Assembly: GCA_002110465.1 (NCBI GenBank)
Contig: NEED01000048.1
Span: forward strand, 1-64,000
Reading direction: 5' to 3'
Length of the DNA: 64,000 bases
Source of the DNA: an unicellular cyanobacterium SU2
GTDB lineage: Bacteria > Cyanobacteriota > Cyanobacteriia > Cyanobacteriales > Microcystaceae
Part shown: positions 1 through 64,000 of the stretch, in pieces
Layout of the letters: each line of letters starts with the position of its first letter
Position numbering within the stretch: position 1 is the stretch's first letter
Notes under the pieces: generated by a model
Database searches by the model: none
What the model saw: only the letters and a program-made list of their open reading frames with translations
What the model was told of the DNA's origin: nothing
Made by a program: the position numbers and the translations under genes

Positions 1-683
1 TTTTACTTTCTAACTCTTTTAAAAATGATGTGTTGTTTCCATAGCCTGAATCAATAATAACAATTCCTGGTCGATACTTTCTCTTTAAAGTTTTGTCTAT
101 TAAGTTTAAAGCTATCTCTGGTTTTTTAAGAAAGTCTGAGTCTTTCTTCCCCTCTGGTAATGAATTAGCGTGTTGATATAATTCTATATCTAATGGTAGG
201 CTTTTTGTCCCATCATATAAATGACTTGTTACCACGACTATTCCATTATCAGTTTTCCCAATTTCTCCAATGTACTGTCGTCCCACCCCGTCTGTAAAAT
301 TGCGCACCGCCCGCGCTGAGGTTCCCTCAGCGTATAGGACGGAGCAAGCACCCACTTTTCCTATGTCCAGAATCATCAATAATTAAAGAAAATCCTGTTG
401 CTGGTTTAGTTTGACGACAGCTTTTCATCACCTCTAAACGGCGATTGTTGATTTCGAGTTCCCCCCAAGAGGCTCTTACTAAGAAATGGCGTAAACTGTG
501 GTAAGAAATATCTACGGTATCCTCTGCTATTTGAGCAAGATTTTTTCTCTCACTTTCTCCCAATAATCCTCCCAAATAGTGTCTAAACTCCTTTCTTTGG
601 GCTTTAGTTTTGAAAATATCGTCAAAACGTTTACACCATCTGTCGAAACAAGGAGGCATGGCCGTTGAAATTGTTTCTCTCAT
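1..683 (-). pseudogene. IS701-like DDE transposase, broken by a small palindrome
   Basis: The N-terminal part (118 codons from an ATG at 683) contains the first catalytic block IDDSGHRKSG. After this glycine the frame is destroyed by 49 extra bases. On the other side the transposase continues in a different frame as NFTDGVGRQYIGEIGKTD and later VIIDSGYGN, which carries the second catalytic Asp. Joining the two halves restores a normal IS701-type sequence, so this copy is a disrupted gene rather than two genes. The C-terminal part lies outside the window. Confidence 0.8.
302..350. repeat. 49-bp palindromic insertion in the transposase
   Basis: These 49 bases are extra relative to the continuous transposase reading frame. 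They contain a perfect hairpin, CGCTGAGG-TTC-CCTCAGCG, at about 314-332. As 49 is not a multiple of three, the insertion shifts the frame and inactivates the gene. I did not find a second copy of this exact sequence in the window. Confidence 0.65.
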
Positions 684-769
684 GAAAAATTGGTGATTGC
701 TATCAACCTAAACAACGCATCCTGTCTATATTAGCGCAAGATTTAGCTCAGATTCTAGCTAAAGTCCCA

Positions 770-2106
770 TTAGCGAAGAAGGAGAACCAGTCTTAAAACG
801 TCTCAAGAAAAAAGCAGACAATGCCAGTCTCAAAGCTTTGGAGTCCTTGATTGAAGAGAAAATGCCAGAGCAAAATCTGATTGATATTCTCAAAAACGTT
901 GATTACTGGACAAATTTCACGCGCCACTTTGGGCCACTGTCGGGTTCAGATCCTAAATTACACAGAGCAACCGAACGCTATTTATTAACCCTGTTTACCT
1001 ATGGCTGTAATCTTGGTCCATACCAAGCAGCCCGTCACATGAGAGGTCTTGCGACTGCCCACGAATTGTCTTTTATCAATCGCAGACATATCAACTTAAG
1101 TAAGCTCAATTCTGCTCTAGTGGATATTCTCAATCGGTATCATATTCTGGAATTACCCACCTTTTGGGGTAAGGGGACATCGGCTGCTGCCGATGGGACA
1201 AAATACGACCTTTACGAGCAAAATCTACTGTCGGAATATCATATTCGCTATGGGGGTTATGGGGGAATCGCCTATCATCACGTCGCTGATAGCTACATCG
1301 CATTGTTTTCCCATTTTATTCCCTGTGGTACTTGGGAGGCAGTTTATATCATTGACGGTTTGTTGAAAAATTCCTCTCTAATTCAGCCCAAGACTCTTCA
1401 TGCTGATACTCAGGGGCAATCAACCCCAGTATTTGCTCTCTCTCATTTATTGGGTATTAAATTAATGCCGAGAATTCGTAATTGGAAAGACTTAACTTTC
1501 TATCGTCCTGACAAGAACACAACTTATCAGCATATCGATTCCCTCTTCTCGGATTTGATTAATTGGAAATTAATTAAAACCCATTGGCAAGACTTATTTC
1601 GGGTAGTTCTATCAATTTCGACTGGTAAAATTTCTTCTTCGGTTTTGTTAAGAAAATTAGGAAATTACAGTCGAAAGAATCGCTTGTATAAAGCTTTTCG
1701 AGAATTGGGTCGGGTGGTGAGAACGGTTTTTCTCTTGGAATATATTTCTGATGCTAAATTAAGAAAACAAATCCAGGCAGCTACCAATAAAGTCGAGACT
1801 TACAATGGCTTTTCTAAATGGTTTTGTTTTGGTGGAGAGGGCCTTATTGCCAATAATGACCCAGAAGAGCAGGAGAAAATCATCAAGTACAATACCCTGG
1901 TGACCAATGCAGTTATTTTTCAGAACACAGTGGATTTAACTGAAATATTGCGGCAATTGAAGCGAGAAGGATATTTAATTGACCCAGAAGATATTAAGGC
2001 TATAAGTCCCTATCTAACCGAACATATCAAAAGATTTGGCGACTATTGGCTTGATATGGATATTTTCCCCAAGGCTTTGGATGAAATGGTGGCTCTGGGT
2101 GTTTGA
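770..2106 (+). pseudogene. tnpA: Tn3-family transposase, C-terminal part
   Basis: The open frame runs from the insertion-sequence junction (codons readable from 763) to a TGA at 2106, about 445 codons, against roughly 1000 for a full Tn3 transposase. It carries the C-terminal DDE domain: the Asp blocks AADGTKYD and HADTQGQS and the Glu block KVETYNGFSKW. The first half was cut away or displaced when the IS701-like element inserted. No resolvase and no convincing Tn3 terminal repeat follow the gene, so this is a relic. Confidence 0.85.
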
Positions 2107-2233
2107 GGGGGTGTTTGTTACATTACTTTACATCGTGTCCTATTTTGCACGTATGTCGGCTGTACGCCAACACGGGGGAATTGAGCCACTCAGTTCCCCT
2201 TTTTCTTTTGTTAATTTGACGAGAATAGCAACC

Positions 2234-2953
2234 ATGCGACCCGACCAATATATTCACTCAGACGGCTCTATTCTACCCTCTGTCAACGAAATTTTAGACG
2301 CGACGGCAGAAAACAAATCAACCAAGCCCCTGACCCCTTCTCAGGTTAAAAAACGCGAACAAGCTTTTGAGCGTGGACGTTTAGTTCATGAGGCGATCGC
2401 TGACTCCCTAACCGGAAGCCTGAGCGGAATGCCTGAGATTATTCACCCTTGGCAGCAATCGATTCGAGGCTTTGTCTCGGAAGTGCTAAGAAGTGAGGCC
2501 ACTATTACATCCTCAGAAAAGCCCCTAATTCATGACCAGTTAAGGTACGGCGGGACTCACGACTTGATCTTATCTTGGAGCGATACTTCGGTTTTGGTGG
2601 AAATGAAATCGACTCAAGGTAGTTGGAGTTATGACCCCCAAACAAAAGCCCGTAGCTATTCTCCTTACTGGCCTTGGTTCAGAAAAGCTGCCGAAGATGA
2701 AACGACACCCCGTCTGTTGAGTTGGGACTGGGTTAGCCCCTATCTCAAACGTGCTTGGTTGCAAAGTAGCTTCTACAAAATCTTAGCCGATTATCACCAA
2801 ATGCCCATTTCTGAAATCTGGGTGGTGGTATTAACCAAGGCTCAGTTTCAGGTTTTGCCTATGCCTGGAGACTTATGGGGGGAATGCTACACGGAGGCGA
2901 TCGCCCGACTCGAGCAGTTCCACCATCAAACTCAAGAGTCCGAAGTGGCTTAA
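2234..2953 (+). CDS. PD-(D/E)XK family nuclease-like protein
   Basis: This 239-residue protein has the core of a PD-(D/E)XK nuclease of the Cas4/RecB-like type. GRLVHEAI near residue 48 matches the helix with a conserved His, D110 (GGTHDLI) is the motif II Asp, and E123-M-K125 is the E-x-K motif. The frame is open upstream to 2036, overlapping the transposase. I chose the ATG at 2234 because homology-like sequence starts there and the upstream part reads as non-coding hydrophobic residues; M at 2153 is an alternative. It is the first gene after the Tn3 relic, probably cargo or a plasmid DNA-processing enzyme. The target is unknown. Confidence 0.65.
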   Translation: MRPDQYIHSDGSILPSVNEILDATAENKSTKPLTPSQVKKREQAFERGRLVHEAIADSLTGSLSGMPEIIHPWQQSIRGFVSEVLRSEATITSSEKPLIHDQLRYGGTHDLILSWSDTSVLVEMKSTQGSWSYDPQTKARSYSPYWPWFRKAAEDETTPRLLSWDWVSPYLKRAWLQSSFYKILADYHQMPISEIWVVVLTKAQFQVLPMPGDLWGECYTEAIARLEQFHHQTQESEVA

Positions 2954-2971
2954 CCTTTAATTTTTTTGGAT

Positions 2972-3023
2972 AATTAGAGTTAGTTATCATTCTATTTAAT
3001 AGAAATTCTAACTCACTCTAATT
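2972..3023. terminator. Stem-loop downstream of the nuclease gene
   Basis: Fifteen-base arms at 2972-2986 and 3009-3023 pair with one mismatch around a 22-base AT-rich loop. The stem begins 18 bases after the nuclease stop codon and ends 48 bases before the exonuclease start. There is no clean T run, so it could be a weak bidirectional terminator or an operator for the next gene. Confidence 0.35.
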
Positions 3024-3071
3024 CTTGGTAGTTTCTCTTGATTATTCTATCACATTCATTTTTTTTCTATT

Positions 3072-3839
3072 ATGTTAGAAGTCAATAATTGTTTAATCAT
3101 CAACACTGAAACCAACGGCGACCAAGAAGCTCAAACAGTCCTCGAAATTGGAGCAGTTCTTTACTCAGTCAAACATCAAACCATGCTCTCGTGTGGTTCT
3201 GGATTAAATGTTGTTTCAGACGACATTTTCAATCAAGCCGAATTAATCAACCGAATTCCAATTGAAGCCACAAGAGTTGCTGTGAAGCAACAGGGATTTT
3301 TCGAGCAGTGGATACAAGCCGCTTACGAAGAAGCCGATGTGATTATTGCTCACAATAAGAACTTTGACCAGCCTCTAGTTTTGGGTTTACCTTGGGCTAA
3401 AAATTGGGAGAAACCCTGGCTATGTACCTATCAAGATTTTGAGCTTTTTTGTGAAGCTTACCCAGGGAAACGAGATTTAATTTCTTTGGCTCAATATTAT
3501 GGTATTGGTATCAGTATTAGCCATCGAGCTATTAATGACTGTCTACTTTTAGCTGAAGTCTTTAATCGAGTTCCTAACTTGGCTGAACAGTTTAGAATTG
3601 CTCAATTGCCAATGGTTGAAGCTATGTGTCCTAAAATTGATAAATCTCCTACGATTAAGGGTTTCAAATGGGACTACGACCAGCAAGGTTGGTTCAAGAA
3701 AGATAAGAAAAAAAGCTTCGATTTTCCAATTATTACTGTTACCGAACCTCGTCAATTATTTAGAGCTATGGTCAGCTACCATGACCGTCAAATTGCCAAA
3801 GACTGGGGCTTTTCTTGGAACGAGCAACGCAGAGCGTGA
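3072..3839 (+). CDS. DnaQ-like DEDDh 3'-5' exonuclease-fold protein
   Basis: A 255-residue protein with the RNase H-like exonuclease fold of DnaQ and the epsilon subunit. Motif I is INTETNG (residues 10-16), motif II is AHNKNFD with D99, and motif III is SHRAIND with H151 and D156. In active enzymes motif I is D-T-E; here the first Asp is Asn (N11), so one of the metal ligands is missing. Residues 195-255 form an extra Lys/Trp-rich tail. It starts at an ATG with a poor ribosome site. It may be a weakened or non-catalytic proofreading-type protein, or use another ligand. It stands alone between a nuclease and a MITE. Confidence 0.75.
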   Translation: MLEVNNCLIINTETNGDQEAQTVLEIGAVLYSVKHQTMLSCGSGLNVVSDDIFNQAELINRIPIEATRVAVKQQGFFEQWIQAAYEEADVIIAHNKNFDQPLVLGLPWAKNWEKPWLCTYQDFELFCEAYPGKRDLISLAQYYGIGISISHRAINDCLLLAEVFNRVPNLAEQFRIAQLPMVEAMCPKIDKSPTIKGFKWDYDQQGWFKKDKKKSFDFPIITVTEPRQLFRAMVSYHDRQIAKDWGFSWNEQRRA

Positions 3840-3935
3840 GAACGGTTACTCAGCACTGAGGGAGCTAAGTTAATACCTTTTTCGACGGTGGTGTTGGAGA
3901 CTGACTCTACAATGGCTGAATTTTCTGGCAGTTAA

Positions 3936-4127
3936 TTAGTGGGACTTTGACATTTTTACAGGCTAAAAAAGGGGTAAAAGCCTTGTCAGACGCGGGATTT
4001 ACCTCGCACGAGGTAAATCCCACTCAAACCTAGATGAATTCAGGGTTTAGGGTCATTCGAGGTTAAACTATTGATACATAAGGCTTTCACCCCTTTTTGC
4101 CATCATTTTTTATCAAAGTCCCATTAG
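3936..4127. mobile_element. 184-bp MITE with TTAG duplications
   Basis: The element spans 3940-4123. Its ends are imperfect inverted repeats of about 48 bp beginning TGGGACTTTGA, and it is flanked by direct TTAG repeats at 3936-3939 and 4124-4127. The outer end matches the terminus of the IS701-like element at 761-769, which is a plausible source of transposase. The centre holds a perfect 13-bp hairpin (GGGATTTACCTCG, 2-base loop) near 3995-4022. It has no coding capacity. Confidence 0.85.
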
Positions 4128-4261
4128 CTTCTTTTTTGCAGCAAACACAAAGACTCTATTTTTGTCTTCAGTGTATTGCTTGTAGAATGAACTTAAGGAC
4201 ACACCTTACAAAAAAAGTAGTTAGCTATCGTAATTCAACACAAAGCGGAGAAGTTAATTCA

Positions 4262-4513
4262 ATGGAAACAACAACAATTAATGAAAAACTTATCTTAGAC
4301 AAACTCAAAAATCTTAAGCCTAAACAACAACAACAAGTTATCAATTTTATTGATTTTTTACAGTCTCAGAAAACACCAGCGGGGACTAATACAGAACAAG
4401 AAAAAGCCATTTCTGTTTTAGAATCAGCCTCAGATTTAGTAGGATGTATTAATAGCGGACAAGGCAATTTGTCTTTGAAAAAACAAGAATTTAAAAGAAA
4501 GTCTTTGAAGTAA
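4262..4513 (+). CDS. Antitoxin-like protein of the PIN module
   Basis: An 83-residue protein starting at METTTINEKL, in the usual position of a VapB-type antitoxin: one base separates its TAA from the PIN gene's ATG. The N-terminal half (KLKNLKPKQQQQVINFIDFL) resembles the DUF2281-like segment of cyanobacterial antitoxins; the C-terminal third is basic. The frame is open upstream into the MITE, but those residues are unlike a real N-terminus, so I reject the longer form. It presumably binds and neutralises the PIN protein and represses the pair. Confidence 0.65.
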   Translation: METTTINEKLILDKLKNLKPKQQQQVINFIDFLQSQKTPAGTNTEQEKAISVLESASDLVGCINSGQGNLSLKKQEFKRKSLK

Positions 4514-4514
4514 A

Positions 4515-4931
4515 ATGCTCCGAAATATAATCTTAGATACAGGAGTTTTAGTAGCTATTTTAGATCAAAGTGATCAGTATCACAATTGGTCAATTAAACA
4601 ATGGGAAAATATAGAAAAACCCTTGTGGACTTGTGAAGCAGTAATTAGTGAATCATGCTTTATTCTTCAAGATGTTTATGGTGGAGAAGATGCCATTATG
4701 GCTTTGGTAGAGAGAGGAACAATTGAAATCAACTTCAATCTCAATAGAGAAATCAAACTAATCCGAAACTTAATGAAAATTTATCAATCAGTTCCTATGT
4801 CTTTTGCCGATGCTTGTTTAGTAAGAATGACTGAGTTGATTCTTGGCAGTTCTATTTTAACCATAGATAGTGACTTCTACATTTATCGAAAAAATAAAAA
4901 AGAAGTTATTGATATAATTATTCCCCAATAA
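4515..4931 (+). CDS. PIN-domain ribonuclease toxin (VapC-like)
   Basis: A 138-residue single PIN domain. The acidic residues expected for Mg2+-dependent RNA cleavage are present: D8 (ILDTGVLVA), E46 (ISESCF), D99 (SFADAC) and D118/D120 (TIDSDF). VapC-type toxins cleave tRNA or rRNA and are held in check by the protein encoded just upstream. On a plasmid such a pair would favour plasmid retention. The pair lies directly beside the MITE, whose insertion may have replaced its original promoter. Confidence 0.8.
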   Translation: MLRNIILDTGVLVAILDQSDQYHNWSIKQWENIEKPLWTCEAVISESCFILQDVYGGEDAIMALVERGTIEINFNLNREIKLIRNLMKIYQSVPMSFADACLVRMTELILGSSILTIDSDFYIYRKNKKEVIDIIIPQ

Positions 4932-4974
4932 TCCCAACAAGTTGGTGTTTATTGAATCCCCAAAAATGAGTTAT

Positions 4975-5130
4975 TTAACCATCGGGGAATTGCCAACAAG
5001 AAATTTTTTCGACATTTAGACTACCACATCGAGATTTAGCATCAAACGTAGAATCAACCCATTCCCATCCACATAAACGACAATGGCTAAAAATATTATT
5101 ACGATTAGCTTCTTTAATTTTATTATCAGC
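4975..5130 (-). pseudogene. Remnant of a zinc-ribbon protein C-terminus
   Basis: About 51 sense codons on the minus strand end at a TAA (4975) and are preceded in frame by another TAA with no start codon between. The peptide contains CRLCGWEW and later a CWQF segment, like the C-terminal zinc-ribbon tail found on some cyanobacterial nucleases and transposon proteins. The rest of the gene is missing. It is the only recognisable content of the gap 4932-5218. Confidence 0.35.
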
Positions 5131-5218
5131 TTACAACACTCGGCGAAGAACATAGCCGGTTGCAGATGGATACAGCCAAGAGTCATAGTAAGACCGTCTA
5201 TGTTGTTCGTTGTTTGTT

Positions 5219-5992
5219 CTAAGCTATTTCATCAAAACCTGGCCTAATAAATGATCTAGCATTAGGAAATTCTTTTTCTGTAGTCTCTTGAATTCGTTTA
5301 AGATAATTTATAATTTTTAATATATCTTTTTTTTCAGCATCATAGTATTTTAATAACTCACTCCATACGTTAATTGAACGCTCAATTTCAATCAAAGCGA
5401 TTTTGGCCGAGCCGTCCGAGTCCTTTGGCATTTTTTCTAATCCAATGTTAGCTTCATGATCTCGACTTTTTATGGCTCTTGATAATTTAACTGTTATAGC
5501 ATATTTATAATAACTGATAACCTCCACAATTTCTTTAAGAGAGATAGGGCTCTCAGTAGAATTCGAGTAGACCAATTTTAAATACGATGTTTTTTTAGAC
5601 GTTAGAAAAGCATTGTCTATTAAAGGCTGATTATTTTTAAACCATTCATCAACTAGCTTAGTGTAATTCATGGCTAGATGAGTTAGTATATTTACTTTCT
5701 TATCGATTACACTATCTTGCTCAATTTCAATTGATTCAAGACTGACTCCTTGTTCTTTCGCTAAATCTTCAATTAAGTTAAGTGCTAATTTAAAAGACTC
5801 TTTTATCTTATCCCAAAATCTTTCATTGGCTTCATCCATTTCTTTTCTTTTGCTATTTTGCTCTTTTTCTATTGAATAACTCAAACAATGAGAAGTAAGA
5901 GAGCATCGTTCACACCATCTATCACAATAATTGTAAATACCAGAAATATACTTTGGTTCTTTTGCCCGCTTAATTAGTTCTTCGGAATCCAT
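5219..5992 (-). CDS. Hypothetical protein with N-terminal Cys cluster
   Basis: A 257-residue soluble protein. The first 40 residues contain a conserved-looking cysteine cluster, NYCDRWCERCSLTSHC, which could bind a metal or iron-sulfur centre. The rest is mostly charged helix, including the heptad-like stretch EEKQNSKRKEMDEANERF-like region after residue 43. There is no signal peptide or membrane segment. I do not recognise a characterised family. It stands alone, convergent with the PIN operon and separated by 91 bases from the DUF2887 gene in the same orientation. Confidence 0.6.
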   Translation of the reverse strand: MDSEELIKRAKEPKYISGIYNYCDRWCERCSLTSHCLSYSIEKEQNSKRKEMDEANERFWDKIKESFKLALNLIEDLAKEQGVSLESIEIEQDSVIDKKVNILTHLAMNYTKLVDEWFKNNQPLIDNAFLTSKKTSYLKLVYSNSTESPISLKEIVEVISYYKYAITVKLSRAIKSRDHEANIGLEKMPKDSDGSAKIALIEIERSINVWSELLKYYDAEKKDILKIINYLKRIQETTEKEFPNARSFIRPGFDEIA

Positions 5993-6083
5993 TTTTATTT
6001 TAATTATTCAAATAAAGACAACTGTTATTCATGTCAGATGACCAAGCAGTTTACTTCACTAACTTTGTCGTATTTAGAGTAGC

Positions 6084-6926
6084 TTAAACATTTTCCTCTA
6101 ACCACTGCCTTAAATCCTCTTCACTTCCGAAATTTAACAAGGCTTTTCCGAGATTTTCTAGTTGCTCGACGGACAGTCCTCGAATTTGTTCGGTGATAGA
6201 CGAGGGGAGTTCTGGGAAACGGGAGTTAAGAATGAGTAAAACTAAGTTAGCTCCTTCTTGTTGTCTTCCTTCAGAAAGTGCTTCTTGGTATACTTTGGTT
6301 TGTTTTAAATCGCTGAGTTCAAACATCGCTTCGATTTCCTCCCTACTTTTCTGGGGTAGTTTATAAACAATTATCTTCTGGATCAAATCAATCAATTGCT
6401 CTTGAATTTTTTGGTCAGTTACTTGAGTTTTAGTTTTTTCAATTAACTCCTTAGCTTGGGGAACAGCTTTCTGTTCTGATTGTACAACTAATTGTATCAT
6501 CCCGACTCCGAGGGAATTATCAGCCGCTTCTCCTAACTCGTCTAAATAGATACGAGTTAATTCGGGAAGGTTTAGCATATTTCTGAAGTTAAGAGGTTGT
6601 TCTCTTTCAATTTTTCGAGTCGGATAAATAACAACAATTTGCCAGGGATTTTGCGGTTTGTATTGCTTAAGGTACAACATAAATTCGCCGAACAATCGAT
6701 AATACAAATCCTCATCAGGTTGAAATTGAACTTCAACAAGAAACAAGGGTAAGTTAGGGTCTTCTACTTTGGGTAAAAATAGACCATCGAGTCGAAATGA
6801 AAGTTGTTTGATTTCTTGCGAAGCAAACTTATAGTTACTTTCCTTGATAGATGGTTCACCGATCAGATCGAAGAAACTACTTGGAAATTCGAGAAATATT
6901 TTATAAAAAATGCTATCTGTTTTCAA
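6084..6926 (-). CDS. DUF2887 / Rpn-family PD-(D/E)XK protein
   Basis: A 280-residue protein of the Rpn-like family that is abundant in cyanobacteria. The nuclease core lies near the N-terminus: FRLDGLFLP supplies the Asp and LFLVEVQFQ the E-x-Q version of E-x-K. A C-terminal DUF4351-type segment follows (residues 222-280, NLVLLILNSRFPELP and LENLGKALLNF). Relatives such as Escherichia coli RpnA cleave DNA and promote recombination. Copies spread within genomes and often accompany mobile DNA. Upstream lies a 365-base AT-rich gap that presumably holds its promoter. Confidence 0.8.
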   Translation of the reverse strand: MKTDSIFYKIFLEFPSSFFDLIGEPSIKESNYKFASQEIKQLSFRLDGLFLPKVEDPNLPLFLVEVQFQPDEDLYYRLFGEFMLYLKQYKPQNPWQIVVIYPTRKIEREQPLNFRNMLNLPELTRIYLDELGEAADNSLGVGMIQLVVQSEQKAVPQAKELIEKTKTQVTDQKIQEQLIDLIQKIIVYKLPQKSREEIEAMFELSDLKQTKVYQEALSEGRQQEGANLVLLILNSRFPELPSSITEQIRGLSVEQLENLGKALLNFGSEEDLRQWLEENV

Positions 6927-7291
6927 ACTTATCTCCTCTGGTTTTTAGATTCTTATTTTAAAACTCAAAACTAACTGCTTAAACATTTTAACTTTAAAAC
7001 ATTAATCAATAATAATCAAGCCAATAATTATCCAAGAAAATTAATTTAAAACAGATATTGCCAACAATATTATTAAAAGTTTTTAGTTCCATTCTTGTTA
7101 GTAAAGTTCTATTTGCCAACGATCAGGTTTTTCAATAAATGCAGCAATTATTAATAACAAATAATTAACTAAAATAATAGTTTTAACCTTGATTTTTTCA
7201 AGAATAGGGGTTATGATAATTATATCAGTTGCACTACAAGAACTGAGTAACTAATCGCCACATAATTCAACACCAACCTAGGAAATTAACA
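6927..7291. other. AT-rich gap between divergent genes
   Basis: This stretch separates the DUF2887 gene (minus) from the 7292 gene (plus) and must carry both promoters. It is strongly AT-rich with runs such as AATTAATTTAAAAC. I see no RNA gene, no heptamer repeat and no clear operator. Confidence 0.5.
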
Positions 7292-7714
7292 ATGACTAAT
7301 AACAACGAACAACGCTACGTAATCGAGGGCTTAACCGTAGGACAAAGTGCGAATCACCAAATAGCTGATGCGATAGCTTCCAAGTCAGCTTCTATGTTAG
7401 ACCAAGCACTTGAAGAAAACTTTGAAACCATTCTTGAAGCTAAGCTTAATCAAGCCGTTCAAGAAACACTAAATATTCATGCACAAAGGACTAAAAACTA
7501 TGCCAAAAAGTTTTTAGTAACTTCCAAGAATCGCTTAGCACAAAACTTGGTAGAAACACAGCACAATCATCGACTAGCATCGTTACAAGATAACTTAGAT
7601 CTCGCCGAAATCGAAGATTTTGACACGGATCTGCTCCCTGAAGTATCTCGGATTGGCGACGAAGCAGGAGCAATTGCCATCGAGACAAACGCTGATTCAT
7701 CTGTCGGATTTTAA
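7292..7714 (+). CDS. Hypothetical acidic helical protein
   Basis: A 140-residue protein starting at MTNNNEQRYV, without signal peptide or membrane segment. It is predicted largely helical, with a basic middle (RTKNYAKKFLVTSKNRLAQ) and an acidic C-terminus (LAEIEDFDTDLLPE). No recognised domain. Only seven bases after its stop a heptamer array begins, so the tail of the transcript would form part of the repeat hairpin. Confidence 0.5.
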   Translation: MTNNNEQRYVIEGLTVGQSANHQIADAIASKSASMLDQALEENFETILEAKLNQAVQETLNIHAQRTKNYAKKFLVTSKNRLAQNLVETQHNHRLASLQDNLDLAEIEDFDTDLLPEVSRIGDEAGAIAIETNADSSVGF

Positions 7715-7720
7715 AGAAAT

Positions 7721-8166
7721 AGGCAATAGGCAATAGGCAATAGTTTTTTTATTGATTTTATTGGAGGAAATATGTCAGACATTAAAGACTTTAGAGACTT
7801 AATAATTTGGCAAAAAGGAATGAAGATAGCTAAAGAATGCTATTTTCTTACAAAACAATTTCCCAAAGATGAATTATATGGAATGGTGCAGCAAATTAGA
7901 AGAGCGGCTACATCTATTCGGAGCCATATTTCCGAAGGCTATGGTAGAAGATCATCAGGAGATTATAAGCGTTTTTTAAATATTGCACAAGGCTCAATAA
8001 ACGAGCTGCAAACGCATTTACTTTTAGCTAAATCTGTCGGATTGTGTAGTCAGAAAGATATAGCATCTTTAATAGAAGAACTTCAATCAGAAACTCGAAT
8101 GATTATTGCTCTTATCAGAAAGTTGGAATAAAGACTTTCTATTGCCTATTGCCTATTGCCTATTCT
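7721..8166. repeat. Heptamer inverted pair around the four-helix gene
   Basis: The left arm (7721-7743) is three tandem copies of AGGCAAT; the right arm (8139-8166) is the reverse complement, CTATTGC repeated. Together they bracket a complete gene (7772-8131). The arms could pair in a transcript or a cruciform. The same heptamer, with small variations, recurs near 10.85, 11.12, 33.96, 34.44, 51.4 and 51.55 kb. Confidence 0.8.
7772..8131 (+). CDS. Four-helix-bundle protein (S23 / TIGR02436 type)
   Basis: A 119-residue member of the four-helix-bundle family first seen as open frames in intervening sequences of 23S rRNA genes. The signature DLIIWQKGMKIAKECY starts helix 1, and FPKDELYGMVQQIRRAATSIRSHISEGYGR covers the conserved centre in two adjoining segments. 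A good ribosome site (GGAGG) lies seven bases before the ATG. The function of this family is unknown, although the Avd protein of diversity-generating retroelements has the same fold. No reverse transcriptase or template repeat is visible here. The gene is enclosed by inverted heptamer arrays. Confidence 0.85.
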   Translation: MSDIKDFRDLIIWQKGMKIAKECYFLTKQFPKDELYGMVQQIRRAATSIRSHISEGYGRRSSGDYKRFLNIAQGSINELQTHLLLAKSVGLCSQKDIASLIEELQSETRMIIALIRKLE

Positions 8167-8210
8167 CTCCCCTCACTTTAACCTATCTCTGCACTACTAA
8201 TACTAAAACC

Positions 8211-8837
8211 ATGTTTACTCAACAACAAATTCTCGAAATCGCCTCACTTCCTGAAACCGCTTTTAAGTTTAAGGTTCATGTTGACACTCTTATCAAATTT
8301 TACAAGTGGATTACACAAGAATGGACATCTCAATCCTTAAAAGAACACAAAGCAAAGTATGAGCTTGATTGCCGAAGCACCGAAGGTAAGCTCAAATGCG
8401 CTCTCTATGCAGCTAAAGAGCTATCGACCCACTGTTTACCCCCTACCCCCTCACCGGTGGTCTCGCCGTCTGAAAGTCCTGTCAAAGAAGTACAAGTCAG
8501 CAAAATTCTTTGTCAAGCCATAGCACTTTTACCACCTGTACCAAAGACTAATGGGCTAGAAAAAGCACCTGCTTATCAGATCCTAGGAGAACCGATTTAT
8601 TTTGAGGAGCTAGTCCGTAATTATCGTCAATTAGTTCTAAAATGGCATCCTGATAACAATGAGTCCCCCTCTTCTGTTGGGCGAATGCAACTTATTACTA
8701 GCATTTACAAGGATTTAAAAGCTGAATGGTTCACAAAATATAGCCCCTTGATTCCTATTTCTCGTCTAGGCAAAGAGAATTTACTCAGAGCAATGTCTAA
8801 GGAATTTCCTTGGATTCCTGAGTCTTTTTGGCAGTGA
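8211..8837 (+). CDS. J-domain-like protein
   Basis: A 208-residue protein starting at MFTQQQILEI; the longer frame from 8106 reads through the repeat and is rejected. The C-terminal part carries a J-domain: YFEELVRNYRQLVLKW, then HPD at residues 146-148, then a helix with LITSIYKDLKAEW. J-domains stimulate the ATPase of Hsp70 (DnaK). The N-terminal 70 residues are helical and may choose the client; a Pro/Ser-rich linker (residues 77-92) joins them. Plasmid-borne J proteins can help replication initiators or hijack the chaperone, but no target is evident here. Confidence 0.7.
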   Translation: MFTQQQILEIASLPETAFKFKVHVDTLIKFYKWITQEWTSQSLKEHKAKYELDCRSTEGKLKCALYAAKELSTHCLPPTPSPVVSPSESPVKEVQVSKILCQAIALLPPVPKTNGLEKAPAYQILGEPIYFEELVRNYRQLVLKWHPDNNESPSSVGRMQLITSIYKDLKAEWFTKYSPLIPISRLGKENLLRAMSKEFPWIPESFWQ

Positions 8838-8901
8838 TACTCAAAGAATTTACTAGGAAGAAATCGTTGCTCTTCCTAGTGAAAGTTGGATTAGTTTGTG
8901 C

Positions 8902-9102
8902 TTAATTTTCTGATAAATATCGTCCAAAAAAAGTAATAACTAGCATAAATATCAGAAGAGTTCCAGTTATTTGTAGTCCTGTTTTTACGATAAATAAAAA
9001 AGGCTCAAGACGGGTAATCACTTGTATTTCTAGACAAGAACTTTTAATTTCTTCTATATTCTCTAATTGCCACTCACTGAAGTAAATCTTGGTGTCTATC
9101 AT
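8902..9102 (-). CDS. Small single-pass membrane protein
   Basis: A 66-residue frame starting at MIDTKIYFSEW. The second half has a hydrophobic stretch (IVKTGLQITGTLLIFMLVIT) that would form one membrane helix, ending in a short charged tail. There is no family match I know and no strong ribosome site, so the call is tentative. It lies between the J-domain gene and a leftward gene with calcium-binding repeats. Confidence 0.35.
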   Translation of the reverse strand: MIDTKIYFSEWQLENIEEIKSSCLEIQVITRLEPFLFIVKTGLQITGTLLIFMLVITFFGRYLSEN

Positions 9103-9153
9103 TCAATTTTTTTGTCTTCATTTTTTTGAATTTTGAAAAAATTGATCAAACCT

Positions 9154-9171
9154 CGTCGTTAACGACGGGGT
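9154..9171. repeat. 18-bp palindromic repeat shared with topA
   Basis: TCGTCGTTAACGACGGGG occurs here in an intergenic position directly after the 9172 gene, and again at 28544-28561 inside the topoisomerase gene in the same orientation. The core CGTCGTTAACGACG is a perfect palindrome. Two exact copies of an 18-mer in 64 kb are unlikely by chance. Confidence 0.7.
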
Positions 9172-9747
9172 CTAATCAATTAGTTGTTCATCTAAATTTT
9201 CTCTAATTATTTTTTTTAGAGGATGATAATACTCATAAATAATGGCATTAGTATAGTCAGCCATTTGAGTAAAATCAATGTGTCCTTGCTGATAATGCCA
9301 CTGAAGAAAAGGACTCTGGGCTAGTAGGTAGGCTGCTTGTTCTATGGACTTTCCATGAGCAATACTTTGACGAAATACCATATAATCAAGGCTCTGACCA
9401 ATGGTTTTATTTCCTTTTATATTCTGACAAAGCTCTGGCCAGTTTTGAATTTGATTTGAGTCAAACATACCTGAAGCTATGGTATAATATTCTTGTCTTA
9501 ATTGTTCTTTTTTTGAGAAATTTTGGCTACTTCTAGAAAACTCAAATCGTCCAGGTTCTCCACGAGAAATAATTTCTTCACCATCTAGCTTTCTATCTCC
9601 ATCGGTGTCAGCTTCGTAGGGATTAAGACCCATTTGTAACTCTTCTCCTGTGGTCAAACCATCACCGTCAAAGTCATTGTTTAATTGGTTGGCATTTTGA
9701 GCTATTCTTTGTGCTTCTTGGTTCTGAAAAAGTTGTTCTTTGTTCAT
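9172..9747 (-). CDS. Protein with calcium-binding thrombospondin-3-like repeats
   Basis: A 191-residue protein starting at MNKEQLFQNQ; the frame upstream of this ATG runs into a dispersed repeat and is rejected. Residues 24-60 hold two Asp-rich loops, NDFDGDGLTTGEE and ADTDGDRKLDGEE, typical of thrombospondin type 3 or dockerin-like Ca2+ binding. The rest is helical and Gln-rich, with no signal peptide visible. A C-terminal helical segment similar in style to other plasmid-encoded cyanobacterial proteins follows. Function unknown. Confidence 0.6.
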   Translation of the reverse strand: MNKEQLFQNQEAQRIAQNANQLNNDFDGDGLTTGEELQMGLNPYEADTDGDRKLDGEEIISRGEPGRFEFSRSSQNFSKKEQLRQEYYTIASGMFDSNQIQNWPELCQNIKGNKTIGQSLDYMVFRQSIAHGKSIEQAAYLLAQSPFLQWHYQQGHIDFTQMADYTNAIIYEYYHPLKKIIRENLDEQLID

Positions 9748-9849
9748 AGTTTTAAATTGGTTACCTGAGGAAGGTGTTCGGTGTTTTTCCTTGACTTTTT
9801 TCGTGATAGTTACCAGAATTCTGATACGGCAAAGAGCGAAAGTTATTTG

Positions 9850-9930
9850 TTGAATAACTTGATTATTCCTCATAATTTCCATAAATTCGGATAAATACTC
9901 CTAACCCCGAACTCCTAACCCCGAACTCGC
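9850..9930. repeat. Dispersed repeat B, copy 1
   Basis: About 80 bases starting TTGAATAACTTGATTA and ending in tandem heptamer-like units CCCCGAACTCCTAA. A close copy lies at 30293-30376 in the same orientation. Both end in ACTCGC after the heptamers. The copy lies upstream of the calcium-repeat gene and may contain its promoter. Confidence 0.7.
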
Positions 9931-9935
9931 ATTGG

Positions 9936-10439
9936 TTACATAATTTTTTTATGTGGTCTAAAACGAAGATGATAGCAAGGAGTATGCTCTGAACGGCAGA
10001 GAATTCCCGATGGGAGATTAACTCCGATTACTAAACCCAAAGATAAGGAGCCAAGAGCGATCGCTCCTGCTACAAAATAGACATTGAGGAAAGTAGCCCA
10101 TTGTCGTTGAACCCGCATTCGGTGGTCATCTCGTTGCTTTTCTAGAGCTAGTTGTTGTCGTCCTACTTCAAGGTAGTTAGCCTCTGATAGAACTACTTGG
10201 TACAATTGATGCCAGAGGTAGGTTTTAACCCAACTTTGGATGGATGAGTCCTTTAAGGGTCGGACTTTGACTGATTTTGACCGTGTAGGGTTTGGTTTTC
10301 TAGCTTGGGTAGTAGAATCGACATCGCGGCGCACCAATCGGCGAAATCTTTGTCTAGTGGCTTCCCAGATGCCTCGGCTTCGAGGATTCGACTCCTTGCT
10401 TGACGTGCTATGGCCTCCACCAGCCCCGTGTTGAGCCAC
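9936..10439 (-). CDS. Membrane-anchored protein overlapping the 10253 gene
   Basis: The frame is open for 167 codons from an ATG at 10439. The first 60 residues lie inside the 10253-10801 gene in another frame and look like shadow sequence. The convincing part is residues 65-167: a helical region (WHQLYQVVLSEANYLEVGRQQ) and one membrane helix (FLNVYFVAGAIALGSLSLGL). No start codon with a ribosome site is visible after the upstream stop, so expression would need the overlapping start, an internal non-ATG start, or a -1 frameshift from the upstream gene. Alternatively the two frames were once one gene, split by a base change. Confidence 0.5.
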   Translation of the reverse strand: MAQHGAGGGHSTSSKESNPRSRGIWEATRQRFRRLVRRDVDSTTQARKPNPTRSKSVKVRPLKDSSIQSWVKTYLWHQLYQVVLSEANYLEVGRQQLALEKQRDDHRMRVQRQWATFLNVYFVAGAIALGSLSLGLVIGVNLPSGILCRSEHTPCYHLRFRPHKKIM

Positions 10440-10801
10440 TGTTCGAGGGTCTGTTGCATGACCAGTGGGACTTTCGCCACCATCTGTTGTTCTAGTATTG
10501 CCATGTCCGTGCCGAGAGCTGCTGTCAGATTGAAAAGCTTTTTTTCAACAGATACCTCCATCTGCTCAACAATAGCTTTGTTCCCCATGGTTCTACGCAA
10601 TTCGTCGAGTTTCACCCCTTCTTTGATGACCAAAGTGCAAGCCGATATAAAGACTTTGACTTGAGATGGGGTGTATTTTTCTTCGTTTTCTAATCCCAAC
10701 GCTGCGAGGATTTTATAGAATGCCACCATGGGAATCGATTGGTTTAACTGTTTTTGGGCATCTGTTAATAGTTCTGGTAAGCTTATGTGAGGTGAGGTCA
10801 T
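10253..10801 (-). CDS. Hypothetical helical plasmid protein
   Basis: A 182-residue soluble, mostly helical protein starting at MTSPHISLPELL. It has a conserved-looking core (NQSIPMVAFYKILAALGL and VKVFISACTLVIKEGVKL) but no domain I can name. It ends in a polar tail, NQSKSDP. It is the first gene of a leftward pair and overlaps the next frame by 187 bases. Fusing the two would give a roughly 280-residue protein with a C-terminal membrane helix. Confidence 0.55.
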   Translation of the reverse strand: MTSPHISLPELLTDAQKQLNQSIPMVAFYKILAALGLENEEKYTPSQVKVFISACTLVIKEGVKLDELRRTMGNKAIVEQMEVSVEKKLFNLTAALGTDMAILEQQMVAKVPLVMQQTLEQWLNTGLVEAIARQARSRILEAEASGKPLDKDFADWCAAMSILLPKLENQTLHGQNQSKSDP

Positions 10802-10845
10802 ATTTTTATTACTTTACTATTTACTTGGATTTAGAGTCGGGAAAG

Positions 10846-11141
10846 GCAATGGGCAACAGGCAATGGGCAATAGTTAAGATTTTCACTAGGGAGGATTACT
10901 AAACTTTGTATTGTGCGCCCAAGGCGAACCCATGAAAGGGAATAAAAACCAAGAGGGTTGTAAGCTGTTAAGCATTTAAACGACTTATTAGCTAGATTGA
11001 GGAAAAACGCTATAATCCGCTTTCTTTTTGCCTTTTGCCTTTTGCCTTCTAAAACGCATTTAAAATGCGTTTTAGCTTATGCGCCTCACGGGGGGAGTAC
11101 ACGTCGAACAATTGCCTATTCCCTATTGCCTATTGCCCGTC
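10846..11141. repeat. Composite heptamer element with dispersed repeat C
   Basis: The left arm (about 10850-10875) is GGCAATG-type heptamers and the right arm (about 11112-11141) is the inverted TTGCCTA type. Inside are a 35-mer (10961-10995, starting TAAGCTGTTAAGCATTT), a TTGCCTT array and a perfect 27-bp palindrome (11049-11075, ACGCATTTAAAATGCGT core). The 35-mer and the palindrome both recur inverted at 42842-42980. The right arm contributes the last codons and the TAG of the 11130 gene. This accounts for the whole gap 10802-11129. Confidence 0.8.
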
Positions 11142-12062
11142 ATTGTCTTCTGAGGATTCATTGTCAGAAGAGGGCAAGGCTTCATAGGTAGGAGTCGCTT
11201 CGATTGTATAGGCACTACCTCCACTTAATCCGAGATTAGCCATGCCTTCATCAAGTTGTTCAATGAATTGGTCGAAAGGACTTTTTTCGCGTTGTTCTCG
11301 TTCACGCCTTGATTGGTTATAAGCTTGGTCATAGGTGCGCTGAAAGTCTCCATTAAAGAAAGATTCTTCTAATTTTTTGAGATACATTTGTTCGTAGCTT
11401 CCCTTAATTTTCGAGTCAAGAATTTCGACTCTAGCTCCCAACCCTGAATTAATTTGATTGACTTGATTAGTCGAGGCCCCACTGAGCCAATCAAAGGGAT
11501 TGTTATTAGTTACTCCGTTACGAACTGCTACTTCACGGATGCTTTCACCTCGATTGATTACACGCTCGACAGCATCAAGAAAACGATTAGCATCACCTGG
11601 CTCATATTGTGGTTGTTCTGGGAGATTACAAGCTTTCAAAAATTCAATTGCCTTGGATAAAGTCATGGGTTTTGAGGTTAAGTCTTGAGCTATGTTTAGT
11701 AACTCGAACAAAGTAACAGTTTCATCAATTAACTCGATTATTTCTTGGGGAGGCTTGAGAGGTTTTAGAGCATCCGAAAAGGCATTTTCCTCAATTTTTT
11801 TCTTGACTTGCTCTAAGGCTTCTTTGACTGATTTATTCTCTTTTAAACTTTTTTGATAAATTTGTTCTAATTGCTCCTTGTCATCAGTTTTTAACCCAAT
11901 TAAACAATGATAGTTCTTAATCAACTCAACGTCGTCCGGTAGGTAATCATGTTGCTCTACGTTTAATTGGCACGCACGAATGTAAGAATCAAGCTGCTCA
12001 AAATTAAGATCAAGTTCGTCAATTAGAGTATCTTTTGTTAGATGTTGTCTTGGTTGATTCAT
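11130..12062 (-). CDS. Hypothetical acidic protein of the ParM operon
   Basis: A 310-residue, very acidic protein starting at MNQPRQHLTKDTL. The first 60 residues resemble a small helix-turn-helix-like segment (LTKDTLIDELDLNFEQLDSYIRA in two parts), the middle is helical, and the C-terminus is low complexity (SSDNESSEDNDGQ). The last residues and stop lie in a heptamer array, so the tail may be acquired. It is the third gene after parM-like and the 12089 gene and is likely co-transcribed. A role in partition is inferred from position only. Confidence 0.55.
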   Translation of the reverse strand: MNQPRQHLTKDTLIDELDLNFEQLDSYIRACQLNVEQHDYLPDDVELIKNYHCLIGLKTDDKEQLEQIYQKSLKENKSVKEALEQVKKKIEENAFSDALKPLKPPQEIIELIDETVTLFELLNIAQDLTSKPMTLSKAIEFLKACNLPEQPQYEPGDANRFLDAVERVINRGESIREVAVRNGVTNNNPFDWLSGASTNQVNQINSGLGARVEILDSKIKGSYEQMYLKKLEESFFNGDFQRTYDQAYNQSRREREQREKSPFDQFIEQLDEGMANLGLSGGSAYTIEATPTYEALPSSDNESSEDNDGQ

Positions 12063-12088
12063 TGTTTGATTCCTCTTTCACTTAATGG

Positions 12089-12931
12089 TTAATTTAATTG
12101 AGTAGGACCATTGGCCAGACTTTGTGCAAAATCATCCAATGGTCCTTTTTCTAGAAGCCAACTGAGATCGTTGTCGTCGTCGTTATCTGAGTTTTTTTCC
12201 GTAGTAACAACAGTTGAATTAGAACTGTGTGAAGACGGCTTGCTCTTCATTGAAGATGTTGATGTGCATTGATTATCTTCATTTTGGTTTAATTGAATCG
12301 CACGAGGCTGATTAAAACTGACAACTGACGGCGCATTGGCCAAAGAATCGTTTTCAAGACGAATAAAACGGCGTTCAAGGAATTCAATGTGGCGATGTAT
12401 CTGCCAGATGCTATAAATTCCCATTTCTTTAACGAAATCATGACTAATTATCTTTGATTGCCAACCAATGAGCCATCCCCAATACAATGTTGAAGGATAA
12501 AGCACCTTTAAATAACGACTCAAAGGACTCTCCTCATTTTCAAAAAATTGAACGACTAGGTGAAAAAAAGAATTGACTTTCCCCTGGCATCTAAATTCAA
12601 ACTTGATGGGGTCTTTTTTTAGATGCCCCAGTTTGAGCACCGGTCTAGTCTCTATTGGTTGATCAATCTCTAACACCGAGCGATAATTTTCAATGGTTAT
12701 TTCGAGTGCTTCAATTGATTCAATGGCTTTAAACCTAGCCGACATCAGATTATTGGTGCGCTGATAATCTATTGACGCTGCCCAAAATGTAGAGGCTGCT
12801 TCAAAGAGCATTTCTTTGATCTGGTCTGGGCGCAGAGATTGATAATATTTAACCACAGCCCATTCGGGTAACAATGAAGCCTCATGTTTGAAAACAAAAT
12901 CAAATTTTGATGAACTTTTAGACTCCCACAT
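12089..12931 (-). CDS. Hypothetical protein, partner of the ParM-like gene
   Basis: A 280-residue protein whose start overlaps the end of the ParM-like gene by 14 bases, a sign of translational coupling. Residues 1-200 are ordered and rich in aromatics (LYWGWLIGWQSK), followed by a Ser/Asn/Asp-rich linker and a short C-terminal motif (DLSWLLEKGPLDDFAQSLANG). Such a tail often binds a partner protein. In ParM systems the second gene usually encodes the centromere-binding adaptor (ParR), but no ribbon-helix-helix fold is recognisable here, so this is only a positional inference. Confidence 0.55.
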   Translation of the reverse strand: MWESKSSSKFDFVFKHEASLLPEWAVVKYYQSLRPDQIKEMLFEAASTFWAASIDYQRTNNLMSARFKAIESIEALEITIENYRSVLEIDQPIETRPVLKLGHLKKDPIKFEFRCQGKVNSFFHLVVQFFENEESPLSRYLKVLYPSTLYWGWLIGWQSKIISHDFVKEMGIYSIWQIHRHIEFLERRFIRLENDSLANAPSVVSFNQPRAIQLNQNEDNQCTSTSSMKSKPSSHSSNSTVVTTEKNSDNDDDNDLSWLLEKGPLDDFAQSLANGPTQLN

Positions 12932-14051
12932 TTTTCGACACTCCTGTGATTAACTTAGACATTTGTTTCCACAAATATTGGCAATAAAAGTAATAACCGT
13001 AAAGATCCGTTAATCGATAAGTAAACTCCTCTTGATATCTAGCTTCTCCCACTAAGCTTTTAACTTGATTTTCTAGCCTTGGAGACCAATGATAATTAGT
13101 TTGTCCGAAAAACTTTTCTAGCTCCTCTTGGTAATAGTGTGCTGTTCCTCCTGAGAAGATTATTTCTGATATGTCAGGAAATCTTCGACTAAGCAACCAA
13201 CTTTTCAAAGCTTCTAAATGCTCAGTTCTCGCTAATTTTACCGCCTTGATTATTTGAGCTAATTCTCTTTTTTTGAATTCACTTGACTGACTTTTTAATA
13301 AAGCCTTGAGAGGTGTTTTGTTTAAAGTTTTCCCCGCTTGCGTAATCGGAACAATTAAGTTCGTTGCTTTGAGTCCTGATGTGGCCATTACGACTCTATT
13401 GGTCAACCAAGAAAATCCCAATACCTCCGTTTCTCCTCTGGTTAAAAGACCTCTTTCCATTAGTAGATAGGAAATATTACGATAACCAATCATTACCACT
13501 AAAATGTTTCTATCTTTTGGCGATACTGTTCTGCTACTTCCTCTGAGAAGGATTCCTGCTCCTTCAGGTAAACAATTAAATGTTTCTAAGTTGACCTGAT
13601 ACGTTTGCTCTCGATAGCTAAACTTTGACAAAGATTTTCGTAAGTGTTCTTCTAAGTTCACCCTATCTTCATATTCGCCGTAAGGTAATAAAATTCCCAA
13701 ACTTAGGTCGAATTTGGATGGTAGTCTCTTCCTTTGAGCTATTGCTCCCACCATCGCCAATACTTTGGGCATAGTAATTTCCGATTTTAGTTGGGACAAT
13801 CTCTCAAAGGTGAACAGTTGACTTGACGCTAAAAATCCTACTGCATAGATTACTCCATTGCAATTAATCCAAGATTCATTTTCAGGTTCACTTACTCCAA
13901 TACTTCGGTTTTTGAGGAAAGATAGCTCAGTCTCACTTACTCGAACCAGTTCCGGTTCCATAGTGCTGTATTCTAAGCTTTTATCATTAATGTTGTACAA
14001 TCCTTTGCTCAAACTTGAGCTTGGGTCAAACGCCAAAGATAATTTTGGCAC
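12918..14051 (-). CDS. ParM/StbA-like actin-family protein
   Basis: A 377-residue protein with the bacterial actin fold seen in plasmid segregation proteins. The start begins with the first phosphate loop (LSLAFDPSSSLSKGLYNI); a second nucleotide block is NILVVMIGYRNISYLL and the adenosine block is IIFSGGTAHYYQEEL. I placed the start at the GTG at 14051 because GGAGGTG lies four bases upstream; the longer frame to 14120 has no ribosome site. ParM filaments push plasmid copies apart. It is the first gene of a leftward operon and faces the relaxase across a 1.2-kb gap. Confidence 0.8.
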   Translation of the reverse strand: MPKLSLAFDPSSSLSKGLYNINDKSLEYSTMEPELVRVSETELSFLKNRSIGVSEPENESWINCNGVIYAVGFLASSQLFTFERLSQLKSEITMPKVLAMVGAIAQRKRLPSKFDLSLGILLPYGEYEDRVNLEEHLRKSLSKFSYREQTYQVNLETFNCLPEGAGILLRGSSRTVSPKDRNILVVMIGYRNISYLLMERGLLTRGETEVLGFSWLTNRVVMATSGLKATNLIVPITQAGKTLNKTPLKALLKSQSSEFKKRELAQIIKAVKLARTEHLEALKSWLLSRRFPDISEIIFSGGTAHYYQEELEKFFGQTNYHWSPRLENQVKSLVGEARYQEEFTYRLTDLYGYYFYCQYLWKQMSKLITGVSKNVGV

Positions 14052-15265
14052 TATACACCTCCATGTTTGCTCGACGTTACGAGTTGAAATTTCCGATTTT
14101 TTTGAACAACGAACCAACAAGAGTCAATCACAGATGAACGCGTCCTTCGGGCCAAGGCAAAAGTTAGAAGGCGTAGCGGTATACACCGCGTGTCTATCGC
14201 CAACGTTAAAGAACATTAGTCGAATTTTTGAAAAGGAAGCACACCGCGACGGTGCGGTTGCGTCACAATAAGTCCTTTTGGCTCTTGTGCCACAATGGCG
14301 ATCAAAGACCAACTTTTGTCTGTGAGTGACTTTTATGTCCGGAGTTCAATTTTGAGAGATTCTTTCTTTGGGAAGCTGTAGTTTTCAACAAGACTTTTTT
14401 CAATGGGGGAGACAAAAAAAGTCTTGTCAAATTTTCAACAACTGCTTTCTTTATAATTGATTTTTCGGCGTGAGTCATTAGTTTCTTCTGTTTTTTGCTC
14501 AGCAATAGGGGGGAGCGATCGCTGACGCGAATTTGACTACTAAAAAACAAAGTTACCGAAAAATTAATCTCGTTGATGATTATGTTAGCAACTCTTTTTT
14601 TTAGCGTCAACCTTTTTTGAAATTTTTTTTCCTTCTGTGTTGAGTCGAAGCTAGTCTATTCCATCTTGAGATAAAATTTTTGACAACCATCTTCTTGCCA
14701 AAGTCTGACTTACTCCCCCTCAATAATTTTCAATTTTTGGGAATTTCTTATTTTTTGGCTCAAAGGGAAATGAAGGTAAACTAAGGACAAAAAAGAAGCT
14801 TGGTTTTAAGAAGTTGGCTCAGCCTCGATCTACTAAGGCTTTGCGCGCTAAACAACTCCCACCTCTTTCCCCCTCGAATTTCTCAAAAATTATAGATTTT
14901 CTCGAATTACATTTTTACGGGAAGTCTATGTAAGTCAACTGAAGTAGAATGAAGTGAGTTGAAGGAAAATGTGGTTTTTACCGTGATTTTCTGTATCACT
15001 ATTATACCAAAATCTTGGACAAATTATCGGAGGATAGCTCCAATTTTTTCGACGAATTTCCGCGCACACCACTCCCAACTTTTGGGGAAAGTTCTATAAT
15101 TAATTATACGCTTTTTGATTTTTGAATAAAACCATCACTATCCCAATCTTTTTTTGTTGACTAAACAGACTTTCAGAAAAATTTAAGGATTAATTTTTAA
15201 GTTCATCTCTCAATAATTTCACTGCTCTTCTAGTTTCCGACAACAACGGACGACTTAAATCAAAG
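14052..15265. other. Divergent gap: candidate oriT or centromere
   Basis: A 1.2-kb region without a convincing gene between the ParM-like gene (minus) and the relaxase (plus). It contains a long hairpin at 14389-14426, a HIP1 site near 14515, short TGAAGT direct repeats around 14938-14965, and several small palindromes (for example GCGGTATACACCGC near 14176). Centromeres of ParM systems and oriT of MobF relaxases usually lie beside their genes, so both could be here. Two short frames on the minus strand (14124-14312, 14302-14610) look spurious. Confidence 0.45.
14389..14426. repeat. 12-bp perfect stem-loop, oriT hairpin candidate
   Basis: CAAGACTTTTTT (14389-14400) and AAAAAAGTCTTG (14415-14426) are perfect inverted repeats around a 14-base loop (14401-14414). 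GTTTTCAA and ATTTTCAA flank the stem. Such hairpins near a MobF relaxase gene often mark the nic region, but it could equally be a transcription terminator. Confidence 0.4.
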
Positions 15266-18200
15266 ATGCTGACCATCGGTAAAATTGATGAAAAAAAAGC
15301 CAAGAGTTACTTTTTGAAGAACTACTATCTTCAAGAAACCTCACGTTGGTCAGGCAAGGGCTCTCTACGGTGGGGGCTATCTGGCCCGATTACCAATGAA
15401 GAGGCGTTTAAGAATCTCTGTGAGGGGTATAGTCCAGGTCGTCGCAAGAAGCTGTATAGTAAGACAGTCAAGCATGGTCAAAAAAGAAGGGCTGCGATTG
15501 ATTGCACATTCAATGCACCCAAGAGTGTCACCTTAAGTGCATTAGTTGGTGGGGACGAACGTTTAATTGAAGCTCATCACACCGCCGTAGCAAAAACCTT
15601 GGAGTTAATTGAAGAACGGTATTCTCACACTCGTATTAGAAGACCCAATGGTGAGCGAGAGGTCGTAACAACTGGAAATCTCATCATTGCTCAGTTTGAC
15701 CATATAGATGCACGCAAAGTCGATGAACATTACAAAGGGGACGACCAGGATCTAGATGAGTTCAGAGGTCGGAGTTCAGAGGTCGGAGGTCAGAAAAAGA
15801 AATCACCCTCTCAAAATAGTAAAATAACACCGAACACCGCGGCAAAGCACTACTACCTCGCACTCCTAACACCGAACTCTGTTTCTCAAGCAACTCCAGA
15901 TCCCCATTTACATACCCATTGCCTGATTATGAACGCTACTGAGGTTTCCAAGGGGAAATGGTACTCTCACCTCAATGATGCTATTTTTCAAAACCAAAAG
16001 CTCTTGGGTATGACCTACCAGCACTACCTAGCCATGGAGGTGCAGAAACTAGGCTATGAAGTAGAAGCAAGAGATCATGGGCAATTTGATATCAAAGGCT
16101 ATGACCACGATGCTTTAATGGAATTCTCAAAGCGTCGTCGAAAAATCCTTGAATTAGCGGGTAATGATTCATCAAGAGAACGATTAGAAGCAGTTAGAGA
16201 AGTTAGCCGCGCTCATAAAGGGAAAATTAATCCTGAAGAATTAAAGGTGCTATGGTTTCAGGAGGCTAAAAAGTTAGGGATTAAAATTGTCAAACCGAAA
16301 TCTCAATCAGTACCCAACCGATACAGAGAAAGTTCACTTTCCGACGCTATTTCTCATTGTTCAGAAAGGGCGGTAGCTTTTAAACAAGAAGACTTAGAGA
16401 AATTTATCCTCAATGAAAGGATTCCCACTGACATTAGAGCTATTACCCCGCAGATTCAGCAAAACTCTGAATTAATCAAAGTAACTGAACCAAATAGAGT
16501 AAGATACACCACACAAACCGCCTTAAAACGAGAAATTGCTACTATTCGTTTGATGCAACAAGGGCGTGGTACTGTTTCCCCCATTGCCAACTTTGATGCA
16601 GTCAACCAATATCTAGAAGGGCAATCCTTGACGACAGGGCAATTGGACGCAGTGCATTTAGCTTTGACCACCAACGACCAATTCTTAGCTTGGCAGGGAG
16701 TAGCCAGTGCAGGGAAAACCTACGCTTTGGCTAAATTTACAGACATGGCTCTTAAAAATGGCTACTCAGTTAAAGGATTTGCTCCTTCAGCCGATGCAGC
16801 CAAAGTCTTAGGTTCGGAAATAGGTATTAATGGAGCTACAGTGGCTAGTTTACTACACTCTAAATCGAATCAAACAATTGAACCTAACCTTCGTGAGTTC
16901 AGAGGTCGGAGGTCAGAGGTCGGAGATGACAAAAAGAGATCGCCAATCGCCAATAGTAAAACAACACCGAACACCGAACCCCTAACTCCGAACTCACCTA
17001 ACCAAATCTGGATCGTAGACGAAGCAGGATTACTCAGTGCTAAGGATGCCTATGATTTGATGCTCAGAGCCAAAAAAGAACAAGCTAGGGTCATTTTTGT
17101 GGGAGATACAAGGCAATTATCCGCTGTTGAAGCAGGAAACCCGTTCAAATCATTGCAACAAGCAGGAATGGCTACAGCCTCAATGAACCAATCTTTAAGG
17201 CAACGCACCCCTCATCTTCAAGTGGCTGTCGATCTAATTGCCCAAGGTGAGGTCAAAAAAGGGTTTAAACGCTTAGAAGAAAATGATTGTATCTGTGAAG
17301 TGGACGAAGATGAGAAAGTACAGCGTATTGTATCTGATTACTTGGCTATTGACCCCGAAAAAAGAGATAAAACTTTGGTCCTAGCCGGGACTAACCGCGA
17401 ACGCTTGCAGATTACCCAAGGAATTCGTGATGGACTTAAAAAAGAGGGAAAGTTGGGGAAAACGGCCATGTTAACCCAACTTAAACGCAAGGATTTAACA
17501 AATGTACAGATGAAGTATGCTCATAATTTTAAGGTGGGGGATGTTATTATGCCCACCAAAGAATATAAGAGACGGGGTTTGGAAAAAGGGCAATATTACG
17601 AAATAACGGGTAAGAAAGATGATTTAGTGATTTTGCGAAATAATCAGGGTCAATCTGTTACCGTAGACTTAGGCTTTGAGAAAGCAGCGTTTATCACCTC
17701 AGAAATTGAAATAGCAGAAGGCGACACGCTCAAATGGACTAAAAATGACCGTCAACTAGGGCGTAGAAATGGACAAACCTTTGAAGTGATTAGTATCAAC
17801 GAAAATACCGCCACGATTAAGTTTAGTGACGGGACAACGAAAGATTTTGATGTGAACACTCCTCAATTTCTAGACTATGCCATAGTTTCGACCACTTATT
17901 CGGCTCAAGGTAAAACTGCTGACAATGTTTTAATTTCGGCAGATTTCACTGTGGGCAAAGAAAGCTTCTATGTGGCGGTTTCGAGGGTTAAGTACGATTT
18001 AAAGCTTTATACTGAAAATAAAGAAGACTTGGTATGTAAGGCTATGGAGTCGAAAGCCAAGGAAAACCCCCTGGAACTATTGAAGAACATGGTCAGTGAA
18101 CGACAACTGGCTACTATTACCCCAAATTTAGGGAAGACAAACAACAAAAGTGTTCATCAAGGAAATCAAACCAACTCTAAAACTCACACCAACTCTCAAC

Positions 18201-19171
18201 TTAACCAATCATCTATTCAACAGAGAAGTTATTCGACACCCAATAGTTCGGGTGTTCATAATCATGTTCCTCTTGTTCGAGTTCAAGACCTCAATCATGG
18301 GGAGCAAGAGAAAATATCCCCGACACCGCTAGATAACCCAACAACTTTTATTGTTCAACCGCCACCCCCCAGGTTATCTGAATACGAAAGTGGGAACAAT
18401 AATAACAATAATTTAGAAAATAACATTTCAACTCCAAAACTCCCATATTATCCGCAAAAAAACTTTAAAACGACTTCATTAGATGAGCGGTCTTTGAGTT
18501 ACCCCCCTGTGGTTTCCGATTGCGCTGATTCAACACAAAATACCTCGGAGCAACCCTATATTACCCCTGTTGAAACTTCGACTCAACCGGACAAACTTAA
18601 GTTATTCAAACGACAACTTAGACAAACTTATCTCGAAGTTAAGCAACAAGTCGAGGCTACTACATCTGACCGAGGCTCGGAGCCTCGGAAGGCAGGGGGC
18701 AGGGGGCAGGAGGCAGGAGGGTTTTTCTTCATCCCTTCCCCCTCTGGATACAAGCAAGGTGTCGAGTCTGCCGTCGCACGGCAGACCTTGAGAACGCCGC
18801 CTCGTCTTTTAAGACGGAAGGGGTTTGGTGGGAGTACAAGCTCCCTCCAAACAAGAAACCTCCTGCCTTCTGCCTTTCAACTCCTGCCTCCTTTTGACAA
18901 TAACTATGATGAATATCAAATTGATTTACAGATTGCACACATGCTGTTTGAACAAATGGGAAATTACCACAAAGTTGCTGCTTTTTTAGCACATAGCGAT
19001 ACTTCTTATCATTGGAAAGATACTTTAGACCAAGATGAGTATCTAGAAAAAATTACCAAATATGCTAATCAAATTTTAGAACAGGTCTATAAATCTCAGG
19101 TAAAAATCAGTCAGAAAAGTCGTCATAATTCTCAATTTAGCCGAAAACAAGACGATTTAGAACTAGGTTAA
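15266..19171 (+). CDS. MobF conjugative relaxase-helicase (TraI/TrwC type)
   Basis: A 1301-residue protein. The relaxase nicks oriT and pilots the strand; the helicase unwinds it. The N-terminal domain has catalytic-type tyrosines (Y15, Y20, Y21 in SYFLKNYY) and the metal-binding His triad DPHLHTH (H214, H216, H218). The RecD-like helicase has Walker A GVASAGKT (478-485) and Walker B IWIVDEAGLLS. A long low-complexity linker (residues 970-1130) precedes a helical tail. Three segments, at residues about 165-205, 544-577 and 1135-1209, are heptamer hairpin elements read in frame. The first lies only seven residues before the His triad and the second just before Walker B. Whether the protein remains active is open. 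Confidence 0.9.
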   Translation: MLTIGKIDEKKAKSYFLKNYYLQETSRWSGKGSLRWGLSGPITNEEAFKNLCEGYSPGRRKKLYSKTVKHGQKRRAAIDCTFNAPKSVTLSALVGGDERLIEAHHTAVAKTLELIEERYSHTRIRRPNGEREVVTTGNLIIAQFDHIDARKVDEHYKGDDQDLDEFRGRSSEVGGQKKKSPSQNSKITPNTAAKHYYLALLTPNSVSQATPDPHLHTHCLIMNATEVSKGKWYSHLNDAIFQNQKLLGMTYQHYLAMEVQKLGYEVEARDHGQFDIKGYDHDALMEFSKRRRKILELAGNDSSRERLEAVREVSRAHKGKINPEELKVLWFQEAKKLGIKIVKPKSQSVPNRYRESSLSDAISHCSERAVAFKQEDLEKFILNERIPTDIRAITPQIQQNSELIKVTEPNRVRYTTQTALKREIATIRLMQQGRGTVSPIANFDAVNQYLEGQSLTTGQLDAVHLALTTNDQFLAWQGVASAGKTYALAKFTDMALKNGYSVKGFAPSADAAKVLGSEIGINGATVASLLHSKSNQTIEPNLREFRGRRSEVGDDKKRSPIANSKTTPNTEPLTPNSPNQIWIVDEAGLLSAKDAYDLMLRAKKEQARVIFVGDTRQLSAVEAGNPFKSLQQAGMATASMNQSLRQRTPHLQVAVDLIAQGEVKKGFKRLEENDCICEVDEDEKVQRIVSDYLAIDPEKRDKTLVLAGTNRERLQITQGIRDGLKKEGKLGKTAMLTQLKRKDLTNVQMKYAHNFKVGDVIMPTKEYKRRGLEKGQYYEITGKKDDLVILRNNQGQSVTVDLGFEKAAFITSEIEIAEGDTLKWTKNDRQLGRRNGQTFEVISINENTATIKFSDGTTKDFDVNTPQFLDYAIVSTTYSAQGKTADNVLISADFTVGKESFYVAVSRVKYDLKLYTENKEDLVCKAMESKAKENPLELLKNMVSERQLATITPNLGKTNNKSVHQGNQTNSKTHTNSQLNQSSIQQRSYSTPNSSGVHNHVPLVRVQDLNHGEQEKISPTPLDNPTTFIVQPPPPRLSEYESGNNNNNNLENNISTPKLPYYPQKNFKTTSLDERSLSYPPVVSDCADSTQNTSEQPYITPVETSTQPDKLKLFKRQLRQTYLEVKQQVEATTSDRGSEPRKAGGRGQEAGGFFFIPSPSGYKQGVESAVARQTLRTPPRLLRRKGFGGSTSSLQTRNLLPSAFQLLPPFDNNYDEYQIDLQIAHMLFEQMGNYHKVAAFLAHSDTSYHWKDTLDQDEYLEKITKYANQILEQVYKSQVKISQKSRHNSQFSRKQDDLELG
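15758..15879. repeat. In-frame heptamer element 1 in the relaxase
   Basis: The left arm carries GGTCGGA/GTTCAGA-type heptamers (GAGTTCAGAGGTCGG) and the right arm the inverted CCGAACTC type (CTAACACCGAACTC). It encodes residues about 165-205, including SPSQNSKITPNT. A smaller extra segment (GCGGCAAAGCAC...) sits in the right arm. The element sits between the acidic loop GDDQDLDE and the catalytic DPHLHTH. Confidence 0.8.
16895..16995. repeat. In-frame heptamer element 2 in the relaxase
   Basis: Same family as element 1: GAGTTCAGAGGTCGGAGG on the left and inverted ACTCCGAACTC on the right. It encodes residues about 544-577 (EFRGRRSEVGDD ... TPNTEPLTPNS), between the helicase segment ending HSKSNQTIEPN and the Walker B strand. 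The encoded peptides of elements 1 and 2 are similar (FRGR.SEVG...NSK.TPNT). Confidence 0.8.
18669..18893. repeat. In-frame heptamer element 3 in the relaxase
   Basis: Arms of the GGGGCAG type (about 18687-18720) and inverted CTCCTGCCTTCTGCC (about 18859-18893) enclose nested hairpins: CCGAGGCTC around 18670-18688, TCTGCCGT-CGC-ACGGCAGA near 18767-18785, and CGTCTT-TT-AAGACG near 18802. The whole stretch is read in frame as residues about 1135-1209, in the C-terminal linker. Confidence 0.8.
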
Positions 19172-19230
19172 TGTTAGATTGAAATAGGCCAGTTTTTTCG
19201 TCGTTAAAAAATAGCTAAGACTAAATCCGA

Positions 19231-20442
19231 ATGAATCACAATTATGAAACTTTAGACTTGGGGCTAAAGAAATTATGGCCTCTTGACCCAAAAATTATCT
19301 TCCTCAATCATGGTTCTTTTGGAGCTTGCCCTACTTCGGTCATAGAACAACAACAGACACTACGACTAGAAATGGAGCGTGAACCCGTTCGGTTTCTACA
19401 TCGACAATTACCAGAGCGATTAGAGAGTAGTCGGCAACAGTTAGCCCTTTTTCTGGGTGTCAAGCCTTCTAATTTGGTTTTTGTTCCCAATGCCACCCAT
19501 GGGGTTAACACGATTTTGCACTCTATCCCTTGGAAAACAAATGATGAAATAGTTATCAGTAATCAAGGCTACCGCGCTTGTCGTAATGCCGTCGAATCGA
19601 TAGCTCAAAAGCATCATCTAAAAATTCGCACGGTGAAACTTCCTTTTCCGAACATTACCCCTATGTTGGTGGTTGAGAAGGTGATTGAAGCACTTTCACC
19701 CCTAACTCGACTGGTTCTCCTTGACCATATTACCAGTGGTACTGGTCTAATTTTACCAATTAAGGAAATTTCTCGTGAGTTAGCTAAGCGCGATATTGAT
19801 TTTTTGGTTGATGGAGCCCATAGTGCCGGCTCAATCGCTGTGAATCTTGAAGATTTAGGAGTAACCTACTACACCACTAATGCTCATAAATGGCTTTGTG
19901 CGCCCAAAGGGGCAGCCTGTTTATATGTGGCTAATCATCGAATAGAACAAGTTCGTCCTTTGTGTATCTCTCATGCACCTAGTCTGGCATCGGAGCCATC
20001 ACAATTATTTAAGATGTCCTTTGACTGGACAGGGACTTATGATCCAACGGCTTATTTAATGATTCCTTATGCCATCAATTATCTGTCATCTTTGATGGTT
20101 GGGGGGTGGTCAACTATTTTCCAACGCAATCGACAATTAGCACATCAGGGGCGAGATTTGTTGTGTAAAACCTTGGAGATCGAAGTTCCTTGTCCCGATG
20201 AAATGTTTGCCACTCTTGCCACCATTCCACTCCCTCTGAAGATCGATGCTCCACCTCCTGAGATTCATCCTTTACAAGAAAGACTATTTGACCGATGGAA
20301 CATTGAGATTCCGATCATTCCTAATCCACAAATGGGATGTTATATGATACGTTTATCTGCCTTCGTCTACAATCATCTTGAGGAGTATCAACGGTTAAGT
20401 GAAAGTTTGCACCAAGAGTTAAGAAAAGATTTTTCTCATTAG
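19231..20442 (+). CDS. Class V aminotransferase (isopenicillin-N-epimerase-like)
   Basis: A 403-residue PLP enzyme of fold type I. FLNHGSFGACP (residues 24-34) is the N-terminal substrate loop, VDGAHSAG (193-200) contains the Asp that pairs with the PLP ring nitrogen, and TTNAHKW gives the Schiff-base lysine K220. The family includes isopenicillin N epimerase, ergothioneine lyase EgtE and cysteine desulfurase-like proteins; the substrate cannot be told. It sits 59 bases after the relaxase on the same strand and is the only metabolic enzyme in this part of the plasmid, so it is probably cargo. Confidence 0.8.
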   Translation: MNHNYETLDLGLKKLWPLDPKIIFLNHGSFGACPTSVIEQQQTLRLEMEREPVRFLHRQLPERLESSRQQLALFLGVKPSNLVFVPNATHGVNTILHSIPWKTNDEIVISNQGYRACRNAVESIAQKHHLKIRTVKLPFPNITPMLVVEKVIEALSPLTRLVLLDHITSGTGLILPIKEISRELAKRDIDFLVDGAHSAGSIAVNLEDLGVTYYTTNAHKWLCAPKGAACLYVANHRIEQVRPLCISHAPSLASEPSQLFKMSFDWTGTYDPTAYLMIPYAINYLSSLMVGGWSTIFQRNRQLAHQGRDLLCKTLEIEVPCPDEMFATLATIPLPLKIDAPPPEIHPLQERLFDRWNIEIPIIPNPQMGCYMIRLSAFVYNHLEEYQRLSESLHQELRKDFSH

Positions 20443-20476
20443 TTCTTTCATCATTTTAGCTTCAAAATCTCTTTAA

Positions 20477-21391
20477 TCAGTTAATGTGATTGGGAGTAAT
20501 CACTGATGAACCATCAGTTTTACTTTCTTCAAGAAATCTTAACATCCTCTCCTCCAATTCCGTCAACCAAGGACGATCCAACTTCCCCAGCCCCGCGAGA
20601 AAATCGCGCACTGGCTTTTCTGTATCATCAACTCGGATTTGAGAGAGACGATCACACAATGACTTCACTTCGTCTTGCTGCGCGCGGGAGTAGGGAAGCT
20701 CCTTGAGATTCTGCGATTTAACTTGGTATTCGCCGTCCCACAACCGCACTGTACAAGAAAATTGATGAACCTCAGTGATAATAGCCCAACAGCCCCCTTT
20801 CCCACGAAGATCGGGGTTTTCTTTAACCATAATAGTGGCTACTTCCCCGACTCTCCAAGGATTGGGAACTCGGTGGCCTTGGAGGATTTGTTGCACAACA
20901 TCTTTGACGATACGACTAGTAGGGACTTTCCTCCCTGCTTGTTCAACGGCTTGTGTCCAGGCTTCTACTTGTTGTTCAGGGTCTAACGGACTCAGAGGAC
21001 GACATTGACTAGCTGTTGTTGGTAAAATCAAGCCTGTTTGTTCCTCTAATTCTTCTTCACTTTGGGAACAAATTGTTCCCATTTTCAAATTATCAACAAC
21101 TTGCGCCGCAGAAATTAAGTAGTTAACGTGCCGTCTAGTAAAACTAAATCTATCTTGGCAGTAATCCTCAAAAGTAGCATGAGTCGAACGATACAAGCGT
21201 TGTATGCGAATTTGAGCTAAAGCAGCCCCTGCTTGATAAAAAGCCCGTTCTACTTGACGTTCAAGCCGTAGCCGTTCAGATGCCTCATCGTCGCTAAGTT
21301 CAGAGAATTCGACGACTTCGGGGACAATAGCATGGCTTGGCTTGCTTGTGGAATCGTTTTCTGAAGCCTTTCCCCTTGATTTTTTGGTCAT
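20477..21391 (-). CDS. Replication-associated plasmid protein
   Basis: A 304-residue protein starting 10 bases after the stop of the replication gene, with a clear ribosome site (GAGGACGG). The N-terminal half has a helical motif, FYQAGAALAQIRIQRLYRS and FEDYCQDRFSFTRRHVNYLI, which recurs in cyanobacterial plasmid proteins and resembles the DUF3102/helix-turn-helix region of phage and plasmid regulators. The centre (GEVATIMVKENPDLRGKGGCWAI, in two halves) looks like a small beta barrel. It is likely co-transcribed with the replication protein and may bind DNA. Confidence 0.6.
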   Translation of the reverse strand: MTKKSRGKASENDSTSKPSHAIVPEVVEFSELSDDEASERLRLERQVERAFYQAGAALAQIRIQRLYRSTHATFEDYCQDRFSFTRRHVNYLISAAQVVDNLKMGTICSQSEEELEEQTGLILPTTASQCRPLSPLDPEQQVEAWTQAVEQAGRKVPTSRIVKDVVQQILQGHRVPNPWRVGEVATIMVKENPDLRGKGGCWAIITEVHQFSCTVRLWDGEYQVKSQNLKELPYSRAQQDEVKSLCDRLSQIRVDDTEKPVRDFLAGLGKLDRPWLTELEERMLRFLEESKTDGSSVITPNHIN

Positions 21392-21401
21392 GGTTCCGTC
21401 C

Positions 21402-24400
21402 TCAGCTTAGCCCATCAAGTAAATGACCTTGATTCCCATCAATGACATCAATCGCCCCATTCATCGTTTTCTCAACGAATTCGAGGCAATCACGGCTAAC
21501 AGAGATCCGCTGCTTCCAGCCCTGCTCTAAGCCTTGCAGAAGCCAGACGGAGACGAATCGACGAGATTTCTTCGCGTTAGGGTCGATGTAAACCAACGAA
21601 CCAGGTTCGAGGATTTGTCCCTGATACTCCTGCTTGGTTCCGGTGTAACGGTACACATCATGGGGAATTGCAGTGGCCGCTACCCCGTCAATCTTGATTC
21701 GTTCTTCGGGTTTTAATGCTTTGTAGGCTTTTTTAGCCTGTTCACTATGCTGTTTTTGCAGCTTCCTTAGTTGCACCCATGTGGTACAAGCGAGGAATTG
21801 TGCCTTGAGTTTTTCAAGGGTGGGCGGTGACTCTTCAGGGATTAATTCAATGATTCGAGAGATCGCATTCCACCACCGTTCACCAAAATTCGGACAAGCC
21901 TCTTCTAACTGGTGAAAATAGTCATTAATGGTCGGCTCAAATTCTTTAGCATAAGCGAGTAATTCATCTTGAGTCGCAAAATTAGGGTCATTGGTGGATT
22001 CCCATTGAGTTAATAAATGAATCAGTTTAGTTACATCATCATTAACGATAAATTGCTCACTGGTGACTGGTGACTGGTGACTGATGACTGGTGAAGACGT
22101 TTGTTGGAATTGTTGCACAGGTGTAGAAAATTGTTGGAACCCTTGGTTCAACCAGGGTTGACCCATTGCTGCACTTGTTGCAACCGTTGGAGAGGTTAGA
22201 GGCAAGTTATTCAGTGGGGAAAAGACCCCTGCAACAATTCCAACAGTTCCAACAAAACTATTGAAAGATTGATGATAACTAGGTTTTATATGTTGCACAT
22301 TAGAGAATAAACCGCCAACAGTTTCCAACAAAGAGGACCTGACAGCCGAGGTTTCCTCGGTGTTTAAAAGGTCCGTGACGGAGGCTGGCCGTGAAAAGTT
22401 AGCAACAGCATTACCATCTGATGGTGGGGGTGATTTTGGGGGTTCACCATCACCCCCATCACCAAACATGGAGTCAATAACTAGAGCTAAACTACGTTTA
22501 TGAGTCACTAACTTGGCCTTACCCATGTCTGCAAGATCTTTAAACACCTTGTTAATATCAGGGGCTTTCATATTACGGAAAACGCCACTGCGAGTCGATT
22601 GAACCATCCGCACGGTTAAATATTTGGCTTTTCCTTGAACACGCTTCCCAATCTTCATGACTTGACGGTAGACAGGGGCTAAACTATCTTCACGGGCGGG
22701 GTCAGCGTTACCCCACGTCCGAATCATTTGCATTTGAGACAAGAAATACCGTTTAATTTTGATGGCTTTTTTAATGGCGATCGCAGGAACAATATTGGTG
22801 ACTTCACGGCCATTAACTAAGCAATTCATCCAATGCAGCCCCAAGGCAATCCGACAGACTTCTGCACTAGCTTTGGAGAGAACCGCCCGCCAGCCAGGTT
22901 GAAGGGTGTGCCAACGGGTTTCTTCCATTTCATTAATGAATGCTTGCAATAACCCCCGTCCTTGTTTATCTAACTCACATTGAATTTCAGGGGCGTTCAA
23001 CGCTTTGTTGTAGAGGTCATATAGTAAAGGAAAGACATCAACCCAAGGTTGCTCAAGGTTAGTTAAAACGTGCTTCTCAGTCCCCACACAGAAGTTAAAC
23101 CGCGCCCATTGTCCATCAGGGTCAGATAAATCTCCCATTTCTCCTAAGATAACGTCGGGTTGATAACCCCCAGTAATAGATACGGCGGTTTCTTCGACGA
23201 TGATGCGTTCAGATTTCAAGGAACGGGCGATCGCTTTATTATCGTAGAGGTTGTTGAGAAATTGGCGGTCATCGCCTTTACCTTGGCGATACATATTTTG
23301 CGCCCGTTGAATGGCGACGAGTTCTTCTTGGTGGATTAAGAGTCCATTGGGGTTATCTGCATGATTTTTGACAATGCCTTCACGCGAATATTCATTAATC
23401 ACCATGAATGCGTCGGATGCTTCAACATAATCATCGACTCTGGGTTTAGGACCACGTTCATCTCGATGCTGTTTTTCCCAGAGTTCAACAGCTTCATTAA
23501 ACCGTTGGGTTTCGAGTTTATGGGCGTTTAATCGTTCCTTCTGTAACTGGTAGAGGGGGTCAAGGAGAATACCTGAGACGATGCTTTTTCCTTCTCCCGA
23601 TTCCCCGACAGCGGCGACGTTGAGGGTGGCACGGAATTTACCAAAGTTTTTGATAAACAATGACCCTTTGATGCCAACTATTGAGGAGAAGATTGAGAGA
23701 ATGGTTAGGAAAAATTGGGGTTGAATTTTCTTGTTGACTCGACATAAATGCTCAAAGGCTTCTACTACTTCGGGAGAATCGTAGAATATATCTCGAAACG
23801 GTTGATATTCTTGGGAATCAATGGACTCTAATTGTTCTAGTTCCTGCTGACGTTCGGTGATGTTGTCTTCTCGTTCAAATTCAGAGAGTCGTTTAGAGGC
23901 GATCTCCCTGATCTCTTTGGCGTTAAAGTTGTCAAACAGTTTGGCTAATTTGTTGAGTTCTAAGTCTTGTTGCGCCTCAGTGAGTTTCTGGTTAAGAAGA
24001 ATCTCATCAATGCGCTCCATCATTAAGGTTTCAGCCGCTTGACCATATTCAGAGGATGATTGGTTATTTGATGGTTGTTGTGAGGTCTTAGACCCATTAA
24101 CTTCTTCTTTTTGCCTGTCTTGGTGAGCGTTCCCTTGCGCCGTAAGACGACGCGGGGTCTCACCGCTTTTGCTTTTTGCCTTTTGCCTTGGCGCATTGCG
24201 CCAATACCAACCCCGAATGCAAGCTTCAATTCCATCATCGCCACAACTGGGAGTAGGATTTTTCGCTTCACACCATTTCCAGCGCATTTCATCTTCAGAG
24301 GGGGTCATAGAAGATCGCCCACAGAATTCGCTGAATAAACTACGGGCAGAATCACTGAAGGATTGACCAATAGACTGCAAGTATCGTTCAACGGCGATTA

Positions 24401-25310
24401 ATTCTAAGGCTACGTTAATAGCTGTGTCATTACGGCCATTCCCTTTTTGCACTCCGGTGCCCACCCACTCACGGACTTCTTTACGACAACAAGATAGGAG
24501 GGGGACACTAGCTTGAACTGGAACTTGTATTTCGTCAGGGTGTCTTACAGTTACCAATGAACAGTCATCAGTCACCAGTGCTGGTTCTTGTTGATAGCTT
24601 GTCGATGAACTTGAACTATGAGAATTCTCATTATTTGATGTATCCGATGCAAACTGATTATCAAAAAATAACTGGTGACTGATAAGGGGTAGCCGTTCAT
24701 TTTCTTGCTCAGGAATAATTCCTCGTAACTCCTCAAAGCTATACACCGCACCCGATGCTGCGATAATCTTCGATTGATTATAGACGGGGTTTCCCTGTTG
24801 ATCATGGCTAATGTGCCATGCACCGGCTAACCTCATCACCCTTGCTGGATTCTTAATTGAGCGATCTCCCTGTGTGTATTCGAGTAAATCTCGTTGTAAC
24901 TGACACCATTGATTAATCTCGACAGCTTCATCAAACACCCAGTAACTATGGATGGATTTACCCCCTGTATCCACTTGGAATGTAGGCTCAGGAAGGTCTA
25001 AGACTTGCCATAAGTCCCGTTGCAGGTCTTTGTCTAAATCGTCGTGTTCAACGAAAATAGCATGACCTTGAGTCACATCATCGTTTTTATGGCCACCCCC
25101 GTTGATAACAAAATATGCACCGCGTCCCTGGCGTTGATAAGTTTCAATCTCCTTGAAGTTTAAACGATTTGATTTTCGTCCTTTGTCACCGTCTTTTCGT
25201 GGGTCATCACTGGGATAGAAGAATCGTAGGTAAACGGAGTTGTTATGGCTGTGTCCTAGTAAAGCGAGTTGACGTAATGCTTGTTGTTGATCAATTTGTG
25301 GAAAGTTCAT
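21402..25310 (-). CDS. DUF3987-type plasmid replication protein (primase-helicase)
   Basis: A 1302-residue protein with AAGGAG seven bases before its ATG. The N-terminus (residues 70-200; HAIFVEHDDLDKD, DTGGKSIHSYW, RVMRLAGAWH) looks like an archaeo-eukaryotic-type primase or RepB domain. The middle is a DUF3987 helicase-like ATPase, with Walker A VGESGEGKS near residues 567-576 and later an arginine-rich segment. The C-terminal third is a linker plus a domain ending NGAIDVIDGNQGH. It is the best candidate for the replication initiator. Two heptamer elements are read in frame inside it (24553-24695; 22052-22091). It forms an operon with the 20477 gene. Confidence 0.75.
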   Translation of the reverse strand: MNFPQIDQQQALRQLALLGHSHNNSVYLRFFYPSDDPRKDGDKGRKSNRLNFKEIETYQRQGRGAYFVINGGGHKNDDVTQGHAIFVEHDDLDKDLQRDLWQVLDLPEPTFQVDTGGKSIHSYWVFDEAVEINQWCQLQRDLLEYTQGDRSIKNPARVMRLAGAWHISHDQQGNPVYNQSKIIAASGAVYSFEELRGIIPEQENERLPLISHQLFFDNQFASDTSNNENSHSSSSSTSYQQEPALVTDDCSLVTVRHPDEIQVPVQASVPLLSCCRKEVREWVGTGVQKGNGRNDTAINVALELIAVERYLQSIGQSFSDSARSLFSEFCGRSSMTPSEDEMRWKWCEAKNPTPSCGDDGIEACIRGWYWRNAPRQKAKSKSGETPRRLTAQGNAHQDRQKEEVNGSKTSQQPSNNQSSSEYGQAAETLMMERIDEILLNQKLTEAQQDLELNKLAKLFDNFNAKEIREIASKRLSEFEREDNITERQQELEQLESIDSQEYQPFRDIFYDSPEVVEAFEHLCRVNKKIQPQFFLTILSIFSSIVGIKGSLFIKNFGKFRATLNVAAVGESGEGKSIVSGILLDPLYQLQKERLNAHKLETQRFNEAVELWEKQHRDERGPKPRVDDYVEASDAFMVINEYSREGIVKNHADNPNGLLIHQEELVAIQRAQNMYRQGKGDDRQFLNNLYDNKAIARSLKSERIIVEETAVSITGGYQPDVILGEMGDLSDPDGQWARFNFCVGTEKHVLTNLEQPWVDVFPLLYDLYNKALNAPEIQCELDKQGRGLLQAFINEMEETRWHTLQPGWRAVLSKASAEVCRIALGLHWMNCLVNGREVTNIVPAIAIKKAIKIKRYFLSQMQMIRTWGNADPAREDSLAPVYRQVMKIGKRVQGKAKYLTVRMVQSTRSGVFRNMKAPDINKVFKDLADMGKAKLVTHKRSLALVIDSMFGDGGDGEPPKSPPPSDGNAVANFSRPASVTDLLNTEETSAVRSSLLETVGGLFSNVQHIKPSYHQSFNSFVGTVGIVAGVFSPLNNLPLTSPTVATSAAMGQPWLNQGFQQFSTPVQQFQQTSSPVISHQSPVTSEQFIVNDDVTKLIHLLTQWESTNDPNFATQDELLAYAKEFEPTINDYFHQLEEACPNFGERWWNAISRIIELIPEESPPTLEKLKAQFLACTTWVQLRKLQKQHSEQAKKAYKALKPEERIKIDGVAATAIPHDVYRYTGTKQEYQGQILEPGSLVYIDPNAKKSRRFVSVWLLQGLEQGWKQRISVSRDCLEFVEKTMNGAIDVIDGNQGHLLDGLS
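22052..22091. repeat. In-frame ACTGGTG heptamer array in the replication gene
   Basis: Five tandem heptamers, mostly ACTGGTG with one ACTGATG, are read in frame as part of SPVISHQSPVTSEQ. The flanks encode Gln/Ser-rich linker sequence, so the array lies in a tolerant part of the protein. Confidence 0.75.
24120..24200. repeat. TTGCCTT repeat and palindrome in the replication gene
   Basis: GCTTTTTGCCTTTTGCCTTGG sits beside a GC-rich segment with GCGCCGTAAGACGACGCGG. It encodes a basic peptide (RQKAKSKSGETPRRLTAQG) in a linker between domains. It resembles the TTGCCTT arrays at 11030-11050 and 42915-42930. Confidence 0.55.
24553..24695. repeat. In-frame heptamer hairpin in the replication gene
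   Basis: The left arm CAGTCATCAGTCACCAGT and the right arm ATAACTGGTGACTGATAA are inverted versions of the ACTGGTG heptamer. The element encodes a Ser-rich stretch at about residues 206-252 (SHQLFFDNQF ... TDDCSLVTVRH), between the primase-like domain and the next segment. Confidence 0.7.
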
Positions 25311-25741
25311 GATTTTTCTCCTTGCAGTGTGGTGTACTGCTGGAGATTGGCCGCCGTTATTTCCCGTGAGTGCTACGGTGAATGGCTATGTCCCTAATAA
25401 TGTCAATCATGACTGTTAATTGGCTACGGAATATAAGATGAAAGTGTATGTGAATTGGGCTGGTTTTCAGCCTTGGTTTGTGTTGACTTTCCGATGAAAA
25501 TCAACTAATTGATTCCGTAACGGGTTTTATTAGGGATTAAGTCATCATGACGGGGCTATCTCCAGCTTTTTCTCTTTGAATTAGCTTGAATATGACTGTT
25601 GAATACCGTAAGATGCCTAAAATAACTACTTTTCTTGACTAAAAATGGTCATGAGCATCCATCTCCCCATAAAGGGATAGAAACCACTTCAGTAGTCGGT
25701 AGCGCATCTTGTTAACTCATGCAGCCAACGCAACCGCCGAC

Positions 25742-25855
25742 CTATTCGTAGATAGATGCTACGAATAAATCATCGAGGGTCGTTGTTAGTTGTCGGCAAT
25801 GTTCTACGAATAGAGCATCATCGTAAGTCAAAGTTTGAGTTCGTTGATTAACCAT
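25742..25855 (-). CDS. 37-residue small protein upstream of the replication gene
   Basis: A short frame starting at MVNQRTQTLTYDD and ending FVASIYE. AGGAG lies seven bases before the ATG, a better ribosome site than most genes here have. The peptide is acidic and helical. Its last codons overlap an inverted repeat (ATTCGTAG ... CTACGAAT). Position and ribosome site suggest a real product, perhaps a copy-number regulator or leader peptide for the replication gene, but no homolog is known to me. Confidence 0.5.
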   Translation of the reverse strand: MVNQRTQTLTYDDALFVEHCRQLTTTLDDLFVASIYE

Positions 25856-25997
25856 TGGTTTCTCCTGTGTCGTGAGTGGTACACCAAGGTCGTGATAACA
25901 AACAGTGAAAAGTATTTGAGTCGAGGGTCTAACTTAACTCCGAACCCCTTGTAATTTCAGTAGCGGCAGGAATTTTTGACAAAAGGGTTTACTTGTC

Positions 25998-26028
25998 CCG
26001 CGATTTTGCTATGATATACATATCGCGG
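25998..26028 (+). promoter_or_regulatory. Promoter -10 inside a palindromic operator
   Basis: CCGCGAT (25998-26004) and ATCGCGG (26022-26028) are perfect inverted repeats around a TATGAT -10 hexamer (26010-26015). A GTTTAC at about 17 bases upstream could be the -35. A dimeric repressor at the palindrome would cover the -10. Transcription would run rightward, antisense to the replication region, into a stretch without a clear gene, so the product may be an RNA. Confidence 0.4.
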
Positions 26029-26911
26029 TCAATTATTCCGCACTAGCATTAACTGCTAATCCGCTCTAGAAATTTAATACCTTCCTAATCTGTCATCTCT
26101 CACCTCCTTGGTGTTTCAGAGATATCCCAGAAAGAAGACGAGAAGAAACGTCCGACAAACATCCCCATGCAGTCGGCGTTTCGCCATTTTTCGGGCTTCT
26201 TTCCGTGGTAAGGCTCTGAGTGTACATTGATAATCCTTTTTTGGTTGAGGATTCCTTTTTATCTTACTGCTAAATCCCGTTGAGGGGAATAGCAAAACCT
26301 TTGGGGAATTTTTCACCGAATCTTCAACCAAGAAGAATCGAAGAAGTTCTGGGTTGATTCGAGGATAAGGCGATGAGATACTTAATGGCTGAAATCGTCA
26401 TTACGACAGGGATAGACTAATTCCAGGGTCATTGTCGTTGGGAAAAATCTGTGGTTGCCTTACAATTAAAGCTTTGCAATTTGTTACAAATCTTGGCATT
26501 ATATGTGATTGCTCCTTGTGGGTAAAAATAGAAGGAGTAGTCGTCCTGGCTTGGTGTTGTAGCACCTTTCCAGGGCGCATCTTTTATTTAGTTCAAGGAT
26601 ACCATAAAGCTTAAAAAAAAGCGTTGCATTCGCACTCGCGACAGCGAGACCGATTCAAAGGAAAAAATACAGGTTGCCTAATCATGAATAGGCGATGAAT
26701 AAATTTCATAGTTGCTGTCAGTAATTAAATCAAAGTGTTAGCTATGAGTTCACTCAATGAGGGGCATAGCAAAGCTACTACATTGAGGTAAGGTAGGGTG
26801 AACCAGCGATGGTATCTCTGTCCTGGTTTCTATTAGCAATAGTCTAAGAGATAGTTCTGACAATTGTCAAGAAACTAGAAAAATTTCTCAAAATTAGTTT
26901 TGAATAAATAA

Positions 26912-26940
26912 AATTGAGTCAATCAAAAAAAGACTCAATT
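26912..26940 (-). terminator. Stem-loop after topA
   Basis: AATTGAGTC (26912-26920) and GACTCAATT (26932-26940) form a perfect 9-bp stem with an 11-base loop, about 64 bases beyond the topA stop in the direction of transcription. The following minus-strand sequence is T-rich (TTTATTTATTC), compatible with intrinsic termination. Confidence 0.5.
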
Positions 26941-27003
26941 ATTTGAGCCTTCAGTTATCAATTAATTTTTTTTGTATTCGAGAAAAATTTTAAGGTTTAA
27001 TAT

Positions 27004-29238
27004 TTAACCATTTAACTCGCCGAACTTCTTAGACCACCAGCGTTGATTTTTAGTCCAGAAGAAAACAACGTTCTTATGTTTTTTATCTGGTTTGCCAACG
27101 GAACACTTGAGCATGAATTTCTGTTGACCGTCTTTTTGGTAACTTATTTTCGCTAAATAAGCTTGACAAACAGGACAAAGAAACTCGGTTAAGTCTTGTG
27201 ATTTTTTTGATGTTGGCTGTTTGCTATTAACTGATGATTGTTGACGTTTACCTGATGATTGCTGACTCTTCGACACGCTCAGAGCATTGCGTTTGCCTGG
27301 TTTAACCCATTGATTCAGGTCTTTATTGAAAAACATTACTACGTCAGGACAACCCGATTCACACTTAAGAAAATGAGAGACAGCTAACTTTTTAGATTGG
27401 GAAGGAATAATGCTGAGAAGTTGCTGACAATCAGGGCATTTTACATCAGATTTTTCTCGTGGTTTTGTCTGAGTAGAACGAGTCGATGAAATCCCCAACG
27501 TTTGACACCCTTGTTGAATCGCTGGTTGAAAATAATCCCGATTCCAGCCAAGTAAATAATGATGCCAATTCACCAACCCTTCAGCGATTTTATCGAGGGT
27601 TTGTTCCATATTAGCGGTGAATTTAGCCTCGACTAAATCAGGGAATATTCGTTGCATGAAATCATCGACTTCTAATCCTAATTGAGTGGTGTGAAGCTTT
27701 CCTTTAACCAGTTTTAGATAATCCCTTTGTTTAAGGGTTTTGACTGTGGCTGCATAAGTAGAAGGACGACCAATTCCTTTTTTTTCCATTAATTGAACCA
27801 GAGAAGGTTCAGTGTAACGCAGTGGTGGTTGGGTTTGTTTTTTGTCGTGTCCAGCTATTTCTAGGTTCAAAGTTTGTTGTGGATGAACTGTGGGCAAAAT
27901 CGAATCTTTGCTAATGTTGTCCCAGTATTTGCTGTAACCCTTAAAAAGAACTCGTTGACCAGAGGCTTGCCAATTTACGTCGCCAGAACGAGTGGTGATT
28001 TTCGTGATGCTTAATTGAGCCGATTTACACAAGGAGGCGATCGCCCTTTTCCAAATCAATACATATAAGTTGAATTCGTCGTCTGCAATTTCTTGACGAA
28101 GTTGCGTTGAGGGGAGGTTGATGTCAGTTGGACGAATAGCTTCATGAGCTTCCTGGGCATTCTTCTTGTTGCGATGTACTTTAGGTTTGGCAGGTACGTT
28201 AGTCGGGTCTGTTTCGCGCAGCCGCTTCAATGCAGAGGCAACGAATTCATCGCTCAACGACACCGAATCCGTCCTCATATAGGTAATGTAACCTCCTTCG
28301 TAGAGTTTCTGGGCTACTTGCATGGTTTTTTCAGGGGAAAGTTTGAGTTTGCTCCCCGCCGCTTGTTGCATGGTCGAAGTGGTGAACGGTGGTGGCGGTG
28401 ATTTCGTCGTGGTTTTGTTTTCTACATTAATAACGTGGTGGGGGTTAGATTTAGCGTTCGCTGAAAGCGCGCCTCCGGCGACCGCCACTAAACGCTCAGC
28501 TTCAGCTTCTGAAAATATCCTTGTAGATTCCTTGTCTTTGTTGTCGTCGTTAACGACGGGGCGGGGCGAAGAGTGCGTGGAGTTATTAACACTCCTGACT
28601 CCTTCTTCCACCCCTAAATAAAAAGCTCTAAACCCTTCTTGATAATCACACCAAACTGACCAGTAATCGACAGGTGTGAAGTTTTGGATTTCTCGTTCGC
28701 GCGCAGCCGTCAATGCTAAGACCGCCGACTGCACCCGTCCCATCGACTTTGCCCCGTTATTCATCGACCACAGCAACGGTGAGCCGCGAAACCCCACGAG
28801 CTTATCGAGGCAAGTACGGGCGAGTCCAGCATCGACTAAGGCTTGGTTTAATGGTCGAGGATTAGCGATCGCTCTCCTGACTGCTTGCTCTGTGATTTCT
28901 TGGTAGACCACTCGTTGAGGGTTTTTGATGCCTAACACTTGAGCGAGATGCCAAGCGATGGTTTCTCCTTCTCTGTCGGGGTCAGAGGCGAAGTAACAGC
29001 GATCTGCTTGACGATAAGCAGCTTTGAGCTCAGCGATTATCTTTTTCGACTTGGTATCCTTGGCTATCCAACGAGGAAATATCTCCGAACCGTTGAGGTC
29101 GAAACCGAGTTTGTCTTGTCCATCTTTAGCCAGTTCTCGGATATGACCCATGCTGGCTTTTATAATCCATTGAGAACCGAGAATTTTTTTGAGTTTTTTG
29201 ATCTTACCTGGGGATTCAATAATTAATAAATTTGCCAT
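27004..29238 (-). CDS. topA: DNA topoisomerase I (type IA), plasmid copy
   Basis: A 744-residue type IA topoisomerase. The N-terminal Toprim domain starts LLIIESPGKIKKLKKIL and has DPDREGE; the catalytic tyrosine is in YITYMRTDS near residue 318; two C4 zinc-finger modules (CPDCQQLL ... CESGC and CPVCQAYL ... KC) end the protein. It relaxes negatively supercoiled DNA through a 5'-phosphotyrosine intermediate. Plasmid copies are common next to conjugation genes and may resolve replication or transfer intermediates. An 18-bp palindrome shared with 9154-9171 is read in frame in a variable loop (PRPVVNDDNKDKE). It is monocistronic with a 3' stem-loop. Confidence 0.92.
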   Translation of the reverse strand: MANLLIIESPGKIKKLKKILGSQWIIKASMGHIRELAKDGQDKLGFDLNGSEIFPRWIAKDTKSKKIIAELKAAYRQADRCYFASDPDREGETIAWHLAQVLGIKNPQRVVYQEITEQAVRRAIANPRPLNQALVDAGLARTCLDKLVGFRGSPLLWSMNNGAKSMGRVQSAVLALTAAREREIQNFTPVDYWSVWCDYQEGFRAFYLGVEEGVRSVNNSTHSSPRPVVNDDNKDKESTRIFSEAEAERLVAVAGGALSANAKSNPHHVINVENKTTTKSPPPPFTTSTMQQAAGSKLKLSPEKTMQVAQKLYEGGYITYMRTDSVSLSDEFVASALKRLRETDPTNVPAKPKVHRNKKNAQEAHEAIRPTDINLPSTQLRQEIADDEFNLYVLIWKRAIASLCKSAQLSITKITTRSGDVNWQASGQRVLFKGYSKYWDNISKDSILPTVHPQQTLNLEIAGHDKKQTQPPLRYTEPSLVQLMEKKGIGRPSTYAATVKTLKQRDYLKLVKGKLHTTQLGLEVDDFMQRIFPDLVEAKFTANMEQTLDKIAEGLVNWHHYLLGWNRDYFQPAIQQGCQTLGISSTRSTQTKPREKSDVKCPDCQQLLSIIPSQSKKLAVSHFLKCESGCPDVVMFFNKDLNQWVKPGKRNALSVSKSQQSSGKRQQSSVNSKQPTSKKSQDLTEFLCPVCQAYLAKISYQKDGQQKFMLKCSVGKPDKKHKNVVFFWTKNQRWWSKKFGELNG
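28544..28561. repeat. 18-bp palindromic repeat inside topA
   Basis: This is the second exact copy of the 18-mer at 9154-9171. It lies in a poorly conserved insertion between the first part of the topoisomerase core and the FSEAEAERLVA block, near a GC-rich segment (GAAAGCGCGCCTCCGGCG). The reading frame is kept. Confidence 0.7.
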
Positions 29239-29247
29239 TGTTCATGG

Positions 29248-29844
29248 TTAAGAGCCGAAAAGAGAAAAAGAAAAACGAACAAATTGAAATCCTAAATAGC
29301 AACAAAGAAGTAGTAATACTTCCCCTAATCTAGATTGAGATTTATGTGATTGCTGGTATTGCCTTATGACATCAGTCTCAGATAATTTATCTCCAGTTAC
29401 TCTCATTTTAAACTTAACTAGAGTTCCATCAGGGAGAGTCGTTTTTCTCAACAAAGTTTTGTGACACCGATTACGAAGAAACTTAGCGGATTGGAGGGTA
29501 GCCCCCTCAAAGGAAACATGACATAAATCCGTATCGGACAAGTTGGCATTACTGAGATCTGTCTCAGTTAAATTAGCCGTTTTCAGGTTAGCCCCTTTGA
29601 AATTAGCTTCACGCAAATCAGCCCCAGTAAAATTAACATTTCTTAATTCACAATTAAAGAAGTTGCAGTTTCTTAAATCTGTGTGAGAAAAATCAAGTCC
29701 ACTTAAATCAAGGTCAGCAAAATCAGAGTCTTTTAAATTGCGTTTGCCTTGTTTTAAATCATTGATTAGTCTCTGAATTGTTGGAGATTCTAAAACAAAA
29801 AGAGATTCAAGGACTTCTGACAATTGTTGAGAGTCTTTTAACAT
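29248..29844 (-). CDS. Pentapeptide-repeat protein with C-terminal membrane helix
   Basis: A 198-residue protein. Residues 36-120 are A(D/N)LXX pentapeptide repeats (DFADLDLSGLDFSHTDLRNCNF and similar), which form a right-handed quadrilateral beta helix. A helical N-terminus with LESPTIQRLINDLKQGK precedes it. The C-terminus has one membrane helix (EVLLLLCCYLGFQFVRF). It lies immediately upstream of topA on the same strand. Some pentapeptide proteins mimic DNA and protect gyrase, which makes the topA neighbourhood suggestive, but the membrane tail argues against that. Confidence 0.8.
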   Translation of the reverse strand: MLKDSQQLSEVLESLFVLESPTIQRLINDLKQGKRNLKDSDFADLDLSGLDFSHTDLRNCNFFNCELRNVNFTGADLREANFKGANLKTANLTETDLSNANLSDTDLCHVSFEGATLQSAKFLRNRCHKTLLRKTTLPDGTLVKFKMRVTGDKLSETDVIRQYQQSHKSQSRLGEVLLLLCCYLGFQFVRFSFSLFGS

Positions 29845-29884
29845 ATTAATTTTATTTGACTAAAGTATGAACAAGTAACTAACC

Positions 29885-30245
29885 TGAGTTCGGAATTCGG
29901 AGTTCGGAGGTCGGAGTTCGGAGTTATCGTGTAGAAGTATTCTCTTCATCAGAAAACTTGACTTTTGATCTTAAAAACTTTAACTATTTTCAACTAACTC
30001 TGAACCCCTAACCCCGAACTCAATTTGATGGAAGTCCCACTACGAATAAGTTGAGATGAGAGGATTCTTTCTATTCCACCTTTTTCATGGAGAAAGCGAC
30101 AAAGTTTGACAATTCTGACCAAACATTGAACATTGAACATTGAACATTTTGGTTTCAAGCCTCTCCCGTCTCGGAGAAAGAAGTTTGGGAGAGGGTTCAA
30201 GCCTACTTCCAAACGAATGATAAATGTTAAATGTTAAATGTTAAA
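29885..30245. repeat. Two heptamer hairpin elements in a gap
   Basis: The first element (29885-30023) has a TTCGGAG array on the left and inverted CCCCTAACCCCGAACTC on the right. The second (about 30120-30245) has ACATTGA heptamers (ATTGAACATTGAAC) on the left and the inverted, diverged TTAAATG array on the right, with a hairpin around GAGAAAGAAGTTTGGGAGAG between. Together with repeat B they fill the gap 29845-30380, where no gene is seen. Confidence 0.75.
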
Positions 30246-30292
30246 TGATAAATGAAATGACGGCAAACCTTAAAGTCCTTTCTTGAATAACT

Positions 30293-30376
30293 TGATTATC
30301 CCTCATGATTCCCAGAAAATCGGATAAATGCTCTTAATTTTAACTCCTAACACCGAACTCCTAACACCGAACTCGC
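30293..30376. repeat. Dispersed repeat B, copy 2
   Basis: This matches the repeat at 9850-9930, starting TTGAATAACTTGATTA and ending CTAACACCGAACTCGC. It lies just downstream of the small membrane protein gene at 30381. The copies differ by scattered substitutions and short length differences. Confidence 0.7.
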
Positions 30377-30380
30377 GTAA

Positions 30381-30635
30381 CTAAGCTTCTTCTATTTGGC
30401 TCAAATTACTACAAACAGGGCAATTACAGCCTTGGCGAAAAGTATGAGCGACAGAAGATTTGAACTTATTATTTGACTTATTAATGCTTAATTCGGGGAA
30501 AGTATACGAAAGATTTGTTGAAATATTCTGGTTCAAATCTACTATGAAAAGCCAGTTTAAATCCATCAATAAGATTAACAAAGAGATGATAATCAAACTC
30601 GAAGAAAGCATCAATAACATTTTAGGTTGATACAT
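30381..30635 (-). CDS. Small membrane protein with C-terminal Cys motif
   Basis: An 84-residue protein starting at MYQPKMLLML, with GAGGA seven bases before the ATG; the upstream Met at 30656 is rejected. One membrane helix (LIIISLLILLMDLNWLFIV) is followed by a polar region and a C-terminal CNCPVC cluster. Small proteins of this kind can be accessory T4SS factors, such as VirB7-like lipoproteins, but there is no lipobox here. It follows the helicase gene directly. Confidence 0.5.
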   Translation of the reverse strand: MYQPKMLLMLSSSLIIISLLILLMDLNWLFIVDLNQNISTNLSYTFPELSINKSNNKFKSSVAHTFRQGCNCPVCSNLSQIEEA

Positions 30636-30655
30636 AGTTAATTCCTCAGAAAACA

Positions 30656-32167
30656 TTAAAATTCCATTTGTAAATAACGTTGAATCCAGTCAGAGTCTTT
30701 GTTAAGTCGGGTGGCGATCGCCTGTAGATGAAGTTCGTATTGGGTTCGTGAATCAGATGGAGGAGGTTGACCAAAAACAGCATGACGACCCCAAGCAAAA
30801 GGAGGAAAGTGTCCATATTTTTCCTTGAACTGAAAAGCAGCCCAAGTCGGGGCGCGTTGAGAGGAGTAGGCAACTTGTAGCAACTCCCTGTATAGTTCGA
30901 CTCGTTCAAGATCTTCAGGGCGCAGCATCTGCTTCAAATCAAGGGCTTTAACCAAACGTTTGACCTCGAAGGGATACTTGCAATGAGGGCAAACCATCTG
31001 AAAGCTATAGAGAATACCCCCGCAGCCCCCATCAATCTCAGGACAAACTTTGAAAGAAACTTGGCGAGACCCTTTTTGGGAGTCGCCTTCAACCAATTGA
31101 ATATCGTCAATATCTTCAATATAGCCATGTCTTTGAACATTACCAACCAAATCAAGGACAATACAGTCAGTTTTTGATGTATTAGGAGAAAGACGAAGGC
31201 CACGCCCCACCATCTGCACATACAAAGCTTTAGACAGAGTTTTGCGCCACAGTAGCACCACCGAAACCGCACCCACGTCAAACCCCTCTGTCAACGCCAT
31301 ACACGAAGACAACACTTTAATTTCACCAGACCCTAATTGTTGGTAGATTTCGCGTCTTTTTCTCAAAGAAGTACGGCCATCAACATGGGCGCAGGGGATA
31401 CCAGCTTGAGTGAAAGCATCGCAGATATGTTGTGAATGCTTGACGTTAACCGCAAAAACGATAGTACGGCGATCGTTAGCTAAGCGTTGCCAATGTCTCA
31501 AGCCTTCAGCAATCATCTCAGGATGATCATAAGCGATCGCCAAAGATTTCTGATTAAAATCCCCACTCTCATCAGTAGAAATCGAAGCATCACTGGCCAA
31601 ATCAGCCCCAAAATAGGAAGGTTTAACCAAAAAACCCTGATCAATCAGTTCTCCTGGCATAGGGGCGCAAACTAAAGCCGTGAAAATATCCCCCATCTCC
31701 TCAGAACATTTTAAACGCCAAGGAGTAGCAGTAATACCAATATAGAGAGACTGAGGGTGCTGATTGTCCATCATTTCCTTGATAACCGTAGAAAAAGCGG
31801 TAATATGGCATTCGTCGAGGATAACGAGATCTACTGGCCAATCACGCCACCAAGGTCGAGATTCCATTGTTTGGACAGAAGCAATTTGTACCAAGGCATT
31901 TTGATTTTCTAACCAACCTGATTTGATGAAACCACATTCTAAACCAAACAAATTAAATTTGTCGTAAGTTTGTTGAACTAAAATATCTCGATGAACAATG
32001 AACAAAACCCGTCGCTTTCGACTAACAGCATGGGCAACAATTTGGGAAGAGATGATAGTTTTACCTGCTCCCGTAGGTGCTACTCCCAGAATACGACGAT
32101 GTTTTTGGCGGATTTTTTCGTAAATTTCTGAGATGAAAGTTTCTTGGTAATTTCTCAATTTTATCAT
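30656..32167 (-). CDS. SF2 DEAD/DEAH-type helicase with zinc ribbon
   Basis: A 503-residue superfamily 2 helicase starting at MIKLRNYQETF. Motif I is APTGAGKT, motif II is the DEAH variant DECH, motif III is ITATPW, and motif VI is QMVGRGLRLS. After the helicase core a CX-type zinc ribbon (CPEIDGGCGG ... CPHCKYPF) precedes a helical tail. It starts 14 bases after the coupling-protein stop, so it is part of the transfer operon. It probably acts on DNA during replication or transfer. Similar DEAD/DEAH helicases occur on many cyanobacterial plasmids. Confidence 0.85.
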   Translation of the reverse strand: MIKLRNYQETFISEIYEKIRQKHRRILGVAPTGAGKTIISSQIVAHAVSRKRRVLFIVHRDILVQQTYDKFNLFGLECGFIKSGWLENQNALVQIASVQTMESRPWWRDWPVDLVILDECHITAFSTVIKEMMDNQHPQSLYIGITATPWRLKCSEEMGDIFTALVCAPMPGELIDQGFLVKPSYFGADLASDASISTDESGDFNQKSLAIAYDHPEMIAEGLRHWQRLANDRRTIVFAVNVKHSQHICDAFTQAGIPCAHVDGRTSLRKRREIYQQLGSGEIKVLSSCMALTEGFDVGAVSVVLLWRKTLSKALYVQMVGRGLRLSPNTSKTDCIVLDLVGNVQRHGYIEDIDDIQLVEGDSQKGSRQVSFKVCPEIDGGCGGILYSFQMVCPHCKYPFEVKRLVKALDLKQMLRPEDLERVELYRELLQVAYSSQRAPTWAAFQFKEKYGHFPPFAWGRHAVFGQPPPSDSRTQYELHLQAIATRLNKDSDWIQRYLQMEF

Positions 32168-32180
32168 AATTACTCTCACC

Positions 32181-33923
32181 TCAAGAACATGATTTGAGCC
32201 AATCTTTACCAACTTGATAATCATTTTCGGTCGAATTAGAATCTGAAGAAGCTAAAGAAAAAAGCTCAGAAGTACGTTGGTAACGATTAGTTAAATCAGA
32301 GCGATGCAAAGGTTTTTGAGAGGTGCGTTTAGCCAGTTTTTGACGACAACCTTTCCAGTGAAAAACTGTCTTCTTTTTCAGAACTTTGTAAGCCAAAGAT
32401 AAACGAAGTTTTTCAACCAAAGGAAGATAAGCTTTATCCCCACTAGCAAACCAAGGATTAACCATGACGCATTTCCCACGGGGGAGAGAGAGCATTTCAC
32501 CAGGAGCAATCAATTTTCTCGTTTGAACTTGCTCAGAAATACTGTGAGAACCACCACCTTTTCCTGTACTTTTCGACTTTTGTTGATAAGTCACTTCTTT
32601 ATCATCAAAAAGCTCACAGAAAAATTTAGCTGATTCGGGGTCTTGGGGGTTGAAAATTATTTTGGTCGCACAGGCTCCTAAAATAGCTCTTGCCCAACCT
32701 TTTCCGTAGATTTCTTCAAGTTGAACAATGTTTTGAAAGCCAAGAACCGTACATAAACCATCTTCACGATTTTCATTCAACCAGTTAACTAAACGAGGAA
32801 GATAAAGAGTAGGAACCTCATCTAAAAATAACATCAAAGGGTCTTTCCTTTCAAGGACCACGTTACGAGATACAAGAAGGTCGAGAATAGTAGCAACCAA
32901 AGGAGCTAAAACATCTCGCTTTTCTCGGTCGAGTCCAAGAACTAAGAGCTTTTTGCCTGTTAATTCAATATCAATCGAACTATTTCCACAAAGGGCAGGA
33001 AGAATTTGTGCTTTCATGAAAGTAGTAAACAATCTGTTAGCCGTAGCAATAATAGAAGCCACAGTTTTATCAGAGGGGGACGCAGACATTAACTGTCCAA
33101 AAGAGGCGTAAACCCAAGGATTGATTTCGTTTTGATGAGCCGCTAATCGTTTAGGCAAATCAGGTAAAGAAAGTAGAGCTTGACAAGTCATCAAATCAGC
33201 TAAAGAATTGCCATCTTTAGCTCTGATACTTTTAGCTAACATTAAGATAGCTTCTACAAGTTGATCGCCGGCTGGACCAAAGAATTGATCTTCATTGGAT
33301 GCTTGTCCCCCCTTCTTGAAGTTACGGTTAAGAGTTTCCGCGAATTGTCGCGCCATTAAGGAATCTTCCTCTGATTTGAGAAAATCTAAGGGATTACAAA
33401 CCGAAGACTCAGGGTAGCCAGGGGCAAAGATTTCAACCTTGTATCCTCGTTTGGCGGCATAACCAACAATGCGACTGCACAAGGAAGGATATTTAAAGTC
33501 CCAGACAATGCAGGGAAAATTCTGCTCAAGAGCCGAGTAAATCATGGGCAGTTGCACTGAATCAGTTTTACCGCAACCAGGGCCACCAATAACGGCAGTT
33601 CCTCTTTGCATATCAGGGAGAAAAACGACTCCTTTACTTTGAGGACGACCAAGATAAAGGGCGACTTCATTGTGTTCTTTCGCCTCTATTTGGTCTAAAG
33701 CCATTTTTTTAGCCGATTCTTTTTCTTTTTTGCCACCGAGACGACCTTGGGCTAGTTTCCCCTTGGAACCCCCTCCGAGCATTCCTGTAGCCAGAAGCAA
33801 GGCAAGACAACCAAGCATCGCCGCCCCTTCACTTGAGAAGACGGCGTTGAACATCATCGAGGCATAGTTGTTGTTCTGTTGAGTATTATTTGGAGATTGA
33901 GCGATGAAAGTTTGTGTTTTCAT
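32181..33923 (-). CDS. Type IV coupling protein (VirD4/TraD family)
   Basis: A 580-residue protein starting at MKTQTFIAQS. One or two membrane helices lie near residues 25-55 (GAAMLGCLALLLATGML). The ATPase follows, with Walker A GGPGCGKT near residues 111-119 and Walker B MLFLDEVPTLY. The TraG/VirD4 region with NPWVYASFGQLMS and the C-terminal PRGKCVMVNPWF are typical of the TraM-recognising/TraD-like C-terminal domain. It brings the relaxase-DNA complex to the secretion channel. The upstream frame extends through a heptamer repeat (MPIAHYLD) and is rejected as start. Confidence 0.85.
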   Translation of the reverse strand: MKTQTFIAQSPNNTQQNNNYASMMFNAVFSSEGAAMLGCLALLLATGMLGGGSKGKLAQGRLGGKKEKESAKKMALDQIEAKEHNEVALYLGRPQSKGVVFLPDMQRGTAVIGGPGCGKTDSVQLPMIYSALEQNFPCIVWDFKYPSLCSRIVGYAAKRGYKVEIFAPGYPESSVCNPLDFLKSEEDSLMARQFAETLNRNFKKGGQASNEDQFFGPAGDQLVEAILMLAKSIRAKDGNSLADLMTCQALLSLPDLPKRLAAHQNEINPWVYASFGQLMSASPSDKTVASIIATANRLFTTFMKAQILPALCGNSSIDIELTGKKLLVLGLDREKRDVLAPLVATILDLLVSRNVVLERKDPLMLFLDEVPTLYLPRLVNWLNENREDGLCTVLGFQNIVQLEEIYGKGWARAILGACATKIIFNPQDPESAKFFCELFDDKEVTYQQKSKSTGKGGGSHSISEQVQTRKLIAPGEMLSLPRGKCVMVNPWFASGDKAYLPLVEKLRLSLAYKVLKKKTVFHWKGCRQKLAKRTSQKPLHRSDLTNRYQRTSELFSLASSDSNSTENDYQVGKDWLKSCS

Positions 33924-33954
33924 GTTCAGTTTCTTTTTTAAGATTTGAAAGTCA

Positions 33955-34465
33955 AGGTAATGGGCAATAGGCAATAGGCAATGGGGGATTGTATGCCGCT
34001 ACACGGAAGACTTCGGTGAAGGGTGACCCAGTCTAAAGGCAAAAGTTGATGTTGAAAGGCAGGAGGTAGGAGGCAGGGGGCAGGAGGCTCAATTTGATGG
34101 GGATTCAACCCCAACACATTGTAGACACCGTGCAGACGGGGGGTTTTAAACCCAAGGACTGGTTCGCCAGATAGTGCAGAGATATCTTCTAAGAAAAAAC
34201 AACCTCCTGCCTTCTGTCCTCTGCCCTCTGCCTCCCAGCCGAAGGCTGATAAAAAGGTTATATGTTTTACCAGTGTCCTAACCTATACTTCGACTGCTGT
34301 ACCAACCAGTAACGCATATCACCAATTGGTGAGGGTCTTATACCCCAACTGGTGAGGGTCTTATACCCCAACTGGGTCGAGGCAAAGAACAGACAAAAAT
34401 TTATTGATTCCTATTATTAAATCCCACTATTGCCTGTTGCCCATTCCCTATTGCCTCTCCCAAAG
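33955..34465. repeat. Nested heptamer elements
   Basis: The outer arms are GGCAATA/GGCAATG heptamers (33958-33985) and inverted TTGCCTA types (34436-34461). Inside is a second pair of another heptamer, AGGCAGG/GGGGCAG (34053-34088) and inverted CCTGCCTTCTGTCC (34203-34230). Between these are a short hairpin (GGGGGTTTTAAACCC) and, further right, a tandem 23-bp repeat. It fills the gap 33924-34476, and no gene is seen. The nesting shows one element inserted into another. Confidence 0.8.
34328..34373. repeat. Tandem 23-bp direct repeat
   Basis: The unit GGTGAGGGTCTTATACCCC plus AACT occurs twice in a row (34328-34350, 34351-34373). Each unit contains GGGTCTTATACCC, an inverted repeat. It may bind a regulator or be a remnant of a larger array. 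Confidence 0.6.
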
Positions 34466-34476
34466 GGAGTTGAAAA

Positions 34477-37400
34477 TTAATCAACTAAAGCTAATTCTTT
34501 GTCCTTTGATTTATTTTGTTGTTTGGTTCTTTGACCAACGAGTTTATTGAGTTCAGAGTTAATTTTCTGAAATTGTTTAACGTCTGTGTCTGTGAGATTA
34601 CCTTGGAGATTACCTTTGTTAAAGGTGAGAACTTCACCCCGTCCATCTTTGGCGGTAATTTTCAGGTTGCTATTATTGCTTTCAAAGCGGAAAGTATTCC
34701 CTTCAAAAATACGGGAACCTTGATTGTTTTTATCGCCAAAATTTTCAAGCAACCTAGTAGCTGCTGCTAGAGCTACAACGTTATTAAGGTCTTTTTTGTT
34801 CCCAGATTGTTTTTGTTGCAGAGCCAAGTTTTTGAAACTATTGTTAATCTTATTAGTTCTCTGACCAATTGAGTCTTTAATTTGACCTAATTGTTGAGAA
34901 AGGTTTTTTGAAACTTGTTTGACGGAATCTAAGATAGCTTTCGCTGAAGAAAGTAGAGGGTTTTTCTGAGAGTTTTGAGAGGAAAATTGTTGATTATTAG
35001 CCACGTTAATAGTTGGACTATAATTATCAGCCTCCTGCTGAGTGCCTTCTTCAATAGATGCAGGTTTATGTTGCTGGCTATCAAGATAACTATTATCTTG
35101 AGTCGGCGTATTTTCTTCTTCAAATTTAATAGGAATGACTACCGGTTGATTTTCTTGATTATTAGTAGTTACTTGGTTTTCATGACTTTTTGAATCAATG
35201 GTAATAGGTTGAGGTTGTGTGGGAGTTTCAACAGTATAACCAGGGTCATTTTGTTGAGAAGAATTTACTTCTGTATTAGGTGATGAATCAATGGTAATAG
35301 GTTGAGGTGGTTGAGGAGTTTCAACAGTATAACCAGGGGAGTTTTGTTGAGGGGAATTTACTTCTGGATGAGGTGATGAATCAATGGTAATAGGTTGAGG
35401 TGGTTGAGGAGTTTCAACAGTATAGCCAGGGGAGTTTTGTTGAGGGGAATTTACTTCTGTATTAGGTGATGAATCAATGGTAATAGGTTGAGGTGGTTGA
35501 GGAGTTTCAACAGTATAGCCAGGGGAGTTTTGTTGAGGGGAATTTACTTCTGGATGAGGTGATGAATCAATGGTAATAGGTTGAGGTGGTTGAGGAGTTT
35601 CAACAGTATAGCCAGGGGAGTTTTGTTGAGGGGAATTTACTTCTGTATTAGGTGATGAATCAATGGTAATAGGTTGAGGTGGTTGAGGAGTTTCAACAGT
35701 ATAGCCAGGGGAGTTTTGTTGAGGGGAATTTACTTCTGTATTAGGTGATGAATCAATGGTAATAGGTTGAGGTGGTTGAGGAGTTTCAACAGTATAACCA
35801 GGGTCGTCTTGTTTATTGCTTGCCAAATCGTGTTGTTCATTAAAGTTCTTTTGCTGAGTTAGTTCATTAACGCTCACGACACCATCTTGTAACTTAAAAA
35901 TCTCTTGGTCATTAACTTTGATAGTAAGATTTCTCTGAAAATCATCGGGAGCTTTACCTGGGGCTAAATCTAAAGCTTTATTGAGATAATTTAAGTCGTT
36001 TTTAGAAAGGTTATCTAGTTGAGGCGTAGAATCTTTTCCAAGAAATACTTCCTTTCCATCTAAGTCAATTTTAACATTAACAGGTTGGGAGAAGTTTAAT
36101 TTCATTTGTTGAGAAAGCTTCTTATTGTTTTGAAGTCTATCTAACAATTTTTTGAGGAGCTTTGTCGTGGTAAGAGCCGCTTCTTGAGAGACTTTTTGAA
36201 CATCCGAGGCTGACTTTTGGTTATGTTTATTTTGTTCAGGAGAAATCATAGTATTCTTGGGTGAATCGTTAGTTACTGGTAAAGTCTGTGATGGAGAAAT
36301 AGGGTTTAACTCAGAAACATTGGTCAAAGATTTTTGAGAAGATTTTTCGGTTGAGACTGAGACATTTGTGGAATTAAAATGTGCAACATTAGTTAGTGTT
36401 TGTGTCTTAAAAGCTTTTTCTTCGGTAGGATTTTCAATGATCCAAGCATTAACCGTTTCGGCAGCACGGGGGTCAATTTCTTTTGCTCGTCTAGCCACAG
36501 CTAACTCAAAAGCACTACTAGGATCTACTCGATACATTTCATTGAGGGGATTGTCTCCTTCTCGACGAACTACCAAAGGTTTGACTAATCCACCGAGTTC
36601 AATCATTGCCTGAGCATTTTGTTCAACTAGATTTTTGTCAAACTGTTGATTTGAATCACTGACAAGTTTTTTTACCGCTATTAAATTCTGTGACTTTTTA
36701 ATCTCCGGTTTATTCAGAGGCATTTGATTAGATTCAAGAGACAAAGTATTTTTATTGTTTCCATTTTTATGTTCTACTTTCTCCAATGATTGGTCGGCAA
36801 TTTCACTAAGTCTAGCTGCGGCTCCAAAGACTTTAGCTGAGTTGGAGATGTCTTGGGAGTTATTTTCTTCTAAAGCTTCAATTAATTTACCAAAACGAGA
36901 TGTACTTTTCCGAGAATTGTTTGACACTGGAGTTGATTTTTGTTGTCTGGCTTTCGGTTTTTCGACTGTGGGTTGAGCCTTCAGATAATCATGAAATTCT
37001 AGGATTTGTTCATCACTTAATTTGAGCCTAGAATCTACTCCGTAGTTGTCTAGAAGATGTTGCTTTCCTTGTTCTTTCTCCCAACCAATTCGAGACATTT
37101 CTTGGTTAATACCATTGATTAGCTCATCCCAGGTTATGGGATTTTCTGTCACAGATTTCCCCGAATTATTCAAAATATTTTGTGTTTGAGGGGGGGCAAC
37201 TTGTTTTAAGTTCTTTGTTGGGAAAGTAAAAGTTTGACCATCGTCAGCTTGGAGTTTAACAATCTCTTCTTTAGCTTGAACTTTGGGAGCTTCGATTAAA
37301 GTCGCTTCCATGCCATTTTTGAGATTTTTGACAGTAGGCGAAACTTCAGTTAACTGAACCCGTTCTCCTTTTTTTAAATTACTTTTTATTGGTTCCATTT

Positions 37401-38451
37401 TTTTCCCTTTAAACGGTGATTGCCAGCCATCTTGTTTAGCTAAATAACCGAGAGTTCCTAATCCCACTGATTTTTCAGATGAAAAAGAACGCCATTTCTT
37501 TTCACAATCCCCTGGTTCATATTTGGCTGATTGCTGACTCCATTTGTCCCAATCATTGAGTAGGGAATCGTCAACACTATGGAGTGCCATACCCACTTTG
37601 AGCCATTCGTCGTAATCATCAGCACGAAACGAAGATAAGCTGTCAAGGTAGGACAACGCTCTGTCAGTATCCGACCAATTACTAATTTTTTCTTGATTGA
37701 GTGGTTTGAAGCGTGTTGTTGGTACTGAAGGTGTCTTAGTTGCCTTAGTTGCAGTAGTTTGAGTTTTTTCTACCGAACGGCTCATCGTCTGGGTAATCCA
37801 CTCAGGGGCGATCGCCATGTCACATTGATCGATCGCTGCACCATCAACCCATTGGTACTGACCAGTTTGGGGGTGAACCGAAGGCGGGAGAACAGATTGA
37901 GCGTTATTCAACCTAAATTCGAGTTGTTCTCCTTTAACTTCAGTTTTAATCCGTCGTGTAGCTACTTGGTCAAAAAGCTTTCCCCGAATCAGAAAAAGAT
38001 ATTGGCAGCGACCTGGGCGACCAGAAGTGAAAGCTACGGTTGATGGCAAGGGTTGTCCCCCCGAAAGCTCTTTGATTTTAGAAGCGGCAGCCGGGCCATC
38101 CTGGTCAAGTGCCATCAAGTAGAAAGTTTGACCGTCTTGTTGGATAGGGCGACCCGTGAGAACGCCGAATCCTTTGGGTTGAAGTTGCTTATTTTTGCCT
38201 TTGATGGGGACTTCTACCCCGCCGTTTTCAATAGCGTCGATGAGTTGGGATGCACTGAAAGGTCTTTTTTGCCAAGCATCTCCGAGTGGTTGCTTATTAC
38301 CATTTAAGGGAACGAGAGGTAAGTCTACCTGTGAAGCTTGAATCCGTCTTAATCCGTCAATAAGCCGCTTTTTGAGATTTTTTGGTTGTGTTAAAGTAGT
38401 TGTGGTTGGTGGTGGCATCGCAAAACCAATGTTGATGTTAATGCCAGCCAA
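34477..38451 (-). CDS. Primase-polymerase with ParB-like segment and 31-residue repeats
   Basis: A frame of 1324 codons. Residues about 25-230 resemble the bifunctional Prim-Pol domain (PLNGNKQPLGDAWQKRPF, GFGVLTGRP, LDQDGPAA); residues about 265-340 are the primase C-terminal PriCT-2 type (DDYDEWLKVGMALH, WSQQSAKYEPGDCEKKW). A ParB/Srx-like segment (NAQAMIELGGLVKPLVVRR) lies near 595-670. Residues 880-1090 are a 31-residue tandem repeat, then a helical C-terminus. The frame begins at a TTG; the ATG at 38418 (MPPPTTTTL) is a likely start. Neither has a good ribosome site. It may prime the transferred strand in the recipient. Confidence 0.75.
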   Translation of the reverse strand: MAGININIGFAMPPPTTTTLTQPKNLKKRLIDGLRRIQASQVDLPLVPLNGNKQPLGDAWQKRPFSASQLIDAIENGGVEVPIKGKNKQLQPKGFGVLTGRPIQQDGQTFYLMALDQDGPAAASKIKELSGGQPLPSTVAFTSGRPGRCQYLFLIRGKLFDQVATRRIKTEVKGEQLEFRLNNAQSVLPPSVHPQTGQYQWVDGAAIDQCDMAIAPEWITQTMSRSVEKTQTTATKATKTPSVPTTRFKPLNQEKISNWSDTDRALSYLDSLSSFRADDYDEWLKVGMALHSVDDSLLNDWDKWSQQSAKYEPGDCEKKWRSFSSEKSVGLGTLGYLAKQDGWQSPFKGKKMEPIKSNLKKGERVQLTEVSPTVKNLKNGMEATLIEAPKVQAKEEIVKLQADDGQTFTFPTKNLKQVAPPQTQNILNNSGKSVTENPITWDELINGINQEMSRIGWEKEQGKQHLLDNYGVDSRLKLSDEQILEFHDYLKAQPTVEKPKARQQKSTPVSNNSRKSTSRFGKLIEALEENNSQDISNSAKVFGAAARLSEIADQSLEKVEHKNGNNKNTLSLESNQMPLNKPEIKKSQNLIAVKKLVSDSNQQFDKNLVEQNAQAMIELGGLVKPLVVRREGDNPLNEMYRVDPSSAFELAVARRAKEIDPRAAETVNAWIIENPTEEKAFKTQTLTNVAHFNSTNVSVSTEKSSQKSLTNVSELNPISPSQTLPVTNDSPKNTMISPEQNKHNQKSASDVQKVSQEAALTTTKLLKKLLDRLQNNKKLSQQMKLNFSQPVNVKIDLDGKEVFLGKDSTPQLDNLSKNDLNYLNKALDLAPGKAPDDFQRNLTIKVNDQEIFKLQDGVVSVNELTQQKNFNEQHDLASNKQDDPGYTVETPQPPQPITIDSSPNTEVNSPQQNSPGYTVETPQPPQPITIDSSPNTEVNSPQQNSPGYTVETPQPPQPITIDSSPHPEVNSPQQNSPGYTVETPQPPQPITIDSSPNTEVNSPQQNSPGYTVETPQPPQPITIDSSPHPEVNSPQQNSPGYTVETPQPPQPITIDSSPNTEVNSSQQNDPGYTVETPTQPQPITIDSKSHENQVTTNNQENQPVVIPIKFEEENTPTQDNSYLDSQQHKPASIEEGTQQEADNYSPTINVANNQQFSSQNSQKNPLLSSAKAILDSVKQVSKNLSQQLGQIKDSIGQRTNKINNSFKNLALQQKQSGNKKDLNNVVALAAATRLLENFGDKNNQGSRIFEGNTFRFESNNSNLKITAKDGRGEVLTFNKGNLQGNLTDTDVKQFQKINSELNKLVGQRTKQQNKSKDKELALVD
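35175..35805. repeat. Six exact-length 93-bp tandem repeats in the Prim-Pol gene
   Basis: Six units of 93 bp fill 35248-35805 exactly, and a degenerate seventh follows to about 35175. Each encodes 31 residues beginning PGYTVETPQPPQPITIDSS, then N-T or H-P as a variant pair, then EVNSPQQN. The near identity of the units points to recent slippage or recombination; copy number may vary between strains. Confidence 0.9.
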
Positions 38452-38485
38452 GGAAAAAATACTTGTAATTTAGCCTATTTGAAAG

Positions 38486-38899
38486 CTAGGAACAGTTCGC
38501 CATCTGTTGTCTAGCTTTTTCGTTCTTTTTGAGCATTGATGTCTCAAAGTCACAGTCTGAGACGCGGTTGAGTAAATGTTCTCCAGTTTGGTTGTTCAAC
38601 GCGAATACGAGTTCGCAGTTGATGTACAAAGCCGAAGTATCAGGAATGAATTTTGTAGGTAAGTAAATCTCGAAGTTAGTAACACCGTTCTCCCACTGAG
38701 AACCCAGACGTTCATTGACAAAAATTTGATGTAAACAAACGTCGATTTTCTGGGGAAAATTAGGTGCGTTTTTGTACTTTTCGATTTCTTCTTCTAAGTT
38801 GATGTCTTTAGGAATAAGGGCAAATTCTTCGGCTGAGAAGATCTGCTCTTTGGAGACACCAGGGGGGGGATTGTCATTGTCTATTATTTTATAGAACAT
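38486..38899 (-). CDS. Hypothetical protein in the transfer block
   Basis: A 137-residue soluble protein starting at MFYKIIDNDNPPPG. There is no signal peptide; the middle holds beta-type segments (NGVTNFEIYLPTKFIPD) and the C-terminus is charged. I do not recognise a family. It is the gene before the primase in the leftward transfer block, separated by a 34-base gap. Confidence 0.5.
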   Translation of the reverse strand: MFYKIIDNDNPPPGVSKEQIFSAEEFALIPKDINLEEEIEKYKNAPNFPQKIDVCLHQIFVNERLGSQWENGVTNFEIYLPTKFIPDTSALYINCELVFALNNQTGEHLLNRVSDCDFETSMLKKNEKARQQMANCS

Positions 38900-39049
38900 T
38901 TCTTTTGATTGAAAGACTATCCTTTGAAAAAACTCTAAAAATCAAACATAACTTTGATAAAGTTTACAGTTTAATCTTGCTTAAAAGATAACACAAATTT
39001 GTGAAAAATACAATAATTTACAATTTCTTTTTTGTTAATTAATTGAAAA

Positions 39050-39673
39050 TTATTGGGAATTATTCTTGCCCCATTCTAGAGGAACAATAGAAAATTCAGT
39101 GAGGACGTATTTAGTTCCATTGTAACAGTAGCGACTCTTGAATATTTGGTCTTCTTTTAGTTCGGGTAAACCTTTTTCAGACGAATTCCTGTCGTACCCA
39201 GGTAGCTCAAAGCAAGCAGGGACTCCATCTTTCAGTTGTCGTGAAACTCGTGGGGAATAAGAGCCTTGTAATTGAAAAAGTTGATGAAAAACTTGTCTAT
39301 ATTTTCCATTTTCTTCGAGATAACCATAATAATTACATCCATTCATTCCACAAAACGGTGTATGGTAGGAAGGATCACAGCCCCATTCAGGACAGTCGAG
39401 CATCGGGTTTATATAGTAAAAAGTTTGGCTTTGTCCTAGTTGCTGAATTTTTCTAACTTTGAAGCGACGGGGATCTCCAATCCAATTGGAGTTAGGGCCA
39501 GAAATTTCTTTTGTGATTTGTTCAATTATCTCGTCCGGTAAAACCTCGGCTGCGTATTTGACATCATTTTTGGTCTCGAATTGAAGCTCAGAACTTGATT
39601 GAGCAATGACGACATCAATGACTTGACAAGATTGAAGAATCAAAGATAAGAATATTATTCCTATTTTTTTCAT
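39050..39673 (-). CDS. Putative lipoprotein with Cys-rich core
   Basis: A 207-residue protein with a short signal peptide (MKKIGIIFLSLILQSC); the C16 context LILQSC fits a lipobox loosely. The mature part has many cysteines (CPEWGCD, CGMNGCNYYG, YCYNG), suggesting disulfides in the periplasm. Small lipoproteins are common parts of conjugation clusters. It follows the 39698 gene on the same strand. No domain recognised. Confidence 0.55.
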   Translation of the reverse strand: MKKIGIIFLSLILQSCQVIDVVIAQSSSELQFETKNDVKYAAEVLPDEIIEQITKEISGPNSNWIGDPRRFKVRKIQQLGQSQTFYYINPMLDCPEWGCDPSYHTPFCGMNGCNYYGYLEENGKYRQVFHQLFQLQGSYSPRVSRQLKDGVPACFELPGYDRNSSEKGLPELKEDQIFKSRYCYNGTKYVLTEFSIVPLEWGKNNSQ

Positions 39674-39697
39674 GATTAGACTGCCTATTTATTTAAT

Positions 39698-40312
39698 TTA
39701 TTCGTACATAGGAGAGTAAGTTCCATCATCAAGGTCTGACAAATCCCGAATTACTTCATAGTCGGAAGGAAGAGGAATTCCTAACTGTTTCCAAGCCCAT
39801 AAAATTTCGGGAAAAAACACCTCTGGTTCTCCATAGTCCTCTCCGAAACTATCTTGAATTCGCTTGTCTAGAAAACCTTGGACTCCTCCTGCTTGCTCGA
39901 CCTGATCTTTGATAATTAAAAAGGCTATTTTGCGGGCTAGTTCTTGCGGAACAAATTTTTCCATTGTTGCTTTTCCATATTTTTCTTCAGGAAGTTGTAC
40001 AAGACATCCAATGTGGTCAACAGATACAACAGTGATTCTTTCTTCTTTGTAGTACCAGTCATCGAAGGGAGGAACCTGCACATTTTTGACAATAGAGAAA
40101 ACGTAGTATTTTTTATTGTGATAATCAATAAATCCTATTTGCTTTCTAGAAAAGAATGTTTGAGCATCAATTTTTGGTAAACAAGGTTCAAACATTTTGG
40201 GTTCAATAGCTTGAGATAATTGCTTTTGAGTCCAACTATTGCTCGTAACAACCACGCTAGACACAAGGAAAGTAATTAAAGCAAATTTGATTAATTTTTT
40301 GGGGTTAAGCAT
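39698..40312 (-). CDS. Secreted hypothetical protein of the transfer block
   Basis: A 204-residue protein with an N-terminal signal peptide (LIKFALITFLVSSVVVTSNSW) and a soluble remainder containing CLPKIDA and IGCLVQLP cysteines. The C-terminal half is acidic. It lies 12 bases downstream of the wall hydrolase gene, so is probably co-transcribed. Function unknown; a periplasmic transfer factor is inferred from location. Confidence 0.5.
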   Translation of the reverse strand: MLNPKKLIKFALITFLVSSVVVTSNSWTQKQLSQAIEPKMFEPCLPKIDAQTFFSRKQIGFIDYHNKKYYVFSIVKNVQVPPFDDWYYKEERITVVSVDHIGCLVQLPEEKYGKATMEKFVPQELARKIAFLIIKDQVEQAGGVQGFLDKRIQDSFGEDYGEPEVFFPEILWAWKQLGIPLPSDYEVIRDLSDLDDGTYSPMYE

Positions 40313-40324
40313 TTTAGTTTTTCT

Positions 40325-42667
40325 TCAATATTTGGGAATGTATTTTAAGGGATCTTCAGGAGTAGTTCCATTATTTGTTCTTATCTCAAAGTGAAGATGA
40401 GGACCTGTAGAGCTTCCTGCACTTCCAAGATTGGCAAGGACTTCTCCTTTGCTAACTTTTTGCCCAACGTTGACTTTTAAACTACCTTTTTGGTTGTGGG
40501 CATAAAGAATTTCCCATCCATTACAAAGTTTGAGTAGAACAATATTTCCGTACCCCTGAAACCCTGGTGTTCCACATCTGTCTCCTCTTCCTTTTCCCCA
40601 TGTTGGACAACCGTTATAGGTTTTTTTGACAGTTGCGCCATCAATGGCAACTAAAGGTGTTCCTACTTGATTGGCAACATCAATTCCATTGTGATTTGGT
40701 CGGTTAGGTGCTTTAAATCTCGAGGTAAGAATACCCTGTGTTGGTTGTATATATTCACCAGTACATTCACTTGTTTGGCTACATTGGCGCTGACTATTTC
40801 GGAGTTCTCTAGTGTATTCTCTGACCAATTTGGACCCATAAGTTGGATCAGAGCCACCTTCCCCCGCACTATACCATGAGCCGATTTGTTCAATCAAAGC
40901 ATCGCCTCGTAAACCTTTCCCATATCCTGAATTAATTAAATCTTTGACCCAGATAAAACGCAATTCTTCTTGTTTTTCAGGGGGAAAATAATCAAGAAGT
41001 ACCCTTTTAATTTCAGCAACAGAAACAGTATTTTTTTCGATTCTTTTAAGTAAATCCATTCCTCCTGATTTACGCCTAAATATTGCTTCAACATCTTCAC
41101 GGTAGGACATGAATTGGTATTTACCCAAGGCGCGACCGTGATTCGTTCCATTATCAGCACTTACATGGATTCCCACAGCTTTGTAACCACCAGAACCGCG
41201 ACTTTCAATATTAGCGATCGCCTGACGTAAAGCACCGAGTTGTATCCCTTTGTAAGTCTTGCAATCATCATTATTGGGGTTGCCAAAATCAAAATCACCA
41301 AGGTCGCCGTAATCCGTGGTATCCCCATCGATATTAAGGTCAGGAGGCAACTTATCGGCAATCTCAGGGGGAATCGAAGAAACAGTAGGAACAGGGGGAA
41401 GACCTTCGGGGACTTCGGCTTCAACCCCATCAATCCCAACGAAAATCAGGTCTTTCTCTTGGTGAGAGAACCAGGGGAATGGTCCAATAATATAAGGAGA
41501 ACAGGTTTTGCCACCGAAGAAAAGACTCGCACAAACGCGGAAGTAAACGCTGAATTTTGCTCTACCTTCTGACTCATTAGTATTAGTTAGAACCACCTTA
41601 AAAGCATCACCAAAAGGGTGTCTACCCGTTGGTTCTTTATCGCCAAAAACAGAGCCAAGAAGACCTGACCCGCCGCTAACTTGTTGAGAATTCCCTGAAA
41701 TCCATTGCTTCCCATGAAGGGGACGAGTGGGATTGGAAATTGCATCAGTTAACTCAATATGAGCGCAGTTCGGCTGTTCACATGGAACGTTAAACCCGTC
41801 TTTGTAGCTACCAGAAATTGTCTTGGTTCTATTAGCTTCTTTTTCCCCGAAAACGATGTCGAGTTTTCCTAAAAAACCACCTTGAACAACCCCTAGCATA
41901 AAACTAGCAATAGGGACTTGAGATAAACCAGGAACTTCACTAATAAAACTACCTTCCCAATTAATAAAACTACCGAATCGGGCATTTTCAATATTAGGAA
42001 TAGAAGCCAAATCGTACTGAGTTAAATCTAGTTCATCGATGGGAACAGTTCCCCACTCAACCACATCGCTCAGTTCTCCCAATTTCAGGTTAGCTAATTC
42101 GGTAGCTTGGTTAGCTCCAAAATGTTCTTTAATCAAATCGTATAAAGGAACTACTTCAGAAAGAGAATAATCTCCCAAGTAGGGAACCGCCTCAACAATG
42201 TCTTCGAGACTTTCTTTTTTAAGTATTCCAAAATCCGCCAATCGAAGGTTATCCCAATCAAAGTCTACATACTGTGAAATGGTACTTAAACTCCAGTCAG
42301 TCAGAGTAGAATTAGCTCGAAAATCTCCTAATTTCAAGATGTTTTCTATAGGCGTTCCTACCTGCCAAGAACGAGAAGGATTGTAGCCAATTTGATTAAT
42401 TAAATCCCCAGTTTTCATTCCAGCTTTGTTAGCCATGTCTGATACTTGAAAATAGCCTGTCCCAGTGGCGGGAGGAATAGTGGAAAAGCTTAGATTTTCC
42501 CAATCAGGAGAGATAACACCATCGTAAGCCATCGTGGGTATTGTGTTACTTTGCTCTAAATTATAAGGTAAATAATCATTGGCGGCAACCCCATTAAAGC
42601 GAGTAAATGGCAGCAATAATAAAAGGGTAATAAACCAGAAAAAAAAGACAAAAATTCTTCTACACAT
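40325..42667 (-). CDS. T4SS peptidoglycan hydrolase: lysozyme-like plus M23 domain
   Basis: A 780-residue exported protein (signal VFFFWFITLLLLLPFTRF). The first 400 residues are unique. A lysozyme/transglycosylase-like domain lies near 470-570 (LRQAIANIESRGSGGYKAVG, with the catalytic-type Glu, then GRALGKYQFMS). The C-terminal 130 residues are an M23/LytM endopeptidase (HNGIDVAN supplies His and Asp, HLHFEI the second His pair). A VirB1-like enzyme opens the wall for the secretion channel; here glycan and peptide cleavage are joined in one protein. Next to the TraK/VirB9-like gene. Confidence 0.85.
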   Translation of the reverse strand: MCRRIFVFFFWFITLLLLLPFTRFNGVAANDYLPYNLEQSNTIPTMAYDGVISPDWENLSFSTIPPATGTGYFQVSDMANKAGMKTGDLINQIGYNPSRSWQVGTPIENILKLGDFRANSTLTDWSLSTISQYVDFDWDNLRLADFGILKKESLEDIVEAVPYLGDYSLSEVVPLYDLIKEHFGANQATELANLKLGELSDVVEWGTVPIDELDLTQYDLASIPNIENARFGSFINWEGSFISEVPGLSQVPIASFMLGVVQGGFLGKLDIVFGEKEANRTKTISGSYKDGFNVPCEQPNCAHIELTDAISNPTRPLHGKQWISGNSQQVSGGSGLLGSVFGDKEPTGRHPFGDAFKVVLTNTNESEGRAKFSVYFRVCASLFFGGKTCSPYIIGPFPWFSHQEKDLIFVGIDGVEAEVPEGLPPVPTVSSIPPEIADKLPPDLNIDGDTTDYGDLGDFDFGNPNNDDCKTYKGIQLGALRQAIANIESRGSGGYKAVGIHVSADNGTNHGRALGKYQFMSYREDVEAIFRRKSGGMDLLKRIEKNTVSVAEIKRVLLDYFPPEKQEELRFIWVKDLINSGYGKGLRGDALIEQIGSWYSAGEGGSDPTYGSKLVREYTRELRNSQRQCSQTSECTGEYIQPTQGILTSRFKAPNRPNHNGIDVANQVGTPLVAIDGATVKKTYNGCPTWGKGRGDRCGTPGFQGYGNIVLLKLCNGWEILYAHNQKGSLKVNVGQKVSKGEVLANLGSAGSSTGPHLHFEIRTNNGTTPEDPLKYIPKY

Positions 42668-42841
42668 TGGACTAAAACATTAAGTTCAATGAAAAATAAA
42701 CAATATTTAATTGTTAAAAATGGTTAAAACAAGCTTATGTAATGTAGCTTTCTCTGAAAAAGAATTAGCTCCATTTGTGTGGGGAATCTTTTTCTTTGAC
42801 GAAATGTAAAAGAGTGAAGAATATTGAACAAAGACAGTAAG

Positions 42842-42980
42842 CTAAAACGCATTTAAAATGCGTTTTAGAAGGCAAAAGGCACAAAGAACGATTGGCAAGG
42901 CTTTGAAGATTTTGTCTTTTGCCTTTTGACTTCCGCGTAGCGGCACTAGCTAATAAGTCGTTTAAATGCTTAACAGCTTA
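42842..42980. repeat. Dispersed repeat C, inverted copy
   Basis: The perfect 27-bp palindrome at 42842-42868 and the 35-mer at 42946-42980 are identical to those at 11049-11075 and 10961-10995 but in inverted order and orientation. Between them are TTGCCTT-type heptamers and the palindrome CCGCGTAGCGG. It occupies most of the gap 42668-43010, where no gene is visible. Confidence 0.85.
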
Positions 42981-43010
42981 TCCTAAAAGGAGAATTTCCA
43001 ACATAGTTCA

Positions 43011-43754
43011 TTACTTCCACTCAAAAAAAAGATCTTCATTGTCAAACTCAAGGAAATCAATGGTATCAAAACTAAGAGTCGGGGATGGTTTTAAATCCAT
43101 TTGCCCCATAGTTTCAAGGCGGTTCAAAAAAGCCAGAGAAACCCCAGTTTTGAAAGCAGCATCAGCCACAGACTCTCCATTAGCAACTAAACTAAGAACC
43201 TGCTCAACCCGCTCAACTAAAACTTGGTTTCCTTGATCTGGTGCAATTAACCCAAGTTCTCTGGCCTGACTCAAACCTTGACGAACGTGGGTTGACCAAT
43301 CAAGTCCAGTAGATATGCTTTGTTGTGCTTGAGTGATTGTGACCCCGTAATAATCAGGATTTCCTTGACCATAACTAATAACGAACTGATAACGGTTTTT
43401 ATTAGTAATTATGGTGAGCAAAGTTGTGGAGGTTTGAGGTAAATTCCGAAATTTGATAGAATTGATTCGGCGTAAGTGGATTGATTGTGCATTGCCTGAA
43501 TTGATGTCGGCATCAAAATCAAGGGTAATCCGTGAAGGATCATCAAGCCACACCTTTTCGATAAATTCACCTGTGCGTTGCCAATGGATGTTCAATCCGG
43601 CACCTTCCCAAAGCTTCAGTCTGGGAAGGTTTCCTTGTTTCCCTGTGGCGATCGCCTCAGAAATGGCAAGGACATCCCCAGAAAATGCAGGGACAGCAAC
43701 CAAGACCGCAGCAATGATAGAAACAAAATTGGTTAGATGGTTCAGGTTTTTCAT
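43011..43754 (-). CDS. VirB9/TraK-like outer-membrane channel protein
   Basis: A 247-residue protein with signal peptide (FVSIIAAVLVAVPAFSGDVLA). The N-terminal beta domain (LPRLKLWEGAGLNIHWQRTG, SRITLDFDADINSG, INSIKFRNLP) resembles TraK/VirB9 and AMIN-type secretion domains; the helical C-terminus has the repeat-like RVEQVLSLVANGESVADAAFKTG. It would form the outer ring of the T4SS core complex with VirB10. It lies 17 bases after the VirB10 gene. The family call is based on layout, order and charge pattern rather than exact motifs. Confidence 0.6.
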   Translation of the reverse strand: MKNLNHLTNFVSIIAAVLVAVPAFSGDVLAISEAIATGKQGNLPRLKLWEGAGLNIHWQRTGEFIEKVWLDDPSRITLDFDADINSGNAQSIHLRRINSIKFRNLPQTSTTLLTIITNKNRYQFVISYGQGNPDYYGVTITQAQQSISTGLDWSTHVRQGLSQARELGLIAPDQGNQVLVERVEQVLSLVANGESVADAAFKTGVSLAFLNRLETMGQMDLKPSPTLSFDTIDFLEFDNEDLFFEWK

Positions 43755-43771
43755 GGTTAATATTTATCGTT

Positions 43772-45346
43772 TTATTGAAAAATACGAATAGGTTCACGAA
43801 TAATGATTTCAACGCTGAGACCACGGGGTAAAACCCAAATGGTTGTATGGCGATTCCTGCGGTAAGAATTGCGCCGTGTACGCTGCGATAAATGGTCATC
43901 GTAGATTTGTTGAAGTTGGTTAATTTGGTAAAAATCTTGGTAAGCATTGCCAGAAGACCCCGCCATAATCGGTAAAGCAGCCCCCATTACATCGAGAGCC
44001 ATCCCGCCTACGTCAACCCCTGGTTGTTGTTCCCCTTGGTGCATTTTTTGAGCAAGCAGGGGCATTCCGTCGGTTTGCTTAATGGCGATCGCCCCTGGTT
44101 CAATGGGAATAGATTGAGTGCCATTGGGGGTATCAACAACAATGTTGGTTACGCTCAAATCTAAAATGCCAGAGGGACTTGCCGAAGAAATGACCGCAGA
44201 AATTGAAGCTCCCACGGGGATAATTTCTTGGCCTTTATTGTCAACGATTGGTTGATCAAGAGTAATCCAAACTGGTTTTTCGTCTCTAAAAGAGGGATCA
44301 TCATAGGCGATCGCTTCGGTAAGAACGCCTCGAACACTGCTTCGGGGAATAATGGCAACTTGACGACGAACTCCTTCTAGCACAGGGGCTTCGAGTTCAG
44401 AAGAAGGCAGAAGGCAGAGGGCCGGGGGTAGGAGGTCTAATAAAATCCCTAATTCAGTACAAGGGATGTGTCGAGTCTGTTGTACTACCCCAGAGCTTGA
44501 GAATGTCGTCTGGTTATTAGCTGACGCAGAATAGAGGTAGTTCTCATTGGAGTAATCGATCTTCCCTTCTGCTGAGTGCCTCCTGCCCCCTGCCTTCAAT
44601 ACATTACCGCCGCCAAAGCTACCTATTTTAGAAGCTGCTAACCAAGCCGTTTCAGGATCAATCTCAGGTTCTGCGTCTTGTCTTGGTGCAGGTTGTGGTG
44701 GAGGGGCTGGTTGTTTTTGACGAACTACCACAGGGGGTGTCTGAGCAGGAGTTCGGGCTATCGGAACTGGACGTGGAGTCGGAGGTGGAGTCGGAGGTGT
44801 TGAAACGCGAACCGGACGTGGTGGTGGAGATGTCCTTTTCGTTACTCTTTTAGGGGGTTGAGTTGTGGGAGATGGTGATGAAGGAGTAGCCTTTTTTTGG
44901 TTAAGTTTTTCTAGTTCTTGCTCTTGTTCCTTGAAAGCCAGTTCAGCTTTGAGTTTTCCCACTTCTGAATCGGTAGAGGAAGGGATTTCTCCATCTTCAT
45001 TTTCTTCTACTTGTTCTTCTTTTTGTTCAGATTCAGTCTTTTTGCTATTAGAGATGGTATTCCAACCCACGCCAACAGCGATCGCACAAACTATAACGGC
45101 GAGTCCGACTTTTTTGAGCCCAGGGGACATAAACGACAACAAGGAGACGCTTTCTTCGCTTTCTTCGTCCGGTTCTAGTAGTGGGTCGTCGTCGTCGGAG
45201 TTGTCGTCAAAGTTGATAGTTAGAGTATTTTCAGGGTTTTCCCGATCATTAAACCCGGCTAGCGCGTTTAATCGCTCAATATTGTGCTGTTCATTGGGGG
45301 TAGTGGTATTAGTATTCGTAGTGGTAGTATTTTCAGGAGTAGACAT
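43772..45346 (-). CDS. VirB10/TraB/TrbI-like core protein
   Basis: A 524-residue protein: cytosolic acidic head, one membrane helix (VGLAVIVCAIAVGVGW), coiled coil (LKAELAFKEQEQELEKLNQK), Pro-rich periplasmic linker (PPPRPVRVSTPPTPPPTPRP), and the TrbI-type C-terminal barrel (GVLTEAI, ITLDQPIVDNKGQEIIPVGA, DVMGAALPIM). It spans both membranes and couples the energy of the ATPases to the channel. Residues about 249-315 are a heptamer hairpin element read in frame, between linker and barrel. It starts two bases after the VirB8 gene stop. Confidence 0.85.
   Translation of the reverse strand: MSTPENTTTTNTNTTTPNEQHNIERLNALAGFNDRENPENTLTINFDDNSDDDDPLLEPDEESEESVSLLSFMSPGLKKVGLAVIVCAIAVGVGWNTISNSKKTESEQKEEQVEENEDGEIPSSTDSEVGKLKAELAFKEQEQELEKLNQKKATPSSPSPTTQPPKRVTKRTSPPPRPVRVSTPPTPPPTPRPVPIARTPAQTPPVVVRQKQPAPPPQPAPRQDAEPEIDPETAWLAASKIGSFGGGNVLKAGGRRHSAEGKIDYSNENYLYSASANNQTTFSSSGVVQQTRHIPCTELGILLDLLPPALCLLPSSELEAPVLEGVRRQVAIIPRSSVRGVLTEAIAYDDPSFRDEKPVWITLDQPIVDNKGQEIIPVGASISAVISSASPSGILDLSVTNIVVDTPNGTQSIPIEPGAIAIKQTDGMPLLAQKMHQGEQQPGVDVGGMALDVMGAALPIMAGSSGNAYQDFYQINQLQQIYDDHLSQRTRRNSYRRNRHTTIWVLPRGLSVEIIIREPIRIFQ
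44401..44601. repeat. In-frame heptamer element in VirB10
   Basis: Arms AGAAGGCAGAAGGCAGAGGG (44401-44420) and inverted GTGCCTCCTGCCCCCTGCC (about 44577-44595) enclose about 150 bases with no heptamers. The encoded peptide starts KAGGRRHSAEG and ends LPPALCLLPSSE. The same heptamer class occurs in the relaxase element 3 and at 34.05 kb. Confidence 0.8.
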
Positions 45347-45348
45347 TA

Positions 45349-46113
45349 TTAATCATCCTCAAAGTCTGTGATAGCTTGAATCTCAAGTTGTGCCGAGCGA
45401 CTGTTCCAAATTGCTTTTTGAATGGGAGTGGCCGAGTCTTTTAGTAATAAAGGAGGGTTGTCGATCGCTTTGACATAAAAAGTCTTATTAAAGGGAATAG
45501 CTTGACCAATAAGCTGTCCTCTATCAAAAAGCAGTAAATAAGCTAGTAAATCTACCTTCCATTCCCCTTTTTGAATGGTTTCAGGTTCCCCTATGTGATT
45601 GATTTTCAAGAAAGTGTTCCCTTGACCGCCCCAAATTTTGATAGGGAGTTTACCTTGAAACCGAGCTAATTGAGTTAAGAAAGAAGTACGATATCCTTTT
45701 TTCTCAGTTAAGCTAAATCCGGCTTCCCATGAAGGTGTGGTGACAAGTAATTCTGAGTCTTTATCAATGACGACCCCAGGGTCTAGTTCCCCATTGATTT
45801 TGGGCGACCAGGAGTACAAGGTTTGGGCTGTTTGTCCGACAAAATCTTTAATGAGAGTAGGGTCACGGTAGCTAGATTCGGCTTGATTAACAGTTAAAGC
45901 TCCTCCTGATGAGGTTTGTACCAAGGTAGGAGACGGACGTATGGCTAAGCGATAAAGAACCACGGCAAAAAAACCGAGAATTACAACAGTGACCAAGTGG
46001 AGGAGTATCGAACCTACAACAAATTTCGGCAATAAATTGTTTGGTGCGGGGATTATTCCCTGATATTCTGCTTCATGATTGGGGAAGTTAGAAGAATTTT
46101 TGATTGTTCGCAT
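45349..46113 (-). CDS. VirB8/TraE-like inner-membrane protein
   Basis: A 254-residue protein with an N-terminal membrane helix (FVVGSILLHLVTVVILGFFAVVLY) and a periplasmic domain of VirB8/TraE size. GGGGG lies five bases before its ATG. It stands between VirB6-like and VirB10-like genes, the usual order in F-type clusters. VirB8 proteins nucleate assembly of the channel. No strong motif identifies the family, so the call rests on topology and context. Confidence 0.65.
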   Translation of the reverse strand: MRTIKNSSNFPNHEAEYQGIIPAPNNLLPKFVVGSILLHLVTVVILGFFAVVLYRLAIRPSPTLVQTSSGGALTVNQAESSYRDPTLIKDFVGQTAQTLYSWSPKINGELDPGVVIDKDSELLVTTPSWEAGFSLTEKKGYRTSFLTQLARFQGKLPIKIWGGQGNTFLKINHIGEPETIQKGEWKVDLLAYLLLFDRGQLIGQAIPFNKTFYVKAIDNPPLLLKDSATPIQKAIWNSRSAQLEIQAITDFEDD

Positions 46114-46122
46114 AATTTCCCC

Positions 46123-47175
46123 CTAAGTCACTAAATCGATGGCGGTCATGGTGGTGTTCATCGCTTGCTCAATCGCCCCAGTGATAGCACTCCAGACAGC
46201 CATCCCCCCACCAGCACTAAGGGCGGAACTAAAGACAGGGGCGAAGAAGCCGAAAACAACATAGAGAGGAATTTGATCATCCACAACAGTAATATTATTA
46301 ACGGTGGCTGTAGCAGTTAAACCAGCCATCAGGTTGAAGGTTAACTTGGCGAAGCCAATGCTAAAAAAGCCGATCGCCCAAGCAAACATTGACCTAGTGC
46401 CAATCGGGAGCAAAGACCCCCCCACGGCTAAAGGAGCAACCATAGTCGTAATTAGGAGAGAGGCTTCGAGAAAGTGCTGATATCCTTGCATCCACCCTGA
46501 AAGCACCGAAAAGGTAATGGATTCGTAGCTAGGAAGGAAATAGGTAATACCGAGTTCTAATATTTTGAAAGGGACAAGCAACCCATTATCATATTCAGCT
46601 AATCCTGATTCCATGTGTTCTACATACCCATCAAGAAACTTTTGCCACTTAGAATCCCCCGAACTTCCTAGTTCCTGTTTCAATTTAGTTAATTCTTCTT
46701 GCAAACAGGTTAATTGCTCATCACCAACAAGGTATTCACATTGTTGCAGTCGCTCAGACATAACAACGCGCATTCCCGACAATTGTTGAAGTTCGGCAAA
46801 TTTTTCCTCTAAGCTTGTACCAGCCACTGCGAAATCTAGCACCTGTGCATTAACATCGTTAATTAATCCACGACTAGCAAAGCAGAAATCAGCTAAAAGT
46901 TTACCGTTATTCGAGAGTAAAAGAACGACAATAAAAGGAATCAGAAGATTAGCAAAATAATCTTGATAATTACCTTGTAAGAGGACTTTTTGGTAATGGA
47001 GGGCTAGAAAAATCAGGGTTCCCGTCGCTGCTACTAAGCCCAGGTAGCTCATAATAGCGAATAGGTATTGTCCTGAAACCGCTTCAGAACCGATTAAGAC
47101 ATCTTGCCAAATTTGACTCCATTCATCGCTGATAGACTCACTTGCTTGTGCTGCTTGTTCAAAAACTTCTAACAT
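46123..47175 (-). CDS. VirB6/TrbL-like polytopic membrane protein
   Basis: A 350-residue protein with about six membrane helices, among them YLFAIMSYLGLVAATGTLIF, NLLIPFIVVLLL, LITTMVAPLAVGGSLLPIG, FAWAIGFFSIGFAKLTFN and LYVVFGFFAPVF. A soluble loop of about 90 residues in the middle contains two cysteines (QCEYLVGDEQLTCL). VirB6 lines the inner-membrane pore. It is followed by VirB8 ten bases later and has a strong ribosome site (GGAGGTAGGAG). Confidence 0.75.
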   Translation of the reverse strand: MLEVFEQAAQASESISDEWSQIWQDVLIGSEAVSGQYLFAIMSYLGLVAATGTLIFLALHYQKVLLQGNYQDYFANLLIPFIVVLLLSNNGKLLADFCFASRGLINDVNAQVLDFAVAGTSLEEKFAELQQLSGMRVVMSERLQQCEYLVGDEQLTCLQEELTKLKQELGSSGDSKWQKFLDGYVEHMESGLAEYDNGLLVPFKILELGITYFLPSYESITFSVLSGWMQGYQHFLEASLLITTMVAPLAVGGSLLPIGTRSMFAWAIGFFSIGFAKLTFNLMAGLTATATVNNITVVDDQIPLYVVFGFFAPVFSSALSAGGGMAVWSAITGAIEQAMNTTMTAIDLVT

Positions 47176-47195
47176 TGCTTTCGCTCCTACCTCCT

Positions 47196-48347
47196 TTAAA
47201 ATAATCGCAATTGCGCTGTTGTACTTAACAACTTGTGAGCCGCCGCCGAGCGATCTAAACGGCGATCGCGGTTAGCTTGGTCAAGGGATCTCGAAATGTT
47301 ACGGAGATTTAAGTTACCCCAGGCGTTATCCTGACGTTGTTGTTGAGACGAAGCGGCCACCGCACCGAGTAACATGGTTTCAGTGGCTTGCATTTGAATC
47401 GCTTGCTTCATCACATCTTGGGTCACATCAAGGTTTTGAGCAGCTTTAGCTGTGGCTACTGAAGCACCAATCGCTTCTTGGTAACCTGCTAGTTCCTGTT
47501 TCATTTTCTGTTGTCCAACATCCCCTAACACCGCCACTGAGTTGAGGAAGGTGGCAGCACGTTCTCCTAGATTTCCTTGGTAGTGGGTGCTAACAGTCGG
47601 ATTTTGCTCGAAAATATCTGATTTGTTGCCATTGTAGACGGCAGCGCGAATCCGCCAGCGAATTTGAGCGGGGTCAGGAATTCCGGCTGCTCCTTGAGAA
47701 TCTTTGAGAATCTTGCCTAAAGTTGGTTTTCTCCCTGCCGGCGGTGCAGGTGGTAATCCATCATCAGACCCATTACCACTATTGCCATTATTACCGCTAT
47801 TACCATTGCCAGTATCAATGATGATGTCATCAGGGCTTTGGGACCCCCCTGACGAAGTTGGAGTGGTTGCCACTCCAGTCCCCATGCACCAGCCAGGTTC
47901 ATAGACGAAAGGCGGGGTAGCCCCCGATGGGGGGTTAAAACAAGGATCGAGATTGCCTGTTACCGTGCCTAACATGACATCCCACCAACCGCTTACTTGG
48001 GATGGGAAGTTGATTAATCGATTAACCAATTGTGCCACCTTAGAAGCATCTCCCAAAAGGGCATCTAGTGGTGATGTTAACCCTTGGTACAATCCCAAAA
48101 GTTGATTGAAGCCCCCGTCAATGCCATTGAGAACATCAGAGAAAACGTTGTTGACACTATCTAGTCCGTTGTTAAGATCAGACAACCAATCATCTACACT
48201 CTGTGGATTATTGGTTAGTATCTGCTCGGCGGTAGTGGTGTTGGTCCCATCGATTAGATACTGAGCAGTATTTTGATTATTAGCACCTATTGCTGGGTAA
48301 GACAACGCCGTAACTAAAATAATGGTAGAAAAAGTCGCTTTGATCAT
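47196..48347 (-). CDS. VirB5/TrbJ-like exported T4SS protein
   Basis: A 383-residue exported protein (signal ATFSTIILVTALSYPAIGA). The N-terminal half is helical with an Asn/Gly-rich linker (GNGNSGNNGNSGNGS) and a CFNPP...PGWC pair; the C-terminal half is helical with a Gln/Ala-rich region typical of TrbJ/VirB5 (LAGYQEAIGASVATAKAAQ). It is placed between VirB4 and VirB6, as in many systems. VirB5 sits at the pilus tip. Family membership is inferred from topology and order. Confidence 0.6.
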   Translation of the reverse strand: MIKATFSTIILVTALSYPAIGANNQNTAQYLIDGTNTTTAEQILTNNPQSVDDWLSDLNNGLDSVNNVFSDVLNGIDGGFNQLLGLYQGLTSPLDALLGDASKVAQLVNRLINFPSQVSGWWDVMLGTVTGNLDPCFNPPSGATPPFVYEPGWCMGTGVATTPTSSGGSQSPDDIIIDTGNGNSGNNGNSGNGSDDGLPPAPPAGRKPTLGKILKDSQGAAGIPDPAQIRWRIRAAVYNGNKSDIFEQNPTVSTHYQGNLGERAATFLNSVAVLGDVGQQKMKQELAGYQEAIGASVATAKAAQNLDVTQDVMKQAIQMQATETMLLGAVAASSQQQRQDNAWGNLNLRNISRSLDQANRDRRLDRSAAAHKLLSTTAQLRLF

Positions 48348-48392
48348 AATCTTTTCTAGGCAGCAACTGCCTCCTGAAAATGCTCTGGTTTA

Positions 48393-48535
48393 CCTGAGTT
48401 CGACGTAAGGAAATCTATGGACAACTTGCAACAACCGAGGAGTCTGAAAACCTGATTCTATCGTTGAACAAATAATAACTCTGAACCCCGCTGCGTAGCA
48501 CTCCTAACCCCGAACTCCTAACACCGAACTCACGT
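48393..48535. repeat. Dispersed repeat A, copy 1
   Basis: Ninety-eight bases (48393-48490, beginning CCTGAGTTCGACGTAAGG) match 53360-53457 with about five mismatches. It continues into CCTAACCCCGAACTCCTAAC heptamers up to about 48535. These heptamers encode the last nine residues and the TAG of the VirB4-like gene. Confidence 0.85.
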
Positions 48536-51344
48536 CTGGTAAATATTTCGGTGCTACTACTTTTAAATTAGACCCCGACTGGATTGACTCTTTTAAAGCC
48601 ATTGAAAACCCAGAAATTGCCTCGTATTTGTCGGAATACGCTTTCAAGAAAAGTTCTCTGACCGCTTGTTCATCAGGATTATTGGCTACCAGGGCTAATT
48701 GCACAGGTGCGGGATAGTAACGGCAAATACTGATAGTTCCACTGTCATCAAGCAGCCAATTGGTGTACAATCCATAAGCTTTGGGATAGAAATTGGCACA
48801 TAAGGCTACTAACTCTTCTGGATACCCTAGAATCTCAATGAAACTCTTGATAGCTGTTGGTTGTATTCGTCCAATAATTCTAGTGTTCAGGTTCTGAAAA
48901 ATTTGTTGTCCCGAAGCTGAATTGTAGATAGAATTGGGGTCTTGAGCCGAAAGCACAACTCTAACTCCTGATTTAGAGCCATTAGAGATAATTGAGGCGA
49001 CTAAATCGACAATAGAGGGGAATTTAAAGAGAATAGGGCTTTCATCAATAAAAAAGATACTAATGGGAAACGCCATCGCTCGTCTTAGTGCAGCAGCGTA
49101 GGCAACCAAGGAGAGAATAGCTGCATCCTCGTTTTCGGAGATTTGGCGCAGTGCCAGAACCATCAAGGCTGCATTGGTAGGAACAGAGGAAGGCTTTGAT
49201 ATAGCCTCTCCCACCCGACTTTCTGTCCAGTATTGCAACCGAAGACTGATTTGCTCGAGGGCTTTGGGCAGAAGGGATGATGTATTCCCAAAAGGAATGG
49301 TATTGTGATTGCTTGTTGACGTCGAGCGTAGTCGAGACGTCAGTTGTTCAAAAGCCCCTGCTTTAACCAAATCTCGGAAATAAGCGAGAAAGTCTTTTAA
49401 AGTAGGCATTAATTCCCAATTAGACGACCCTAAGCCCCCTAATTCTGCTGTTTCATACCTTTGTTGAATAGTGGTATCCCCGAAGAATCGGTTCATACTT
49501 TGGTATAAAACCGTCCTAACGGTCTGGTTAAGGAGAATATCAGGGCTTTCTCCCACTACCATTACTTGAAGGCAAGAAACGAGGAAATCCTTGTAATCCT
49601 CAAACCGTTCAAGCCGTTTATTTTCTGGTAGACGACGTAAATCAGGGCGATCAAACAAATTAACCGATTTCTCCCCTACATCAAAATAGGCTCCCTGATT
49701 GCCCATGAATTCGGTATAAGTGGTGTAAGTAGAAGTTCCATCGGGTTTGGGGTAATCGATCGCCACTACAGGAATGTTTCTAGGCAATGCCTGGGTGAGG
49801 ACACCCCCGACTAACACGGATTTCCCGGAGCGGGTTGTGCCAAAAACCCCGATATGACGATGTTTGTCGTTTCCTGCGTTGAACAAGTCAATAAATAAAG
49901 GGGTTCCCCCGTCTTCCCCGATTAATTCGAGTCCCTCCGTATCTCGACTATGAGTTTTGATTAGGGGCAAGAAACCTGGCACTTCCCCACTCAGATAGAG
50001 TTGTCGTCTCCCGACAAACGGGCTACCTAAAAGTTTTTCGTCTACGATGGGCAGGGTTTGTCGCCACATATCCCAAGTGATGTGACGTTCTCGTACTACC
50101 CACGCCGGACGATGAAAGCAATTTTCTATATAGCGAATGGCTTCTTCTAAATCCTCCAAAGTTTTGCGTTTAACTAAGATGGTGGTAGCTAAGTAAAATG
50201 CTGTCTCCCCAGATAGCATTCTTTCTTGCGCTTCTTCCCCGAATCTCGCTGAAAACTTAGAAGCCACGTCAGCTTCATTTCTCTCAGAGAGGTATTTGGC
50301 CTTTGATGTGGCTTGTTTGGTAACTCTCCCCATTTTCCAAGCCACGCGCTTGCTGTTTCCGGCTTCAAGTTGAGTAATGATTTCGGTGTCAGTAACCAGA
50401 TCTTTGGCGACAATATCCCAGAGATAGTGGAGTTGAGAGCGTTTGTTAGCCCACCCCCCAGGTTTTTCCCAAAAGGTTAATACACCGAGATATTTGTCCC
50501 CCAATTTGACATATTCTTTGTGAAATTCGGGTTCAGTTTCTACCATTAAGGTGGTTCCGTGAACCTGGGATTTAACCTCCTCTGTTACCCCAGACGGTGA
50601 GACTATTAGTTGTTGCGGAACTTTTATTGGTGGCGATTGATTAATTCTTTGCCATTGATAGTCCCACAATTGTTGTGGTGTCAGGGGTTTGATGCGTAAA
50701 CCTAGTTTGATTTCTAGAATTTGCTTCCAGTGAACGAAACCGTCTCCCCAGGCTCGTTTAAGCAATTTCTTGATTTGATTGGTTTTGACACGCCCTGATT
50801 GATTTTTGAATTTGTTCCAGATTTCATTGCACCTATCGAGTGCTTTATCGAGCCAGTCACGATGTTTGCCCCCCGACGAAGCTTGGTAGGTACAGAATAT
50901 GTGCAATGATTTGGGCTCTCTCAAACCCTCACGAGACAGTTGACGAATTCTACCTCGCTCCCCAGCTAGGAGGAATCGCAACTCATCACTTGGAGAGTCT
51001 TTGATTAATTTTTGCAAATGTTTTTGTCTGTCGGCATCTGATTGATATGCACCTAAGTGGAAAGTGATTCTTTCCCCTACAGGGAGATCTTTTAGTCCTC
51101 CTTCAATCAAATCAAAGGTTTTGTTCAGTTTGGAGTCGCTTAGGAAGCTGTGAATGCCGGGGGTTGAAAAACCGAAAACTAAGGTAAAAGGCGATTTTGG
51201 GTTTTTCTTAAGTAGATATGCCCCTACATTCATGCCCCGAAAGCGGAATGATACCATTGTCTGATAATGAACCGAATCCTCAAATGGTTGCAAAACGACA
51301 GTCTGCCTTTTGATTTTTGGTTTGGTGGCAGTAGCTCTTGGCAT
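48504..51344 (-). CDS. VirB4/TraC-like T4SS ATPase
   Basis: A 946-residue protein. Walker A GTTRSGKS lies near residues 499-506 and Walker B is SIFFIDESPILF; the C-terminal domain contains VVLSAQDPNSIY. VirB4 powers pilus assembly and substrate transfer. The frame is open to 51503, but those residues are heptamer repeat read-through; GGAG six bases before the ATG at 51344 marks the start. The last residues (VSSVLGVRG) also come from a repeat. VirB4 is the most conserved T4SS marker, and the cyanobacterial mating-pair type (MPF-C) is a likely assignment. Confidence 0.9.
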   Translation of the reverse strand: MPRATATKPKIKRQTVVLQPFEDSVHYQTMVSFRFRGMNVGAYLLKKNPKSPFTLVFGFSTPGIHSFLSDSKLNKTFDLIEGGLKDLPVGERITFHLGAYQSDADRQKHLQKLIKDSPSDELRFLLAGERGRIRQLSREGLREPKSLHIFCTYQASSGGKHRDWLDKALDRCNEIWNKFKNQSGRVKTNQIKKLLKRAWGDGFVHWKQILEIKLGLRIKPLTPQQLWDYQWQRINQSPPIKVPQQLIVSPSGVTEEVKSQVHGTTLMVETEPEFHKEYVKLGDKYLGVLTFWEKPGGWANKRSQLHYLWDIVAKDLVTDTEIITQLEAGNSKRVAWKMGRVTKQATSKAKYLSERNEADVASKFSARFGEEAQERMLSGETAFYLATTILVKRKTLEDLEEAIRYIENCFHRPAWVVRERHITWDMWRQTLPIVDEKLLGSPFVGRRQLYLSGEVPGFLPLIKTHSRDTEGLELIGEDGGTPLFIDLFNAGNDKHRHIGVFGTTRSGKSVLVGGVLTQALPRNIPVVAIDYPKPDGTSTYTTYTEFMGNQGAYFDVGEKSVNLFDRPDLRRLPENKRLERFEDYKDFLVSCLQVMVVGESPDILLNQTVRTVLYQSMNRFFGDTTIQQRYETAELGGLGSSNWELMPTLKDFLAYFRDLVKAGAFEQLTSRLRSTSTSNHNTIPFGNTSSLLPKALEQISLRLQYWTESRVGEAISKPSSVPTNAALMVLALRQISENEDAAILSLVAYAAALRRAMAFPISIFFIDESPILFKFPSIVDLVASIISNGSKSGVRVVLSAQDPNSIYNSASGQQIFQNLNTRIIGRIQPTAIKSFIEILGYPEELVALCANFYPKAYGLYTNWLLDDSGTISICRYYPAPVQLALVANNPDEQAVRELFLKAYSDKYEAISGFSMALKESIQSGSNLKVVAPKYLPDVSSVLGVRG

Positions 51345-51362
51345 GATTATCTCCATTGGGGA

Positions 51363-51591
51363 GAGGCAATGGGCATTCTTGTAATGGGCAATGGGCAATG
51401 GGCAATGGGCAATGGGCAATAGTCGGATTGGTTGATAGGAATCAATAAACTTGTTTCCCCCTTGTTTTGTCCACATTTTGGCTAAAAATCTCATTAAAGA
51501 CATTTTTTTGTTTATTTTGGCAAAAAAACTATTTTTAGCTTTTTATGTTCCCTATTGCCTATTGCCTATTCCCTATTGCCTATTCCCTTGA
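51363..51591. repeat. Heptamer inverted pair between VirB4 and VirB3
   Basis: Left arm: six or more GGCAATG heptamers (51363-51422). Right arm: TTGCCTATTCCCTATTGCC and similar (51548-51591). The interior of about 120 bases is AT-rich and has no gene. The hairpin would lie in the operon message directly before the VirB4 ribosome site and may affect its translation. Confidence 0.8.
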
Positions 51592-51594
51592 TTT

Positions 51595-51885
51595 CTAAGT
51601 TTTTTGAGAAAGAAGTGGAATATACAAAACTCCGGCTCGTACTACATTTGGTGCTTTCTTTAATCGACTAAAGAAAAGCCAGGGTTTATTGCCCAGAAGA
51701 AGGAGAAAAATGCCTGAACTGCACGAAACCGTTATCCCTGCTATCAACCACGAAAAGCCTAGTAATTCTTTGAGGTAGTACGTTGGCAAGCCTAATCCGA
51801 TAAAGACCATGACTTGGTAGAAGTTAAACGGGCCTACTTTGGGTTGTAACGAAAGAGCGCGGTTAACTCGGCGAAATTCTGACAT
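51595..51885 (-). CDS. VirB3/TraL-like membrane protein
   Basis: A 96-residue protein with two membrane helices (FNFYQVMVFIGLGLPTYYL and SWLIAGITVSCSSGIFLLLL). It lies between pilin and VirB4 genes, exactly where VirB3/TraL sits in other systems. It helps place VirB4 and the pilin in the inner membrane. Confidence 0.7.
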   Translation of the reverse strand: MSEFRRVNRALSLQPKVGPFNFYQVMVFIGLGLPTYYLKELLGFSWLIAGITVSCSSGIFLLLLGNKPWLFFSRLKKAPNVVRAGVLYIPLLSQKT

Positions 51886-51920
51886 TTTTCTATACCTGAA
51901 TCTGACAAATTGGATTGAGT

Positions 51921-52015
51921 GAGTTCGGGGTTAGGCTTCGGTCGTGAACTTCGACAAGGCTTCGACGGTGAGCTCAGCCGAACCGCTCAGTTACCGCTCA
52001 GCCGAACTCGGTTGA
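51921..52015. repeat. GC-rich palindromic repeat after the pilin gene
   Basis: GAGTTCGGGGTTAGGCTTCGG starts a hairpin-prone region with TTCGAC direct repeats and GCTCAGCCGAAC/CCGCTCAGCCGAACTCGG units, ending GTTGAGCC. Related sequence occurs at 53458-53518. It may act as attenuator between the pilin and VirB3 genes. Confidence 0.55.
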
Positions 52016-52020
52016 GCCAG

Positions 52021-52578
52021 TTAACCTCCTGCGCCGCCGCCACCAGTGGCAGGAACGATGATCACGCTCATCACATCGACTACGAATACCCCAAGCAGGG
52101 ACATGAGCATATTTCGTGCAAAGCCACTCATTTCTTGTCCTTGTTGAGAATCGTTCACGGCGTTCCATCCGGCAATTACTAAGAAGAAGATGTAGATAGC
52201 ACGGGCAGAGTTAACTACCATGTTCACAATGGGGGTGTAGTCTTCATCAGTGCCTGTGCCAAAAGAATCTGTCAAAAAGTCTTGCACCCTCGACAACAGA
52301 ACCGCATGGGATGGTTCAGCCCACAATGCAAGCATGAGCGGAATGGCAATTACACCTAAGACTGTTAAAAACTTACGCCGGTGCTTTTTTGACCAAGTAA
52401 ATTGTTGACTGGCTATGTATGCAGCACCTAATCCTACGAAACTCCAAAGGTAGGGCGCAGATGCTACCATTTGCAGGATGTACATGATGATCAGTGCTGA
52501 CATCAGTAGTTGTTCTTTCTTACGCTGGGGGGTCAAAGTTCTCTGACTTTGATTGGATGAAGAAGATTGTAAAAGCAT
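52021..52578 (-). CDS. VirB2-like pilin precursor
   Basis: A 185-residue protein, the first gene of the leftward transfer block, with GAGGA seven bases before its ATG. Hydrophobic stretches lie at residues 26-52 and 68-85, then a cleavage-like site ALWAEPSHA. The mature part has two membrane helices (AIYIFFLVIAGWNAV and MSLLGVFVVDVMSVIIVPA) joined by a short loop, the classical VirB2 fold, and a Gly-rich C-terminus. Length before the cleavage site is greater than usual. Confidence 0.65.
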   Translation of the reverse strand: MLLQSSSSNQSQRTLTPQRKKEQLLMSALIIMYILQMVASAPYLWSFVGLGAAYIASQQFTWSKKHRRKFLTVLGVIAIPLMLALWAEPSHAVLLSRVQDFLTDSFGTGTDEDYTPIVNMVVNSARAIYIFFLVIAGWNAVNDSQQGQEMSGFARNMLMSLLGVFVVDVMSVIIVPATGGGGAGG

Positions 52579-52842
52579 TGTAATATCCTCTACAATGAAA
52601 GGGAATTTTTTTGATTTCCAGTTGTCTGTGGCGAACAGGCGACTGTTGTTTTTTTGTCAAAGTTTTTGCCATAATGCGAGACTCTAATCAAAAAAGACAG
52701 ATTGGCTATCAATTTATATAGAGTTTTTCCTTGGCTGGATTAATGGCTGAACTTTATTTTTTGAAAAACTTGTTTTCGAGTATAGATAATTTATTAGAGG
52801 TTGTAAACCCCTTTTTTTTTCTTTTATATTTTCTTTCTTTTC

Positions 52843-52896
52843 GTCTAGCACTTTGCTAGACAATTTCTTTTTTTCTATCTAGCAAAGTGCTAGACA
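52843..52896 (+). promoter_or_regulatory. Two inverted operator palindromes
   Basis: GTCTAGCA-CTT-TGCTAGAC (52843-52861) and the inverted copy TCTAGCA-AAG-TGCTAGA (52878-52894) are near perfect palindromes with centres 34 bp apart. They lie between the divergent pilin and ribbon-helix-helix genes, directly upstream of the latter's promoter. The architecture is that of autoregulation by a dimeric repressor. Confidence 0.75.
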
Positions 52897-52919
52897 ACCG
52901 ATTCTATTCTTGATAAGAT
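52891..52919 (+). promoter_or_regulatory. Promoter of the ribbon-helix-helix gene
   Basis: TAGACA (-35, 52891-52896), a 17-base spacer, and TAAGAT (-10, 52914-52919). The -35 overlaps operator 2, so bound repressor would exclude RNA polymerase. The ATG follows 27 bases after the -10. Confidence 0.55.
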
Positions 52920-52946
52920 AATTGCCAAAGATTAAAATTTTTAAAT

Positions 52947-53297
52947 ATGACAAAAAGATTTCAACTTAATGTTCGGATTAAACCGAATCTCTATGAAAAG
53001 TTTCAGCAAAAACTTCAAAAAAGTGGAGAAAGCACCTCTCAATTAATCACTAGATGGATTGAGTCTTTTGTCAAAGAACCTTACTCTTCTTTTTCCGAGA
53101 GTAGCCTTGATTCTGAAATGGATAATAGTGCCAAGGTTCCTTTAGAGATACTTGGGCAAGTTAACGAAAAACTTGATGAGCTTAACCAAAAGGTTAACCA
53201 ATTAGAAGAACAGCATAAATTACTGCTCACTCTCCTTGAGCTTCAGTCAAATTCCTTCGCTCTTAAACTTAAGCAAAAAGACCACTATCTTGCTTAA
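52947..53297 (+). CDS. Ribbon-helix-helix regulator with coiled-coil tail
   Basis: A 116-residue protein. Residues 3-42 (FQLNVRIKPNLYEKFQQKLQ, then GESTSQLITRWIESFV) match the CopG/Arc ribbon-helix-helix fold; residues 65-100 form a coiled coil (VNEKLDELNQKVNQLEEQHK). It is the only gene on the plus strand in this region and is directly adjacent to two palindromes, so it very likely binds them and controls itself and perhaps the transfer block. Similar small proteins regulate conjugation in other plasmids. Confidence 0.75.
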   Translation: MTKRFQLNVRIKPNLYEKFQQKLQKSGESTSQLITRWIESFVKEPYSSFSESSLDSEMDNSAKVPLEILGQVNEKLDELNQKVNQLEEQHKLLLTLLELQSNSFALKLKQKDHYLA

Positions 53298-53359
53298 AGC
53301 GTAAAGTTGAGATTTATATTCGCTTTAGTAAATCATTCAATTTTTTAGTTTATTACTAA

Positions 53360-53520
53360 CCTGAGTTCGACGTAAGGAAATCTATGGACAACTTGCAACA
53401 ATCGGGGAGTCTGAACACCTGATTCTATCGTTGAACAAATAATAACTCCGAACCCCGAATTCCGTTCGGCTGAAGCGGAAACTGAGCGTTGTCGAAGCTC
53501 ACGGCCGAAGCCTAACACCT
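53360..53520. repeat. Dispersed repeat A, copy 2
   Basis: The first 98 bases (53360-53457) match 48393-48490. It is followed by a different right side, CCGTTCGGCTGAAGCGG and TTGTCGAAGCTCACGGCCG, related to the 51921-52015 repeat. It ends three bases before the stop codon of the 53524 gene. Confidence 0.85.
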
Positions 53521-53523
53521 TCC

Positions 53524-54738
53524 TCACGTTATTAATGAGCCGAATCCTTTCTTTTTCGGCTTATTCTGATTTCCTTTTTGAGATTTAGACCCATTTTTGA
53601 ACAACCTTAATTTGGTGAAGTGGTACATTTTTATTTGACCACTTGTCAATCTTACTGAGACTGATTCTCCTACCTGAGCAACCACTTGACCTTCAGCCAC
53701 AAAGTTGTCTTCTGTTATGGCGACTCTGGCATTTTTTGAGAATTTTAATTCATTGTTATTATCTTGATGTTCAATCTCGTTGTTGACAATATTCAAGGGA
53801 TTAATTTGTTCAAAGTTCTTCTGTTTCATCTCCTCTAAGAGAGCTTCATATTTCTGTTGTATCTCCTCTAGTTTTGTTTCGTATTCTTGTTTGATGTTCT
53901 CTAATTGTGCTTCAGTGGGGGGAGAGAAATCTTCTGAATGTTGGTCGTCGTTTTTTGAGTTAGAAGTGTTGGCAGTATTGGCATTTTCTAGGTCTTCGAT
54001 CCGTTCTTGCAAAGCCTGAACATATGACTCTGTGTATTTCTTTGGTTCTGGCTTAATCAAACTCCTGGTTTTGTATCCTAGCTTGTCCAAAGCCGCGATC
54101 GCGTCGTCGGTGTAGGGTTCGATTTTCCCTGTGGCTTCACAAACTGGACGGGATGCTTCTACTGCCATTTTTGTGGCTAGTTCTTCAATGGCAGGTAAGT
54201 TTTCTGGACTCACTTTTTTGATTTTGTGTTGAATCAATTGCCAATCACAACAGAGCATCCTCTCTCCTTCACAGAGGTATTTTTGGACTGGGCTATCAAA
54301 GGAGCATTTGATTGATTTGATGGTGTGTTTCACCCCGTTTTTTCCTTCTTTGATCAGATACCTCGCCACCCCTTCAACGGTTTTTGTTAATTGCTTGAGT
54401 GCTGATTTACTCCAGTGGTTGAGATGGTAGAGATCTTTTTGAAACTTTTCAGGGAGTTCTTTGTACCAACAGTAGAAATTGAAGGCTACTTGCGCCCAAT
54501 TGCCTTGAAATTGCTGCTTCCACTCTTTAAACAAAGTCCTAGCTCGTTTTATGTAGCGATTCGGGTTTTCCTCTTTGGCAATATCAATGCACTTTTCCCA
54601 CGCTTGAGAGGTCAATCGTCCTAGCTCGAGCAAGTAGGTGATCGTGGTTTGAGTCCAGTCTGTGAGGCAATCGTGGCACTTGGCTCCGATTTCGTCGAGA
54701 GATAGGGTTACTTGGGGATCTACGCTTATATATTCCAT
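53524..54738 (-). CDS. Hypothetical coiled-coil protein with KOW-like end
   Basis: A 404-residue protein starting at MEYISVDPQVTLS. The N-terminal 230 residues are helical and Trp/Cys-rich (WTQTTITYLLELGRLT, CCDWQLIQHKIKK). Residues 260-310 form a coiled coil (LENIKQEYETKLEEIQQKYEA). The C-terminus (ARVAITEDNFVAEGQVVAQVG) looks like a small KOW/SH3-type barrel. Such plasmid proteins occur next to transfer genes but have no known function. It has its own well-defined promoter. Confidence 0.55.
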   Translation of the reverse strand: MEYISVDPQVTLSLDEIGAKCHDCLTDWTQTTITYLLELGRLTSQAWEKCIDIAKEENPNRYIKRARTLFKEWKQQFQGNWAQVAFNFYCWYKELPEKFQKDLYHLNHWSKSALKQLTKTVEGVARYLIKEGKNGVKHTIKSIKCSFDSPVQKYLCEGERMLCCDWQLIQHKIKKVSPENLPAIEELATKMAVEASRPVCEATGKIEPYTDDAIAALDKLGYKTRSLIKPEPKKYTESYVQALQERIEDLENANTANTSNSKNDDQHSEDFSPPTEAQLENIKQEYETKLEEIQQKYEALLEEMKQKNFEQINPLNIVNNEIEHQDNNNELKFSKNARVAITEDNFVAEGQVVAQVGESVSVRLTSGQIKMYHFTKLRLFKNGSKSQKGNQNKPKKKGFGSLIT

Positions 54739-54784
54739 TTGTGAGCTTAATTGACTTTAAATAGCAACGACGATCATTGTTCTC

Positions 54785-54846
54785 AGTAGCTATTTTTGCT
54801 TAATAGCTACTATAGTGACACTGCAAGAAAAAATCAAGTGACACTA
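54785..54846 (-). promoter_or_regulatory. Promoter with operators for the 53524 gene
   Basis: On the minus strand TTGATT (54832-54837), a 17-base spacer, and TATAGT (54809-54814) form a good sigma-70-type promoter. GTGACACT (plus strand) occurs at 54815-54822 and 54839-54846, 24 bp apart, flanking the -35. An AGTAGCTAT/ATAGCTACT inverted repeat (54785-54811) spans the start site. This suggests a repressed gene. Confidence 0.6.
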
Positions 54847-54980
54847 CAAACAGGAGAAGAACTTCAACGCCCAATTGTCGGTTATAGGTGAGTTGGTTTA
54901 GACAAAGTTGACAAATCCGCACCGAAAATCACCGATTTTTCGGCTATGAAAAGATCTTCCCAAAACAAGCTTGGTCACGT

Positions 54981-55805
54981 CTAAGTAAGTGACGAACGTC
55001 GTCGAATCAATTTGAAAGAAAGTTCTCGAAACTTTGAATGAGAAGGGAATAATTCTTTAACTTTTCCTCGATAATCTTCTATATTTATCTCGGTTTCATC
55101 CAGGGAAATTTGTTCTAAACAAACACCACGATTGGATTCTTCTTGTCCATCGAAAGATTTCCAACGCAGCATTTGTCTGGCAGCAGTAGGTTCCCCTTTG
55201 CGAGATTTTTGAAGATCGGAGGTGACACGAATTTGGCTAACACCCCCAAAATTGTCTTGATAGGACTGAAAAAGCCTTGATTGTAATTCCTCTACTTGTA
55301 AAGACTTCGGCAAAATCCCTGTAACCCTGAGTGATAATAGCTGCTCTACAAGTTCTAACGTCTTGTGTTTTGGGTCAACCATCGCCACCGTACATAACGG
55401 AGGGCGGTAAATCTCTTGAATGAGCTTTCCTTGATGGTCATATTTTTCGAGAAAAGCCGCCGAATCGAGTGCCAGTTTTTTGCTCTGATTGAGTATATCC
55501 CAAGCATCTGTGTCATTTAGTTTGCTTGTCTGCGAACGAGGTTTGACTTCACAAGCGAATAATGCAAAAGGCAAATTACCGTAGTAACCCCTTGTTGGCT
55601 GTCCTTCTAAATTAGCTTTAATTAATAAACTCAGAGCTTCATAGTAGCTTGTCACACCATGAAAATCAAAATTTCGTGGCTGTTCTTGTTCTAATTTTTC
55701 TTTAAGTTCTTCACTTAAATTAGCGGGAAAATTGAAAAAGTTGGAGAGGTTGAATATATAGTCTGAATCTGAATGACAAAAAAGGATTTTAATGGGACGA
55801 GCCAT
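54981..55805 (-). CDS. Hypothetical protein with receiver-like N-terminus
   Basis: A 274-residue protein. The first 180 residues alternate strands and helices (KILFCHSDSDYIFNL, LCTVAMVDPKHKTLELVEQL, VTGILPKSLQVEELQ), which resembles a degenerate response-regulator receiver: ILPKSL could hold the conserved Lys, but phosphoacceptor Asp positions are not clear. The rest is basic. No recognised family. It stands alone between the transfer block and the secretion cluster. Confidence 0.45.
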   Translation of the reverse strand: MARPIKILFCHSDSDYIFNLSNFFNFPANLSEELKEKLEQEQPRNFDFHGVTSYYEALSLLIKANLEGQPTRGYYGNLPFALFACEVKPRSQTSKLNDTDAWDILNQSKKLALDSAAFLEKYDHQGKLIQEIYRPPLCTVAMVDPKHKTLELVEQLLSLRVTGILPKSLQVEELQSRLFQSYQDNFGGVSQIRVTSDLQKSRKGEPTAARQMLRWKSFDGQEESNRGVCLEQISLDETEINIEDYRGKVKELFPSHSKFRELSFKLIRRRSSLT

Positions 55806-55961
55806 ATTGGGATTTCATGAGCTAAATCTAAGAAAACACAAATGAGAACCTGATAAATTGACACTATTTTTTCAACCTAAGTCGTTTCAACCTCTCACTT
55901 ATCGTTGATCTCGATATAAAGAATAGCAAATAAATTGATTTTCTGCCACAACCTTTCATTA

Positions 55962-55976
55962 CAGTATTGAATACTG
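55962..55976. promoter_or_regulatory. Perfect palindrome before the 56012 gene
   Basis: CAGTATT-G-AATACTG is a perfect 7-bp inverted repeat centred at 55969, 36 bases before the ATG of a likely DNA-binding protein. It fits an autoregulatory operator. Confidence 0.45.
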
Positions 55977-56011
55977 CTCAAAATTAAGATCTCTGACCAA
56001 TTTACTCATCA

Positions 56012-56332
56012 ATGACATATAATATAACCGACTCTTTAGATCCAGAAAGTTTTTGTCAAAAATGGATACCTCGATTAACAGGAATACAACCACATCAACG
56101 AGGATATCGAACGCTTTCTTGTCAACTACTGAGTTTTGTTTTGGGAAAATCTCAAGGAACTGTTCAGAATTGGTTTCTACCAGCGAAGTCGTCGGGGTAT
56201 CGTCGTCCAGAAAAAATCGTAGGACGATATTTAAGAGCTCTTGACTTGATTTGGGAGATTGAAACGATGTTTCCTTCCTCTTTCTACCAAACCAGAGATT
56301 ACTTACAGCAGAACCCAGACCAAACCGATTAA
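56012..56332 (+). CDS. Small helix-turn-helix-like regulator
   Basis: A 106-residue protein. The segment LSCQLLSFVLGKSQGTVQNW resembles a helix-turn-helix, as in transposase or phage regulator N-termini, followed by a basic stretch (KSSGYRRPEKIVGRYLRAL). Its stop is only 10 bases before the start of the TpsB gene, so the two are likely co-transcribed and this protein may regulate the secretion pair. Confidence 0.55.
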   Translation: MTYNITDSLDPESFCQKWIPRLTGIQPHQRGYRTLSCQLLSFVLGKSQGTVQNWFLPAKSSGYRRPEKIVGRYLRALDLIWEIETMFPSSFYQTRDYLQQNPDQTD

Positions 56333-56342
56333 TACATCATTG

Positions 56343-57932
56343 ATGATTAAAATAACCTCATTTATTAAAGTAATGTCTATTTTATGGGCGAATTGGGCAA
56401 TAATAAGTGACACGGTGATGGCAGCAGAACCAACAAAACAACCGACAACACAAGGATTAATCTTGAGATCGGTGTTAGTGAAAAATTCCACTGTTTTTTC
56501 ATCAGCAGATTGGGAGGGGGTTATCGCGCCCTATCTCCATCAAGAAGTAGATTTTTCAACACTTCTGGAATTGCAAAGCCAGTTGAGTGAGCTTTATCGA
56601 GCTGCAGGATATCCTACTTCTGGTTTTGTCCTTCTCGCTCAAGAGATTAAGAACGGGACAGTGACTTACTCAGCGATTGAGGGCAAGCTAGTTAAAATAG
56701 AAATAGAAGGATTATCTCACCTTCAAGATACCTATATTCGCTCACGTCTTGAAGCTGCAGCTAGACCTCCCTTATCTGTTCGCCAACTCCAAGAGTCGTT
56801 AGTTTTACTACAACAAAGTCCTTTAATTGAAACCATAGAAGCTGATTTTAATCCAGGTGTCATACAAGGAGAAAGTTCTCTGTTGGTGCGGGTAAGAGAA
56901 GCCTCCCGATGGTCACTAGGATTGAGCTCTGATAATTGGGAAAATCCTCAAATTGGAGAAGTCGGAATGGGGGTTTATGCCCGTAATCTGAATATGTTGG
57001 GGTGGGGAGATAACTTGGACTTCGAGTATAAATTAACGGAAAAAAAGGGACTTGATCGATTATTTGCTAGCTATCGTGTTCCTCTTAATAGTTTAGACAC
57101 GACAGTCAGACTTTATTATAGGAACGATGAGACGCGAGTCGTTGAAGCTCCTTTAGAAGATGTTGGTTTAGTCACTGAAAGTTCTACTTTCTCAGTTGGT
57201 GTCACACACCCCTTGATAAAAAAGCCTAACCAAGAATTGAATTTAGAGGTGAATTTAGATTTACGGCAATCAGAAACTTTCATTTTTGAAACGATCCCTT
57301 TTCCCAATTTTGGTGACTCTAATCGCATTAATCTCTCAGTATTACGACTTTCTTCTTCTTTCTTGACGCGAACCCCTGACACGTCTTTTGGTATTCGCTC
57401 ACAGTTGAGTTTGGGTTTAAATGGGTTAGGTGCGTCAGAATCCAGTGATTTTGTTGATACTGACTTTTTTGGAGGACAACTGCAAGCTCAGTATGCTGTT
57501 CGACTTAGTGAGAATTGGCTTTTTTTAACTCGTTTTCAAGGACAAGGAACACTTGACTCTTTACCCTCGATGGAGCAATTAGCCATTGGTGGAGTAGATA
57601 CTGTGAGGGGGTATCGGCGAAATATTCGTTCTGGGGATCTCGGAGTGACACTTAGCCTTGAACTTCCTTATACAATTTTCTCCCATGAACAATGGGGTGA
57701 TGTTTCTGTGTCTCCTTTTTTTGATTGGGGAACGACTTGGAATAATACCCTCCCGACAATTTATCCGAATAGTTTGGCCAGCATTGGAATTTCCTTGAGG
57801 TGGACTGTTTTCCCTCTCATTAATTTACAAGCCGATTATGGGGTGCCATTGATTGAAGTTCCCACCCCCTCTACAGAGACTTTGAATGATGTGGGACTTA
57901 ATTTTCAGCTTCAATTTGGCACTACTTTTTAG
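56343..57932 (+). CDS. Two-partner secretion transporter TpsB (ShlB/FhaC family)
   Basis: A 529-residue outer-membrane protein starting at MIKITSFIKVMS, with signal peptide ending VMAAEP. Residues 25-180 hold two POTRA domains (SELYRAAGYPTSGFVLLAQEI; VKIEIEGLSHL), then a 16-strand barrel with the ShlB-type segment LPSMEQLAIGGVDTVRGYR. It exports a large TpsA partner, here the neighbouring hemagglutinin-like protein, which is read convergently. A longer frame from 56259 overlaps the regulator and lacks a ribosome site. Confidence 0.9.
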   Translation: MIKITSFIKVMSILWANWAIISDTVMAAEPTKQPTTQGLILRSVLVKNSTVFSSADWEGVIAPYLHQEVDFSTLLELQSQLSELYRAAGYPTSGFVLLAQEIKNGTVTYSAIEGKLVKIEIEGLSHLQDTYIRSRLEAAARPPLSVRQLQESLVLLQQSPLIETIEADFNPGVIQGESSLLVRVREASRWSLGLSSDNWENPQIGEVGMGVYARNLNMLGWGDNLDFEYKLTEKKGLDRLFASYRVPLNSLDTTVRLYYRNDETRVVEAPLEDVGLVTESSTFSVGVTHPLIKKPNQELNLEVNLDLRQSETFIFETIPFPNFGDSNRINLSVLRLSSSFLTRTPDTSFGIRSQLSLGLNGLGASESSDFVDTDFFGGQLQAQYAVRLSENWLFLTRFQGQGTLDSLPSMEQLAIGGVDTVRGYRRNIRSGDLGVTLSLELPYTIFSHEQWGDVSVSPFFDWGTTWNNTLPTIYPNSLASIGISLRWTVFPLINLQADYGVPLIEVPTPSTETLNDVGLNFQLQFGTTF

Positions 57933-60401
57933 TTAAAGTTGACAAGCTTCAGCCACAGATGAAGCATATTGGCTGTTGGGTGTTCCGATTAATTTCCAGC
58001 CATCTTTTGTCTTTACGAGCTCTCTTGCTAGCTGTCTGCCTTTTGGTAAGCGAACATAACTTCCCTTTGACGTATTTGTGTCAGACAGGGGAATTAAAAA
58101 AGAATTAATTTGATTTCTTTGCTGTAAACCGCCAGAACCCAGTTGGGTGAAACGAGCAAGATTTTCTGTTTCTTGTGTCAGACAACTATTAGCTAATAAG
58201 GATGTAGAAGAAAATTTGAGAGGAAGTGTGGTTAGATCTTCTACTTGAAAAATTTCAGCCTCAATATTGATTTCTCCATCAATGCCTAACCTCGAAGAAG
58301 CTGAAATCTCACTATCTCCAGAGAGCAGAGCAATTTGGGACTGAATATCAATGTTTCCTCCTTTTCCTTCCATAGCTTCAGCTGTTATTTGACTATTTTC
58401 AAGAACTAATAAAAGATCACTACTAAAAGATAGGTTTCCTCCATTGCCTATCCCCCCAGCTTTAGCTGATATATTACTACTATTTAGAAAAGAAAGATTA
58501 TTCCCTAGTAAATTAATATTTCCACCATCTCCCAATTGGGTAGATGCACTAATGCTTGAGTTATCTAAAACAATCGAAAAAGCTTTAACATCAATCACCC
58601 CGCCATTTCCTAGTCCATCATTTCTGGTCGTTATTAAACCTCCGTCTGTCATGGTCAGATGGGAGGAGTCAATAATGACATTTCCCGCTTGGCCAGAGGG
58701 GATGTCTGGTAATTGAAAAAAATCTCTAATTTGTTCGCTTAAAATGTCGGCCGACGAAGTGATTTGTGTTGAAGTTAAATTATCAATTTCTCCTAGTCCT
58801 TGAAGTTGAAGATTATCAGCTTTGATAAAAATATCTCCTGCATCGCCACTTCCCGATGTTGAACTGTTAATTCTTCCTCCTTTCGTCAGTAAAATTTCTT
58901 CAGAATTAATGGTAATTTCCCCGGCTTTTCCTGCATTTAAACTGGTCGCGTAAATGCCACTGGGGAGTGAAATATCTGGAAGAAATCCTGTTACTTCTAT
59001 AAAATCGACATCAATGATGATTTGCCCTGTATCCCCTATATTAAATGTCGTTACTCCTACATTCCCTGCTTGATTAAGGCTCAATTTTTCTCCTCTTATT
59101 ACAACATTACCGCCCTTGCCCGTTCCAAAGTTTGTGGAACCAATTAAGCTAGTATTGAGGGCGGGAGAAAAGCCAGATACTTCAATCTCAGAAGCATTAA
59201 CCCAGACCGAACTACCTTGTCCTTCACTATAAGTAACGCCACTGATTGCTCCTCCACCACGAATGCTTAATTTAGGGGTCGATACGACGATTAAGCCTCC
59301 ATTCCCCACTCCAACCGTTTCATAAATCACTCCACTGCGAACTGTTGTGTCAGATGAGACTCCACTGATGTTAATTGAATGGGAGAAATCAAGATTTAGC
59401 AAGCCTCCAGTGTTTTGTCCAAGATGAGCAATGGCAATGACTGAACCGTCTGTGATTAATAAATTGGAACCTTTCAGAAAAGTTTGACCGAAATTAAAAT
59501 TCTGACTATCGATTAAAGCTCTTTTTAACAAATGAATCTTGTTATAGGTCGAAACGTTTTGATAATCAAAACTTAATCCAGAAGCACTTTTTGAAAACCT
59601 GACTTCTCCTTGTTCAATACTTCCAATTTCAATCTGAATTCCTTGTCCTGTAACGATTCCTCCCTCAAAAATAACCTCTCCTCCAATTAGAGCTAAGTTT
59701 TGCTTTGATTGAACACTTAGCCCCCTAGGGTGAGGCGATCTAATTATGGGAGAAAATCCCAGAGGATTAGCGATAAGGTTATGTCCTTCGTTTTGCACTT
59801 TTATCAAACCTGGAGAGCTTTGAAACTGTAAGGCAATTGGCTCTTGATTTGATAAAATTGAACGCTCTGGCCAAGTAGCACTATAAAGATTTCCATCCTC
59901 AAATTTTAAATGATTAGCTGTTGTTCCTATAAAAGAGCCTCCAATATTCAAGGCAGCATTTGCCCCGAAAAAAATTCCATTGGGATTAATCAAAAACAAA
60001 TTAGCTGTGCCATTAGCTCGAATTAATCCATTGAGCTTCGATTGATTAGCTCCTGTCACTCGGCTAAATATGTTTTGAATCTTAACTGAATTATTAAATA
60101 ATATTGTCTCTGATTCGGTTACAGAAAAATTTTTAAAGCTATGAAATAGGTTCTCTGACTTGATTGTTCCTCCTTCGATAATAATTTGATTACCTTCTCT
60201 TCTCATCAAAGAATTATTGGGAAGAGTCGAATCGGGGGTGACTTGCGCTTTTGAAGTTTTTGGCGTGATTAAACAAAGTAAAATTAGGGCTAACTTAATG
60301 TTGAACCAATTATTTGAGAAGCTTTTGATAATAGGATGAAATAAGAAGTCTTTTAACAACATTATCTTGAATTTTTGATAATTTTTATCATACATAATCA
60401 T
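57933..60401 (-). CDS. Filamentous hemagglutinin-type exoprotein TpsA
   Basis: An 822-residue exported protein. A signal-type helix (IKLALILLCLITPKTSKAQ) near residue 40 is followed by the TPS domain (residues about 55-180) with the hallmark NLFLINPNGIFFGANAALN and ASGLS-type repeats. The rest is Gly/Asn-rich beta-helix (GNIDIQSQIALLSGD and others). It ends in a short C-terminal domain. It is secreted through TpsB and acts as adhesin or inhibitor. The ATG at 60401 or at 60362 could be the start; both give a long leader. Convergent with TpsB: the stop codons abut. Confidence 0.9.
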   Translation of the reverse strand: MIMYDKNYQKFKIMLLKDFLFHPIIKSFSNNWFNIKLALILLCLITPKTSKAQVTPDSTLPNNSLMRREGNQIIIEGGTIKSENLFHSFKNFSVTESETILFNNSVKIQNIFSRVTGANQSKLNGLIRANGTANLFLINPNGIFFGANAALNIGGSFIGTTANHLKFEDGNLYSATWPERSILSNQEPIALQFQSSPGLIKVQNEGHNLIANPLGFSPIIRSPHPRGLSVQSKQNLALIGGEVIFEGGIVTGQGIQIEIGSIEQGEVRFSKSASGLSFDYQNVSTYNKIHLLKRALIDSQNFNFGQTFLKGSNLLITDGSVIAIAHLGQNTGGLLNLDFSHSINISGVSSDTTVRSGVIYETVGVGNGGLIVVSTPKLSIRGGGAISGVTYSEGQGSSVWVNASEIEVSGFSPALNTSLIGSTNFGTGKGGNVVIRGEKLSLNQAGNVGVTTFNIGDTGQIIIDVDFIEVTGFLPDISLPSGIYATSLNAGKAGEITINSEEILLTKGGRINSSTSGSGDAGDIFIKADNLQLQGLGEIDNLTSTQITSSADILSEQIRDFFQLPDIPSGQAGNVIIDSSHLTMTDGGLITTRNDGLGNGGVIDVKAFSIVLDNSSISASTQLGDGGNINLLGNNLSFLNSSNISAKAGGIGNGGNLSFSSDLLLVLENSQITAEAMEGKGGNIDIQSQIALLSGDSEISASSRLGIDGEINIEAEIFQVEDLTTLPLKFSSTSLLANSCLTQETENLARFTQLGSGGLQQRNQINSFLIPLSDTNTSKGSYVRLPKGRQLARELVKTKDGWKLIGTPNSQYASSVAEACQL

Positions 60402-60532
60402 TCTTTATGCTTCCCGTGACAATAGATGGGAAAAAAATACTAAATTTAACCCGATGCTTTGTTGGTCTTCTGATTATTGTCAAAAAAGCTTGTCTTGTTT
60501 GACATTCAGCCTAGCTGCTCTTCATCGCAGCC

Positions 60533-60562
60533 TTGTCAAAATACCTATCTTTGAATTATAGT
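60533..60562 (+). promoter_or_regulatory. Promoter of the glycosyltransferase gene
   Basis: TTGTCA (60533-60538), an 18-base spacer, and TATAGT (60557-60562) precede the ATG at 60604 by 41 bases. It is the best promoter match in the gap between TpsA and the glycosyltransferase. Confidence 0.5.
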
Positions 60563-60603
60563 AAACACCTGGCGTTAAATAAATTTCTACTTAAAGAATC
60601 TAG

Positions 60604-61857
60604 ATGGCTCATATTGGTATTTTTTGTCCTCCTCTAATTGGACACCTTAATCCCATGTTATCATTAGGAAATGAACTGTTGCTTCGGCAAAATAAAGTAA
60701 CTCTTTTTGGATTTCTTGATAGTCAAGTTAACGCAGAATTAGCCGAAATAAATTTTTCTCCTCTTGGTGAACAAGAATATCCTTTAGGAGCTATCCCAAC
60801 TTTTTATAGAAATTTAGGAAAACTTAAGGGATTAGACGCGATTAAATATACTGTACAAGGATATAGGAAGTGGACATTAATTAATTTACATGAAGGAACT
60901 ACTATCGTTAAAAGAAGTCAAGTCGATCTCCTTCTTGTGGATCACTCCAATACAGAAGGTAGTACCATCGCTGAATATTTAGATATTCCTTTTATTAGTG
61001 TAGCTAATGCTTTAATGCTAAATCAAGAAAAAAATATTCCTCCTATTGTTACCCCTTGGATGTATCAAAATAATTGGTTAGCTCGTTGGCGAAATCAATT
61101 GGGATATGCCCTGGCCAATTTAGTGGGGTCTCCACTTCAAAGAGTTGTTAATGAGCAAAGAAAAAACTGGAATTTGCCTGTTTATTCCCATGTTAATCAA
61201 ACTTTATCTCCTTTTGCTCAACTTAGTCAGCAACCCAAAGAATTTGAGTTTCCTCGTCAAGAGTTGCCAACTAACTTTTATTTTACTGGACCTTATCACA
61301 ATAAGAATCTTCGTCAAAAAATTTTATTTCCTTATGAAAAACTGACGGAGCAACCTTTAATCTATGCTTCATTAGGAACGCTTCAAAATCAGATGTTTTA
61401 TTTGTTTAGAATGATTGCTGAAGCTTGCCACAAACTAGATGTACAATTAGTAATTTCATTAGGGGGAGCGGCTCAAATCGAAGACTTTCAACTACCTGGA
61501 GAGCCTATTCTTGTTAGATCGGCTCCTCAATTAGATTTGTTGCCCAAAGCCGCGTTAACTATTACACACGGGGGACTAAATACCGTTTTAGAGTCGTTGA
61601 GTTATGGTGTTCCGATGATAGCGATTCCCATCACAAATGATCAGCCAGGAGTGGCTGCCCGAATTGCTTGGACAGGTACAGGTGAGATAATTCCTTTGAG
61701 CCGTGTCAATGTTTTTCAGCTTCGGTTGGCTATCAAAAAGATTTTAACCGACTCTTCTTATCGACTAAACTGTGTCAGATTGCAAAAAGCAATTGAGCAA
61801 GCTGGAGGAGTTAGTCAAGCCGCTGATGTTGTTGAAGGAGTAATATCAGCTAGTTGA
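60604..61857 (+). CDS. Family 1 glycosyltransferase (UGT/MGT-like)
   Basis: A 417-residue GT-B enzyme. The N-terminus IGIFCPPLIGHLNPMLSLG binds the acceptor; the C-terminal nucleotide-sugar site is THGGLNTVLESLSYGVPMIAIP, followed by NDQPGVAARI. Related enzymes glycosylate carotenoids (CrtX), macrolides or sterols. The acceptor cannot be predicted. It could glycosylate the neighbouring exoprotein only if that family allowed it, which is unlikely; a lipid or pigment is more typical. Its stop overlaps the end of the convergent CHAT gene by 12 bases. Confidence 0.8.
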   Translation: MAHIGIFCPPLIGHLNPMLSLGNELLLRQNKVTLFGFLDSQVNAELAEINFSPLGEQEYPLGAIPTFYRNLGKLKGLDAIKYTVQGYRKWTLINLHEGTTIVKRSQVDLLLVDHSNTEGSTIAEYLDIPFISVANALMLNQEKNIPPIVTPWMYQNNWLARWRNQLGYALANLVGSPLQRVVNEQRKNWNLPVYSHVNQTLSPFAQLSQQPKEFEFPRQELPTNFYFTGPYHNKNLRQKILFPYEKLTEQPLIYASLGTLQNQMFYLFRMIAEACHKLDVQLVISLGGAAQIEDFQLPGEPILVRSAPQLDLLPKAALTITHGGLNTVLESLSYGVPMIAIPITNDQPGVAARIAWTGTGEIIPLSRVNVFQLRLAIKKILTDSSYRLNCVRLQKAIEQAGGVSQAADVVEGVISAS

Positions 61858-64000
61858 ATTTCCCTCCGTCAAAAAGAGGAAAGCTGACCAAAATCTAGGA
61901 TGAGAACCAGAGGGTGATTGAATTAACTGAAGTTGTGATTGCCTTAAAGCCTCAAGAGGAGATGCTTTTTCTTTCCAGATTCGATAAAAGTTGATCATTA
62001 GTTGCGATGTTGTAGAATCATCGACAAACCAGATTGTCCCTAATACTGAAGGAATATTCGCTCTTATCCCTACTCCAGCTATCCCATAAATTGAGCGATC
62101 ATTTCCGGCAGCTGTTTGGCAACCTGATAAGGTTAAAAGTTGTAAGGGAGCTTTTCTTGTTTGTAAAAGTTTTTCTAGTTCCTCTAGAGAAAGTAATCCT
62201 GTTCCTGTTTGAATAAAGCTTTTTTCAAAAGAAGAAAATTTGGCATGAGAAGCTAAATGTAGAATAGTATATTGTTCAGAATTCAAAGCCAGATTAAATT
62301 GTTGAAGACTAAAACGCTCATCTAAATAAGCATTTCCTCCAACAATTTCTCGAATTTTTTTAATTTCTTCTTTAACAAAAGGTAAGGGAGTTTTAAATGC
62401 TTTGCTTGTCTGAGTTGTGCCAAATAAAACTGGAAAAAGTTCCTGAGAGGTTTTGTTCTTTGATTCTTCTAGCCCTAATGAATAAGCAACTTGATAAGAC
62501 TCAATTAGATATTGCCCCTTCCAAAGGGCTGACATCGGCACTGACCAAAGAACCCCATCATTAACAAAGACTAATGTTTTTATTCCTTGTAATTTTTCTG
62601 TCCAAGGTTTGATTAACCAATCATAGAGTTGTTCGGCTGTTGTCAGAAAATCAAAAGTAAATTCGTCTTCTAACTCTAGTCGCCATTGTCTAATTAAAGA
62701 TTCTAGTTTCTCTTGAGAAATTTGAATCGTTTGATGAAGATATTCCCCATGGGGTAATTCGATGATTTCGTGTAAAGATGAATCAAGAATAATGGTGTAA
62801 ATTGTGGCTTTTTCCAAATTTGTGTGGGGATTTTCAGCTTGAGTTTCACTGATTTTACAAGGATTACCAAAATAGGATTCTAGTTGAGATAAATGAAGTT
62901 TTTGTTTGAGCAAAATCACTTCTTTTAATATTTTTTGGGAAGGATTCTTGAAAAGAACGCTAAAAAACTCTCTATAGAGTTTATCTGTTGTCCTTTGATA
63001 ATTTAATTGAACATTTCTTGTGGCTGAAGCTAGTTGTTTTCTAATTGTTTCATTCGATAAAATAGCTTGACGATAATATTTTAATGATTTTTGGTCAGCG
63101 TTGGTTCGATTATACAATCGTCCCAAATCCCATTGCAGTTGACCTAAAAGTTCTAAATTAGATTGAGCCACCAATCTGTAGGCCTTTAGTGTGTGCTGAA
63201 TCGCTTTTTCATAACGTGTTTCTTTTTCTAGATCTTGTGCATATAATCGTTCTACTTGTGCTAGAAGAAATGAATGGTTAAGAGTTTGAGCGACTGATTC
63301 GGCTACGGGTAATCCGATTCGGTCTAGCTGAGCAATTTCTAGTAGTTGTAAACCTTTATCAAAAGAGTCAGGTAATTGTTTTAGTATTTCTAAGGCTTGC
63401 TTTACTCCCTCATCCGCGCCTAATTGCGACCATCGTATCCAACTTTTAGCTGCATCTAAAGAAACTTCTTTAGATGCTTGGGAAATAGCGTTTTGGGCGA
63501 TAAGTTTTGCTTTCTCTAGATCTAATGTTCCTTGAATCTTAAGACGCTCTTGTTCTTCATCTCCTTCTAAATAGGCTTCTTGGGCTAGTTGCTGTCTTAG
63601 TCTTGCCCGTTGTTCATAAGCTTGACTCAAATTATTAAGGACTCCCAAAGAGTTTGGCACATCTTCATAGGCCGAGATTGCGCCTTCAAAATCTCGTTTA
63701 GCTAAGGCTAGATTCCCTTCAATGGCTTTAATAAAAGTAGTCAAGGCAGTGTTTCTCAAACTTTTGCCTTTCTCAAAAGCCGAATCCGCAAGGTGTATAA
63801 ATCCTAAATCTAAGTAGGCTTGAGCTAACATTAAATAAGCTCGTGCTTTGAGAGATTGATCAGACGTTCCTTGAATCGCTTGCTTCCACTCAGAAATTGC
63901 CTGTTGAGTTTGTCCAGCCTGCCATAATGATAGAGCTTGTTGATATAAGATAGGAGGAGATTGTCCCCATGTTGGTAAATGAAATAATGTGGTTAGAAAA
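61846..64000 (-). CDS. CHAT-domain TPR protein, N-terminus beyond the window
   Basis: The frame is open to the right edge, so the gene is partial; an internal Met at 63831 is not the start. The N-terminal part is a row of TPR repeats (ALSLWQAGQTQQAI, FIHLADSAFEKGKSL, EGNLALAKRDFEGA). The C-terminal 260 residues are a CHAT caspase-like peptidase: the catalytic His is in ILHLASHA and the Cys in LTLSGCQTA. CHAT-TPR proteins are often encoded beside two-partner secretion genes in cyanobacteria, and some are effectors activated by a partner. No gasdermin or other cleavage target is seen in the window. Confidence 0.9.
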   Translation of the reverse strand, partial: FLTTLFHLPTWGQSPPILYQQALSLWQAGQTQQAISEWKQAIQGTSDQSLKARAYLMLAQAYLDLGFIHLADSAFEKGKSLRNTALTTFIKAIEGNLALAKRDFEGAISAYEDVPNSLGVLNNLSQAYEQRARLRQQLAQEAYLEGDEEQERLKIQGTLDLEKAKLIAQNAISQASKEVSLDAAKSWIRWSQLGADEGVKQALEILKQLPDSFDKGLQLLEIAQLDRIGLPVAESVAQTLNHSFLLAQVERLYAQDLEKETRYEKAIQHTLKAYRLVAQSNLELLGQLQWDLGRLYNRTNADQKSLKYYRQAILSNETIRKQLASATRNVQLNYQRTTDKLYREFFSVLFKNPSQKILKEVILLKQKLHLSQLESYFGNPCKISETQAENPHTNLEKATIYTIILDSSLHEIIELPHGEYLHQTIQISQEKLESLIRQWRLELEDEFTFDFLTTAEQLYDWLIKPWTEKLQGIKTLVFVNDGVLWSVPMSALWKGQYLIESYQVAYSLGLEESKNKTSQELFPVLFGTTQTSKAFKTPLPFVKEEIKKIREIVGGNAYLDERFSLQQFNLALNSEQYTILHLASHAKFSSFEKSFIQTGTGLLSLEELEKLLQTRKAPLQLLTLSGCQTAAGNDRSIYGIAGVGIRANIPSVLGTIWFVDDSTTSQLMINFYRIWKEKASPLEALRQSQLQLIQSPSGSHPRFWSAFLFLTEGNSTS

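What the first reader, a model, noticed from the sequence alone, without database searches (positions are those of the whole stretch)
7721..8166. Four-helix-bundle gene enclosed by inverted heptamer arrays
This is the only heptamer pair here with an intact gene inside. S23-type proteins are found in mobile intervening sequences and have the Avd fold, so the protein could be the agent or a passenger of the heptamer elements.
Basis: inference. Interest (0 to 1): 0.75.

Follow-up and report, generated by a model that had tools for sequence, protein, structure and literature searches.

The report
Heptamer-armed stem-loop cassettes carrying S23 genes
A small bacterial gene of unknown function (S23) often sits, in many bacterial groups, between two mirror-image rows of a repeated DNA word of about seven letters, forming a cassette that comes and goes inside operons and that looks like a free-standing form of the known "intervening sequences" of ribosomal RNA genes.

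Summary
A perfect 26-nt inverted pair of (AATAGGC)n arrays (7718-7743, 8139-8164) encloses an intact S23/TIGR02436 gene (7772-8131). Arms score >=30 in 58 of 79 loci of the window's class, 13 of 14 from two other families of the phylum, and 49 of 79 from a wider scan; pseudo-elements in the same loci give 1 of 180 and 0 of 219. 0 of 729 other ORFs are fully enclosed by a strict inverted heptamer pair, against 37 of 80 S23 genes of the class. Arm word, and post hoc unit length, go with the S23 subfamily; the two arms of a locus agree. Cassettes lie mostly sense-oriented in operons, typically starting at a stop codon, and are present or absent between close relatives, once with clean empty sites and an apparent 8-bp duplication. 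Against S23 as general agent: arrays are as dense in 8 genomes without S23 as in 10 with it, and one multiplied family rides in a TIR element. Best reading: free-standing relatives of S23-encoding 23S rRNA intervening sequences. RNA step and means of movement are inferred. No paper listed in my searches links the two.

The parts
7718..7743 (+). left arm, (AATAGGC)3.7 tandem heptamer array, G-richer than C on the coding strand; begins 3 nt after the upstream stop codon
7772..8131 (+). S23 / 23S_rRNA_IVP / TIGR02436 four-helix-bundle gene, 119 aa, in the loop between the arms
7763..7767 (+). GGAGG, Shine-Dalgarno-like, 4 nt before the ATG (motif named from recall)
   Evidence: sequence
8139..8164 (+). 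right arm, (CTATTGC)3.7, perfect reverse complement of the left arm
7718..8164 (+). whole cassette; RNA of 7710-8172 folds at -126 kcal/mol (z -4.99, 100 shuffles) with the arms paired
7292..7714 (+). codirectional upstream ORF, 140 aa, no Pfam or NCBIfam match at E 0.001
8211..8837 (+). codirectional downstream ORF, 208 aa, borderline DnaJ-domain match (28.0 bits, cut-off 27.8)

Best explanation
The window holds one copy of a widespread stem-loop cassette: an S23 gene in the loop, inverted tandem arrays of a short word (mostly 7 nt, sometimes 8 or 9) as the arms. SHOWN BY SEQUENCE: S23 genes of many groups are flanked this way far above controls; arms and gene go together (arm word and, on few data seen post hoc, unit length follow the S23 subfamily; the two arms of a locus agree); the cassette is polar (G-rich arm upstream), mostly in sense orientation between codirectional genes, typically starting at the stop codon, and is gained or lost between close relatives. 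INFERRED: on the RNA the arms pair into a long stem right behind the stop codon of the upstream gene and are cut by RNase III, as known for 23S rRNA intervening sequences, which releases the S23 message and leaves the operon working; the S23 protein (five-fold ring in the solved relative, Avd fold) binds its cognate stem or its own RNA, which keeps the arms complementary. Movement of the DNA is at least sometimes done by foreign machinery: some cassettes lie inside terminal inverted repeats with apparent target duplications. In short: a free-standing, heptamer-armed relative of the S23-encoding intervening sequence, mostly selfish, perhaps sometimes long resident.
For: Flank test (Smith-Waterman of 250 nt left against reverse complement of 250 nt right, score >=30): 58 of 79 loci of the window's class and 13 of 14 of families f30/f36, against 1 of 180 pseudo-elements in the same loci, 20 of 465 mismatched loci, 9 of 93 direct orientation; 49 of 79 loci of the collection scan, against 0 of 219, 9 of 395, 10 of 79; a third set of 60 loci from 10 genomes, partly overlapping the second, 31 of 60. 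Period-7 arrays within 250 nt of S23 1.96/kb versus 0.141/kb further away (collection scan), 3.95 versus 0.235 (window's class); period 8 rises too on fewer arrays, periods 5 and 6 have at most one array near S23 per set. Strict pair around S23 in 37 of 80, 2 of 14, 8 of 80, around other ORFs 0 of 729. Best period 7 in 96 of 120 armed loci, 8 in 19; G>C in the coding-strand left arm in 109 of 120. Arm word against protein identity across families: Mantel r -0.517, 0 of 5000 permutations, n 40, window's class; all 75, r -0.145, 3 of 5000. Strongest left and right words differ by at most 1 in 59 of 76 loci with arrays on both sides; across loci of different genomes 12 of 12 at >=90% protein identity, 57 of 126 at 70-90%, 105 of 4942 below 55%. 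Unit length: 5 of 6 AEAWRKRRY-type not 7, 50 of 52 others of the class 7, noticed post hoc. Between codirectional neighbours S23 is sense in 117, antisense in 14. Arm start a median +4 from the upstream stop, 73 of 102 within -40..+20. Presence/absence with both flanks. Operon sites by Pfam. Purifying selection: 63% of differences at codon position 3, 23 pairs. Published IVS anatomy: S23 ORF, inverted repeats, RNase III.
Against: No RNA or biochemical data. Complementary arms are also explained by DNA-level processes such as template switching. Sense orientation is common for ordinary genes too (neighbouring pairs in the same loci codirectional in 209 of 272), and in the window's class alone the armed loci are 28 sense, 8 antisense, 10 convergent, 7 divergent. 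The arm-protein correlation can come from shared descent of one DNA unit, and is near the background below about 60-70% identity. There is a host effect: among pairs under 45% protein identity, same-genome arms are closer (mean 2.45, n 11) than different-genome arms (3.28, n 2252). Array density does not depend on S23. 21 of 79, 1 of 14, 30 of 79 and 29 of 60 loci miss the arm threshold. At several S23-less sites short heptamer hairpins or arm vestiges exist, so an arm-first history is possible. None of 20 loci scanned lies in rRNA, so continuity with rRNA intervening sequences rests on protein family and anatomy only.
Confidence: 0.6

Rival explanations
1. Passenger model: heptamer hairpins are MITE-like elements moved by ordinary DDE transposases, and S23 is a gene repeatedly caught in their loops; the S23 protein has nothing to do with the arms.
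For: In G113 ten S23 copies have the left end TAACTGACGTTACGCA; in 7 of the 8 whose right end is found the same 7-mer (TTANTAA in six, TAATTAA in one) lies on both sides. Nine of the ten match only profile positions 1-87 or 1-92 of 106, yet the family multiplied. By eye, relatives of that element without S23 exist with heptamer arms (L286, L288) and as a 58-bp form without them (L295). L062/L063 lie inside a longer inverted repeat starting GGCTCTTC. Arrays equally dense without S23.
Against: Does not explain why 0 of 729 other ORFs are enclosed, why the association recurs in many phyla, or why arm word and unit length go with the S23 subfamily. No outer TIR is visible to the eye at the window copy. 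No transposase with these ends was found or sought.
Confidence: 0.2
2. Agent model (RAYT/REPIN-like): S23 elements are the autonomous masters and S23-less heptamer arrays or hairpins with the same word in the same genome are their non-autonomous derivatives.
For: Dispersed arrays match arm words of S23 genes of their own genome in 27 of 60 cases (16.8 +- 3.7 with genome labels shuffled; 13 of 2000 shuffles reach it). In G327, G296, G291 and G301 (genus of Chryseobacterium sp. JM1) a short S23-less hairpin at the moxR|DUF58 site has the word AGGGATT or close to it, and an S23 elsewhere in each genome has AGGGATT-like arms.
Against: Array density is independent of S23 presence. Those four S23 loci score only 22, 18, 17 and 17, under my arm threshold, and are orthologous sites, so one event; I estimate a chance match at about one in five (about 2% per comparison, times about ten S23 genes per genome). 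S23 matches no nuclease or transposase family. Word sharing may reflect host or descent.
Confidence: 0.15
3. Chance or host effect: cyanobacterial genomes are full of heptamer repeats and an S23 gene merely lies between two of them.
For: Arrays are common (13 in the window), and a mild host effect on arm words exists.
Against: Enrichment at S23 is 16.8-fold over the rest of the same loci in the window's class and 13.8-fold in the collection-scan set; 0 of 729 other ORFs enclosed.
Confidence: 0.01
4. The arms are ordinary terminators or mRNA-stability hairpins of two neighbouring genes.
For: Heptamer hairpins between hupS and hupL were suggested to affect transcript stability or translational coupling (PMC2670836, passages read).
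Against: In the predicted fold the left arm pairs with the right arm across the S23 gene, and the two arms of a locus agree.
Confidence: 0.02

Closest known systems
S23-encoding intervening sequences of 23S rRNA genes (Coxiella, Leptospira and others)
   Same: S23 ORF closed in by terminal inverted repeats (28-bp stem in Coxiella), within the host transcript, selfish-element reading; mobility by the ORF product was proposed by Ralph and McClelland 1993 as cited there (PMC4990558, passages read)
   Different: Here the cassette lies between protein genes, arms are tandem arrays of changing word, and none of 20 loci scanned lies in rRNA; RNase III processing not tested; whether rRNA intervening sequences have tandem-word stems was not looked at
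STRR heptamer repeats and hairpins of cyanobacteria; GGGAATC repeats of Xanthomonas and GGGGA(C/T)T of Nostoc
   Same: 7-nt tandem arrays, intergenic; in Xanthomonas 70 and 75 convergent pairs (PMC4692102, passages read); cyanobacterial hairpins of 7-bp repeats between genes (PMC2670836, passages read); the S23 arms of a Luteimonas locus contain GGGAATC (L138)
   Different: A word search inside PMC4692102 for S23, XCC0516, 'four helix' and 'intervening' found none
REPIN/RAYT system
   Same: Gene close to inverted copies of a repeat whose doublets form dispersed hairpins (PMC3116915, abstract and passages read)
   Different: S23 is a four-helix bundle with no transposase family match; dispersed arrays persist without S23
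Avd of diversity-generating retroelements
   Same: Fold: model matches 4dwl with TM 0.60, probability 1.00, E 0.18, and DGR ribonucleoprotein chains; resemblance of PF05635 to Avd is published (PMC10053308, passages read)
   Different: About 8% identity in that alignment; bAvd Pfam score below cut-off (21.9 of 40); a reverse transcriptase partner was not looked for
BrickBuilt MITE of Porphyromonas gingivalis
   Same: Tandem repeats inside a small inverted-repeat element (PMC4596501, abstract and section list seen)
   Different: 23-nt unit; no S23 gene mentioned in the abstract

Membership tests
S23 / PF05635 / TIGR02436 protein family | profile score above curated cut-off | tested here: met
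   126.4 bits (cut-off 33.8); 120.4 bits (cut-off 24)
S23 / PF05635 / TIGR02436 protein family | four-helix bundle like 2gsc | tested here: met
   single-sequence model, best of five, pLDDT 83.4 (others 72 to 49), four helices; 2gsc chains TM 0.60-0.69, E 2e-6 to 5e-5
23S rRNA intervening sequence | location inside a 23S rRNA gene | tested here: not met
   window copy lies between two protein ORFs; 20 S23 loci scanned with Rfam, no rRNA match
23S rRNA intervening sequence | terminal inverted repeats forming a stem around the ORF | tested here: met
   (stem predicted, not observed)
23S rRNA intervening sequence | excision by RNase III | not testable with these tools
   needs RNA
REPIN/RAYT | RAYT (Y1 transposase) gene | tested here: not met
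   the enclosed gene matches PF05635 and, below cut-off, bAvd only
REPIN/RAYT | gene flanked by the repeat that is dispersed as inverted doublets | tested here: inconclusive
   word sharing 27 of 60, but few arrays form strict inverted pairs (8 pairs in 864 kb; 20 fetched arrays mostly single-orientation) and density is S23-independent
MITE / TIR transposon | terminal inverted repeats beyond the heptamers and a target-site duplication | tested here: inconclusive
   seen in 7 of 8 complete G113 copies and, by eye, in L066; outer inverted repeat only, duplication not tested, in L062/L063; none visible at the window copy, for which none of 28 other genomes aligned both flanks
Diversity-generating retroelement | reverse transcriptase with template and variable repeats | not tested
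   no search for a reverse transcriptase was made

The most novel reading that the evidence does not exclude
S23 proteins are readers of short tandem words: each subfamily recognises its own 7- or 8-nt arm word, and together gene and arms form an old, bacteria-wide class of stem-loop mobile elements that slip into operons at stop codons and are tolerated because they are cut out of the RNA; S23-encoding 23S rRNA intervening sequences, cyanobacterial STRRs and Xanthomonas GGGAATC repeats are branches or leftovers of it. With the Avd fold, movement through an RNA intermediate using a reverse transcriptase in trans is conceivable.
Probability: 0.3. Interest if true: 0.92.

Novelty: new variant of a known kind. 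Interest (0 to 1): 0.8.

Why it matters
S23 proteins have no known function (so stated in PMC4990558, passages read), and heptamer repeats of cyanobacteria and Xanthomonas have no settled origin or role. Tying the two gives both a testable partner: the arm word next to each S23 gene is a predicted binding site, and there are many natural pairs to test specificity with. It also suggests that many annotated 'four helix bundle protein' genes inside operons are insertions rather than operon members.

Tried and rejected
Empty site for the window copy itself: of 28 other genomes searched none aligned both flanks; the matches were heptamer arrays, an S23 piece (G246), a 123-126-nt stretch of the DnaJ-like gene at 69-70% (G253) and other short pieces, so its own insertion could not be shown. 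S23 in viral contigs: 15 pattern matches, none a relative. Palindrome around L004 as a dispersed element: CGCCCTTCGG absent from the window, and ACGCCCTTCGG with its complement 2-30 nt apart absent from the genome; L004's outer CACGCCCTTCGG inverted pair stays unexplained. Stop triplets as the reason for the 7-nt unit: 39 of 75 distinct words hold one, shuffled 32.4 +- 3.1; weak and not general. Arrays spread by S23: density test negative. Dispersed AGGAGTC arrays as S23-less hairpins: the 20 fetched are mostly single-orientation arrays. One other strict pair (L308, gap 1054) brackets part of a 246-codon ORF that runs through one array, so one search did not count it as enclosed. First alignment for the genome scan was too diverse and was replaced by seven closer sequences; the scan kept the best 80 of 588 confirmed, itself a capped list, so it leans to relatives of those seven and to Bacteroidota, and two of the 80 are Gastranaerophilales. 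The set from the window's phylum is the top of an E-value list that was itself cut, not a random draw.

Full report
WHAT WAS CHECKED. The finding describes an S23-type gene between inverted heptamer arrays at 7721-8166. In the DNA the arms are 7718-7743 and 8139-8164, 26 nt each, perfect reverse complements, (AATAGGC)n and (CTATTGC)n; the gene is 7772-8131, 119 aa, PF05635 at 126 bits and TIGR02436 at 120 bits. Period 7 is special here: 13 arrays in the window, 0 or 1 for periods 5, 6 and 8-11. A 20-nt arm piece has no expected match in shuffled sequence. Of the two strict inverted heptamer pairs in the window only this one holds an open frame of 60 codons or more.

NAMES. That the window's class is Cyanobacteriia is an inference: the plasmid hits of this S23 are mostly cyanobacterial, and contig C4 of G139 has the length, 49712, of a Geminocystis NIES-3709 plasmid hit by it. 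'Chryseobacterium' for G270 and its genus rests on the record title of L145.

PF05635 finds four S23 genes in this genome. All four have inverted arms of different words (AATAGGC, AGTGAAT, CAGTCAC/ACTGGTG, CAAAAGT), flank scores 52, 37, 43 and 58. In the phylum 114 of 244 genomes have a match at E 0.001. From the listed matches I took 80 loci of the window's class (4 own, 16 given as loci, 60 fetched, in E-value order) and 14 of families f30 and f36; 93 of these 94 could be scored. Aligning 250 nt upstream with the reverse complement of 250 nt downstream, a score of 30 is reached by 58 of 79 and 13 of 14; pseudo-elements placed elsewhere in the same loci reach it in 1 of 180, flanks of different loci in 20 of 465, direct orientation in 9 of 93. 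A third set of 60 loci from 10 genomes, partly overlapping the second and including weaker S23 matches, gives 31 of 60. So roughly a third to a half of loci miss the threshold outside the best set.

MOSTLY PERIOD 7, AND S23. Within 250 nt of S23, period-7 arrays are 13.8 times denser than further away in the collection-scan set and 16.8 times in the window's class. Period 8 rises likewise (13.5 and 20.5 times, 15 and 26 arrays near S23); period 9 less (2.5 and 6.3 times, 4 arrays each); periods 5 and 6 have at most one array near S23 in each set. Of 120 armed loci the best period is 7 in 96, 8 in 19, 9 in 4 and 10 in 1; shuffled arms show no preference. In the f30/f36 set period 8 is commoner than 7 (7 and 4 of 13). 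With a strict definition 37 of 80, 2 of 14 and 8 of 80 S23 genes are enclosed, but 0 of 729 other ORFs (0 of 270 of 80-200 aa) in 864 kb; one further pair, in L308, brackets part of an ORF that runs through an array. The upstream arm has more G than C on the coding strand in 109 of 120.

ARMS AND PROTEIN GO TOGETHER. Among 40 dereplicated loci of the window's class, pairs from different families, arm-word distance falls with protein identity (Mantel r -0.517, 0 of 5000 permutations); over all 75 loci the effect is weaker (r -0.145, 3 of 5000). By eye, where arms were found, KDLIIWQKGM-type S23 read AGGCAAN or AGGGAAC-like, EDLIVWQKAHQF-type AGGAGTC, KNDFAH-type AGGTGAC. There is also a host effect: below 45% protein identity, arms from one genome are closer (mean 2.45, n 11) than arms from different genomes (3.28, n 2252). 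Inside one locus the strongest left and right words agree to within one base in 59 of 76; across loci of different genomes in 12 of 12 comparisons at 90% protein identity or more, 57 of 126 at 70-90%, and 105 of 4942 below 55%. In the AEAWRKRRY subfamily 5 of 6 armed loci have a best period other than 7 (L082 and L102 barely periodic), while other S23 of the class have 7 in 50 of 52, even in the same genome (L062 versus L101 in G181); this was noticed after seeing the data. Dispersed arrays share words with the S23 genes of their own genome in 27 of 60 cases against 16.8 +- 3.7 with labels shuffled (13 of 2000).

WHERE IT SITS. Where both neighbours are codirectional with each other, S23 is sense in 117 and antisense in 14. 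Neighbouring gene pairs in the same loci are codirectional in 209 of 272, so this alone does not set S23 apart, and in the window's class the bias is milder (armed loci: 28 sense, 8 antisense, 10 convergent, 7 divergent). More telling is the position: with an upstream ORF on the same strand, the arm starts a median 4 nt from its stop codon, 73 of 102 within -40 to +20, 33 overlapping it and 13 beyond 100; the right arm ends a median 23 nt before the next ATG, 57 of 98 within -20 to 30. Arrays without S23 in the sampled regions share the habit more weakly (29 of 109, against 59 of 1362 random non-ORF positions). Examples with Pfam names: cas6|S23|cas4 in the window's own genome (L002), recJ|S23|cytidylyltransferase-like (L390; nadD by recall), moxR|S23|DUF58 (L145), NUDIX/NrtR-like|S23|NAD synthase (L053).

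IT COMES AND GOES. At the L053 site the cassette is in G058 and G239, the contigs of G044 end there, and the other 13 of 16 congeners have both flanking genes and gaps of 36-111 nt. Some of these keep short arm-like pieces (G121, G066, L208-L213). In a tree of the flanks G239 groups at full support with G147, which lacks the cassette; counting G044 as filled, two changes are needed. At the L066 site all 15 other congeners align both flanks without room for the gene; in seven of them (G264, G066, G147, G058, G260, G097, G261) the flanks join directly, with no heptamers at the junction, and the others have from a few to about 180 extra nt. In the filled copy I read by eye GTAAG[A/G]ATTCAGGAGTC ends and the octamer GATTTTAA on both sides, while empty sites carry one similar octamer. 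At the Chryseobacterium moxR|DUF58 site 16 of 60 genomes align through the whole element (whether those genes are intact was not tested) and G326 keeps a broken copy; of the remaining genomes I read ten, none with S23; the rest were not read, and a few show gaps wide enough to hold something else. G337 and G308 have no hairpin to the eye; G327, G296, G291 and G301 carry a short hairpin with another word, AGGGATT or close to it; the remaining four hold other short sequence, some of it arm-like. In each of those four genomes an S23 elsewhere has AGGGATT-like arms, but its flank score is only 17-22, under my threshold. At a fourth site (genus g3, L081) 7 of 12 genomes align throughout, and three read closely (G229, 98% identical in the flanks, G277, G275) have part of the left arm followed by other heptamer arrays instead of S23. 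So single sites host different heptamer arrays over time, with or without S23.

WHAT MOVES IT. In G113 ten S23 copies have the left end TAACTGACGTTACGCA; in 7 of the 8 whose right end TGCGTAACATCAG (or a one-base variant) is found the same 7-mer lies on both sides, TTANTAA in six and TAATTAA in one; L089 differs. Nine of the ten match only profile positions 1-87 or 1-92 of 106; the three other left ends in G113 belong to two shortened S23 copies and an internal deletion (L290, L296, L298). By eye, relatives of the element without S23 exist with heptamer arms (L286 in G181, 236 bp; L288 in G103) and as a 58-bp form without them (L295). L062/L063 have a longer outer inverted repeat beginning GGCTCTTC, which I recall as ISL3-like; no call tested that. 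So at least the G113 family travels as cargo of a TIR element. Against S23 as general agent: 49 arrays per 400 kb in 8 S23-lacking genomes, 45 of them from G022 and G060, versus 58 per 400 kb in 10 S23-bearing ones.

HOW IT LIKELY WORKS. The RNA of the window cassette is predicted to fold with the arms paired (-126 kcal/mol, z -4.99). This is the anatomy of the S23-encoding intervening sequences of 23S rRNA, which are cut by RNase III at their stem (PMC4990558, passages read). My reading, at 0.6, is that the window element is a free-standing relative: the stem forms behind the stop codon of the upstream gene, is cut, and the operon tolerates it; the S23 protein binds its own stem. The structure model matches Xcc0516 (2gsc) and BT_0352 (2rld), and more weakly Avd 4dwl (TM 0.60, E 0.18) and DGR ribonucleoprotein chains. 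S23 is under purifying selection (63% of differences at third positions, 23 pairs). RNase III cutting, binding, and the way the window copy moved are inferred, not shown.

COMPARISON WITH WHAT IS KNOWN. See Closest known systems and Membership tests. In the searches made (26 failed) no listed paper connects S23 or 'four helix bundle' genes with heptamer repeats by its title or abstract start; 21 papers hold one of five names of the family, of which I read passages of three. The library lacks most subscription papers. Passages of PMC5524665 list a four helix bundle gene between guanylate kinase and nicotinic acid mononucleotide adenylyltransferase in Flavobacterium columnare; in L390 the upstream neighbour is recJ instead, so only one side is shared.

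LIMITS. The S23 sets are top-of-list samples. Flank scores do not prove function. Orthologous loci within a genus are not independent; the Mantel test compares only different families but cannot remove all shared descent. Several readings (ends of L066, hairpins at S23-less sites, MITE relatives) come from reading sequence by eye.

Noticed in passing
window 51383-51588: Second strict inverted heptamer pair (AATGGGC ... CCTATTG), 130-nt loop; it overlaps the start of the large minus-strand ORF 48504-51503.
   Followed up: partly
window 22059-22094: (ACTGGTG)n array with the same word as the right arm of another S23 gene of this genome (L003).
   Followed up: partly
window 30122-30255: AACATTG and AATGATA/AATGTTA arrays facing each other, a looser inverted pair.
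   Followed up: no
window 6084-6926: Minus-strand DUF2887/DUF4351 gene, NCBIfam Rpn family recombination-promoting nuclease (76 bits, cut-off 52), about 800 nt upstream of the cassette.
   Followed up: no
window 35191-35803: 93-bp minisatellite, 6.6 copies, 96% matches.
   Followed up: no
L004 1380-1890: S23 cassette whose arms extend outward into a CACGCCCTTCGG / CCGAAGGGCGTG inverted pair and which, by eye, may split a small gene; no copy of that palindrome with a 2-30 nt gap in the genome.
   Followed up: partly
L121, L122, L134, L159, L136, L117, L129: More than one S23 profile hit within the locus in seven of the 80 collection-scan loci, so cassettes may cluster.
   Followed up: no
L266-L285: Many of these dispersed arrays have a fixed order, (AGGAGTC)n then (GAAGAAG)n-like, often next to arrays of another word.
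   Followed up: partly
L307, L314, L332 (G022): High heptamer density (10, 16 and 6 arrays per 20 kb) in a genome without a PF05635 match.
   Followed up: no
plasmid records: Relatives of this S23 lie on 24 plasmid records, mostly cyanobacterial, 9 typed as conjugative; their arms were not examined.
   Followed up: no
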